From Clostridiales bacterium (lineage in GTDB: Bacteria > Bacillota > Clostridia > Oscillospirales > JAAYOS01): a stretch of DNA of 41,979 bases. The position numbers were made by a program, and so were the translations under genes. The notes under the pieces are model-generated. The model did no database searches. It was not told the origin of the DNA and saw only the letters and a program-made list of their open reading frames with translations. Shown piece after piece: positions 1 to 41,979 of this stretch. The stretch's first letter is position 1. Every line of letters begins with the position of its first letter. The DNA lies in assembly GCA_012520195.1 (NCBI GenBank), contig JAAYOS010000039.1, positions 1 to 41,979 on the forward strand, written 5' to 3'.

Positions 1-114
1 AAGTTTTCGGTGTCGCCCTACTGGTGGCGCCCACTAATGACGTCTCACAAAGCGACTGTCAGTATAACAAGTATGATCCCGTTTTGTCAACTGTTATTTG
101 CTTCCGACCAAAAA

Positions 115-131
115 AAGATTCTTTGAATCTT
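115..131 (-). terminator. Candidate terminator on the minus strand, upstream of rnhA
   Basis: A 7-bp stem (AAGATTC / GAATCTT) with a 3-nt loop is followed, on the minus strand, by a run of T (complement of the A run at 110-116). The stem is AT-rich, so the call is modest. If real, it would end minus-strand transcripts that cross rnhA from the abutting mecA-like gene. Confidence 0.35.
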
Positions 132-267
132 AGTTTGTGTCTGTTCCGCTTTTGCTAAGGGTATAGCGTAACTAGCCAGATGTTCTGAACATCATCTTGT
201 CTGTTCGGCCCCAGAGCCCCTGCTAAGGGCGTAGAAGTGTTCCAGAAGTGTCAGCACATGTATCGCA

Positions 268-296
268 TTGTCTTTCACATATATATACTGTATAAT
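268..296 (+). promoter_or_regulatory. Sigma-A type promoter for rnhA
   Basis: The -35 hexamer TTGTCT (268-273), a 17-bp spacer and a perfect -10 TATAAT (291-296) put the transcription start near 303. This makes any rnhA start codon upstream of about 303, including the in-frame GTG at 237, unlikely. Confidence 0.6.
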
Positions 297-389
297 TTGG
301 ATGAGAACATGAATCTTAATAAAGCAAACCACATAAAAGCAAACCGCATAAGCACACCTCAAAGCCAGAAAGGACTAGAGTTTAATATT

Positions 390-899
390 ATGTATAAGAA
401 AAATTCAGAAAACTCTCCCAACACCTCAAATACTAATAAGAAGTTAAAAAGGGTTAAAATGTATACCGACGGTGCATGCTCCGGCAACCCCGGCCCTGGC
501 GGTTATTGCGCAATCCTCATATATAATGAGCACGAAAAGGTAATCAGCGGCGGAGAAGCAGACACCACAAACAACAGAATGGAACTTATGGGAGCAATAG
601 CAGGCCTTGAGGCGCTCCGTGAACCTTGTTCAGTTGATCTGTACTCAGATTCAAAATATCTTGTTGACGGTATCTCCAAAGGCTGGGCCGCATCCTGGAA
701 AAGGAGGGGCTGGATTAAATCCGACAAAAAACCTGCCCTCAACCCGGATCTGTGGGACAGGATTTTGCATCTATTAGAGGTTCACGATGTTACGCTGCAC
801 TGGGTAAAAGGCCACTCTGATAATAAATACAACAACCGCTGCGATGAAGTAGCAGTCTCAGAGTCACTTAAGTACGCAAAGATCAACAATGATGTGTAA
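390..899 (+). CDS. rnhA: Ribonuclease HI
   Basis: Cleaves the RNA strand of RNA-DNA hybrids in the cytoplasm (R-loops, primers). All RNase HI active-site elements are visible: the Asp in [14 protein letters not shown], the Glu in NNRMEL, the Asp in YSDSKY, and the His and last Asp in WVKGHSDN...NRCDE. From ATG 390 the protein is 169 residues, close to the usual ~155, with about 20 extra polar residues before the first strand (KRVKMYTDG). Choosing the start is difficult. GTG 237 lies upstream of the promoter. ATG 309 is possible. ATG 459 has the best ribosome binding site (AAAAAGGG, 5-nt gap) but would remove half of the first beta strand. The gene is single and convergent with the mecA-like gene, with the two stop codons directly adjacent. 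The family call is certain; the start is not. Confidence 0.93.
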
Positions 900-1415
900 T
901 CAGCTGCGACAACTATAGAACGCACTTCTGATTGTGCCGATTGCATTTCTCTCTTCAATCAAAGTGCCATACTCCTCCAGCACACCCTCATTATAATCAA
1001 AAGCATCTATATGGTGCCCATACTCGCCCAACTGAAGAGCCGCTTTCTCGATTGCATCTCTCGCACCCCGCAGTTCGAGCCAGTAGCAATCCATATAATA
1101 TGTAAGCTTCGACCGGATTTGCCGAGCGTTGATTGCTCCAACAGCATCAATTAGGTCTTCAAGGTCGCTAAACCTCATATAACGAACCAGCGACTCCAAG
1201 TCCGCTTCTGCAAATATCAAAATACCCTGTTTACCGTCGAAGACTTCTATTTTCATATCACCGTTCGACTCGTATCCGAGATTACTCAATGTGTCGACTA
1301 CAAGTCGCTTCATCTCTCTACCTTCAGCTGCTCCACAACATAAACCCAGATCATCAAGCTCATCATGCTGTAGAAAAAGCACAAGCATGTTGCTTCCGAT
1401 TATCTGACTGGTCAA
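900..1415 (-). CDS. mecA: MecA-like ClpC adaptor protein, short form
   Basis: MecA proteins tether substrates to the ClpC unfoldase for degradation. The C-terminal half matches the MecA C-terminal domain: YMRFSDLEDLI, then a strand pair around YYMDCYWLEL, and the closing LEEYGTLIEERNAIGTI. The N-terminal part fits the MecA N-domain (SNMLVLFLQHDELDDLGL). I chose the TTG start at 1415. It has GGGGG about 8 nt upstream, lies about 25 nt downstream of a probable promoter, and gives an N-terminus that aligns without gaps to MecA, for 171 residues. A longer frame reaches 1469 but would start upstream of the TATAAT. MecA is usually about 210-240 residues; here the acidic linker between the two domains is nearly absent. 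Recognition rests on motif memory, not a search. Confidence 0.7.
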   Translation of the reverse strand: MTSQIIGSNMLVLFLQHDELDDLGLCCGAAEGREMKRLVVDTLSNLGYESNGDMKIEVFDGKQGILIFAEADLESLVRYMRFSDLEDLIDAVGAINARQIRSKLTYYMDCYWLELRGARDAIEKAALQLGEYGHHIDAFDYNEGVLEEYGTLIEERNAIGTIRSAFYSCRS

Positions 1416-1446
1416 GAAAACTACCCCCAAAACGAGATTTGACCTC

Positions 1447-1475
1447 ATTATACCTTTGCAGGGTAGCAAAAGAAA
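1447..1475 (-). promoter_or_regulatory. Probable promoter of the mecA-like gene
   Basis: A perfect TATAAT on the minus strand (complement at 1447-1452) lies about 32 nt before the chosen TTG start. The -35 region at 17 bp spacing is poor (TTTCTT), so only the -10 is convincing. Confidence 0.35.
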
Positions 1476-1529
1476 TGCAAAGTTACTGCCTCAAGTGGCA
1501 AAGAGAGCAATATTATCCCACGCTTACCC

Positions 1530-2975
1530 TTACATACTGGATATTAACTGCTTGTAAAAGTACACGCCCCTCCCTAGTGTCTCAACATCAAGCCTTTCGT
1601 TTACACTGCGAATCGTCGCTTTTTCCGCTTCTGTCAGCACAAACGGTGTTATTCTGTAAACCGCATCGGCATTATGCTTAAATGGCGATAATGAAGTGTC
1701 CTCCGACAATATGCCGGGGGCTATTATTATGCCTCCGAATACCTCCTGCAGCGTATCCTTCAGCCTACGGTACTCCTCTCCGGAATAATTCGATATTGCA
1801 GATGCTTCCTCAGCGAGTTCTACATCTATGCTCACGCCTGTAGGCCCTAACAAATCCTCCAGGAAACTAAAAATATCCGAGCAGGAATCTCCACTGATCA
1901 ATCGAGCATATACAGTGGCCTCGGCAGTCGATGGCATTAGCTTTTCTTTACCTCCGGAATGTGTCTGGGTTACAGCAAAGGTTGTTCTGAGCATAGAAGA
2001 GAATCCTTCATAGTTTTGAAGCGCTTTTAGAAGCTTCCCCTCAAAGAGCCAGAGATTTGCGGCATAGACCCTCAGTCTGAAGGGCATATATGGGGAAAAT
2101 GCCTCTATCATCTTTCTCATGACTTCGGATTTCCTTATGGACTGAGGACGAAACTCAAGCCTGCAGATAGCTTCGCTTAACCGACCGATTGCGGAATACC
2201 TCGGTGGTGAGCTGATAGACCCGCCCCTCTCCTTTGCAGAGAGCTTCATTTTCATCGTGCCCTTTTCAGCTACCCCGATTATCGCCTGAGCTCTATCCAG
2301 TGGAAGTAAGTCACGAGATATGCAGCTTCCTCTACCAAAAACGGCAGCAAATCTATTAGTCCGCCTGTTGAGTGCCTCTGAAAGAATGCGCGCACCGTTG
2401 TTTTTCGATTCTGCATCACGCACTATAGCGACATATATGTCCCGCTTAGGTCTAAACCCCTCTCTTAGCAACAACTCTGTTGCTTCCAGAAGTGCACAGA
2501 GCACTCCCTTAGCCTCGATCGCGCCTCTACCCCAGACCTTATTCTCTGCAATAACTCCTGAATAAGGCGGGTGCTCCCAGTTGCCCTCAGACGACACCAC
2601 ATCCATGTTTGCGCAGAAGAGCATAGGGTCTTTATTATAGTCACTTCCAGACCAATGTAGGAGAAGATTACCCTCAATATCTTCGACGGTCAATATCCTG
2701 AAGATTTTCGGGTAGCGAGAGCGAATGTAGCTTATCATTCTTTCAAATGAGTCGCTACGGTTTAATTGGGAGTCGTCGGGAACCTTTGCATCCTCTGACA
2801 GTGTGGGGTACTTTATCATTGCTGAAAGAGACTCCGCCGCGCGACTCGATATCTTATCATCGACCTTGGCGCCCTCTTTGGGTACACTTTTGTCGGCAAT
2901 TTGGGTTGCACGAAACAACACCATAACAAGAATAAAAATGATAGCTCCTAGCAGGAGCATTAGACTCAAATCCAT
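1530..2975 (-). CDS. Membrane-anchored M20-family protein, probably catalytically inactive
   Basis: The fold resembles carboxypeptidase S / PM20D-type M20 metallopeptidases (481 aa): one N-terminal membrane segment (about residues 5-21), then the M20 core with a dimerisation insert. Scaffold motifs remain (FCANMDVV, WGRGAIEAKG, PSTAEATVYARL, YRITPF, VNERL). The metal site is eroded: His of HxD is Asn123 (Asp125 kept), the bridging Asp of GRGAxDxKG is Glu154, the general-base Glu of DEE is Ala188 (Glu189 kept), the Asp/Glu of the DEG motif falls in FGRGS (213-217), and the final His before xxNER is Arg456. The reading frame is intact over its full length, so this looks like a maintained pseudoenzyme rather than a decaying gene. 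Start ATG 2975 has GAGGTAG just upstream and its own promoter. It is divergent from the MoxR operon. Its role is unknown; peptide or acyl-amino-acid binding is a guess. Confidence 0.75.
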   Translation of the reverse strand: MDLSLMLLLGAIIFILVMVLFRATQIADKSVPKEGAKVDDKISSRAAESLSAMIKYPTLSEDAKVPDDSQLNRSDSFERMISYIRSRYPKIFRILTVEDIEGNLLLHWSGSDYNKDPMLFCANMDVVSSEGNWEHPPYSGVIAENKVWGRGAIEAKGVLCALLEATELLLREGFRPKRDIYVAIVRDAESKNNGARILSEALNRRTNRFAAVFGRGSCISRDLLPLDRAQAIIGVAEKGTMKMKLSAKERGGSISSPPRYSAIGRLSEAICRLEFRPQSIRKSEVMRKMIEAFSPYMPFRLRVYAANLWLFEGKLLKALQNYEGFSSMLRTTFAVTQTHSGGKEKLMPSTAEATVYARLISGDSCSDIFSFLEDLLGPTGVSIDVELAEEASAISNYSGEEYRRLKDTLQEVFGGIIIAPGILSEDTSLSPFKHNADAVYRITPFVLTEAEKATIRSVNERLDVETLGRGVYFYKQLISSM

Positions 2976-3034
2976 GGTATCTACCTCAATAATATATGTT
3001 AGAATATCGTACTTTCGGCCTGATTAATAGCAGT

Positions 3035-3063
3035 ATTATAGCACTCTCGAATCCTAATCACAA
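3035..3063 (-). promoter_or_regulatory. Promoter of the M20-family gene
   Basis: On the minus strand TTGTGA (3063-3058), a 17-bp spacer and a perfect TATAAT (3040-3035). The predicted transcription start is about 50 nt before the ATG at 2975. Confidence 0.65.
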
Positions 3064-3133
3064 CAGACGGCTTATAAATCATTACTCATCCGATATATAT
3101 GGGACGCAATTGGTATATCTTCTCTATTTCCGC

Positions 3134-3161
3134 TTGCCATTTTATTCAATTTGTGTAATAC
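3134..3161 (+). promoter_or_regulatory. Possible promoter of the MoxR operon
   Basis: TTGCCA (3134-3139), a 16-bp spacer and TAATAC (3156-3161). The -35 is good and the -10 poor. No better candidate was found in the divergent region before moxR. Confidence 0.3.
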
Positions 3162-3249
3162 TAGTGGTGTTATTTTTGATGATATTAGGCAGTTTCAGAC
3201 CTAGGGTTTGGAACCACATATGAAAACATTCATTCACAAGGGGGGCACA

Positions 3250-4191
3250 ATGGATACTCTAGATAGAATTACGAAAGTTAGAGATAACATCAAAAAGGTG
3301 CTGATCTGTAAAGACGAGACTATTGACCTGGTGCTGTCTGCTGTGCTAAGCCGGGGCCATGTCCTCATCGAAGATGTTCCGGGTATCGGAAAGACAACTC
3401 TGGTCAGGGCTCTGGCAGCTTCGATTGGCTGTACTTTCCAGCGCATTCAATTCACGCCCGATCTAATGCCTTCAGATGTTACCGGATTTACGATGGTTGA
3501 TATGGCAACTGGGGAGTTGAGGTTCAAAAAGGGAGCTATAATGAACCAGATCATCCTTGCGGATGAAATCAACCGAACATCACCGAAAACACAGTCAAGT
3601 CTGCTCGAAGCGATGCAAGAGGGGCAGATAACCGTTGACTCTAACACCTACGATTTGCCAAAGCCTTTTGTCGTGCTTGCTACTCAGAATCCTATAGAGC
3701 ATATCGGAACATTCCCGCTACCCGAAGCTCAGCTCGACCGATTCTTTATCAAGATATCTCTGGGCTATCCCGGAATTCGCGAGGAAATTTACATCCTGGA
3801 CAGGCACGACGGTGTAGCTTCTACTTTAGATGAGCTTGAAGCTGTTGTATCCGCGGAAGATATTATTCAGATGCAGGATGAAGTCGATAGGGTTGTATGT
3901 TCCGACGCAATTAAGGAATATGTCGCGCTGATCGTTGGACAGACCCGTTCAAACAGTGACCTGCTTCTAGGTGCAAGTCCAAGAGGTGCAATCGCCCTTA
4001 TGAATGGTGCAAAGGCTCATGCTTACATACGCGGTAGTGAATATGTTACCCCTGACGATGTAATATTTATGACACCCCACGTACTTGCACACCGCTTAAT
4101 TCTACGCCCAGAAGCAAAGCTAAAGGATATGACGGCTGTGCGAGTTCTTAAAAACATCACCAACATGGTGAGGATACCTGATTCGGTATGA
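3250..4191 (+). CDS. MoxR-family AAA+ ATPase
   Basis: MoxR ATPases act as chaperones that activate or assemble partner proteins, typically encoded next to DUF58 and transglutaminase genes, as here. The protein is 313 aa: Walker A GIGKTT (residues 45-50), Walker B ILADE (102-106), sensor 1 at ATQN (Asn147), and the sensor-2 motif GASPRGAI. ATG 3250 was chosen because AAGGGGGG lies just upstream and the N-terminus then matches the family; an in-frame ATG at 3208 would add 14 unconserved residues. The stop overlaps the next start by 4 bp (ATGA), which indicates translational coupling. First gene of a three-gene operon. Confidence 0.92.
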   Translation: MDTLDRITKVRDNIKKVLICKDETIDLVLSAVLSRGHVLIEDVPGIGKTTLVRALAASIGCTFQRIQFTPDLMPSDVTGFTMVDMATGELRFKKGAIMNQIILADEINRTSPKTQSSLLEAMQEGQITVDSNTYDLPKPFVVLATQNPIEHIGTFPLPEAQLDRFFIKISLGYPGIREEIYILDRHDGVASTLDELEAVVSAEDIIQMQDEVDRVVCSDAIKEYVALIVGQTRSNSDLLLGASPRGAIALMNGAKAHAYIRGSEYVTPDDVIFMTPHVLAHRLILRPEAKLKDMTAVRVLKNITNMVRIPDSV

Positions 4192-5399
4192 GACGCCGTA
4201 GAATCGCCTTTTTCAGCTTGACAGTAATTGCTCTGCTTGTGCTGTTCTATACCGGTGATCCGATATATTTATGGGTAGTCATATTCCAACTCAGCATGCT
4301 CGTTATATCGTTGCTTAACATATTAATAACATTTATGTCAATTCGCTTCCTCCAGAGTGCCACGCCTGAAAGTGCAGTAAAAGGTGATTCGGTTAGACTA
4401 CAGCTCGAGCTTCACAATGAGTCTTTCTTCCCTTTTGCACATCTGACACTAAGGTACAGCACGCCTGAAACTCTGTATACCGGCGAGGAGTGCCATCTCT
4501 CCACATCACTGCTTCCAAGGAAGAGCGAAGTCCTTTCGGTCCCAATCAAGTGCCCATATCGCGGTCTTTATCAGCTTGGCTTCACTCAGCTTGAGGCAAC
4601 TGATATATTTGGCCTTATTACTATTACAGTTCCCTTCACTGTTTATCATAATAAACCCGTTGATCTCTTAGTATACCCTCAGGTGAGAGAAATTGCTCCC
4701 GGCTCCCTCGTTAATCGCGAGATGGAAGGCACAAAAGATACTACCCAAACCCGTTCGGAAGAACTCTCGTCAATCGCGGAGATTCGTGACTACCGCGAGG
4801 GTGACCCATTAAAGCGTATTCACTGGAAGCTTTCAGCCCGCCACAAAAAGTTTCTGATCAAGGAGTTTGACGGCTCCCTTGTAACCGATAGCTTGATTCT
4901 TGTGGACTGTACAGAGCACCGACTGGAGGGAGAGGAAGCCGCGCAGTTTGAAGACACTGTTGCGGAGTGTGCCGCGACCTTCTGCAAGAGAATGACCGAT
5001 GATTATCAATCTATCACAATGATTACATATGCCGATAGCCGGACTGAACTATCCGGCGCATCGCCAGTTGATTTTCCTGCGTTTCGTGAGCTTTTGGCGC
5101 GAATAAAGTTCTGCGGTGACTTAAGCATCTCTTCGGCAGTTAAGCTGGAGAGAACTCTCATGGGTAACATCGGCAGTCTGATCGTAATTACACGGTCGCC
5201 TACCGACGAGCTGTTTGAGATGCTGGTTTACCTCTCCGAAAACGACTGCCGAATAACTCTTGTCTCCGTCCTAAAAGACAACACTCCCGACGAGAACCTT
5301 ATAAGGATGTTCGGCGAACTCTCTCTGCGCGGAATACGCGCTCTCTCGCTGATCCCAGGAGAAGATATTTCGCTGCAGTTGGGAGGTGGGAACCAATGA
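4188..5399 (+). CDS. DUF58 domain membrane protein
   Basis: 403 aa. Two N-terminal membrane segments (about 6-22 and 27-52) are followed by a beta-rich extracytoplasmic-type region ending in DIFGL (139-143). The DUF58 signature follows, YREGDPLKRIHWKLSAR (about 202-218), then a von Willebrand A-like fold beginning at LILVDCTE. DUF58 proteins are partners of MoxR ATPases. The biochemical role is not known; links to cell envelope assembly are inferred from context. The gene is translationally coupled to both neighbours by 4-bp ATGA overlaps. Confidence 0.88.
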   Translation: MRRRRIAFFSLTVIALLVLFYTGDPIYLWVVIFQLSMLVISLLNILITFMSIRFLQSATPESAVKGDSVRLQLELHNESFFPFAHLTLRYSTPETLYTGEECHLSTSLLPRKSEVLSVPIKCPYRGLYQLGFTQLEATDIFGLITITVPFTVYHNKPVDLLVYPQVREIAPGSLVNREMEGTKDTTQTRSEELSSIAEIRDYREGDPLKRIHWKLSARHKKFLIKEFDGSLVTDSLILVDCTEHRLEGEEAAQFEDTVAECAATFCKRMTDDYQSITMITYADSRTELSGASPVDFPAFRELLARIKFCGDLSISSAVKLERTLMGNIGSLIVITRSPTDELFEMLVYLSENDCRITLVSVLKDNTPDENLIRMFGELSLRGIRALSLIPGEDISLQLGGGNQ

Positions 5400-7807
5400 C
5401 AAGAAAACAGCAGATTTCATTTGCTGCCACTGGCTATCTGGTTTCTCTGCTCTATACATACGGCATAAGCTATTCGCTTATAAAGGTTAATAATCTGGAA
5501 GTGACTTGGATTACCGCACTCCTGTACACCGCTGTGCTTCTACTCATCTTCTCCCTGATCTTCTACAATAAATGGACTACCATTGCCACGGTCGTTGTTT
5601 CCCTTGGATATACATATTGGGCCTTTCGTCACGGTGAAGCCTTAGTCTGGATAACCGACAGCTTATTCCCCTTCGTCAAAGATACCTGGTCCTTCTTGCG
5701 TGGTGCCGAAGAGCTGGCTCTTGAGTACCATCCTTTTCTGGCTTTTATTTTTATAATACTGCCTCTTCTTTTCTCTCTGATATCTGCATCAAGGCTTCGT
5801 GGCTGTGTTTCAATGCTTTTTGTAGCAGCGGCAGTATTTATCACTGAGTGGACTTTGGGGCACCATAATATTTTCCTTCCTATAGCACTTTCAACTGTAG
5901 CCATTGTTGCAGTATATGTCTATTCATTCTCCAGGCGCCTCTATCTGCGCGATATGTCTGATGCTACAGAAGACTATACCGAGGAAGATGAACTCTTTGA
6001 AGAGGGGCAAACCGTAGAGGCTGACAAGCGCACAATTAGGATCCCAAGTGCAACTGCATTAGCTGCTTTTTCATTGCCTATAGCGCTTATTACTGCTATG
6101 TTCACCATTCTGGCTCTGCCTAAGAGCGCAGACAACTTCCGTGTTCGGTTTATTGAAACTGTGGTGGATGATGTCGTCGACTATATCGGACAGTACACCG
6201 ACTTCACCCGAAAGCAGTATTCCTTCTCAATTTCCACTCTTGGATATCCAAGCACATCCGAATTAGGAGGCCCTGCCTCCCCCACCGACGATACTGTTCT
6301 GGTTGTAGAGGGAATTTCGCCTTCATTGTTGAAGGGCGCGACAAAAACCTATTACAGCGGAAGAGGCTGGCTTAATTATTCTGATATCGGATCATACAGA
6401 CTGAATAGTCCTCTGTGGTCGGCTAAGCGTAAAGATGTTTTCGATCTTGAGCGCCCCGATCCAGAACTCTTGGAGGACCTAGGACGCAGTCTATACAGAG
6501 AGGTAAGGTTTAGGATACAGAATTACTACAATCAATATTCTATTTTTTCACCCACAAGGCCTGCCGACGTCTATTCATCTAGTAAGTCCTTCATCCCCTA
6601 TTTTAATGATTTAGGGGAGCTTTATCCAAAAGAACGCATAGATATATATAGTAGATACACCGTCGAAGCTAGGCAAATCGTTCCTTTGACCGAAACCACC
6701 ATCGACCTTCTTTTGGAGCTCGAAGCTTCAGTCGAAGAGGAACCTTTAGAGAAGATGCAGCAGTTACGAAACACATATTTGCAGTTGCCGGACTCACTTC
6801 CCTCCAATGTTATGGTTCTGGGTTACGATATTGCCTCTTCCGTTAATAGCGAGTCTGAGATTATCAAGGCTTTGGCTATTAAGGACTATCTGTCAAGGAA
6901 CTTCACGTATACGCTAATGCCACCAGAAGTTCCAGAAGGTAGAGACTTTGTTGATTACTTTTTACAGACCCGTAGAGGCTACTGCAGTTATTTTGCCACT
7001 GCAATGGTCGTATTGGCAAGAACAATTGACATACCCGCACGATACTGCGAAGGCTTCCTTCTAACAGACGCACCACATAAAGACTCCGTATATACTGTAA
7101 CTGGCAAGCAGGCACATGCCTGGGCCGAACTCTACTTCGAAGGCATCGGATGGATTCCTTTTGATGCCACCCCCTCAAGACAGGCGCAAATAAGGCCTAC
7201 CCAGCCATCATTAACTCCTCCCGAGCCTGATATCCCCTTACCTGAACCATCTCCGGAAGTACTCCCTACAGTTCAAGTTCCCGAAGTCGAGTTCGAAATG
7301 CCAGCCTGGGGATTGTTGCTCATTGTCATCGCCAGTATTGCTCTTGTAAATACACTTCTAATAATTGCACACAGAATTTTCTACAGCAGCAGAAGATTGC
7401 TCTCCAAGTATTCGAAGAGCGAGGCTGTGGAGATTTGGTGGCACGCAATCTTAGCCCTTATATCCGATCAGGATGAGATGTTCGAACGCAGACCAGGAGA
7501 AACTGCGGCTATGCTTGCTAGCAGAATTGGCAGACTGATAGATAGCAAGGTCTGTACCTTCGATCAACTTGTGAGAATCGTTATGCGATCATTCTATAGC
7601 GGGAAAGAGATATCTGACACAGAAGCCCAAGTTGTCTATAGATATTTCGTCTCTCTAGAAAACAGGATGATGAAGACTAATACTCCCCCTGTTTACGCAG
7701 TCAAACGTATACTATTCCCCCGGATTTTCGGATTTGAAGCGTTCTGGCAGATCGGGAACAAATTCTCTCTTCCTAAGTCTAATTCAAATGTAGATACTGA
7801 TATCTAG
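5396..7807 (+). CDS. TgpA-like membrane transglutaminase-family protein
   Basis: 803 aa. A block of about six to seven membrane segments at the N-terminus (residues 10-240) precedes a large extracytoplasmic region with a papain-like transglutaminase core. The triad is visible as Cys530 (RRGYCSYFA), His574 (KQAHAWAEL) and Asp590 (WIPFDATPS). A proline/glutamate-rich linker (about 600-630), one more membrane segment (about 635-655) and a cytoplasmic DUF4129-like tail follow. Whether the reaction is transpeptidation, proteolysis or deamidation is unknown. Last gene of the MoxR-DUF58-transglutaminase operon, whose genes overlap by 4 bp. The catalytic residues are intact, unlike those of the divergent M20 protein. 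Confidence 0.9.
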   Translation: MTRKQQISFAATGYLVSLLYTYGISYSLIKVNNLEVTWITALLYTAVLLLIFSLIFYNKWTTIATVVVSLGYTYWAFRHGEALVWITDSLFPFVKDTWSFLRGAEELALEYHPFLAFIFIILPLLFSLISASRLRGCVSMLFVAAAVFITEWTLGHHNIFLPIALSTVAIVAVYVYSFSRRLYLRDMSDATEDYTEEDELFEEGQTVEADKRTIRIPSATALAAFSLPIALITAMFTILALPKSADNFRVRFIETVVDDVVDYIGQYTDFTRKQYSFSISTLGYPSTSELGGPASPTDDTVLVVEGISPSLLKGATKTYYSGRGWLNYSDIGSYRLNSPLWSAKRKDVFDLERPDPELLEDLGRSLYREVRFRIQNYYNQYSIFSPTRPADVYSSSKSFIPYFNDLGELYPKERIDIYSRYTVEARQIVPLTETTIDLLLELEASVEEEPLEKMQQLRNTYLQLPDSLPSNVMVLGYDIASSVNSESEIIKALAIKDYLSRNFTYTLMPPEVPEGRDFVDYFLQTRRGYCSYFATAMVVLARTIDIPARYCEGFLLTDAPHKDSVYTVTGKQAHAWAELYFEGIGWIPFDATPSRQAQIRPTQPSLTPPEPDIPLPEPSPEVLPTVQVPEVEFEMPAWGLLLIVIASIALVNTLLIIAHRIFYSSRRLLSKYSKSEAVEIWWHAILALISDQDEMFERRPGETAAMLASRIGRLIDSKVCTFDQLVRIVMRSFYSGKEISDTEAQVVYRYFVSLENRMMKTNTPPVYAVKRILFPRIFGFEAFWQIGNKFSLPKSNSNVDTDI

Positions 7808-7883
7808 CAACGACACCGCTTGTTGGCACTCCAAGCTAAGGCTGGTAAATCATTATCTTATTTAAAGTAAACAGGAGGACAAT

Positions 7884-8933
7884 ATGAAAAAGAGATTCTT
7901 TTTATCTATAGCACTGCTTCTTGCATTAGCGCTGCTTTTTGGTTGTTCGTCCGCTTCAAAGGACATGAAGGCTTCCGAAGCGCAAGCCCCTTCAGCAACC
8001 AGCTCCTACGGTAAGGGCGAAGACGGGTTGAGCGGATCTTACGAAGAAGCTCCTTCCGCCTACGAATATGATTCTGATGATGGAGGCAATGCAAGCTTTG
8101 ACAGTTCCATTGTTGCTGATCCGGCCAGAAAGATGATTTGGGTCGGTGAGATAACTCTGGAATCGACAGATTTTGCTGCCGCCGAAGAGGCTCTCCACAC
8201 ACTTATCGGTGAGTGCGGAGGTTTTATTCAGTCCTCAACAGTCACCGGAGAGGGACGGACTTCTAGGGGGGAACCCCGGCTGCGCAATGCGCGATATACG
8301 ATCCGCATCCCTACCGAGAATTTTCAACTCTTTATGAAGAGCAGCGGAGACGTTGCTACGGTTGTAACCTCCTCCACAAACTCTGAAGATGTCACAGCCA
8401 TGTACTTTGACACAGAAGCGAGGCTTCGTGTCCTTGAAATTAAAGAGGAGCGTCTCATTGAGATGCTAGAGCAGACCAACAGGGCAAACTATACCGATGA
8501 ACTTAAGTATATACTTCAGCTGGAAAATGAGTTAGGAAACGTGCGTTATGAGATTGAAAGCCTAACTGGTACTCTGCGAAGATACGATGACCTCATTTCA
8601 TATAGCACTGTAACTGTCTATCTCCAGGAAGTGAGAGAATATACCGCAACACCTGCAAAGCCAGAATCCCTCGGGGAGAGGATATCAATTACATTTAGCT
8701 CAACACTTAGAAAAGTCATCAGTTTTGGTGAGGATTTCCTTGTCTGGCTAGTGGGTAGATCACCGCTTCTCATACCGCTTGCTGCAATTGTTGCTTTTGT
8801 CATCTTTGTTGCCAGAGGTATCTCACGCAGGAGAAGAAAGCATAATCTCTCAAGAAAGTCAAACTCTCTTCCCACCACACCTCCCTCCGCACCCGAACAA
8901 GTAGAATCAAAAGACTCTAGTCAGGACAAGTAG
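7884..8933 (+). CDS. DUF4349 lipoprotein
   Basis: 349 aa. A signal peptide with lipobox (LLFGC, lipidated Cys21) is followed by a low-complexity Ser/Glu/Tyr stretch (22-80). The DUF4349 domain starts at RKMIWVGEITLEST and includes a helical, probably coiled-coil part (RVLEIKEERLIEML...NELGNVRYEIESL). A C-terminal membrane segment (about 292-312) is followed by a basic cytoplasmic tail. A lipid anchor plus a C-terminal membrane segment is characteristic of this family. The ribosome binding site is strong (AGGAGG before ATG 7884). It lies 76 nt after the transglutaminase gene and may be cotranscribed with it. The function of DUF4349 is unknown. Confidence 0.88.
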   Translation: MKKRFFLSIALLLALALLFGCSSASKDMKASEAQAPSATSSYGKGEDGLSGSYEEAPSAYEYDSDDGGNASFDSSIVADPARKMIWVGEITLESTDFAAAEEALHTLIGECGGFIQSSTVTGEGRTSRGEPRLRNARYTIRIPTENFQLFMKSSGDVATVVTSSTNSEDVTAMYFDTEARLRVLEIKEERLIEMLEQTNRANYTDELKYILQLENELGNVRYEIESLTGTLRRYDDLISYSTVTVYLQEVREYTATPAKPESLGERISITFSSTLRKVISFGEDFLVWLVGRSPLLIPLAAIVAFVIFVARGISRRRRKHNLSRKSNSLPTTPPSAPEQVESKDSSQDK

Positions 8934-8968
8934 CAGTTAATTTAAGCTGCAACTCATAAGATAAAACT

Positions 8969-9009
8969 GGCTGCCTCGCTAAGGACAACAGGTCCCTGGC
9001 GAGGCAGCC
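8969..9009. terminator. Bidirectional terminator between the DUF4349 and regulator genes
   Basis: An 11-bp perfect stem (GGCTGCCTCGC / GCGAGGCAGCC) encloses a 19-nt loop that can form an inner GGAC/GTCC helix. The plus side is followed by TTTACATT and the minus side by AGTTTTAT. It serves the convergent genes on both sides and marks the left edge of the esterase locus. Confidence 0.75.
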
Positions 9010-9037
9010 TTTACATTATCTTACTCTAATGCAACTA

Positions 9038-10105
9038 TCAGCCACTGTCTCTCTCGACTATCTTCCACGAGATTTTTTCCGAGACAGCATCTTTTCCATC
9101 CATGAGATCCAAGATCTTCTTCGCCGCCACGTTTCCCACATTGTTATTTCCATGGGACAGGGTGGTGATAGAACTCATCTCACTCAGATAGCTATTATCG
9201 AAACTTACAAGGCTCATATCCTCCGGAACTGATATTCCACACTTGTCCAAGAGGGATAGGAGCGAACATGTCATTTCATCATTGTAACACACTATTGCAG
9301 TGCACCCTTCAGCTTTCCAACGCTTAATAACATGGGCTACCACAGGCTCCGAAAATACCAGAGGATACGAGGCTGTGCTGTACCATAACACTAAATCGTC
9401 ATCAGGAAGTAGTCCACAGCTATGGAGGCCTTGGGTATAGCCGGCGTACCGGCCATGACCTTGAATATCGTCGAACTTAAATATGCCTCCAATTCTTCGG
9501 TGCCCTTTGCTTACTAGATACTCAACCAACATCCTGCCTCCGCCCTCGTTATCGTCTAGAACGGATATGGCATCTTGAAGCTGAGGATAGATTCCGTTGA
9601 TGAAAACCATTGGTATTTCCTTATCCATCAGCTGTTGGAGAAGTTCCAGATTAGGATTGGGGAGTGCGGTCTTGGTGCCCTCAATAATGATGCCGTCAGG
9701 ATTGCACACAAGCAAGTTTTGCAAAATTGACCGTTCAACCGAGATGCGGTTATTTGTTGCGAAAAGCTGTGGTACACAGTCGCTCCGGGACAGAACGTCC
9801 TCTATCTCCCGTAGAATACTGGGAAAGATGTAATCACTGATGTAGGTAGTTACAACCGCTACTGAGCGTCGATGTGAGGTCGTCTTCGGCTCTACACTCT
9901 GCCTGATATAAGAACCGCTGCCCCTCCGTTTGTAAATGTATCCCTCTTCCACCAAAACCGTAAGGGCATTACGGATAGTCTGACGGCTGACTTGAAAGTC
10001 GTTCATCAAAGTATGCTCTGTAGGGAGCATATTGACATCCTTATACACTCCAGTTTGAATGCGAGCTCTCAGCTCAGATGCAATCATTTGATACTTCGGC
10101 TGCAC
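9038..10105 (-). CDS. GntR-LacI hybrid transcriptional regulator (AraR-like architecture)
   Basis: 355 aa. An N-terminal GntR-type winged helix (residues 1-68; LPTEHTLMNDFQVSRQTIRNAL and the wing GYIYKRRGSGSYI) is fused to a LacI/periplasmic-binding effector domain (about 78-355). This architecture is known from AraR, where a monosaccharide releases the repressor from DNA. The start is GTG 10105, with AGAGGTG 5 nt upstream and a promoter of its own. It lies at the distal end of the estB-ABC-estA arm, so it most likely controls this locus in response to the imported sugar or its product. The effector cannot be named from sequence. Confidence 0.88.
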   Translation of the reverse strand: MQPKYQMIASELRARIQTGVYKDVNMLPTEHTLMNDFQVSRQTIRNALTVLVEEGYIYKRRGSGSYIRQSVEPKTTSHRRSVAVVTTYISDYIFPSILREIEDVLSRSDCVPQLFATNNRISVERSILQNLLVCNPDGIIIEGTKTALPNPNLELLQQLMDKEIPMVFINGIYPQLQDAISVLDDNEGGGRMLVEYLVSKGHRRIGGIFKFDDIQGHGRYAGYTQGLHSCGLLPDDDLVLWYSTASYPLVFSEPVVAHVIKRWKAEGCTAIVCYNDEMTCSLLSLLDKCGISVPEDMSLVSFDNSYLSEMSSITTLSHGNNNVGNVAAKKILDLMDGKDAVSEKISWKIVERDSG

Positions 10106-10125
10106 AGAATCACCTCTGATGCTAA

Positions 10126-10154
10126 ATATTATCTTCTAATAGGGGGAAATGCAA
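10126..10154 (-). promoter_or_regulatory. Promoter of the GntR-LacI regulator
   Basis: On the minus strand TTGCAT (10154-10149), a 17-bp spacer and TAATAT (10131-10126). It lies downstream of the candidate estA terminator and gives a leader of about 15 nt before GTG 10105. Confidence 0.5.
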
Positions 10155-10164
10155 GTCTTTTCAC

Positions 10165-10189
10165 AAAAAAACCTTGCAGAACTATGCAA
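10165..10189 (-). terminator. Candidate terminator after estA
   Basis: On the minus strand TTGCA, a 6-nt loop and TGCAA are followed by GG and seven T. The stem is short (5 bp) but the T run is good. It separates estA from the regulator promoter. Confidence 0.45.
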
Positions 10190-10353
10190 ATCTCAATTTA
10201 TACAACAGTATCGGTTCCCCTACTAGTTTCCGAACACACCGTCAAACGACGCTTCACCAAGTCCAAGGTTATGCTCGCATTCCGTGAGGTTGATACCGCT
10301 CATTCTGCTAGTATTATCTTTGAGTAATCGTGTGCCCCCCTCCCTCAGGACAT

Positions 10354-11883
10354 TCAGGACTTAGACATTAGCTCTGCATAACGTCTTCTGTTTTCGTCCA
10401 GCATGAGCGCCATTCTTGGATCTACTTCTTTTTCCATTTGGACCGTGTCAAAGAACTGCATTGCTCTGCCGTTCTCTGCATCATATGGTAACCAGACTGG
10501 CATGTCACTACCGTCCTTGTCCTTTCCGTTCGGGTCACCAGTACGCGCGAAGTTTGCGAAGTAATTACACATCTTTCTTGCCAAATCAAAGTGGTGCCCG
10601 TCAAAGGGACGCCAGCAACGGATCAGTGTGTTGAACTGGAACCAAAGATCGCAGCTATGGAAGGCACCGGCATCATCTCCCGGTATGGTAGGTCCAAACT
10701 CCGAGAAGTAAACAGTACGCCCTACTTGGGCTAATACCTGTGCAGTTACCCTGTTTGCTATATTGAATGTAGAGTAGTCAGCGGCTTTCCTCAGAGATTC
10801 TTCATTATCAGAACCAGCGGCCTCTTTGACAAGTTCCCAGTATTCTTCTGCACGGTTCTCAAAGCTTGCTTCGACCCACTCTTTTGGTGCACCTGTCACT
10901 CCTGCCATGAACTCGTCTGAGGTAGCGGTTACCATCAAACTCACTTCGTGGAGTCGGTTAGCTGGAAACGCATCATTCGGTAGCTCAGTTATGAATTTCC
11001 CATCAATCACAGGAACCATCGGTCGCTTCATCTCGATATACTTCTCCAGCAGGATGGCTGGATCCAGTTTACGTGCTTCCGCCAGTGTCTTTACCCCGCA
11101 CATCTCAAAGAGCCGTGTACTTAGCTCATATGCCGTTTCCATGGAATCGCCTTTGGGTAGGAAAGTGGGCATAGGAGGATAGAGGAGCATGCGGGAACCC
11201 GCGGACTGTATGATTGCGCGCTGAAAATCCCCTTTTGTTTGCGGAGACACCAATTGGAACTGTACTGCGTCCCCACCGCCCGACTGTCCAAATATGGTGA
11301 TGTTCTCAGGATCACCACCGAAGTTTCTTATGTTCCGCTTTACCCACTTAATGGCAGCAGCCTGATCTAAGAGCGCAAAGTTTGACGGTGCCTCCGGACT
11401 CTCTGCAGTGATCTCCGGATGCGTAAGGAACCCGAAGAGGTTGAGCCGGTATCCCACAGATACGAGTATAACCCCACGGGAGGCAAACTCCTCACCGTCA
11501 AATTCCATCTCATGAGCGTAGCCCTCCTGCATACCGCCGCCGTGGATCCATACCATGACAGGCAGGTTCTCATCAATAGTTTTAGCGGGAGTCCATATGT
11601 TCAGGTACAGGCCGTCCTCAGAGTTAGGAATGTCCGGGTCGACATGCCATTCTTTACTGTAAAAAGCATTGGGATCCTTCCCCGGTGTTTTTTGATAGCA
11701 AATAGGCCCAAATTCATAACACTCCCTGACCCCTTCCCAGTTTGCCGAAGGTTGAGGGGCGCGCCAACGGTTTTCTCCTACAGGTGGTGCTGCGTAAGGG
11801 ATACCTTTGTAAACCGTTATTCTAGCGTTTGTACCTACGAGTCCCTTTACAAGACCATTTTCAGTTTTAGTGGCTCTAAGCAT
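10354..11883 (-). CDS. Type-B carboxylesterase, estA of this locus
   Basis: 509 aa alpha/beta hydrolase of the carboxylesterase type-B (para-nitrobenzyl esterase) family, without signal peptide and so cytoplasmic. Signature EDGLYLNIWTP at about 89-99, oxyanion region WIHGGG, nucleophile Ser201 in GQSGG (elsewhere in the locus GQSAG), acid Glu324, His409 in GAFHSCDLW. ATG 11883 was chosen because AGGAGGT lies just upstream and the N-terminus MLRATKTENGLVKG matches its paralogues; the frame extends to 12048 without similarity. It is closest to estD and estE: about three quarters of the first 100 residues are identical to estE by eye. It is the last gene of the left arm, separated from the ATPase by a hairpin, so its expression may be lower. 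The natural ester substrate is unknown. Confidence 0.9.
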   Translation of the reverse strand: MLRATKTENGLVKGLVGTNARITVYKGIPYAAPPVGENRWRAPQPSANWEGVRECYEFGPICYQKTPGKDPNAFYSKEWHVDPDIPNSEDGLYLNIWTPAKTIDENLPVMVWIHGGGMQEGYAHEMEFDGEEFASRGVILVSVGYRLNLFGFLTHPEITAESPEAPSNFALLDQAAAIKWVKRNIRNFGGDPENITIFGQSGGGDAVQFQLVSPQTKGDFQRAIIQSAGSRMLLYPPMPTFLPKGDSMETAYELSTRLFEMCGVKTLAEARKLDPAILLEKYIEMKRPMVPVIDGKFITELPNDAFPANRLHEVSLMVTATSDEFMAGVTGAPKEWVEASFENRAEEYWELVKEAAGSDNEESLRKAADYSTFNIANRVTAQVLAQVGRTVYFSEFGPTIPGDDAGAFHSCDLWFQFNTLIRCWRPFDGHHFDLARKMCNYFANFARTGDPNGKDKDGSDMPVWLPYDAENGRAMQFFDTVQMEKEVDPRMALMLDENRRRYAELMSKS

Positions 11884-11929
11884 TTTCTTACCTCCTGAGG
11901 TGGTAGAGTAATCATACGTATTAAAGATA

Positions 11930-11974
11930 CAAAACACCCTGCACCGGCTAAGCCTGACACGTTGGGGTGTTTTG
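11930..11974 (-). terminator. Hairpin or attenuator between the ATPase gene and estA
   Basis: A 10-bp perfect stem (CAAAACACCC / GGGTGTTTTG) with a 25-nt loop. On the minus strand its right arm ends in TTTTG followed by TATCTTT. It lies between the ABC ATPase stop and the estA ribosome binding site and may terminate part of the transcripts. Confidence 0.5.
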
Positions 11975-11992
11975 CAATCTTGTGTTATCCTG

Positions 11993-13501
11993 CTAGGACG
12001 CGTGTACTCGTATACCAGACTGGGCTCTAGCAAGGTTCTGCTCGTCAAACTCGTCCCGGGTAAATTCGTCGATGAATCTTCCCTCGTACATAACCATTAT
12101 TCGGTCACAGACACCCATCAGTTCTGCCATTTCGGAAGATATCATAATGATACTCATACCCTGTTCGGTCAGTTCATTCATGATGTTGTAAATCTCTGCT
12201 TTTGCGTTTACGTCAATTCCCCTCGTGGGCTCATCCATAACGAGGATGCGAGGATTTCTAGCAAGCCACTTCGCGATAATTAGCTTCTGCTGGTTTCCTC
12301 CGCTGAAGTTAATAGCTAGGCGGTTGGGAAGTGGTGGTCTAACGCTTAGCAGGTTGAAAAACTTATCCACAAACTTCGAACGTAATCTGGAGTCAACCAG
12401 ACCTCTCTTACTGATTTGATCGAAGTTGGGTATACACAGATTGATGGCTGCCGTCTGCATCAGACTCAATCCTTCGTTTTTCCTATCCTCTGGCAGCAGC
12501 ACCATACCGTGTTTAATAAGCTCGTGGGGACTGATATGTTCTACCTTCTTGCCATCAATGAATACTTCTCCACTGTCATGGGGAAGAACCCCAAAAATGG
12601 ACTTCATTGTCTCTGTTCGTCCGGCTCCAACCAGACCGCAAACGCCCAATATTTCGCTTTTATGCAGTTTAATGTTGACATCCGAAAAAATCCTTCTATA
12701 AGAGAAATTCCTTGCCTCGAAGATGACTTCATCAGACGGCTCTACCGTACGTGCGGGATAGTATGCATCAAGCTTACGGCCAACCATCATAGCGACCAGA
12801 TCGTCTTTCGTTACATCAGGGCCATTATTGATGGTTCGTGTTACAACTCCGTCTCTTAATCCCGTGATTCTGTCGGAAAGCTGCAACACCTCATCTAGTC
12901 GGTGAGTGATGTATATAATGCCGACTCCCTGTTCCTTCAGCCGTGCGATTATCTGGAACAGCAACTCTGTTTCCTTCTGAGTAAGGACCGCAGTGGGCTC
13001 GTCAAAGACAACTATCCTAGAGTTGGTGGAGATTGCTTTACAGATCTCAATCATCTGTTGCTGCGAAGTAGATAGCTTGAAAACTGGGGTATTAGCGGAA
13101 ATGTTCTCCTGTCCGAGGGAGTTGAGGATTTCATCTGCGTCTCGGATCATGCCGGCACGGTCGATCATGCCATTCTTCTTGTACTCCCGTCCCAAATAGA
13201 TATTCTCCGCTATAGTAAAGGCGGGCACCAGATTGAACTCCTGATATATAATACCAATACCGTAATCTCTCGATACTTTGGCGTTGGTTATTTCAACTTT
13301 TTTTCCATCAATATATATATCGCCTTCATCTTGCATTTGCTGCCCACCGAGGCACTTGATTAGTGTACTTTTCCCTGCACCGTTTTCCCCAATAAGGGCG
13401 TGGATCTCTCCCGGCCTCAGATCAAAGGAAACTTGGTCGAGGGCTTTTACGCCAGGAAATGATTTGCTGATGTTTTTCATTTCCAGTATGTTTTCGGTCA
13501 T
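11993..13501 (-). CDS. Ribose-type (CUT2) sugar ABC transporter ATPase
   Basis: 502 aa tandem ABC ATPase of the RbsA/MglA/XylG type that drives sugar import at the inner face of the membrane. The first domain has Walker A GENGAGKST (38-46), a degenerate signature LSTSQQQM and Walker B IVVFDEPT. The second has the usual divergent P-loop VGAGRTE, signature FSGGNQQK and Walker B ILVMDEPT. ATG 13501 was chosen over the longer frame to 13597 because GGAGGT precedes it and the protein then begins as the family does. It lies 34 nt after the permease. The sugar cannot be inferred from the ATPase. A sequence identical to a DnaA box lies inside this gene and is considered chance. Confidence 0.93.
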   Translation of the reverse strand: MTENILEMKNISKSFPGVKALDQVSFDLRPGEIHALIGENGAGKSTLIKCLGGQQMQDEGDIYIDGKKVEITNAKVSRDYGIGIIYQEFNLVPAFTIAENIYLGREYKKNGMIDRAGMIRDADEILNSLGQENISANTPVFKLSTSQQQMIEICKAISTNSRIVVFDEPTAVLTQKETELLFQIIARLKEQGVGIIYITHRLDEVLQLSDRITGLRDGVVTRTINNGPDVTKDDLVAMMVGRKLDAYYPARTVEPSDEVIFEARNFSYRRIFSDVNIKLHKSEILGVCGLVGAGRTETMKSIFGVLPHDSGEVFIDGKKVEHISPHELIKHGMVLLPEDRKNEGLSLMQTAAINLCIPNFDQISKRGLVDSRLRSKFVDKFFNLLSVRPPLPNRLAINFSGGNQQKLIIAKWLARNPRILVMDEPTRGIDVNAKAEIYNIMNELTEQGMSIIMISSEMAELMGVCDRIMVMYEGRFIDEFTRDEFDEQNLARAQSGIRVHAS

Positions 13502-13535
13502 GTTTTTGCCACCTCCAACTGGATTTAATGCGGTC

Positions 13536-14507
13536 TTACTTCTGCCCCGCTTCTCCTGCTTTGCGGGTGACAAGGTCCAGGGCGCATACGCAGACAAGAA
13601 CGATACCGATTACGGCGGTCTGCCAGTACATACTGACCTCGTACTGTATTAACGCGTTTTTGATCAACTGCATTAGAATTGCTCCGACCATGGCTCCTAC
13701 AACCGTACCACCACCGCCGGCCATGCTGGTACCTCCTACAACAACGGCACAAATAGCATCCATACCGACTGTACCCGCGGCACTTGGGTTACCTGAGTTA
13801 ATACGGCCGGCTAACATGAAAGCTGCAAAGCCGGCGAATATTCCGCCTATGGTGTAGGTCAGGATCTTTAAGTTGGCCACGTTCAATCCTGAGAGAGATG
13901 CGGCCACTGGATTACCGCCGCAAGCCTGTAAGCGGTTACCCAAGACGGTCTTGCGCAATACGAATTGACCGATGAGTGTAAAGAAAGGAATTAGAAGAAT
14001 TAGAATTGGAATACCGAACAGACTCTTCTGCCCTACTGTAAACATTAGTGACTTGTTACTGAAGTTGATTGGATAGCCCTTGGTCACAACAAGTGCAAGA
14101 CCGCTTGCTATGTTAGACATACCCAATGTAACGATAAACGGCGGCAGTCCCAACTTGGTCACAAGCACTCCGTTTAGTGCGCCAACAGTGGCTGCTAGAA
14201 CGACACCCACCAACAAAGCAAGAATATCGCTTTGGGTCGCGTTATAGACCATACACAGAACGACGCTTGCAAGGCACATATTGTTAGCAACGGACAGGTC
14301 TATTCCGCCGCCCGAAATGATAAAGGTCAAACCGCAGGCAAGAACAGCTGTGATTGCTGCCTGCTTAAAGATATTGAAAATATTATCCCTTGTCGCGAAT
14401 GTATCGGTAGTGAAAGAAAGGATGACAGCCATGGCCAGGATCAATAAGGTCAGGCTGAGTTCTCTCTTGTCCAAAAGCCAGGTAAAGAGGTTAAATTTCT
14501 TCTTCAT
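13536..14507 (-). CDS. Ribose-type (CUT2) sugar ABC transporter permease
   Basis: 323 aa, about eight to ten membrane segments, RbsC/BPD_transp_2 family. Conserved elements are GLTFIISGGGIDLSV, LNGVLVTKLGLPPFIVTLG and the cytoplasmic coupling region GNRLQACGGNPVAASLSG. CUT2 permeases are usually homodimers, which fits a single permease gene. ATG 14507 has AAGGAGA 9 nt upstream. It lies between the binding-protein gene (209-nt gap with hairpins) and the ATPase. Confidence 0.93.
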   Translation of the reverse strand: MKKKFNLFTWLLDKRELSLTLLILAMAVILSFTTDTFATRDNIFNIFKQAAITAVLACGLTFIISGGGIDLSVANNMCLASVVLCMVYNATQSDILALLVGVVLAATVGALNGVLVTKLGLPPFIVTLGMSNIASGLALVVTKGYPINFSNKSLMFTVGQKSLFGIPILILLIPFFTLIGQFVLRKTVLGNRLQACGGNPVAASLSGLNVANLKILTYTIGGIFAGFAAFMLAGRINSGNPSAAGTVGMDAICAVVVGGTSMAGGGGTVVGAMVGAILMQLIKNALIQYEVSMYWQTAVIGIVLVCVCALDLVTRKAGEAGQK

Positions 14508-14556
14508 AAGCTAATGTCTCCTTTGCAGTTTGCGGAGGAAGGTATTTTTTATAATG

Positions 14557-14599
14557 CGGGCTGTCTCGCCACAGTGATTGACCACTGCTTGAGACAGCC
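14557..14599 (-). other. Intercistronic hairpin between binding protein and permease
   Basis: A 10-bp perfect stem (GGGCTGTCTC / GAGACAGCCC) contains an inner CAGTG/CACTG helix. Neither side has a T run, so it looks more like an mRNA-stabilising or processing hairpin than a terminator. A second hairpin (ACGGGG / CCCCGT, 14617-14641) lies just upstream in the transcript. Such elements often keep binding-protein mRNA in excess over permease mRNA. Confidence 0.6.
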
Positions 14600-14715
14600 C
14601 TTACGAATTCGCTGTCTACGGGGACTATTGAGACTGCCCCGTCATTTCGACCGTTATTAACGAGGTCTTTTCGAGCTGTTTTGATATGTAATTCTAGAAA
14701 CGGTTCACGTTTTAA

Positions 14716-15750
14716 TCAGCTTTCAGGATTTACGTCGGGATAGTTCTGCTCGGCCAGCTCCTTAGTGCAGGCATAGCATGGGGTCTCAACGAACTCTGGA
14801 GGTGTTATGCCTTCTGCAAGGTATTCGACCAGAACGCGGACTCCCTCATAGCCCCAGTTGAACTGGTTCTGTACGACTGTGGAATCAACCGTGCCGTCCT
14901 TGACTCCCCAGATTATGAAGTCCAGGTCATCGGACAGGACGCAACGTTTATCCTCTTTGGTCCAGCCATTGGCTTTCCAAATGTTTATGGCATTCTCGCC
15001 GCCTGCATATAGCATTGCGTATCCCTTAAAATCGGAATACTTTGCAACCATGGTTTCCAGGTTAGCGGCAATTTGTGTGAAGTCTCCACCTGTATCGGCC
15101 TGAGTAAAGAGGATCTCCATGTTCGGGTATTTTGCAATGGTGTCTTCGAAACCGGCAAGACGCTCGGCCATTGAGCGCATGGCTGGGTCAAGCAGCTGGA
15201 CCATTACGCCACCCTCTTCGCCGCAGACCCTGGCAAGTTCCTCAGCTACCGCTACACCAAAGTTGTAGTTGTCGGTACCAACGAAGCAGAGACGCTTGCT
15301 ATCTGGAACCTCGGTGTCCATACACACTACTGGGATACCAAGATCAGCAGCCTTATCGATTGAGGGCAGTAGGGCAGTTGTGTCGGAAGCGGAAATGATT
15401 ATTCCATCATAACCCTGGGAGATCATGTCCTCAAGAAGCTGAATCTGGCCGGCGGCTCCTGTGGTCTGGGGACCCGTAGCATAGACAGTTATGTCGTATT
15501 TGCCGGTTTCGTTATACTCCTCAGCTCTTGCCTTACCTCCATCACCTACCTTATCCCAAAAGTAGTTGTTGGCAGTATAGATGATACCAAACTTATAGCT
15601 CTTGACTTCTTCGCTCTGCCCCTTGTCGCTCGAGGCAGATCCACTCGGTTTACTTTGATCTGGAGAGTTGCCAGCCTGTTCGCTCTTGTCACAGGAAACG
15701 AGGCTGAACACAAGGATGAGTGTTAGTAGGATCGCTGCGAACTTCTTCAT
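14716..15750 (-). CDS. Sugar-binding lipoprotein of the CUT2 ABC transporter
   Basis: 344 aa. A signal peptide with lipobox (FSLVSC, Cys20) and a Ser/Lys-rich tether (to about residue 50) precede a Peripla_BP_4 / RbsB-like domain starting at YKFGIIYTANNYFW. It should capture the substrate outside the membrane for the adjacent permease. ATG 15750 was chosen because it starts at the signal peptide MKKFAAILL with GAGGGAAAG upstream; the frame extends to 15783 but would add 11 residues before the signal. A compact GTAA-loop hairpin lies just before the ribosome binding site. The ligand is unknown. Confidence 0.92.
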   Translation of the reverse strand: MKKFAAILLTLILVFSLVSCDKSEQAGNSPDQSKPSGSASSDKGQSEEVKSYKFGIIYTANNYFWDKVGDGGKARAEEYNETGKYDITVYATGPQTTGAAGQIQLLEDMISQGYDGIIISASDTTALLPSIDKAADLGIPVVCMDTEVPDSKRLCFVGTDNYNFGVAVAEELARVCGEEGGVMVQLLDPAMRSMAERLAGFEDTIAKYPNMEILFTQADTGGDFTQIAANLETMVAKYSDFKGYAMLYAGGENAINIWKANGWTKEDKRCVLSDDLDFIIWGVKDGTVDSTVVQNQFNWGYEGVRVLVEYLAEGITPPEFVETPCYACTKELAEQNYPDVNPES

Positions 15751-15777
15751 AATGCTTTCCCTCATATTCGAAGTATT

Positions 15778-15800
15778 TATCAAGGCTTACGCCGTTGATA
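15778..15800 (-). other. Hairpin with GTAA tetraloop before the binding-protein gene
   Basis: On the minus strand TATCAA-c-GGC, loop GTAA, GCC-TTGATA: nine base pairs, one bulged C and a GNRA-type loop, ending 27 nt before ATG 15750. It may protect the 5' end of a processed binding-protein mRNA after cleavage from estB. Confidence 0.4.
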
Positions 15801-15826
15801 CAAAGTTTTGCATTGATCGCAAAAGA

Positions 15827-17371
15827 TCAATATTGGCTGAGATAGTAATCTGTCATGAATTTCGTTACTGGTGTTACTGAAGAGTCAGGTAACTGTCCGG
15901 ACGGATGGCCGTAGCGCATCTGGCCTTTAGCTTCCCGATATGGCTTCCACTCTGCCATCGGAGTGCCGTCGATGTCTTGCCCGTTGGGGTTACCCGACTT
16001 AATAAAGTTGCTTACATAGTTAGAGACATGTCTCGCTAAGTCGTAATGCTTACCGGTAAAGGGTCTCCAACAGGAAGCAAGCGATTCAAATACAAACCAC
16101 AGATCGGAGGAGTGGAATGTGCCGGGATTGTCCCATCCCGGAATTTCGCCGTCGAAGACTGCTCCCCAGTTGTCGAGTTCTGGACGCACCTTGGAAGTGG
16201 CCTCAAAGTATAGCCTCATACCTAGTTCCATTGGGCAGAAGGTTGCATTCTTTATCGACTCGTCCAATGTGTCAGCTTTGACCGCCTCAAGGAATTTCTC
16301 GGCACTGTCGCCAAACATCTCCTGAGCTAGTGCCTCTAGTTCTTCCATGGAGTTCACCCTTGGGGAGTCCCACGACTCAGTAGATGTATTGCTCATCATT
16401 AAAGGAACCATATGCCTTTTGTTCTTGATTATCATTTCTGAGAAATGACCCGTCTGAACCTTTCCGTCAATGACCGGAGACCACATTTTAACGCCGGGTC
16501 CTAGTCCCGAACCGATACCAGCATAATCACGGAATTTCTCTATTAATACCTGGGCATCTAACTTTCGGGCCTCTTCTAGGCTCTTGATCCCGGCATGGGC
16601 AAAAAAGTCCTCACCATCTGATTCTGCCTGCGAAAGAGTCCTATTTAGACCGTGGGCGTTAACTCCGCCATATCCTCCGTACCGGATCCCACTCATAACA
16701 ATTGCTTTATGGAACAGATCCTTTGTCAATGGCGAGGTCAGAAGAACCTGTACACTTCTACCTCCTGCCGACTGCCCACCAATAGTTATATTATTGGGGT
16801 CACCGCCGAAAGCCGCGATATTCCGCTTGACCCACTGTAAACCGAAGATCTGGTCCAGGTGTCCGAAGTTGGTTGGGAAGTCTGGGTTTTCCGCAGTCAG
16901 CTCCGGATGTGCCAGAAAGCCAAATACATTAAGCCGGTAGTTGATGGTGACCACAACGATTCCGCGACGGGCTAAGCGCTCTCCGTTAAACTCCATCTCT
17001 GCTGTGTTACCCTCTACGAGCCCTCCCCCGAAATACCAAACGAACACAGGAAGCCTTTCCTCTGTTGTTTTGGCCGGAGTCCAGACATTCAAGTATAGTG
17101 AGTCCTCGCTCATCGGAATATCCGGATCAACATTCCACTCCCTGGTATAGATGTTGTCGGGATCGGTACCCGGCTTACACTGAACGCTAATGGGCGCAAA
17201 CCTGGTGCAGTCCAGGACACCCTGCCAATCCGCTGCGGGTTGCGGGGCTTTCCACCTCAGAGCACCAACGGGTGGTGCAGCAAAGGGAATACCCTTATAT
17301 GAGATAATCCTTGGATCAGCGGCGGCGACGCCTCTGACCACTCCGTTTTCTACTCTCGTTTCCTTGATCAT
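15827..17371 (-). CDS. Type-B carboxylesterase, estB of this locus
   Basis: 514 aa cytoplasmic carboxylesterase type B with signature EDSLYLNVWTP (89-99), oxyanion region WYFGGG, Ser201 in GQSAGG, acid Glu332 and His420 in GTFHSSDLW. ATG 17371 follows AAAGGCGG. It forms a subfamily with estC, marked by WYFGGGL.EGNTAEMEF and DPDNIYT.EW, whereas estA, estD and estE share EGYAHEMEF and FYSKEWHVD. The 400-412 region (DNWGAVFDGEIPGWDNPG) is longer than in the other four. First gene of the left arm, 76 nt before the binding-protein gene, so it should be cotranscribed with the transporter. The substrate is not known; the coupling to a sugar importer suggests acylated sugars. Confidence 0.9.
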   Translation of the reverse strand: MIKETRVENGVVRGVAAADPRIISYKGIPFAAPPVGALRWKAPQPAADWQGVLDCTRFAPISVQCKPGTDPDNIYTREWNVDPDIPMSEDSLYLNVWTPAKTTEERLPVFVWYFGGGLVEGNTAEMEFNGERLARRGIVVVTINYRLNVFGFLAHPELTAENPDFPTNFGHLDQIFGLQWVKRNIAAFGGDPNNITIGGQSAGGRSVQVLLTSPLTKDLFHKAIVMSGIRYGGYGGVNAHGLNRTLSQAESDGEDFFAHAGIKSLEEARKLDAQVLIEKFRDYAGIGSGLGPGVKMWSPVIDGKVQTGHFSEMIIKNKRHMVPLMMSNTSTESWDSPRVNSMEELEALAQEMFGDSAEKFLEAVKADTLDESIKNATFCPMELGMRLYFEATSKVRPELDNWGAVFDGEIPGWDNPGTFHSSDLWFVFESLASCWRPFTGKHYDLARHVSNYVSNFIKSGNPNGQDIDGTPMAEWKPYREAKGQMRYGHPSGQLPDSSVTPVTKFMTDYYLSQY

Positions 17372-17482
17372 TTTGGTCCGCCTTTCTTAAGGAATCGCTC
17401 AAGTCAGTTTTCCTTAACATTCAGTATTGTTGTATTTGATTTGCTCAAAAAATCGTATAATTTGAATGCTTTCTTTTTTCAA

Positions 17483-17511
17483 ATGGTACTACTTGAGTTG
17501 TCCGCTGTCAA
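17483..17511 (-). promoter_or_regulatory. Promoter of the estB-ABC-estA arm
   Basis: On the minus strand a perfect TTGACA (17511-17506), a 17-bp spacer and TACCAT (17488-17483). The leader to ATG 17371 would be about 105 nt. The weak -10 suggests a promoter that may depend on regulation. Confidence 0.5.
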
Positions 17512-17533
17512 GGAAATTTGCCCATTTTGTATA

Positions 17534-17542
17534 GTTGAACAA
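17534..17542 (-). promoter_or_regulatory. Copy of the candidate operator motif upstream of the estB promoter
   Basis: On the minus strand TTGTTCAAC, the same nine bases found inside the dyad downstream of the estC start site. It lies about 23 bp upstream of the estB -35. Its role is inferred only from the repetition. Confidence 0.3.
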
Positions 17543-17958
17543 TAACTTGTACTTATTTTGTTTATATTGCCCAATAGCGAAATGACTGATTTGATATTAT
17601 TGCGATTTGTTCTTCTATTAGAGCCATTGATGGCAGGATATTCTTTCCAAACTCCTTATCTGCACCGAAACATCTAGCTATCAGTACTACAATATCTGAT
17701 ATACCAGTTCGCAATATATCTATAATAACTACAAATAGTGTAGATTTGAAAAGGCATATTCTCTTATGATCCAGAACGCCGCCCTTTCTCGTTGTGCTCA
17801 CAATCACCAAAATATCGCAAATATTTACGTATTCAGAGTGCATTATCTACACAAATGCTATTAGTTGTCAATACAGCCATTAAATACAAACATGCATATT
17901 TCAACAATTGTTGTACTTACTTATTATTAAATTTACTTATAATTGTTAATACAAAACA

Positions 17959-17988
17959 TTGACAACTTCTAAAATAGGGTGCTATACT
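17959..17988 (+). promoter_or_regulatory. Promoter of the estC-estD-estE arm
   Basis: A perfect TTGACA (17959-17964), an 18-bp spacer and TATACT (17983-17988). The predicted start near 17995 gives a 5' leader of about 210 nt before ATG 18208. Confidence 0.65.
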
Positions 17989-18002
17989 GAATCTGAAATT
18001 GA

Positions 18003-18015
18003 TTTGTTCAACAAA
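18003..18015 (+). promoter_or_regulatory. Candidate operator dyad just downstream of the estC start site
   Basis: TTTGTT-C-AACAAA, a 6-bp inverted repeat with one central base, at about +8 to +20 relative to the predicted transcription start, a classic roadblock position. It is a candidate site for the GntR-LacI regulator. Confidence 0.4.
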
Positions 18016-18142
18016 CTAACTCTATTAAATGCAACAAATATATCAAGTGCTATCTGAAACACGTTAACAACATTAGCTAAATCATCAGGGGCTACACTAT
18101 TGGCATCGGATACATTAAAATAACAACTTATAAACAATGCCT

Positions 18143-18163
18143 GAGGGAAGAGTTGATTCCCTC
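18143..18163 (+). other. Hairpin in the estC 5' leader
   Basis: GAGGGAA, a 7-nt loop, TTCCCTC, with TGC and GCA able to extend the stem across a two-base bulge. No T run follows. It lies 45 nt before the estC start. Confidence 0.4.
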
Positions 18164-18207
18164 GCACAAAATACGCCTCCCGGCACATATGAAAGGATGA
18201 ATAGCGA

Positions 18208-19731
18208 ATGTCGGTTTATCTACGCGAGGTTAAGACGGAAAATGGCTGGGTACAGGGCATCCCGGCCGCCGATCCAAGGATTACTGCTTTCAAGGGTGTT
18301 CCCTTCGCCAAACCTCCTGTGGGGGAGCTTAGATGGAGAGCTCCACAATCAGCCGAAGACTGGGATGGAATTCGCCCCTGTAAAGAGTTTGCACCGATAT
18401 CTATGCAGACTCCTCCCGGTTTGGACCCCGATAACATCTACACCAAAGAGTGGCATGTTGATCCGGAGATCCCAATGAGCGAAGACTGCCTCTACTTGAA
18501 CATCTGGACACCCTCTAAGACAGGAGATGAGAATTTTCCTGTATTCGTGTGGTACTTTGGCGGAGGTCTGAAGGAGGGTAACACGGCAGAGATGGAGTTT
18601 GACGGTGAGCGCATTGCCCGTCGCGGCATCGTGGTGGTAACAATAAACTACCGCGTCAACATCTTTGGCTTCTTGTGCCACCCCGAAATCACAAAGGAGT
18701 CTCCTGAAGCTCCGGCAAACTTCGGACATCTGGACCAACAGTTTGGCACTCGTTGGGTAAAGAGGAATATTTCTGCCTTTGGAGGCGATCCTGAAAACAT
18801 CACGATCGGCGGTCAGTCTGCTGGCGGCATGAGCGTTTCAGCCCAAATATGCTGCCCTGAAAACAAGGGACTGTTTCAGAAGGCAATTATAATGAGCGGC
18901 ATCGTAGGCGATAACTACACTGATTTTCCCCGCTTTAGTTACAGTCTGGAAGAAGCTGAAGAAGAGGGCGTAAAATTCTTCGATTTTCTGGGAGTAAAAA
19001 CACTTGCCGAAGCACGTGCTTTGGACGCAATCTATATTCGGGATAAGACAACGGAATATAACCGTATGTTTGGCTCCATAGTAGACGGTAGGTTCCAGCA
19101 TGGCCCCGCGGCCCATAAGCTCCGTAGAGGCGAGCGGCTTGACGTGCCTGTAATGGTTGGTTGGACAAACAATGAGTTCTCTGCAGGTCCATCGGGAGAA
19201 GACGCTGAGAGCATCATCGCAGAGTTAAGAGAAGCATTCTCTAAAGAAGAGGCCGAGAAAATTATTGAACTCATAAATCCAGAGAAGGATCCAGCCGCTG
19301 CCCGGAAGGCTCTGACCTACATAACCACAGAGATAGGCTGCCGAACCTTCTTAAGGGGTGAAGAGTTGCAGGGCAAGATCACCTCCCCTCGTTATGCCTA
19401 TGAGTTTGGTCCTACAATTCCCGGCGATGACAGTGGTGCTTTTCATTCCAGTGATTTGTGGTTTTTCTTTGAGACCCTCGCGAAATGCTGGCGCCCCTTC
19501 GTCGGTTACCACTATGACCTGTCAAGAAAGATGTGCAACTACTGGTGCAACTTTTTCCGGACCGGAGATCCCAATGGGAATGATACCGAAGGCACACCAT
19601 TGCCCCGATGGGAGCCATACACCGAAGAGTTACCAGCTGTTATGAATTTCCATGACGAAATCAAATTAAACACACAGCCTGTTGACTTTTATACCGACAT
19701 TTGTATTGACGGTATTTTGAAACAGGAGTAG
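18208..19731 (+). CDS. Type-B carboxylesterase, estC of this locus
   Basis: 507 aa cytoplasmic carboxylesterase type B. It carries the full signature EDCLYLNIWTP (92-102), oxyanion region WYFGGG, nucleophile Ser204 in GQSAGG, acid Glu323 and His413 in AFHSSDLW. AAAGGA lies about 10 nt before ATG 18208. It is the closest paralogue of estB, which sits head-to-head across the divergent region, and shares long identical blocks with it (EMEF, RRGIVVVTINYR). First gene of the right arm, which holds only esterases. The substrate is unknown. Confidence 0.9.
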   Translation: MSVYLREVKTENGWVQGIPAADPRITAFKGVPFAKPPVGELRWRAPQSAEDWDGIRPCKEFAPISMQTPPGLDPDNIYTKEWHVDPEIPMSEDCLYLNIWTPSKTGDENFPVFVWYFGGGLKEGNTAEMEFDGERIARRGIVVVTINYRVNIFGFLCHPEITKESPEAPANFGHLDQQFGTRWVKRNISAFGGDPENITIGGQSAGGMSVSAQICCPENKGLFQKAIIMSGIVGDNYTDFPRFSYSLEEAEEEGVKFFDFLGVKTLAEARALDAIYIRDKTTEYNRMFGSIVDGRFQHGPAAHKLRRGERLDVPVMVGWTNNEFSAGPSGEDAESIIAELREAFSKEEAEKIIELINPEKDPAAARKALTYITTEIGCRTFLRGEELQGKITSPRYAYEFGPTIPGDDSGAFHSSDLWFFFETLAKCWRPFVGYHYDLSRKMCNYWCNFFRTGDPNGNDTEGTPLPRWEPYTEELPAVMNFHDEIKLNTQPVDFYTDICIDGILKQE

Positions 19732-19834
19732 CGGTAACAGGTTCTACGCATGACAACAATGGGCAACCGAAACACTCTGGAAAACATTCAGAACGCTAAA
19801 TAGTATAAAGGTTAGTGATAAAGGAGGTATGGTA

Positions 19835-21346
19835 ATGCTTAGAATAGCTGAGACCGAATCCGGCAGAGTACAGGGGTATCCCGGTACAGATGCGCGGATT
19901 ACAGTTTTCAAGGGGATACCCTATGCAGCACCAACCAGCGGAAGGAATCGCTGGAGAGCACCCCAGCCCGCCGAGAAGTGGGATGGGATTCGAAAATGTT
20001 ATGAGTTTGGACCCATAACTATGCAGAAAATCCCGGGAGAGGATCCCAACGCGTTCTACTCTAAAGAGTGGCATGTGGATCCGGACATTCCCATGGGAGA
20101 GGACAGCCTGTGTGTCAACATTTGGACTCCTGCCAAATCCCCTGACGAGAAATTGCCTGTCATGATGTGGATCTTCGGGGGAGCCTTTAAGGAAGGGTAC
20201 GCTCATGAGATGGAGTTTGACGGTGAGCGGATTGCTTCAAGAGGTGTTATTCTAGTCAGCGTAGCGTACCGGGTCAATGTTTTCGGCTTTATGTGCCATC
20301 CCGATATCACTGCTGAAGCCCCGGACTCACCTGCAAACTTTGGTCTGCTTGACCAGAGATTCGCCATGGATTGGATTAAGCGCAACATCTCCAATTTTGG
20401 CGGCGACCCCAATAACCTGACGATTTTCGGACAATCTGCTGGTGGTGGCAGCGTTTGGTCACATCTCTGTTCACCCAAAGCGCGTGGCGCCTTTACTCGG
20501 GCGATCCCTCAATCAGCTGGTGGTGTAAGCTACCGCTACCCTTCCCCCATGCATTCAAGCCGCCTCGATCTAAAGGCAGCTGAGCAGTTGGGAGTAAAGT
20601 TTCTTAAGGAGTGGCTCAATTGTGATACCCTTGATGAAGCACGCAAGTTGGATGCCAAGTACATCGAAGAAAGGTTTCTTGAATCAGGACTAGCGATGGG
20701 GCCTGTGATTGACGGGGTTTACTTAACAGATGACCCTTCAGAAATCCTAAAACAAGGGAAAATGAGTCAAGTACCTATAATGACCGGCAATACATCTAAT
20801 GAGTTCATGACTGGTCCATCGTCGGAGGACGAAGCCACTATTACGCAATGGGTAAACCAAAACTTTGGCCCACACGCAGATGAGTATATGGAGATCTGCA
20901 GACGAATAGTTGAGAGAGAAGGAGTATCCCTTAGGGAAGCAGTTACTGTTGGATCCTTTGAACTTGGAGTCCAGCTTGCACTCGAGTACCTCAAGGATCA
21001 GGACCGTACTCTCTATTACTACATTTTTGGTCCCACTATTCCCGGCGATGATGCAGGCGCCTTCCATTCTTCGGATTTATGGTTCACCTTTGAAACCCTA
21101 ATGAAGTCATGGCGCCCCTTCCAGGGCAATCACTATGATCTTGCTCGAAAGATATGTAATTATTGGACCAACTTTGCCAAGACCGGCGATCCAAACGGCC
21201 CAGATCATGATGGGACTCCTATGCCTTATTGGACCCCATTCACTAAAGAGAGTCCTCAGAACATAGAGTTATTTGATAAAATCTCAATGTCTGAAGGTCC
21301 ATACAGCGAGAAAAGGGCTTTTCTTATCCGGATAAATAAGGATTAA
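19835..21346 (+). CDS. Type-B carboxylesterase, estD of this locus
   Basis: 503 aa cytoplasmic carboxylesterase type B: Ser201 in GQSAGG, Glu323, His411 in GAFHSSDLW. The type-B signature has drifted (EDSLCVNIWTP), and the oxyanion stretch reads WIFGGA where estA and estE have WIHGGG. An in-frame ATG at 19829 is only 1 nt from AAAGGAGG, so ATG 19835, 7 nt from it and giving MLRIAETESG like its paralogues, is preferred. The gap from estC is about 100 nt with no clear promoter, so readthrough from estC is likely. Confidence 0.9.
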   Translation: MLRIAETESGRVQGYPGTDARITVFKGIPYAAPTSGRNRWRAPQPAEKWDGIRKCYEFGPITMQKIPGEDPNAFYSKEWHVDPDIPMGEDSLCVNIWTPAKSPDEKLPVMMWIFGGAFKEGYAHEMEFDGERIASRGVILVSVAYRVNVFGFMCHPDITAEAPDSPANFGLLDQRFAMDWIKRNISNFGGDPNNLTIFGQSAGGGSVWSHLCSPKARGAFTRAIPQSAGGVSYRYPSPMHSSRLDLKAAEQLGVKFLKEWLNCDTLDEARKLDAKYIEERFLESGLAMGPVIDGVYLTDDPSEILKQGKMSQVPIMTGNTSNEFMTGPSSEDEATITQWVNQNFGPHADEYMEICRRIVEREGVSLREAVTVGSFELGVQLALEYLKDQDRTLYYYIFGPTIPGDDAGAFHSSDLWFTFETLMKSWRPFQGNHYDLARKICNYWTNFAKTGDPNGPDHDGTPMPYWTPFTKESPQNIELFDKISMSEGPYSEKRAFLIRINKD

Positions 21347-21379
21347 CTGCCTAATATTTTCGATTAAGGAGGTAAAGCT

Positions 21380-22882
21380 ATGCTGAGAATGACAAAGACC
21401 GAAAACGGCCTGGTTAAAGGCTTCCCCGGCACCGATGCCCGAATCACAGTATACAAGGGAATTCCCTTCGCTGCCGACACATCTGGCGAAAATCGTTGGC
21501 GCCCGCCTCAGCCCGCTCAAGACTGGGAAGGCGTTCGTGAGTGCTACGACTTTGGACCTATTGCAATGCAAAAGATTCCTGGTCTGGACCCCGATGCTTT
21601 CTACTCCAAGGAGTGGCATGTAGATCCGGAAGTCCCCATGAGCGAGGACGCTCTTAGAGTCAACATCTGGACTCCAGCTAAAACCGCCGATGAGAAGCTG
21701 CCGGTAATGCTTTGGATCCATGGCGGAGGACTACAAGAGGGCTATGCACACGAGATGGAGTTTGACGGTGAGCGCATAGCCTCTAGAGGAGTAATACTAG
21801 CTTCCATTGGTTATAGGCTCAATGTGTTTGGACTATTATGTCATCCGGAGATCTCAGCAGAAAACCCGGACGCCCCTGCCAACTTCGCTTTCCAAGATCA
21901 AAAAGCGGGCATTGAGTGGGTAAAACGAAATATTGCTAATTTCGGAGGAGACCCGGACAATATAACTATCTTTGGCCAGTCGGCAGGAGCTTTTAGCGTG
22001 ATGGCACAGTTGTGCTCGCCTCAGACCAAAGGCCTGTTCCAGAAAGCCATCGTAGAGTCTATTGGTGCTATAGGAATTCTTTATCCTAATAGTCGGCCAA
22101 TGCCTACAATGACTTTGGAAGAGGCAGAACAGCTGGGAGTTGAATTTTTCGAAAGGATCGGGGCCAAGTCCCTCGCTGAGGCCCGCGCTATGGATGCCCA
22201 GTACATTGAAGATAAATTCATCGAAGGCGACTATTTCTGGGGTGCTGTTGTAGATGGAAAGTACTTGGTAAAAAGCACAAATGAAACTATTGTGGCAAAC
22301 GAGGTCCACAATGTGCCCATTATGGTCGGCAACACCACCAACGAGTTTATCCTCGCCCCAGATGAGGGTGAGACACCCGAAGCATTTGTAGAACGGACAA
22401 TGGGAAAATATGCGGAAGAGTATCTAGATATCTGCAAACGCACCGGGCTCCCACTGGACGAGGCTGTTGCAGTAGGGCAAATGGATCTCGGTAACAAAGT
22501 GATGTATGCACTATGTGCTGAGCAAGGTAGAACTCTCTATTCATATCTCTTCGGACCCACCATTCCCGGAGATGATGCAGGCGCATTCCACTCCGCTGAC
22601 CTCTGGTTCCAGTTTGAAACACTTATGAAATGTTGGCGTCCATTTGATGGACATCACTACGACCTCGCCCGTATGATCTGTAACTATTGGACAAACTTCG
22701 CTAAGAACGGTGATCCCAACGGATTGGACAATAACGGAACACCGATGCCAGAGTGGAGGCCGTACACCACAGAGGATCCGCACTCCATCGAATTTTTTGA
22801 CACCATCCAGATGGAGGAAGGAGACGTGAGTGAAAAGGATGCCTTCCTAGTGAAAATCAATTTGGACGAGTTGCGGAAATAA
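21380..22882 (+). CDS. Type-B carboxylesterase, estE of this locus
   Basis: 500 aa cytoplasmic carboxylesterase type B: WIHGGG, Ser201 in GQSAGA, Glu322, His404 in GAFHSADLW. The usual EDCLYLNVW signature has become EDALRVNIWTP, suggesting a shifted acyl or alcohol pocket. It follows estD by 33 nt with a strong AAGGAGGT site. It is closest to estA, which is at the far end of the other arm, so the duplications did not simply happen side by side. Last gene of the right arm. Confidence 0.9.
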   Translation: MLRMTKTENGLVKGFPGTDARITVYKGIPFAADTSGENRWRPPQPAQDWEGVRECYDFGPIAMQKIPGLDPDAFYSKEWHVDPEVPMSEDALRVNIWTPAKTADEKLPVMLWIHGGGLQEGYAHEMEFDGERIASRGVILASIGYRLNVFGLLCHPEISAENPDAPANFAFQDQKAGIEWVKRNIANFGGDPDNITIFGQSAGAFSVMAQLCSPQTKGLFQKAIVESIGAIGILYPNSRPMPTMTLEEAEQLGVEFFERIGAKSLAEARAMDAQYIEDKFIEGDYFWGAVVDGKYLVKSTNETIVANEVHNVPIMVGNTTNEFILAPDEGETPEAFVERTMGKYAEEYLDICKRTGLPLDEAVAVGQMDLGNKVMYALCAEQGRTLYSYLFGPTIPGDDAGAFHSADLWFQFETLMKCWRPFDGHHYDLARMICNYWTNFAKNGDPNGLDNNGTPMPEWRPYTTEDPHSIEFFDTIQMEEGDVSEKDAFLVKINLDELRK

Positions 22883-22954
22883 TTGGGAGATTATTAAAGC
22901 AATTCCTCCAGTATAATTACTAACTTCTTTTTGATGTGTGCCTCGCTTCTAAGT

Positions 22955-23044
22955 GATATGCTCCCTTTAAACTTTCCAGGTGCTTTTTCATATTTCCTCC
23001 ATCAAGTTATCTTCTTCCATTACCTCTTTCAAAGGGAGCATATC
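22955..23044. repeat. Long inverted repeat or hairpin element
   Basis: Perfect 14-bp arms GATATGCTCCCTTT (22955-22968) and AAAGGGAGCATATC (23031-23044) enclose a 62-nt pyrimidine-rich loop. Outside the arms CTTC/GAAG and GCCTC/GAGGC can pair further, so the structure spans about 22940-23055. It could be a small noncoding RNA, a MITE-like remnant, or a 3' UTR structure of the esterase mRNA. No target-site duplication was seen. Confidence 0.65.
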
Positions 23045-23140
23045 GAAGATGAGGCTACGTCAGAAGTTCAATAATTTGTTGTTAAAGATACATACTGTGA
23101 CCCCTTATTATGTAAGCAGATCGCATATTCTTCTTTTCAA

Positions 23141-23165
23141 AAATCTGGCTATCCAAGCCAGATTT
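23141..23165 (+). terminator. Terminator of the estCDE arm (or of a small RNA)
   Basis: A 10-bp perfect stem (AAATCTGGCT / AGCCAGATTT) with a 5-nt loop, followed by CTTTCTGT. It lies about 260 nt after the estE stop, an unusually long 3' distance that includes the inverted repeat. Confidence 0.6.
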
Positions 23166-23210
23166 CTTTCTGTCATAAACACACCGGTCTGTTAGTTTTA
23201 GGTGTTCTCC

Positions 23211-23239
23211 TTGACAACATATTCAAACGAATCTATAAT
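23211..23239 (+). promoter_or_regulatory. Perfect consensus sigma-A promoter of mrp
   Basis: TTGACA (23211-23216), 17 bp, TATAAT (23234-23239). The leader is about 75 nt and contains a 7-bp hairpin (CATATCC-ggt-GGATATG, 23281-23297) just before the ribosome binding site. Confidence 0.85.
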
Positions 23240-23320
23240 CTGTAATGTATCTGAGCATCATAATCGGGCTCATAATTTAACATATCCGGTGGATATGCAG
23301 ACTACTTAGGAGATGATTTT

Positions 23321-24175
23321 TTGTCAGACATCGATAACTGCACACACGACTGCTCCACTTGTGGCGTGGATTGTCCATCCCGTGAAGCGTCCGGGAATAA
23401 TCCTGCAGACTTCCTGGAGGAGCCCCATCAATTCAGCTCTATAAAAAAGGTAATAGGCGTTATCAGCGGTAAGGGCGGCGTAGGTAAGTCAATGGTCTCT
23501 GCTCTGCTTGCTGTTCTTCTTAACCGAATGGGCTACAAAACCGCTGTTCTGGATGCGGATATAACAGGACCTTCTATCCCAAAAATGTTTGGCCTGCACG
23601 GTAAAGCTGGTGCTACAGATTCCGCACTGCTTCCTGTAAGCACAAAAATGGGTATAGATATTATGTCAGTAAACCTTCTGTTAGAGGATGAGACATCACC
23701 TGTCATTTGGCGCGGACCTGTCATCGCCGGAGTTGTAAAGCAATTTTGGACAGATGTCATTTGGGAGGATGTGGACTTCATGTTTGTTGATATGCCTCCC
23801 GGAACTGGCGACGTACCACTGACCATATTCCAGTCACTGCCCGTTGATGGCATTGTTGTTGTGACCTCACCACAAGAGCTTGTCTCAATGATCGTTACGA
23901 AAGCTGTTGCTATGGCAAAAATGATGGACATCCCTATACTGGGTATTGTTGAAAACATGAGCTATGCGACCTGTCCTGACTGCGGCAAGAGAATCAACAT
24001 CTTTGGAGAGAGCAAGCTTGAAGATACTGCGACAAAGCACGGGCTTGAGGTTTTGGCTCAGATTCCGATAAACCCAACACTTTCAGAGGCCAGCGACCAG
24101 GGACTAATCGAGCTCTTTGACGGGGACTGGCTAGATATAGCAGCTGCTAAGATTGAGAGCATGTTAGATAAGTAG
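23321..24175 (+). CDS. Mrp/NBP35-family Fe-S carrier P-loop ATPase
   Basis: 284 aa. Mrp/ApbC proteins bind and deliver iron-sulfur clusters with ATP. The deviant Walker A GKGGVGKS lies at 50-57; FVDMPPGTGD follows as Walker B region, and CPDC near 210-215 is the bridging cluster site. An N-terminal Cys-rich segment (Cys7, 11, 14, 18) resembles the NBP35 extra cluster motif, which many bacterial Mrp proteins lack. The start is TTG 23321, with AGGAG 8 nt upstream and the Cys motif right after it. It is expressed from a perfect consensus promoter and lies 35 nt before proS, which may be cotranscribed. Confidence 0.9.
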   Translation: MSDIDNCTHDCSTCGVDCPSREASGNNPADFLEEPHQFSSIKKVIGVISGKGGVGKSMVSALLAVLLNRMGYKTAVLDADITGPSIPKMFGLHGKAGATDSALLPVSTKMGIDIMSVNLLLEDETSPVIWRGPVIAGVVKQFWTDVIWEDVDFMFVDMPPGTGDVPLTIFQSLPVDGIVVVTSPQELVSMIVTKAVAMAKMMDIPILGIVENMSYATCPDCGKRINIFGESKLEDTATKHGLEVLAQIPINPTLSEASDQGLIELFDGDWLDIAAAKIESMLDK

Positions 24176-24210
24176 AATAAAATTAATTCAAACCGAAGGG
24201 AGTATTTCCT

Positions 24211-25650
24211 ATGGCAAAGGAAAAGAAATTCGTTGAAGAGATCATCTCGATGGAGACCGACTTTGGGCAATGGTATACCGATGTTGTGAAGAAGGCCGAG
24301 CTTGTTGACTATTCCTCGGTGAAGGGTCTGGTGGTTCTTCGACCTTATGCCTATGCCATCTGGGAAAACATCCAAAGCAAGCTGGACTCAATGTTTAAGG
24401 AGACAGGACACGAGAACGTATATATGCCACTGTTGATTCCCGAGAGTCTGCTTCAAAAGGAGAAGGACCACATTGAAGGCTTTGCACCTGAAGTGGCGTG
24501 GGTAACGCACGGCGGATCTGAAAAGCTTCAGGAGCGCCTATGCATAAGACCGACATCCGAAGTATTGTTCTGTGAACACTATGCTAATATTATCCACTCA
24601 TATCGTGATCTACCTAAGCTCTATAACCAGTGGTGTTCGGTTCTCCGCTGGGAGAAATCAACGCGTCCGTTCCTGCGGCACCGTGAGTTCCTCTGGCAGG
24701 AAGGTCACACCCTTCATGAGACTTCGGAAGAGGCCCTCGAAGAGACAATGCGTATGCTTAACATTTACGCCGAGCTCTGTGAGGACTTCCTCGCAATGCC
24801 TGTTATCAAAGGCGTAAAAACTGAAAAAGAGAAGTTTGCTGGAGCAGAGTCCACATACACGATTGAGTGCATGATGCATGATGCCAGGGCTCTCCAAGCT
24901 GGGACCTCGCACTATTTTGGAAATGGATTTGCAGAGGCCTTCGGCATCCAGTTTACTGGTCGGGACAACACTCTTCAGGTCCCCTATCAGACATCCTGGG
25001 GCGTATCTACTCGTATTATTGGCGGAATTATCATGACACACGGGGATGACTCTGGGCTAATGCTTCCCCCGAAAGTTGCCCCAGTTCAGGTAGTTGTTAT
25101 TCCAATCGCAGCACACAAGCCTGGTGTCGTAGAGAAGGCCACAGAGCTGCTTAAAACGCTAGAGAGCGCAGGAATTCGTGCAAAAGCTGACTTCTCGGAT
25201 CAATCACCTGGCTGGAAGTTCAGTGAGTACGAAATGAAGGGCATCCCTCTCCGTATAGAAATCGGACCTCGTGATATTGAGAATGGACAGTGCGTTGCTG
25301 TCCGTCGCGATAATCGCTCAAAGGAACAGGTACCTTTTGAAAACCTCGTTTCGCGTGTAAATGAAATTCTGAGAGAGACGCAACAGGGTATGTTCGACAG
25401 AGCAAAGGAAAACCTCATTAATAACACCTATACCGCTCATACTCTTGAAGAGGCAGCTGAGATCGTCAGTGATAAGATCGGTTTTGTGAAAATGATGTGG
25501 TGCGGTGATGAGGCATGTGAGGATCGCGTCAAGGAAGTGGCCAGCATGACTTCGAGATGTATTCCTTTTGAACAGGAGCACATCGATGACAATTGTGCTA
25601 TTTGCGGAAAGCCTGCTGAATGCATGGTTTATTGGGGATTTGCATACTAA
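24211..25650 (+). CDS. proS: Prolyl-tRNA synthetase, archaeal/eukaryote-like short type
   Basis: 479 aa class II synthetase that charges tRNA-Pro. The length and start ([35 protein letters not shown]) are those of the ProRS form lacking the editing insertion typical of longer bacterial enzymes. The motif-2 region is [21 protein letters not shown]. The C-terminal zinc-like domain has Cys in [13 protein letters not shown] and CAIC, and the protein ends in WGFAY. AAGGGAG lies before ATG 24211. No T-box leader is visible. It ends at a strong bidirectional terminator. Confidence 0.95.
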
Positions 25651-25702
25651 CTACTACTCAAAGATTTATCTTTATGATAGTTTATATTCTCAGATAAAAA
25701 GA

Positions 25703-25746
25703 AACCTGGGGAAAGTCTCTTCACACGTAGAGACCGACCCCAGGTT
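25703..25746. terminator. Bidirectional terminator between proS and the FolT-like gene
   Basis: Outer stem AACCTGGGG / CCCCAGGTT (9 bp) and inner stem GTCTC / GAGAC. It is followed by CATTGTTTTT on the plus strand and TCTTTTTA on the minus strand, serving both convergent genes. Confidence 0.8.
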
Positions 25747-25773
25747 CATTGTTTTTGCATAAGCTGATAAGAG

Positions 25774-26310
25774 CTATTTTCCTGTACGTATTGCGTCTTT
25801 AACAGCAGGTACCCCTGCTCTCTGCATGGCTTTCGTAACTGAATAGAGTGTAAGTCCGTAAACTGGTATTGTAATAAACCGTGTCAGGAGTTTTGGCACT
25901 ATTATTGTACTCCAGGCCTCTCCATATAGCATTGCGAGATTGATTGGCATTATTCCAAGCTCTACAACAACGGTAACAACTGCTACGGCCAATACACATC
26001 GCTTAGCTGTTAGTGGCCTCTTATGTAAAAATAGTCCGTAAATTAGACCTCTTGCAGCGCATGCCAGCGAAATAAGCGGCATAAACGCCATGCCGCTGGA
26101 GTTTATGATCATTCCGACCACATCGCCCATGACTGTGATCAGCATTGCCCAAAAGGGCCCAAATACTAAACCAGCCAAGGCATTCGGTACAAACTGCAGA
26201 CTTATGCGGTCAACATTTCCAGGTGTATAGAAATACAGAAACCGGGTACAAACAACATCCAGAGCAATAATAAGTCCTCCGGTTGCGAGCATGCGCACAT
26301 TCTTTTTCAT
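25774..26310 (-). CDS. ECF transporter S component, folate-type (FolT-like)
   Basis: 178 aa with about five to six membrane segments. The pattern SRFL...RISLQFVPNALAGLVFGPFWAMLITVMGDVVGMI followed by LACAARGLIYGLF is typical of folate-family ECF S components, which bind the vitamin and dock on a shared EcfAA'T module encoded elsewhere. ATG 26310 was chosen (MKKNVRMLATGG, AAGGGGTG upstream); the frame begins at 26328. It lies 136 nt downstream of rny with a hairpin between. I looked for a tetrahydrofolate riboswitch in that gap and could not recognise one. Related S components for other vitamins cannot be excluded. Confidence 0.75.
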   Translation of the reverse strand: MKKNVRMLATGGLIIALDVVCTRFLYFYTPGNVDRISLQFVPNALAGLVFGPFWAMLITVMGDVVGMIINSSGMAFMPLISLACAARGLIYGLFLHKRPLTAKRCVLAVAVVTVVVELGIMPINLAMLYGEAWSTIIVPKLLTRFITIPVYGLTLYSVTKAMQRAGVPAVKDAIRTGK

Positions 26311-26386
26311 ACTGCACCCCTTAAGCAATTCTTTCTGTGATAACCCAACCCATGGTAATCCAACTTATCAAAAAACTTCTAATGAT

Positions 26387-26428
26387 ATGGGACGCATGAG
26401 CTATACTTTGTTAATTCATGCATCCCAT
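26387..26428 (-). terminator. Hairpin, probable terminator after rny
   Basis: 13-bp arms (ATGGGATGCATGA / TCATGCGTCCCAT on the minus strand, one G-U pair) and a 16-nt loop. A T6 run follows only 11 nt later, so termination may be partial and could let folT be read from rny. Confidence 0.45.
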
Positions 26429-26446
26429 TATCTTTATACGAATATA

Positions 26447-28030
26447 TTACTTTGCGTACTCAATGGCACGTGTCTCGCGAATGACATGCACCTTAATCTG
26501 GCCGGGATATTCAAGCTCGTCCTCAATCTTCTTGGAGAGTTTACGAGCAAGCACAATCATCTCATCGTCCGATATCTCATCAGGCTTAGCCATAATGCGA
26601 ATCTCTCTACCTGCCTGGACTGCATACGAATTTTGAACTCCGGGATAGGTGTTTGCTATCTCTTCAAGCTTTTCAAGACGCTTGATATAAGTTTCAATGT
26701 TTTCCCTTCTGGCACCGGGTCTTGCTGCAGAAACTGCATCAGCTGCCTGTACCAGACAAGCAACAATGGATTGTGGTTCTACATCTCCATGATGGGCATG
26801 AATAGCATGAATAACTGCCTGGTTTTCTTTATACTTTTTGGCAAGTTCTATTCCAATCTGGACGTGTGAGCCCTCCATCTCATGGTCTACCGCTTTACCG
26901 AGGTCATGGAGCAACCCTGCACGTTTGGCAAGTGTTATATCCGCACCTATCTCAGCAGCAAGCAGACCGGCAATATGACTTACCTCAATTGAGTGCTGGA
27001 GACCATTCTGTCCGTAGCTTGTGCGGAAATGCAGACGACCAAGAAGTTTTATTACTTCGGGATGCAGATTATGGATATTGGTTTCAAACGCAGCGCGTTC
27101 TCCCTCTCTCTTAATTGTCTGCTCCACTTCTTTTGTCGCTTTACCCACCATTTCCTCGATCCGGGCTGGGTGGATACGCCCGTCAACGATAAGCTTTTCA
27201 AGAGCGATACGCGCAACTTCCCTACGAACAGGATCAAAGGCGGAAAGCGTGATCGCTTCAGGGGTATCATCAATGATGAGATCTACTCCAGTCAAAGTCT
27301 CGAATGTGCGAATGTTTCGTCCTTCTCGCCCAATTATTCTACCCTTCATATCGTCAGAAGGTATGGGTACGACCGAAACAGCGGTCTCGGTAACATGGTC
27401 CGCTGCACATTTTTGAATTGCAAGAGATATGATATTCCTTGCCATATCTTCCGCTTCATCCTTAAACTTTGCCTCAAGCTCTCTGAGCTTTCCTGCCTGC
27501 TCGTGGACTACTTCGGTCTCGAGTTGGCTGAGGAGATAGTTCTTAGCCTCGTCGGTCGTGAGCCGTGAAATGTTTTCGAGTAGCTCTATTTGCTTACTCT
27601 TTAGCTCCTCAAGTTCCTTCTCAATCTCATCATTTTTCTGAATCTTTGTGTTTAGTATATCCTCTTTCTTTTCAAGCTGATCGGTCTTCCTGTCCAGATT
27701 CTCTTCCTTCTGAGCAAGACGGCGCTCCTGTTTCTGTAGATCTTGCCTTCTTGATTTTTCCTCTCGCTCATACTCAAGCCTTGCTTTGTGAATCTCTTCT
27801 TTGACTTCAAGGAGCGATTCCCGCTTCTTGTTTTCAGCATTCTTTATGGATTCATTTATTATCCTCTTAGCTTCTTCCTCAGCACTTCCAATTTCCTTCT
27901 CTGCCACATTCCGGCGGAATGCAATTCCCGCAATAAAGCATAAAATACCTGTGATAATTGCAGCGGCGACAGGAATAATTATATCTAGCGCACTGATGGC
28001 GGCGGCAAGGACTAGGTTGTTATTAATCAT
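26447..28030 (-). CDS. rny: Ribonuclease Y
   Basis: 527 aa membrane-anchored endoribonuclease that starts mRNA decay in Bacillota. An N-terminal membrane segment (about 13-35) is followed by a long charged coiled coil (about 45-200). The KH domain has [15 protein letters not shown]. The HD domain has metal ligands in LQHSIEVSH and LLHDLGKA. The length is normal. ATG 28030 has AGGA 5 nt upstream. It has its own near-consensus promoter and a leader of about 140 nt. Confidence 0.96.
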
Positions 28031-28178
28031 TGTGTCCTATAGAGCACCTCCGTATTAATATTCATTAACACCGCAAACACAAACTGGAAGGTGTTCCCGC
28101 TAATATTTGCGATAGACAATTATCGTTTAGACGGCGCTCGCGTACGCCGTATAAAAAACAAAAAAATGTCCTTCTTTC

Positions 28179-28207
28179 ATTCTAATTGTAACCGACTGTA
28201 CTGTCAA
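28179..28207 (-). promoter_or_regulatory. Promoter of rny
   Basis: On the minus strand a perfect TTGACA (28207-28202), 17 bp, TAGAAT (28184-28179). The leader of about 140 nt contains a small stem ACGGCG / CGCCGT near 28130-28150. Confidence 0.7.
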
Positions 28208-28326
28208 GCAATTTGCAGGCTTATACACTTATAATTTCATTAAATGAAAAAAATACCGAACAATATAGCCGTATATTTCCTTGGTAGTCATACCAAACTA
28301 TTTATACCCAGAACAGGAGGTAGACT

Positions 28327-29034
28327 ATGCTGGACAGTAGAATAAAGCATTTTTTTAATGATAGAAAAGTAAGGTTGACTTTGGCTCTTGTCTTAATCCT
28401 GGCAGTAAATATTGCAGTGATTATCTTTGCTCAAAACGCTTCAGCAGCTATCTACAGACAGGGCTCACGGGGAGAGGCGGTCCGCGACATTCAAAAGGTT
28501 TTACAGAGGACTGGTCACTACAAAGGCTCGATTGACGGTATCTACGGATCGCAGACAACTGCTGCTGTGAAGGCATTCCAGCGAAGTGTGGGTATATCTG
28601 TTGACGGTATATGTGGCCCTGTTACACTCAAATATTTGGGCCTGCAGCACCACTCTGGAGGTGGTGGCTCTAGTGCATCATATAATAATAACTATTACCT
28701 TTTGGCACGCATCATATCTGCAGAGGCAAGAGGAGAACCGTACAAAGGTCAGGTAGCTGTGGGTGCTGTAATCATGAACCGTATTAGACACCCTTCCTTC
28801 CCTAACACATTGTCGGGTGTAATATATCAACCTGGCGCTTTCACTGCTATTGTCGATGGCCAATTTAATGAACCTGTCGCAGAGTCTGCATACAGAGCTG
28901 CTACTGATGCCTTAAACGGCTGGGATCCCACAGGCGGTTGTATCTATTACTTTAATCCTTCAACAGCAACTAGCAAGTGGATTTGGTCCAGACCTCAGGT
29001 AATGAGATTAGGAAAGCATATTTTCTGCAAATAG
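28327..29034 (+). CDS. sleB: Spore cortex-lytic enzyme SleB-like cell wall hydrolase
   Basis: 235 aa. A signal or anchor segment (about 17-41) is followed by a peptidoglycan-binding domain (43-105; SRGEAVRDIQKVLQ, DGIYGSQTTAAVKAFQ), a Gly/Ser/Asn linker (109-122), and the SleB hydrolase domain (123-235). The probable catalytic Glu133 is in ISAEARGE. SleB cleaves muramic-lactam cortex peptidoglycan at germination. AGGAGG precedes ATG 28327. Upstream CATACCA (28289-28295) resembles a sigma-G -10 (CATACTA) but no good -35 was found. Its usual partner gene ypeB is not next to it. The same fold occurs in non-spore CwlJ/SleB hydrolases. Confidence 0.88.
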   Translation: MLDSRIKHFFNDRKVRLTLALVLILAVNIAVIIFAQNASAAIYRQGSRGEAVRDIQKVLQRTGHYKGSIDGIYGSQTTAAVKAFQRSVGISVDGICGPVTLKYLGLQHHSGGGGSSASYNNNYYLLARIISAEARGEPYKGQVAVGAVIMNRIRHPSFPNTLSGVIYQPGAFTAIVDGQFNEPVAESAYRAATDALNGWDPTGGCIYYFNPSTATSKWIWSRPQVMRLGKHIFCK

Positions 29035-29047
29035 ATAAATTTCATAT

Positions 29048-29081
29048 CCGTCCTTGCCATTCGCAATGGGCGGTTTTTTTT
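29048..29081 (+). terminator. Terminator of sleB
   Basis: CCATT-cgc-AATGG core with outer CCG/CGG pairing across mismatches, followed by eight T (29074-29081). Confidence 0.7.
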
Positions 29082-29186
29082 GCTCTCACACATCTTTACC
29101 ATTACGGAATAATATACATCAACTATACACAATGGTCCGAATAATTAACCAATATCTCTAAAGATTCCAAATTATTATTCTTGTAC

Positions 29187-29215
29187 TTGCATAATTATAC
29201 ATAGTGTGCTATATT
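29187..29215 (+). promoter_or_regulatory. argGH promoter overlapped by an ARG box (ArgR operator)
   Basis: TTGCAT (29187-29192), 17 bp, TATATT (29210-29215). TTGCATAATTATACATA (29187-29203) covers the -35 and fits the palindromic ARG-box pattern TGNATWWWWATNCA. A weaker AT-rich box (AAATTATTATTCTTG, about 29169-29183) lies just upstream. Arginine-dependent repression by ArgR is inferred; no argR lies in the window. Confidence 0.7.
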
Positions 29216-29303
29216 CTAAACTATCGATTCTGGTTTTCGGCAGACCGCGTGCCGGTAATACAGCGGTGGGACTCATTAATACTATACGTCCCTGGAGGTT
29301 ACT

Positions 29304-30530
29304 ATGGAAAAAATTAAGAAAGCAGTGCTTGCATATTCGGGCGGGTTGGACACATCCATCATTATTCCTTGGCTTAAGGAGAATTACGGCTGTGAGGTGA
29401 TAGCTGTTTCCGGAGATGTCGGCCAGGGAACAGAACTTGACGGTCTCGAGGAGAAGGCTCTAAAGACTGGTGCGTCCAAGCTATATATTGAGGACCTCAG
29501 AGAAGAGTTTGTCTACGATTACATTTTCCCGACACTTAAGGCGGGAGCAAAGTATGAAGGTGAATACCTTTTGGGGACTTCGTTTGCTAGACCGATCATC
29601 GCAAAGCGTATAGTTGAGATAGCAAAGCAAGAGGGCGCAGAAGCAATTGTTCACGGTTGCACAGGCAAAGGTAATGATCAGGTACGTTTTGAGCTAACAA
29701 TCAAGGCATTTGCCCCGGAAATGAAAGTGATTGCGCCTTGGCGTGAATGGGATATCAAGAGTCGCGATGATGCAATGGACTACGCTGAAGAACATAATAT
29801 CCCTCTCAAAATAACGAGGGAGACGAACTATTCAAAGGATAAGAACTTATGGCACTTGAGTCACGAGGGCCTTGATCTGGAATCTCCGGAAAATGAGCCG
29901 ATGTACGGAAAAATACTTGAAATGGGCGTCTCTCCAGAGCTTGCACCTGATAAAGCGACATATGTGACAATAGAGTTCGATAAGGGTATACCGGTGGCGG
30001 TAGACGGAGAGCATACCGATGGGGTAACACTTATTGAGAAGCTCAATAAGCTTGGCGGCGAGAATGGCATTGGGATTGCTGACATTGTTGAGAACCGCCT
30101 TGTTGGAATGAAAAGCCGTGGTGTGTATGAAACACCGGGAGGAACCATACTCTACAAAGCACACGAACTTCTGGAATCTCTTACCCTTGATAAGGAAACA
30201 ATGCATCTTAAAAAGCTACTCTCTTATAAATTCGCAGACCTAGTCTACAATGGGCAGTGGTTTACACCCGTACGAGAAGCACTATCAGCTTTTGTTGACA
30301 ACACGCAGAAGTATGTATCAGGCAAAGTTAAGCTGAAGCTCTACAAAGGTAACATCATTCCTGCAGGCATGTGGTCCCCCTACTCTCTCTATTCTGAGGA
30401 GGTTGCATCCTTCGGAGAGAGTGACTACAACCAGAGAGATGCCGAAGGTTTCATCAATCTTTTTGGCTTACCTGTCAAAATGAACGCACTTCTCAGAGGA
30501 GAAATAACTGAAATGAGTGATTACAAATGA
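29304..30530 (+). CDS. argG: Argininosuccinate synthase
   Basis: 408 aa. It joins citrulline and aspartate with ATP to form argininosuccinate in arginine synthesis. The PP-loop SGGLDTS is at 12-18, and the later motifs [15 protein letters not shown] and APWREWD are present. GGAGG lies before ATG 29304. The stop overlaps the argH start by 4 bp (ATGA), so the two are coupled. The rest of the arginine pathway is not in the window. Confidence 0.97.
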
Positions 30531-31909
30531 AGCTCTGGAGTGGCAGTTTCTCTGTAGAGACCAACAAACAAGCAAATGACTTTCAGTCATCCATTCATTT
30601 TGACTCTCGGATGTACCGTGAAGATATTGAGGGGTCAAAAGCACACGCAGCGATGCTTGCATCAGCGGACATCATCTCCAACTCAGCAGCTGACGAGATA
30701 ATATCGGAGCTGGACAGAATTTTGGCCGATATTGAGAGCGGTAAAGTTACTTTCACCTCAGATAATGAGGATATCCATATGAATATCGAGAGCCTACTTA
30801 CCGAAAGGATTGGGCAGAATGGCAAGAGGCTACATACTGCTAGAAGCCGAAATGATCAGGTAGCTGTGGACCTGAGAATGTATATCAAGCGTGAAATCTC
30901 AGAAATATGTGGTGGTTTGAAGAGCCTAATAGAAGCTATAACAGATACTGCTTCCAATCATCTAGAAACCATCATGCCAGGATACACACATCTGCAGAGA
31001 GCTCAGCCGATAACCTTCGCGCACCATATCATGGCTTATGCAGAGATGTTCTTTCGTGACTACGAGCGCCTTGCTGATTGCTATACCCGCACCGACGTAT
31101 CACCACTAGGTAGCTGCGCTTTGGCTACAACTACATACCAAATAGATAGAAATATGACCGCCTCCTCTCTGGGTTTTTCAACAATCTCCCGAAACAGTCT
31201 TGACGCTGTGTCCGACAGGGATTTTGTTATTGAACTCGCATCCGCGCTGTCAATCATTATGATGCACCTGAGCCGTATATGCGAGGAAATAATTCTTTGG
31301 AGTAGCCACGAGTTCAGTTTCATATCCTTGGATGAATCATTTTCTACCGGCTCCTCAATAATGCCCCAGAAAAAGAACCCCGATGTTGCTGAGCTGATCC
31401 GGGGAAAGGCGGGTAGAGTCTATGGCAATCTTATGGGAATCCTGACAGTGATGAAGTCTCTGCCCCTTGCTTATAATAAAGATATGCAGGAGGATAAGGA
31501 GTGCATCTTCGATTCAATTGACACTGTAAAGCAGTGCCTTAGCGTGTTTGTCCCAATGTTCTTAGGCATTGTTGTTAACAAGAGTAAGATGTACAACGCA
31601 GCAGCGGAGGGGTTTCTTAATGCTACAGATTGTGCTGACTACCTAACACGTAAAGGCGCCCCCTTCCGCGACGCCTATACTGTAACGGGCTCAATCATAA
31701 AGTATTGCACTGAAAAGGGTCTAAAAATCGAAGATCTTGACATATCTGAGCTAAAATCATTTTCGCCGCTATTTGATGAAGACATATACGCATCTCTAGA
31801 TTTGCTAGACTGTGTAAAGCAAAGAAATGCACCCGGTGGACCTGCCCCTGAATGCGTTTTGAGTCATATTGAATGGATGAAGAAGCAACTTGACCAGATA
31901 GAAAACTGA
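30527..31909 (+). CDS. argH: Argininosuccinate lyase
   Basis: 460 aa member of the fumarase/aspartase superfamily. It splits argininosuccinate into arginine and fumarate. The superfamily signature [12 protein letters not shown] starts at about residue 275. The catalytic region [12 protein letters not shown] and the substrate-contact [13 protein letters not shown] are intact. Translation is coupled to argG. No strong terminator was seen in the 170 nt that follow. Confidence 0.97.
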
Positions 31910-32012
31910 TAACATTGTGGAGGCCAGAACATCTAATTGTAGCCTCTAATGGCAACCTCAAGCACCGATATGTCCAAATAATGTCATAACGTTGTTTCCT
32001 CAGTACTTTAAA

Positions 32013-32041
32013 TTGATTTTACAACTGACCTATAGTATAAT
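32013..32041 (+). promoter_or_regulatory. Promoter of the unrecognised lipoprotein gene
   Basis: TTGATT (32013-32018), 17 bp, perfect TATAAT (32036-32041). The leader is about 32 nt. Confidence 0.65.
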
Positions 32042-32079
32042 ATTGTGTTGTAGTACGTATAACATGGAGGTACTCTGAG

Positions 32080-33525
32080 ATGAAACGACTTATTTCCCCG
32101 GTAATTATTTTCATGCTTCTTATTTCCATCTTAGCCGGGTGCGGCTCCAAGGTTTCTGCTGTTAAGATTGACCTTGACAAGAGCAATTATACTGTTTTCG
32201 AGGATAAAACCCCTAATATCACCCCCATCACACCGGAATCTGACATGTTTGAGTCATACCGCAAAGCAGTTGATAAGGCAATTGAGGCCGTTCCTGCCCG
32301 CTGCTATACATTCGATTTTTCTTCCGCGGGATTTCTCACAGAAGATGAATTACGTAACTATTTGATTCCTGTACTTCGTGAGCAATATGGAGAGGATCGG
32401 ATAGTTGAGAAATCCGAACTGGAAGCTGTCGGCGCTTGGACAAAGCCTACCGAAAACGGTTTTGAGACCGATATAAAGGAGATTTGGATCAGTTCCTACG
32501 AAAATGTAGACGGGGATATTGAGTTTGTTATAGACATACTACGAAACAATTTCACATTGAGAAGCCTGAGTTATATAGAAGACGGGAGCGAGCTGGTCGA
32601 AAAAGTCAACACTGTTGCGCCAAACTATGACGGCAAAGAGCCTGCTGATTTGAACCCACTCATTCCTGAAGTAACCGATAAGGCAGAGACTCTCTATTTT
32701 GGAGGCAGACTGCATAAAACCGGTATATTTGAGGTTCCAGTCCTTGATCATATCGACTTCCTTTTCAAGATAGAGGGAAAACCTGTGGAAGGCTCCGGAC
32801 TTCCCGGTGGATTTGCAGGCGGGTTTGAAGGTGTAGTAACAATAGATGGACAATCCTTCCCCCTTACCCTCGACAGTGGAGGCCTCGTAATACCGGTTGG
32901 ACTTGTCTCTGACCCCTCCATGTATTACATTGCATTTTCTAACGTAGGAATTAGCAATCCGCAGGATAAAAATATCTATAGAAATGTATTTTTCATTAAG
33001 AAGGACCTTAGCGGTATTGTTGGACTCTACTCTCTAAATAAACATGTTACTTACTGTGATTTCTTTGAAGTTACCCGAATCTCTTCAGATACATTCACTA
33101 ATAGAGCCAACGCAAACAACGAGAAGCTAACTGCTCTGTACTCTGATGTAATAAAAACAACTTATGGCAACCGCAAAGAGTACAACAACACACTTGCTGT
33201 TCTGTACAACATGTTCATTGGTGTTGAGCAAAACTATCTTGTCAAGAACCTTACAAGTGGTATCTCAACAGTCTCTAAAGATATTAGAGACTATGCTGAT
33301 GCAATCAAAGACGATACTGTGTCAAGGTTGGGAGAAAACGGATACTACTTCTTCCCCGATGGACGTAGTATGGTCGTTCGCCTCTATACTTATGACGGAG
33401 CCTATGCGGTTGCAGCAATAGACTTCTCGTCAAAACAGGACGACGGTTACGGAGCTCTATACGAAGCGACCTATGCCAATGGCAAGTGGACTTTGAACAC
33501 CCTACTCAACTCTCGTATCCGATAA
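32080..33525 (+). CDS. Lipoprotein of unrecognised family
   Basis: 481 aa. The signal peptide and lipobox (ILAGC, lipidated Cys21) are clear. The mature part shows no domain I recognise. Visible features are an acidic N-terminal half with several IEFVIDILRNN-type strands, a Gly-rich stretch GSGLPGGFAGGFEG in the middle, and a C-terminal part rich in Tyr/Asp. GGAGGT lies 8 nt before ATG 32080. It is monocistronic, with its own promoter and a strong terminator, so the neighbours do not suggest a role. Confidence 0.8.
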   Translation: MKRLISPVIIFMLLISILAGCGSKVSAVKIDLDKSNYTVFEDKTPNITPITPESDMFESYRKAVDKAIEAVPARCYTFDFSSAGFLTEDELRNYLIPVLREQYGEDRIVEKSELEAVGAWTKPTENGFETDIKEIWISSYENVDGDIEFVIDILRNNFTLRSLSYIEDGSELVEKVNTVAPNYDGKEPADLNPLIPEVTDKAETLYFGGRLHKTGIFEVPVLDHIDFLFKIEGKPVEGSGLPGGFAGGFEGVVTIDGQSFPLTLDSGGLVIPVGLVSDPSMYYIAFSNVGISNPQDKNIYRNVFFIKKDLSGIVGLYSLNKHVTYCDFFEVTRISSDTFTNRANANNEKLTALYSDVIKTTYGNRKEYNNTLAVLYNMFIGVEQNYLVKNLTSGISTVSKDIRDYADAIKDDTVSRLGENGYYFFPDGRSMVVRLYTYDGAYAVAAIDFSSKQDDGYGALYEATYANGKWTLNTLLNSRIR

Positions 33526-33538
33526 AAAGCAAATTGAT

Positions 33539-33572
33539 AGCCTGTTGTATGGTTTTCATCATACAACAGGCT
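33539..33572. terminator. Bidirectional terminator between the lipoprotein gene and mnmE
   Basis: A 13-bp perfect stem (AGCCTGTTGTATG / CATACAACAGGCT) with an 8-nt loop, followed by TTTTGTTT on the plus strand. The minus side is followed by ATCAATTTGCTTTTT, so it may also serve mnmE. Confidence 0.8.
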
Positions 33573-33593
33573 TTTTGTTTTATCGAAGTATTA

Positions 33594-34967
33594 CTACTTC
33601 CCTACACAAAAGTTTTCAAATATTCGATCTATTATGTCCATCGGAGTATTTCTGCCAAGTATTTCTCCAATTCGCTCCATTGCCTGCTCAACATCGTAGA
33701 GTATCATATCGGGAGGAAATCCGCCATTGATGCTGTTTATAGCACCCCTTAATATCAACTCAGCGGTTCTGCAAGCACCTTCTTGACGAGCATTTGTTAT
33801 AAATGTTCCGTCGGGCTTGATATCTCCCATAGAATAGAGCTCATTTATCACATGCTCAAGTTGATCTATACCTGATCCAGTCTTCGCCGAAATCTCAACT
33901 ATGCCCTTGAAGTTTCCAGTCCACTGCTGTAGTTCTTCATTGATCGTTGGATCCTGCTCCATATCACTCTTATTTATTATGAGCAGAGCCTTCTTGTCCT
34001 TAGCAAAGTCTAAGACCGTCCGGTCTTCATCGGTTAGTGGCTGAGAGCCATCTATTACTACAATGGCAAGTGCTGCCTGCTTTACGGCGTCTCTCGCTTT
34101 TTCTACACCAATGTCCTCAATAGGGTCTTCAGTCTCCCTTATTCCGGCTGTATCTCGCAACTTTAGAGTTACGGTTCCCACTTTGGCATACGCCTCAACT
34201 ACATCACGTGTGGTCCCCGCTACGGGAGTTACAATAGCTCTCTGCTTTCCGAGCATCGTGTTGAACAGAGACGATTTCCCTACATTAGGTCTACCGATTA
34301 TTACACAGTCGATACCTTCTTTAAGAACCTTACCCGTCTCATAACCTTTGGTTAGCTTCTTAAGTCGAAAAGCAGCATCTTCCATTACGCTATGAGCGGT
34401 TTCTACCGAGAAGGTCTCGATATCCTCCTCGGGATAATCAACAACCGCCTGAAAGTGGGCTAACAGATCGGTCAGCATATCATATATCTCTTCGAGCTTC
34501 TTGCTGAGAGCCCCCTGTAATTGGGCATTAGCATTAACAGCCGCCTCTTCAGTTACTGCTTCTATCAGGTCCCCTACTGCTTCCGCCTGTCCAAGGTCAA
34601 GCCTGTCATTAAGGAAAGCTCTCTTTGTGAATTCACCCGGTTCAGCAGCTCGGGCACCGTAATAATACAGCGCAGAAAGGGCCGCATTAATGACAGCGAG
34701 AGAGCCGTGACAGTGTAGTTCCATTATGTCCTCACCGGTGTAGCTGTTTGGGCCTTTGAACCATACTGCTAGTATGCTGTCTATAGGATCTCCATCTCTG
34801 TTCAGGAGTGTCCCATTTTTCATCATTCGTGGAATCCAACGGCTTTTTCCCTTTGGTATGAATACACGATTTGTTAAATCAAGGGCCTTGTCGCCCGATA
34901 TTCTTATGACCGCGATACCGCTTTTTGCCGGTGCAGTGGAGAGTGCGGCAATTGTATCCGCCATCAT
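33594..34967 (-). CDS. mnmE: tRNA modification GTPase MnmE (TrmE)
   Basis: 457 aa. With MnmG it modifies wobble uridine 34 of certain tRNAs. An N-terminal folate-binding domain precedes a helical domain with an inserted G domain: G1 GRPNVGKSS (225-233), G3 DTAG (272-275), G4 NKSD. The C-terminal Cys motif reads FCVGK (usually CIGK). ATG 34967 and the next codon ATG 34964 are both possible. It starts 14 nt after the serS stop and so shares the serS transcript. It is separated from mnmG, next to which it is often found in Bacillota. Confidence 0.97.
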   Translation of the reverse strand: MMADTIAALSTAPAKSGIAVIRISGDKALDLTNRVFIPKGKSRWIPRMMKNGTLLNRDGDPIDSILAVWFKGPNSYTGEDIMELHCHGSLAVINAALSALYYYGARAAEPGEFTKRAFLNDRLDLGQAEAVGDLIEAVTEEAAVNANAQLQGALSKKLEEIYDMLTDLLAHFQAVVDYPEEDIETFSVETAHSVMEDAAFRLKKLTKGYETGKVLKEGIDCVIIGRPNVGKSSLFNTMLGKQRAIVTPVAGTTRDVVEAYAKVGTVTLKLRDTAGIRETEDPIEDIGVEKARDAVKQAALAIVVIDGSQPLTDEDRTVLDFAKDKKALLIINKSDMEQDPTINEELQQWTGNFKGIVEISAKTGSGIDQLEHVINELYSMGDIKPDGTFITNARQEGACRTAELILRGAINSINGGFPPDMILYDVEQAMERIGEILGRNTPMDIIDRIFENFCVGK

Positions 34968-34981
34968 CTGTTCACGCCTTC

Positions 34982-36274
34982 CTAGGTGGCCTTGCGAATA
35001 ATCTCACAGCCGTTCATATACTTGCGAAGTACTTCAGGAATAACAACCGATCCGTCTTCGAGTTGATTCTGCTCGGCAATAGCCGGCAGCACACGGGATG
35101 TGGCTAGACCGGAAGCATTTAGTGTGTGAACAAACTCGATTTTTCCGTTATCCTGTCTTCTGTAACGCATCTGACCTCTGCGAGCCTGATAATCTCTAGC
35201 ATTTGAAGCTGACGAGACTTCCTTGAATCCACCCATGGAGGGAATATATATCTCAATATCATATGTTCTTGCCATCGATGCACTGCAGTCCTCCGCAGCG
35301 AGTTTTACCGTACGGAAATACAATCCCAGTCCCTCAACAAGCTTTTCAGCTTTTCTAACTAATTCTGCAAAGGCTTCATCCGAACCCTCGGGTGTTGTGT
35401 ACTGGACCATCTCGACCTTATTGAACTGGTGTCCGCGAATCATTCCGCGCTCATCTGCCCTATAGCTACCCGCTTCACGTCTATAACATGGTGTAAAAGC
35501 TATATATTTCTTTGGTAGATCCTTCTCGTCGAGAATTTCATCTCTATGCATGCTTACAAGAGCAGTCTCGGCTGTAGGAAGTAAGAAGCGTTTTCGACCT
35601 GGCTCATCCTCTTGGACCCAAAACACATCGTCCTCAAACTTCGGAAACTGACCAGCCGTGAGTCCCGAATCATAGTTAAGCATGTGAGGGACAAACAAAA
35701 GCTCATAACCGTCAGCGATGTGTGTATCGATAAAATAGTTAATAAGTGCCCATTCTAGTCTTGCACCCAGCCCGCGATAGACCCAGAATCCACTACCTGC
35801 GAGCTTTGCGCCCCTTGGGTAGTCAATAATTCCCAGGTCGGTACAGATGTCTACATGGTTTTTGGCCTCAAAATCAAATTCCGGTTTTGTGCCTGTAGCA
35901 CTTATCTGCTCATTGTTTTCTTTTCCACCAGGCCTCAAATCGGCATCGGGAAGGTTGGGCAGATCAAGCATCAAATCTCTAAGTTCAGACTCGACATCCC
36001 TTAAAAGTTGATCATTTTCCTTTATAGTATCCGAAATGCCCTTCATACGTACCAATAGATCGGATATGTCTTTCTTCTCTTTCTTAAGGATTGGAATCTG
36101 CTTACTGACGTTGTTTTGCTCAGCTTTTAGCGATTCTGTAGCCTGTATCATTGAACGCCTTTTTGCATCCAACTCAAGAATCCTGTTTATTTCGTTTTCT
36201 GCGTCTCTCCCCTTATATTTTAGGAGTCGGACTATCTCTTCAGGGTTGTCCTTTATTCTTTTTATATCAAGCAT
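34982..36274 (-). CDS. serS: Seryl-tRNA synthetase
   Basis: 430 aa class II synthetase. An N-terminal antiparallel coiled-coil arm (about 30-105) that holds the tRNA-Ser long arm is followed by the catalytic core with motif 2 PCYRREAGSYRADERGMIRGHQF and the motif-3 region ALATSRVLPAIAE-like (GLATSRVLPAIAEQNQ). AAAAAGGAG lies before ATG 36274. No T-box leader is visible in the 100 nt upstream. Confidence 0.96.
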   Translation of the reverse strand: MLDIKRIKDNPEEIVRLLKYKGRDAENEINRILELDAKRRSMIQATESLKAEQNNVSKQIPILKKEKKDISDLLVRMKGISDTIKENDQLLRDVESELRDLMLDLPNLPDADLRPGGKENNEQISATGTKPEFDFEAKNHVDICTDLGIIDYPRGAKLAGSGFWVYRGLGARLEWALINYFIDTHIADGYELLFVPHMLNYDSGLTAGQFPKFEDDVFWVQEDEPGRKRFLLPTAETALVSMHRDEILDEKDLPKKYIAFTPCYRREAGSYRADERGMIRGHQFNKVEMVQYTTPEGSDEAFAELVRKAEKLVEGLGLYFRTVKLAAEDCSASMARTYDIEIYIPSMGGFKEVSSASNARDYQARRGQMRYRRQDNGKIEFVHTLNASGLATSRVLPAIAEQNQLEDGSVVIPEVLRKYMNGCEIIRKAT

Positions 36275-36374
36275 TGTTTACAGCTCCTTTTTCGTGTGTA
36301 AATATTAATTAATGCTGTATCTATAATATAACTTGTAGATCACTAGATTCCAGATACATATGGCTTAAATCAAT

Positions 36375-37310
36375 CTAGGAATTTCCCAGAGAGGAAAGCA
36401 TTTCTACTAATTGATTTAAATCATCATTGCCGTAATATTCTATCTCTATGCGACCCTTCTTCTTACCATCAATTATTTTCACTTTTCTTCCAATATTATC
36501 TCCAAGCTCTTGCTGCAGGACTTTAATATAGTCAACAGTCACAGTGTTTGGAGCATCCTTTTCAACTTGAACGTCCTGTTCTTCTAGTTTCTGAATCTTT
36601 TTTACAAGCGCTTCAGTCTGCCTAACTGATAACTGTTGGGATATGATACGCTCGGCTAAGAGTTTCTGCATTTTCTCGGGCAGAGTTAACAGCGTTCGAG
36701 CATGTCCCCCCGACAGATCGCCATTTCGCAGCATCTCCAAAACCGATGACTCAAGGGATAGGAGGCGCACAGCATTTGCAACTGCAGAGCGTGACCTTCC
36801 AACCCTTTGCGCTACCTCCTCCTGCTTGAGACCGTAAGTTGACATAAGTACACGATATCCCTCTGCCTCTTCAACCGGATTGAGGTCCTCTCGTTGGAGA
36901 TTCTCCACCATGGCAAGCTCTGTGGCCTTAAGATCATCTGCCTCAATAATAATCGCTGGAATCTCTTTGAGTCCTGCTTTTCTCGCAGCTCTCCATCTCC
37001 GTTCTCCCGCAATTATCTGGTATGAACCACTGTCTATCCGGCGAACGGTTATCGGCTGTAGGACACCGTGTGTTTCAATGCTATCTGCTAGTTCATCTAT
37101 CTTTTCTTCAGTAAAGCTGCTCCGTGGTTGTGATGCATTAGGCTCCACATCTATGATCCTAAGGAGGTGTATATGCAGTTTATCTTCCGAATCGGCTTTA
37201 TCGGCTCCCAAGTCTTCTTGAACGACTGCTTCTAATGCCTCCTCGCCCAATAGACTACCAAGACCTTTACCAAGACCTCTTCCAAGACCTTTTGATGTCT
37301 TTTTACCCAT
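36375..37310 (-). CDS. parB: Chromosome partition protein ParB (Spo0J)
   Basis: 311 aa CTP-dependent DNA clamp that loads at parS. An N-terminal Lys/Gly-rich segment (GRGLGKGLGSLL) typical for ParA interaction is followed by the CTP/parS box GERRWRAAR (102-110) and ENLQREDLNPVEEA. The helix-turn-helix has Arg174 in GRSRSAVANAV, consistent with parS recognition. A C-terminal dimer domain ends the protein. It is 28 nt downstream of soj in the same transcript. Three parS-like sites lie to its right. Confidence 0.96.
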   Translation of the reverse strand: MGKKTSKGLGRGLGKGLGSLLGEEALEAVVQEDLGADKADSEDKLHIHLLRIIDVEPNASQPRSSFTEEKIDELADSIETHGVLQPITVRRIDSGSYQIIAGERRWRAARKAGLKEIPAIIIEADDLKATELAMVENLQREDLNPVEEAEGYRVLMSTYGLKQEEVAQRVGRSRSAVANAVRLLSLESSVLEMLRNGDLSGGHARTLLTLPEKMQKLLAERIISQQLSVRQTEALVKKIQKLEEQDVQVEKDAPNTVTVDYIKVLQQELGDNIGRKVKIIDGKKKGRIEIEYYGNDDLNQLVEMLSSLGNS

Positions 37311-37338
37311 GATATCCCTCCTGCATATGTTGAACTCC

Positions 37339-38088
37339 TTATTGCTCTATAAATTCCTCTGCTAGCCTCAAATAACCTTCAGCACCTCGAGATGCTCTGT
37401 CGTAAGCAAGTATAGGTAGACCATGACTGGGTGCTTCACTTAGGCGCACATTACGCGGTATTACAACCGAATATATCTTTCCAGGAAAGTGTCTCTTCAC
37501 TTCCTCGGCCACCTGGAGTGATAAGTTGGTACGTGAATCGTACATAGTGAGCAATATTCCGTCGATCTCCAGTGCTCTATTAAGGCCCTTTTTTACAACT
37601 CTTATTGTATATATGAGGTCACTAAGTCCCTCCAGTGCGTAGTATTCACACTGGACAGGGATAAGAACCGAATCTGCTGCACACAGTGCATTCAATGTTA
37701 GAAGCCCTAAAGAAGGAGGGCAATCAATAAATATATAGTCGAATTTATCGCGTAGGCCTTCAATAGCATTTTTTAACCTAAACTCGCGTTTTTCAATTCC
37801 TACTAGTTCAATTTCTGCCCCTGAAAGAACCTTATTTGCGGGGAGAACATCACCGTAATCTGTTCGCACTATAATTGATTCAGCATCCACTTCCCCCAAA
37901 ATAAGGTCATATGTAGTATTCTCTCTATTCTTATCCAATCCCATACCGGAAGTTGCATTGCCCTGCGGATCCATGTCGCAAAGAAGCACCTTTTTACCTT
38001 TATCATGGACAGATGCAGTGAGATTTACACATGTTGTGGTTTTGCCTACACCGCCCTTTTGATTGACAATTGCAATTATTCGACCCAT
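37339..38088 (-). CDS. soj: Chromosome partition ATPase ParA/Soj
   Basis: 249 aa deviant-Walker ATPase that binds DNA when ATP-bound and is stimulated by ParB. The Walker A motif KGGVGKTT is at 11-18, DMDPQGN follows, and the Walker B region is FIDCPPSLG. The length is normal. ATG 38088 has GAGGTG upstream. First gene of the soj-parB pair, with a clear promoter at 38118-38146. Confidence 0.97.
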   Translation of the reverse strand: MGRIIAIVNQKGGVGKTTTCVNLTASVHDKGKKVLLCDMDPQGNATSGMGLDKNRENTTYDLILGEVDAESIIVRTDYGDVLPANKVLSGAEIELVGIEKREFRLKNAIEGLRDKFDYIFIDCPPSLGLLTLNALCAADSVLIPVQCEYYALEGLSDLIYTIRVVKKGLNRALEIDGILLTMYDSRTNLSLQVAEEVKRHFPGKIYSVVIPRNVRLSEAPSHGLPILAYDRASRGAEGYLRLAEEFIEQ

Positions 38089-38117
38089 TCACTGCACCTC
38101 AATTTATCTTTTCTGTC

Positions 38118-38146
38118 ATTATACTTCAACCAATACAACTTTTCAA
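38118..38146 (-). promoter_or_regulatory. Promoter of soj-parB
   Basis: On the minus strand TTGAAA (38146-38141), 17 bp, perfect TATAAT (38123-38118), about 30 nt before ATG 38088. Confidence 0.7.
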
Positions 38147-38324
38147 CCTTGCAATTTCCTAGACTTCTTCATACTTGTACAAAAACCTGTCACGAGTTTA
38201 CTTCTTACATGTATTCGGCTCTTTTCAAGCACTTATTCTTAATATTCTATTTGTTTATTCTATTGTTAAAATCCTACACCAGATCTTTCTTAGAATTTTA
38301 TTAACTTAAATCAAAGGCGTTAAC

Positions 38325-38358
38325 CGCTAAAGATGTTTCACGTGAAACATCTTTAGCG
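38325..38358. other. parS site 1 within a 34-bp perfect palindrome
   Basis: The core TGTTTCACGTGAAACA (38334-38349) matches the Bacillota parS consensus. The dyad continues 9 bp on each side (CGCTAAAGA / TCTTTAGCG), giving 34 bp of perfect symmetry. Confidence 0.93.
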
Positions 38359-38926
38359 AATACTATTATTAGATCGAGTCAAGCCCTAGTATATGATTGC
38401 TTTATTTCTCTCTTCCTGACTTCACTTCTATCATTCTACCTGGAATACCCTGAAATTTCAAATGCACTGAGATTGAACGTGTAAGAAGTGGTGTAATGTG
38501 TAAGTTTTGCATAGTAATTTATGACCTACTAAAAAAGACCGCAATAATACGGCCGCAAATTACCTGTGTACCCTTCTAGGATAAATATCAAATAGCAGAG
38601 CTGTTTTTTCAATATTGGAACTAGCATAATTGGCATTACATTGAGATTATCACAAACTGTTTCACAAAACTCCTTAATGATCGTCTGCAACAACTCTCAG
38701 TAACGCTCCCTACTATTAGATTGTAGTATTTATATCCATTAAGTCAAGCAAATCGAGTTAAGATTATTTAACTTATTTCTTATTATGAGAGGGAGTTTTT
38801 GAAAAGATAATCAAGAACTTCGATAATTTAGCCTTTACAGCAATATGCAATGTTAGCACTAGCATCAATCTTATAGCTGATTTGTAATTAATACTCTATG
38901 TACCTTAACATACACACTGGCCATAA

Positions 38927-38962
38927 AATAGAGTAATGTTTCACGTGAAACATTACTCTATT
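38927..38962. other. parS site 2 within a 36-bp perfect palindrome
   Basis: The core TGTTTCACGTGAAACA (38937-38952) is identical to site 1. The dyad continues 10 bp on each side (AATAGAGTAA / TTACTCTATT), a sequence unrelated to the flanks of site 1. Confidence 0.93.
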
Positions 38963-38994
38963 AGTACAAACTTGTGGTGAAGAACAAAAAGAGC

Positions 38995-39020
38995 CCGCCA
39001 TCTGCTCTCGCAAGTGGCGG
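38995..39020 (-). terminator. Terminator of the noc-type gene
   Basis: CCGCCA / TGGCGG stem; on the minus strand it is followed by GGGCTCTTTTTGTTC. It lies 45 nt after the stop at 39065. Confidence 0.65.
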
Positions 39021-39064
39021 ACAAATTGCACAGGCCATACTCCCCGTAAATAGCAAATGAAATG

Positions 39065-39886
39065 TTAGCTCGCCTTTTTAGGAATTCTTATCGTAAGTGT
39101 GATGCTACGCTCATCCTCTTCCTTCCCGTAGTTTGCATCGAGCCCGGATTCTCGCATCACATTGATTGCATGCTTGATCGTGTTTTCAAATATTCTAAAA
39201 TCCTTGATTATAAAAGAGAAGGAACGATTTAACTTCTTTGCTGCCTTTGAACCGGAACTATTCAACATTCGTTCGATAAGTTCTTCTGTATCAGCAACAT
39301 TTAGATCATTCTCAACTATTTGCTCAATAGTATCTAACCTATCCTGTTCATTATCAAGCCTAAGCAGTGCCCGTGCGTGTCTTTCAGTAAGGCCATGTTT
39401 TCTCAGTTTGTCGAGCACCTCTCGAGGATGTTTTAGTATCCTCAGCTTATTAGCAACCGCGGACTGCGATTTTCCTATCTTTTTGGCTGCTTCTTCCTGC
39501 GATAGTCCATACGCTAATATTAGCCGAGCAATACCTTCCGCTTCCTCGATAAAGTCTAGATCCTTTCGCTGTAGATTCTCAATAAGTGATAGTATAGAAG
39601 ACTCCTCATTATTCACTCCAAGAATTACACATGGAACTGTCTTTAGACCTATCATCTTTGCTGCACGCAATCTACGTTCACCGCTGATTAACTCATAATA
39701 CTCGTTTTTCTTTCTTACGCTTAATGGTTGGAGGATTCCATACATAGATATGCTGTCGGCAAGCTCACTAAGGCTGTCCCTGTCAAAGAGCTTTCGCGGT
39801 TGGCTGGGATTTGGGCGCAGTTTGTCTATCGATATGTACTGGATCCTGTTGCTTTCATATAGATTATGTTCATTAACAATCTGCAT
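39065..39886 (-). CDS. noc: Noc-type ParB paralogue (nucleoid occlusion protein)
   Basis: 273 aa ParB/Noc-family CTPase. The parB-box reads GERRLRAAK (69-77), ENLQRKDLDFIEEAEG follows, and the helix-turn-helix GKSQSAVANKLRIL has Gln141 and Lys147. ParB proteins usually have Arg, and Thr or Ala, at these two positions; Gln and Lys are typical of Noc, which binds a different site. The N-terminus (MQIVNEHNLYESNRIQYISI) lacks an obvious amphipathic membrane-targeting helix of the kind known at the start of Bacillus Noc. It sits between rsmG and parS/soj, as noc does elsewhere. It could instead be a second ParB. Confidence 0.85.
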   Translation of the reverse strand: MQIVNEHNLYESNRIQYISIDKLRPNPSQPRKLFDRDSLSELADSISMYGILQPLSVRKKNEYYELISGERRLRAAKMIGLKTVPCVILGVNNEESSILSLIENLQRKDLDFIEEAEGIARLILAYGLSQEEAAKKIGKSQSAVANKLRILKHPREVLDKLRKHGLTERHARALLRLDNEQDRLDTIEQIVENDLNVADTEELIERMLNSSGSKAAKKLNRSFSFIIKDFRIFENTIKHAINVMRESGLDANYGKEEDERSITLTIRIPKKAS

Positions 39887-39919
39887 GAAACCCTCCCCCG
39901 TACCAACTTGCCTAAATAC

Positions 39920-39947
39920 ATTATATCTGAATTATTTATCGTGTAAA
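39920..39947 (-). promoter_or_regulatory. Promoter of the noc-type gene
   Basis: On the minus strand TTTACA (39947-39942), 16 bp, perfect TATAAT (39925-39920), about 34 nt before ATG 39886. GGGGGAGGG precedes the ATG. Confidence 0.65.
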
Positions 39948-40098
39948 GTTAAACTTATCGCAATTTTCGATAGGTTTTTACAACATATTTGGTGTTTTAG
40001 GTGCTACTGTAGTGATTTTATATCGAAAATCGGAGGGAAATGCCGAAAACTGTAGAGAGAATCTATCTAGCTACGCGCAATGTGTGGCGCACATAAAT

Positions 40099-40130
40099 AC
40101 TCCAATCTCAATCGGAAATGAGATTGGAGT
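40099..40130 (-). terminator. Terminator hairpin of rsmG
   Basis: A 12-bp perfect stem (ACTCCAATCTCA / TGAGATTGGAGT) with an 8-nt loop, followed on the minus strand by ATTTATG, a weak T tract. It lies 25 nt after the rsmG stop. Confidence 0.6.
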
Positions 40131-40155
40131 TGACTCAACTTATGTCATTATTTGG

Positions 40156-40863
40156 TTATAGTGGGTTTTGCTTTATCTTTGCGAAGCGGCGGGGATATCC
40201 TTTGGGCGTCTGTTTCACCTTTTCAGCTCTGACTATCTGTAGTTGAATATCGCGTTGGGGCAAGGTGTATTTATACGACTCGATGTTCCTCCCCCCCATT
40301 ATTTTTATGGCTCTCTTCGCCGCCTGGATTTCTTCGTCGATATCCATCGATTTCATTGCACAGAACAGGCCGCCCACCTTTATAAACGGTAAACATAGCT
40401 CAGATAACATATTTAACCCGGCCACAGCCCGGCTAGTTGCGTAATCATACTGCTCTCTGTATTCTTCTGTCAACGACAATTCCTCGGCACGTGCCTTAAT
40501 AACAGTTACTTCTTTTAATCCCAGTGCATCCTTGACTTGTCTCAAGAAGTCCATCCTCTTGCCATTTGAGTCGATAAGAGTCAGTATTATATCCGGTCTC
40601 ATTATTTTAATGGGGATACCTGGAAATCCAGCTCCTGTTCCAATGTCAATTAAAGAAGAATCCTCTTTTAGGCCCATTCGAACAAGTGACAGGGAGTCCA
40701 TAAAGTGGCGCACTGTGATCTCCTCAGGCTCGGCATTACCAACAAGATTCATTCTACGGTTATACTCTGCAAGGAGACGTCCATATTCTTCGAATTGACA
40801 GAGTTCAACATCTGACGGTGTCATATCCCATTCCTGCATTAGTTCTAAGAGCAAACTCTTCAA
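40156..40863 (-). CDS. rsmG: 16S rRNA (guanine527-N7)-methyltransferase RsmG (GidB)
   Basis: 235 aa SAM-dependent methyltransferase. Motif I is LIDIGTGAGFPGIPIKI, and NLVGNAEPEEITVRHFMDSL upstream and TSRAVAGLNML later are family hallmarks. The start is TTG 40863, with AAGGGGA 9 nt upstream; it gives an N-terminus of normal length, while an ATG eight codons later would be slightly short. It lies 18 nt after mnmG, as in most Bacillota, and is very likely cotranscribed. Confidence 0.95.
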   Translation of the reverse strand: MKSLLLELMQEWDMTPSDVELCQFEEYGRLLAEYNRRMNLVGNAEPEEITVRHFMDSLSLVRMGLKEDSSLIDIGTGAGFPGIPIKIMRPDIILTLIDSNGKRMDFLRQVKDALGLKEVTVIKARAEELSLTEEYREQYDYATSRAVAGLNMLSELCLPFIKVGGLFCAMKSMDIDEEIQAAKRAIKIMGGRNIESYKYTLPQRDIQLQIVRAEKVKQTPKGYPRRFAKIKQNPL

Positions 40864-40881
40864 ATTATACAGTCCCCTTCC

Positions 40882-41979
40882 CTACCTGTTCCTATCTAGC
40901 CAAATAATCAGGGCCACCATGTCGGCTGGAGATACACCCGGGATTCTAGAAGCCTGTCCTATAGACCTGGGTTTCACATCATTTAGCTTCTGCCGTGCCT
41001 GAAAGCTGATTCCCGTAATATCGTTATAATCAATATCACTTGGTAGTTTTCTGTTTTCCTGTCGACGATACTCATTTGCTTGAGCCTGCTGCCGCTTTAT
41101 ATATCCCTCATATTTAGTCGCTATATCAATCTGCTCAATTATCACACGGCTCAGATCTGGTCTTGACTCGTCAAAGTCAGCCAACATCTCATAAGTTAAC
41201 TGGGGTCTCTTTATGAGCTCGTAAAGTCTAACACCATTTTCTATGGGAGAGGTGCCGGCTCGGATAAGCATATCATTTAGTTCTTCCGTAGGTTTAATTG
41301 TAACTCTCTTGATCCTCTCAATTTCATTATGAACCAGTTCATATTTTTGTTGGACCTCTTCGTATCTTTCACGTGAAACAAGGCCTATCTCGTACCCTAA
41401 CTCTGTAAGTCTCAAATCAGCATTGTCCTGTCTGAGCAAAAGGCGGTATTCAGATCTTGATGTCATTATTCGATAAGGTTCAGTCGTTCCCTTCGTTACA
41501 AGGTCATCGATCAATGTACCAATATATGAGTTAGATCTGTCTAATACTATCTGTTGTTTTCCTTTAATTTTCAACGCTGCGTTTATTCCTGCAACGATTC
41601 CTAGCGCAGCAGCTTCTTCGTATCCAGAGGTTCCAATAAATTGGCCTGCGCCATATAGGCCTGATACCTTCTTTAATTCTAGAGTGGGCTCAACCTCGAG
41701 TGGATCAACGCAGTCATATTCTATTGCGTAGGCTGGTCGCATTATCTCTGCACGCTCAAGACCCTTGACCGAACGCACAACTTCGATTTGTACATCCTCA
41801 GGTAGAGAGGTTGAGATACCCTGTAGATACATCTCTTCAGTGTTGAGTCCCATAGGTTCAACAAAAACAGGGTGCCTGTCCTTATTTGCAAATTTAACTA
41901 TCTTGTCCTCAATAGAGGGGCAGTATCTCGGTCCAACACCCTTAATTTCGCCTGAATACATTGGCGCTCTGTATAAATT
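40882..41979 (-). CDS. mnmG: tRNA uridine-5-carboxymethylaminomethyl modification enzyme MnmG (GidA), C-terminal part
   Basis: FAD protein that works with MnmE on wobble uridine 34. The reading frame is open to the window edge (NLYRAPMYSGEI), so the start and the FAD-binding N-terminus lie outside; about 365 of the usual ~620 residues are seen. The family signature GPRYCPSIEDKIVKF is followed by GLNTEEMYLQGISTSLP, GLYGAGQFIGTSGYEEAAALGIVAGINAA and the MnmE-binding helical C-terminus. It contains a near-perfect parS site. Confidence 0.97.
   Translation of the reverse strand, partial: NLYRAPMYSGEIKGVGPRYCPSIEDKIVKFANKDRHPVFVEPMGLNTEEMYLQGISTSLPEDVQIEVVRSVKGLERAEIMRPAYAIEYDCVDPLEVEPTLELKKVSGLYGAGQFIGTSGYEEAAALGIVAGINAALKIKGKQQIVLDRSNSYIGTLIDDLVTKGTTEPYRIMTSRSEYRLLLRQDNADLRLTELGYEIGLVSRERYEEVQQKYELVHNEIERIKRVTIKPTEELNDMLIRAGTSPIENGVRLYELIKRPQLTYEMLADFDESRPDLSRVIIEQIDIATKYEGYIKRQQAQANEYRRQENRKLPSDIDYNDITGISFQARQKLNDVKPRSIGQASRIPGVSPADMVALIIWLDRNR
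41365..41380. other. parS-like site inside mnmG
   Basis: TCTTTCACGTGAAACA matches the parS core at 15 of 16 positions (C for G at position 2). The extended palindromic flanks of the two intergenic sites are absent here. Confidence 0.75.

Follow-up and report, generated by a model that had tools for sequence, protein, structure and literature searches.

The chromosomal parS site of ParABS systems has the consensus TGTTNCACGTGAAACA, a 16-bp palindrome (available parts of PMC7022226). The site is regarded as purely a DNA element. In Pseudomonas aeruginosa, ParB represses the promoters adjoining the intergenic sites parS3 and parS4, according to the available parts of PMC7022226 and PMC5521831. 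There, too, a parS site matters for nearby transcription, but it is the ParB protein that acts, and at initiation; at our locus the role would fall to the sequence of parS, in the RNA and at termination. Unlike the two sites of our locus, parS as presented in the available parts of PMC7022226 comes with no mention of arms extending it into an RNA hairpin, and the available parts of PMC5521831 mention no hairpin either. The second class to which our sites bear a likeness is the intrinsic (Rho-independent) terminator. The stems seen in relatives lie some tens of bases past the noc stop codon and have a U-tract behind them, and between apparently convergent genes in two genomes (G020 and G008) they take the form of bidirectional terminators. 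They differ from ordinary terminators in that the loop and upper stem are fixed by parS, in the relatives and in our locus. Of our own two sites, site 2 combines an outer stem rich in A/U with a U-tract that is no more than modest, and site 1 has no U-tract.

We found no description of a parS inside a terminator in searches of an open-access full-text library, which included the available parts of PMC4368675, PMC7022226, PMC7383237, PMC12779278 and PMC5521831; most subscription papers, the original parS survey included, lie outside that scope. Within it, the proposed fusion of parS with a terminator is new.

Read as RNA, the 16-bp palindrome of parS encodes a 6-bp stem with an ACGU loop. We propose that parS sites in the spacer between noc and parA have repeatedly gained complementary arms, in Oscillospirales and in some other Bacillota, and so would form the top of an RNA hairpin. 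Together with a U-tract on the noc strand, the arm-extended hairpin would be the intrinsic terminator of noc. One element would then hold two jobs, loading ParB as DNA and ending the noc transcript as RNA, and its arms would be lineage-specific because only their pairing is kept. On balance we think this repeated fusion of parS with the noc terminator probable; it is clear in relatives, plausible for site 2 and unproven for site 1. Should parS be the regular end point of noc transcription, whether on the site or at it, a single element would serve as centromere and terminator and be under selection for both. Were this true, the unrelated palindromic arms would be explained, the nucleoid-occlusion and partition operons would be linked, and the coexistence of transcription and ParB clamps at parS could be tested with point mutations that disrupt the RNA hairpin and nothing else. 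A more tentative thought, which we would not lean on, is that a need to halt transcription exactly at parS lies behind a repeated evolution of parS-terminators in Bacillota, a stop that would spare ParB clamps from RNA polymerase or let bound ParB tune noc readthrough into parA-parB.

Two palindromes between noc and parA

The window, by which we mean the whole stretch of 41,979 nucleotides that was analysed, is contig 122 of an assembly of 2.45 Mb in 209 contigs from a gut-type bacterium. Its right end reads, in minus-strand order, mnmG-rsmG-noc-parS-parS-parA-parB-serS-mnmE, with mnmG cut by the contig end at the window's right edge. The features that matter here are as follows.

36375-37310, minus strand: parB (spo0J), with ParB_N, HTH_ParB and ParB_C domains
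37339-38088, minus strand: parA (soj)
38089-39064: noc-parA spacer, 976 bp, holding both parS sites
38118-38146, minus strand: promoter-like site before parA, TTGAAA-17-TATAAT, 11/12 by consensus match only, downstream of both parS sites
38325-38358, unstranded: site 1, a perfect 34-bp palindrome with 17-nt arms and 0 spacer; parS core 38334-38349
38927-38962, unstranded: site 2, a perfect 36-bp palindrome with 18-nt arms and 0 spacer; parS core 38937-38952
39065-39886, minus strand: noc-like ParB paralogue, TIGR04285 299.3 bits, below the curated cut-off of 315
41365-41380, unstranded: parS-like sequence inside mnmG, one mismatch, perfect arm of only 6

Both sites adjoin parA and parB in a gene cluster of the origin-side type, and the locus has what a ParABS locus should have: the exact core, the parA and parB neighbours, and a ParB with the usual domain make-up. 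The cores are identical 16-bp copies of TGTTTCACGTGAAACA, the sole exact copies in the whole 2.45-Mb assembly. Site 1 lies 253 bp upstream of the parA start codon, and the centre of site 2 lies 121 bp downstream of the noc stop codon. An earlier note on this DNA had reported perfect palindromes of 34 and 36 bp around identical cores and a copy in mnmG that lacks the extension, and on each of these points it was exact.

The composition of the spacer (38089-39064) gives a match chance of 0.274 for each flank pair. Beyond the core, site 1 carries 9 extra pairs (chance ~9e-6) and site 2 carries 10 (~2e-6), which puts the joint chance of both extensions at ~2e-11 from base composition and bears out the earlier note's view that chance is a very unlikely author of them. 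Among the matches listed for the 42-kb window, no other inverted repeat with arms of at least 14 is 100% complementary. The palindromes are real and beyond chance.

ParB would bind both sites. By alignment by eye to residues given in the available parts of PMC7383237, the ParB of the window (P0002) carries the parS-type recognition residues R and G, at 173 and 201, and the Noc paralogue (P0001) has Q, K, K and R at the specificity positions, which is the NBS type. Despite these residues, the assembly holds no NBS 14-mer at up to one mismatch. We therefore dropped Noc binding at the palindromes as a candidate, as nothing ties Noc to them. The spacer has no DnaA box at up to one mismatch.

Extended sites among relatives

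The Noc protein of the window has its nearest named relatives in genera such as Avoscillospira, Evtepia, Intestinimonas, Agathobaculum and Anaerotruncus, all members of Oscillospirales. Our sample consisted of up to 20 kb around parB from genomes of the same order, 94 loci in addition to the window; a match was found in 189 of 197 genomes, 80 of the places so listed were taken, and most of the loci came from that list. Our ORF calls (at least 90 aa) put some sites wrongly inside genes, and the table of gene contexts is thus kept out of the conclusions. At up to two mismatches, the 94 loci and the window contain 201 parS-like sites, 116 of them with a self-complementary core. The distribution of extra pairs is split, with long extensions or none: half of these cores (58/116) have no extra pair, the maximum is 14, and 11/116, the window's two included, have at least seven, against 0.01 expected at p=0.27. 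A larger set of 221 distinct parS-like sites from the relatives and the window has at least five extra pairs in 21. Many sites were scanned, and one to three extra pairs are expected by chance, but the excess of long extensions and the joint figure for the window refute chance as their source, and we give it practically no weight.

Across the Oscillospirales relatives the arms are everywhere unlike each other. A longer recognition site for ParB or Noc is rejected on this count, the arms sharing no sequence; the earlier note, which had seen flanks that are self-complementary and not conserved in sequence, and had thus thought a longer ParB recognition sequence unlikely, was right. Nor is symmetry needed for parS, because in G001, a genome of the window's own genus, the two cores carry 0 and 1 extra pairs. 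Where noc-parA sites have 0 or 1 extra pair, pairing further out is at chance level. The extension is therefore a state acquired by some sites, a minority, and not a property of parS. Per-position covariation over 94 noc-parA sites is modest because most of the sites have no extension, and yet at least six of eight pairs form in 13 sites, against 1.2 expected and a maximum of 6 in 2000 permutations. Extended sites also occur beyond Oscillospirales: a phylum-wide sample of 27 loci and 40 sites has at least five extra pairs in 5 of 31 self-complementary cores, and T-runs follow several of its extended sites (L317, L323, L330, L332). Long zero-spacer palindromes that do not contain parS are scarce (1.63 Mb has 9 whose arms reach at least 12) and, judged by eye, mostly T-tailed too.

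Two rivals to a terminator have to be weighed against this picture. The first asks for no selection at all. A nascent strand ending in parS might fold back and copy its own flank by template switching, so that the palindrome lengthens by mutation. Arms that are perfect and unrelated between lineages are what such a process would leave, as are the split distribution and the extensions that lack terminator features (window site 1, L067 and a site in rsmG of G008). No sister pair turned up that shows an ancestral flank on one side and its copy on the other; the window's own spacer has no match in 12 relatives, G001 included. Template switching also gives no reason to expect strand bias, G-U bias or the exclusion of other noc terminators, and all three are seen, as set out below. 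We judge it unlikely; such a process might also have produced hairpins that were afterwards retained as terminators.

The second rival places the symmetry in DNA, with a cruciform or a symmetric flank that helps ParB loading or marks the site. Perfect arms at both window sites, the want of an RNA terminator at site 1 and a covarying site that sits between divergent genes in genus g5 speak in its favour, but the G001 cores and the 58 unextended cores of the relatives do not. The earlier note had set related genomes with the same cores and no flank symmetry against its own reading, and in these two observations that case is partly found.

Hairpins downstream of noc

The gene order noc-parS-parA is common in Oscillospirales, and a site can therefore be read on the noc strand. 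In many cases the extended site lies 30-120 bp past the noc stop, with T-runs behind it on that strand. We scored hairpins with a function of the d'Aubenton-Carafa type and folded them with ViennaRNA.

Three lines of computation carry the argument for a terminator. The first is strand bias. Of 75 noc regions, 59 distinct ones have parS no more than 230 nt from the stop codon. Among these, a parS-containing hairpin exceeds a score of 10 in 32 on the sense strand and in 6 on the antisense strand, against an average of 1.1 with shuffled flanks. With genus g46 set aside and a single g16 genome kept (n=35), the figures are 13, 4 and 0.5. An independent set of named organisms (80 loci from a contig scan, 74 of them usable and new, 27 with parS) has parS hairpins scoring above 0 in 6 sense and 0 antisense cases, against 0.9 shuffled, a lower frequency than in the main set. 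This set includes Butyricicoccus faecihominis (L260) and Evtepia gabavorous KLE1738 (L228), in which GATGGATG...CATCCATC is followed by CTTTTTT; both are cultured relatives whose noc region has a parS-terminator and no separate one.

The second line is mutual exclusion. The 86 regions of both sets divide into 37 with a parS-terminator alone, 36 with a separate terminator alone, 5 with both and 8 with neither (Fisher p 3e-11); with g46 set aside and a single g16 genome kept (n=62) the counts are 19, 35, 2 and 6 (p 6e-9), and both p-values are optimistic because the regions are related by descent. Such a pattern is to be expected if one terminator is what noc requires and the job has passed to parS in about half of the sampled regions. 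Placement agrees. The best terminator after noc contains the whole of parS in 34 of 54 regions, against 9.4 expected from random placing. A further count bears on the more tentative thought of a stop exactly at parS. Where a noc region has both parS and a predicted terminator (79 regions), the latter contains parS in 40 (11.9 expected from random placing) and its U-tract abuts parS in another 16 (4.8 expected), two counts to which parS itself supplies stem and T bases. In this second arrangement, found for example in L128, L133, L140 and L176, the noc terminator lies immediately ahead of parS, into which its U-tract extends. Elsewhere (L120, L154, L172, L260, L293), neighbouring parS sites are able to pair with each other into one large terminator-like hairpin.

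The third line is the nature of the mispairs. Near-complete stems, judged on the first eight flank pairs, occur at 27 of 119 noc-downstream sites, and on the noc strand their departures are 18 G-T against 3 A-C; four g16 genomes account for ten of the 18, and the independent G-T events are therefore fewer than 18. The orthologous g16 hairpins (L177, L178, L180, L181, L182) have flanks whose only differences leave standard or G-U pairing intact in the noc-strand RNA. Genus g46 has 18 species with parS after noc and differing arms, L195 against L189 showing a C-G for G-C exchange on both sides. Some of its species (L188, L190, L191, L197) build the noc terminator from half of parS and a duplicated half site, with a stem that uses GTGTTTCAC, so that the RNA hairpin is present though the DNA palindrome around parS is unextended. 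A cruciform would not give the pairing patterns of g16 and g46, and strand-specific departures are not expected of one; symmetry at the level of DNA is, in our estimate, very unlikely to be the explanation. The covarying self-complementary flanks that the earlier note had suggested seeking in related genomes exist at orthologous sites of g5, g16 and g46. Its wider claim, selection for symmetry or for a cruciform or hairpin, survives in its hairpin part, where strand bias and G-U changes point to RNA and mostly to a noc terminator; symmetry of parS DNA is not general.

Scores by themselves say less. When the stems of 21 extended sites were kept and everything outside them was shuffled, 14.4 scored above 0 (18 observed) and 8.2 above 10 (14 observed). 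An argument from score only is weak in this control, and the weight therefore falls on strand bias, G-U bias and mutual exclusion.

Coming back to the window, the noc strand of its spacer has three predicted terminators and the opposite strand has none.

38537-38554, minus strand: third predicted terminator, between the two parS sites, score +24.2
38929-38960, minus strand (noc/parA sense): site-2 RNA hairpin, then UUUUAUGG, score +14.9, opposite strand -7.3
38993-39022, minus strand: separate predicted noc terminator, GTCCGCCA...TGGCGGGC then TCTTTTTG, score +23.2

The site-2 hairpin folds at -17.3 kcal/mol on its own and at -19.9 kcal/mol within 38920-38970 (minus strand). Its stem is followed by UUUUAUGG and its score is positive, but with shuffled surroundings and the stem kept a positive score still has a chance of 0.60, and a stricter pattern scan of the spacer, which finds only 38537-38554, misses both site 2 and the terminator at 38993-39022. 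Most relatives with a parS-terminator have no other terminator for noc; site 2 would not be alone, the predicted one at 38993-39022 being separate from it, and noc does not need site 2, because the window belongs to the five regions in which both kinds occur. A parS-terminator of the kind proposed is the most likely identity of site 2, plausibly a redundant and A/U-rich one on these predictions, with noc's own terminator lying ~30 bp earlier.

The noc-terminator reading, then, fits site 2 and does not fit site 1, where no terminator score rises above 0 on either strand (-13 on minus, -14 on plus) and a stem followed by a U-tract is not seen. The RNA of site 1 is nonetheless predicted to fold strongly, at -22.9 kcal/mol. 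Most likely it would be a hairpin of the same origin whose U-tract is absent or lost; it may also be a factor-dependent terminator, a leader hairpin or a product of template switching. A hairpin in the leader of parA, or in a small spacer RNA, is a further rival for site 1 and for the g5 site. A promoter-like site at 38461-38433, if used, would transcribe site 1 toward parA, but the best parA promoter match (38146-38118) lies downstream of site 1 and Rfam has no match in 36000-41979 up to E=1. The same search gives no known RNA in the spacer. We judge a non-terminator hairpin of this sort unlikely.

Between the two parS sites, at 38537-38747 on the minus strand, a promoter-like sequence (38747-38720) is followed by the good terminator at 38554-38537, which suggests a predicted transcript of roughly 170 nt that is without an Rfam match.

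Extensions outside the terminator reading

Some extensions fall outside the terminator pattern. Genus g5 has an orthologous parA-noc site in four species (L058:15190, L059:14450, L060:12724, L061:17395) whose arms change together, as GGTGAT/ATCACC, GGCGAC/GTCGCC and CGTCGAT/ATCGACG. This hairpin cannot be a noc terminator, because noc and parA diverge there. Two inner departures in the g5 genome G007 read C-A toward noc and G-U toward parA, and a parA-strand RNA is therefore possible, which favours a leader hairpin at this site. The parS core of G007 has decayed by two bases; the near-pairing remains.

L067 has 7 extra pairs and no positive terminator score. G008, of the same family, has a 34-bp parS palindrome with 9 extra pairs (L056:10255) inside rsmG (ORF 10042-10809), apparently an in-frame insert of ~20 residues before the methyltransferase motif. 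With the g5 site, these two cases mean that some extensions are left over when sites are read as terminators. The flanks of 16 G008 sites were compared, and no 12-mer is common to three or more of them. Across its loci (L056, L057, L298-L311), G008 carries at least 28 exact TGTTCCACGTGGAACA cores, several in coding sequence; most relatives have few.
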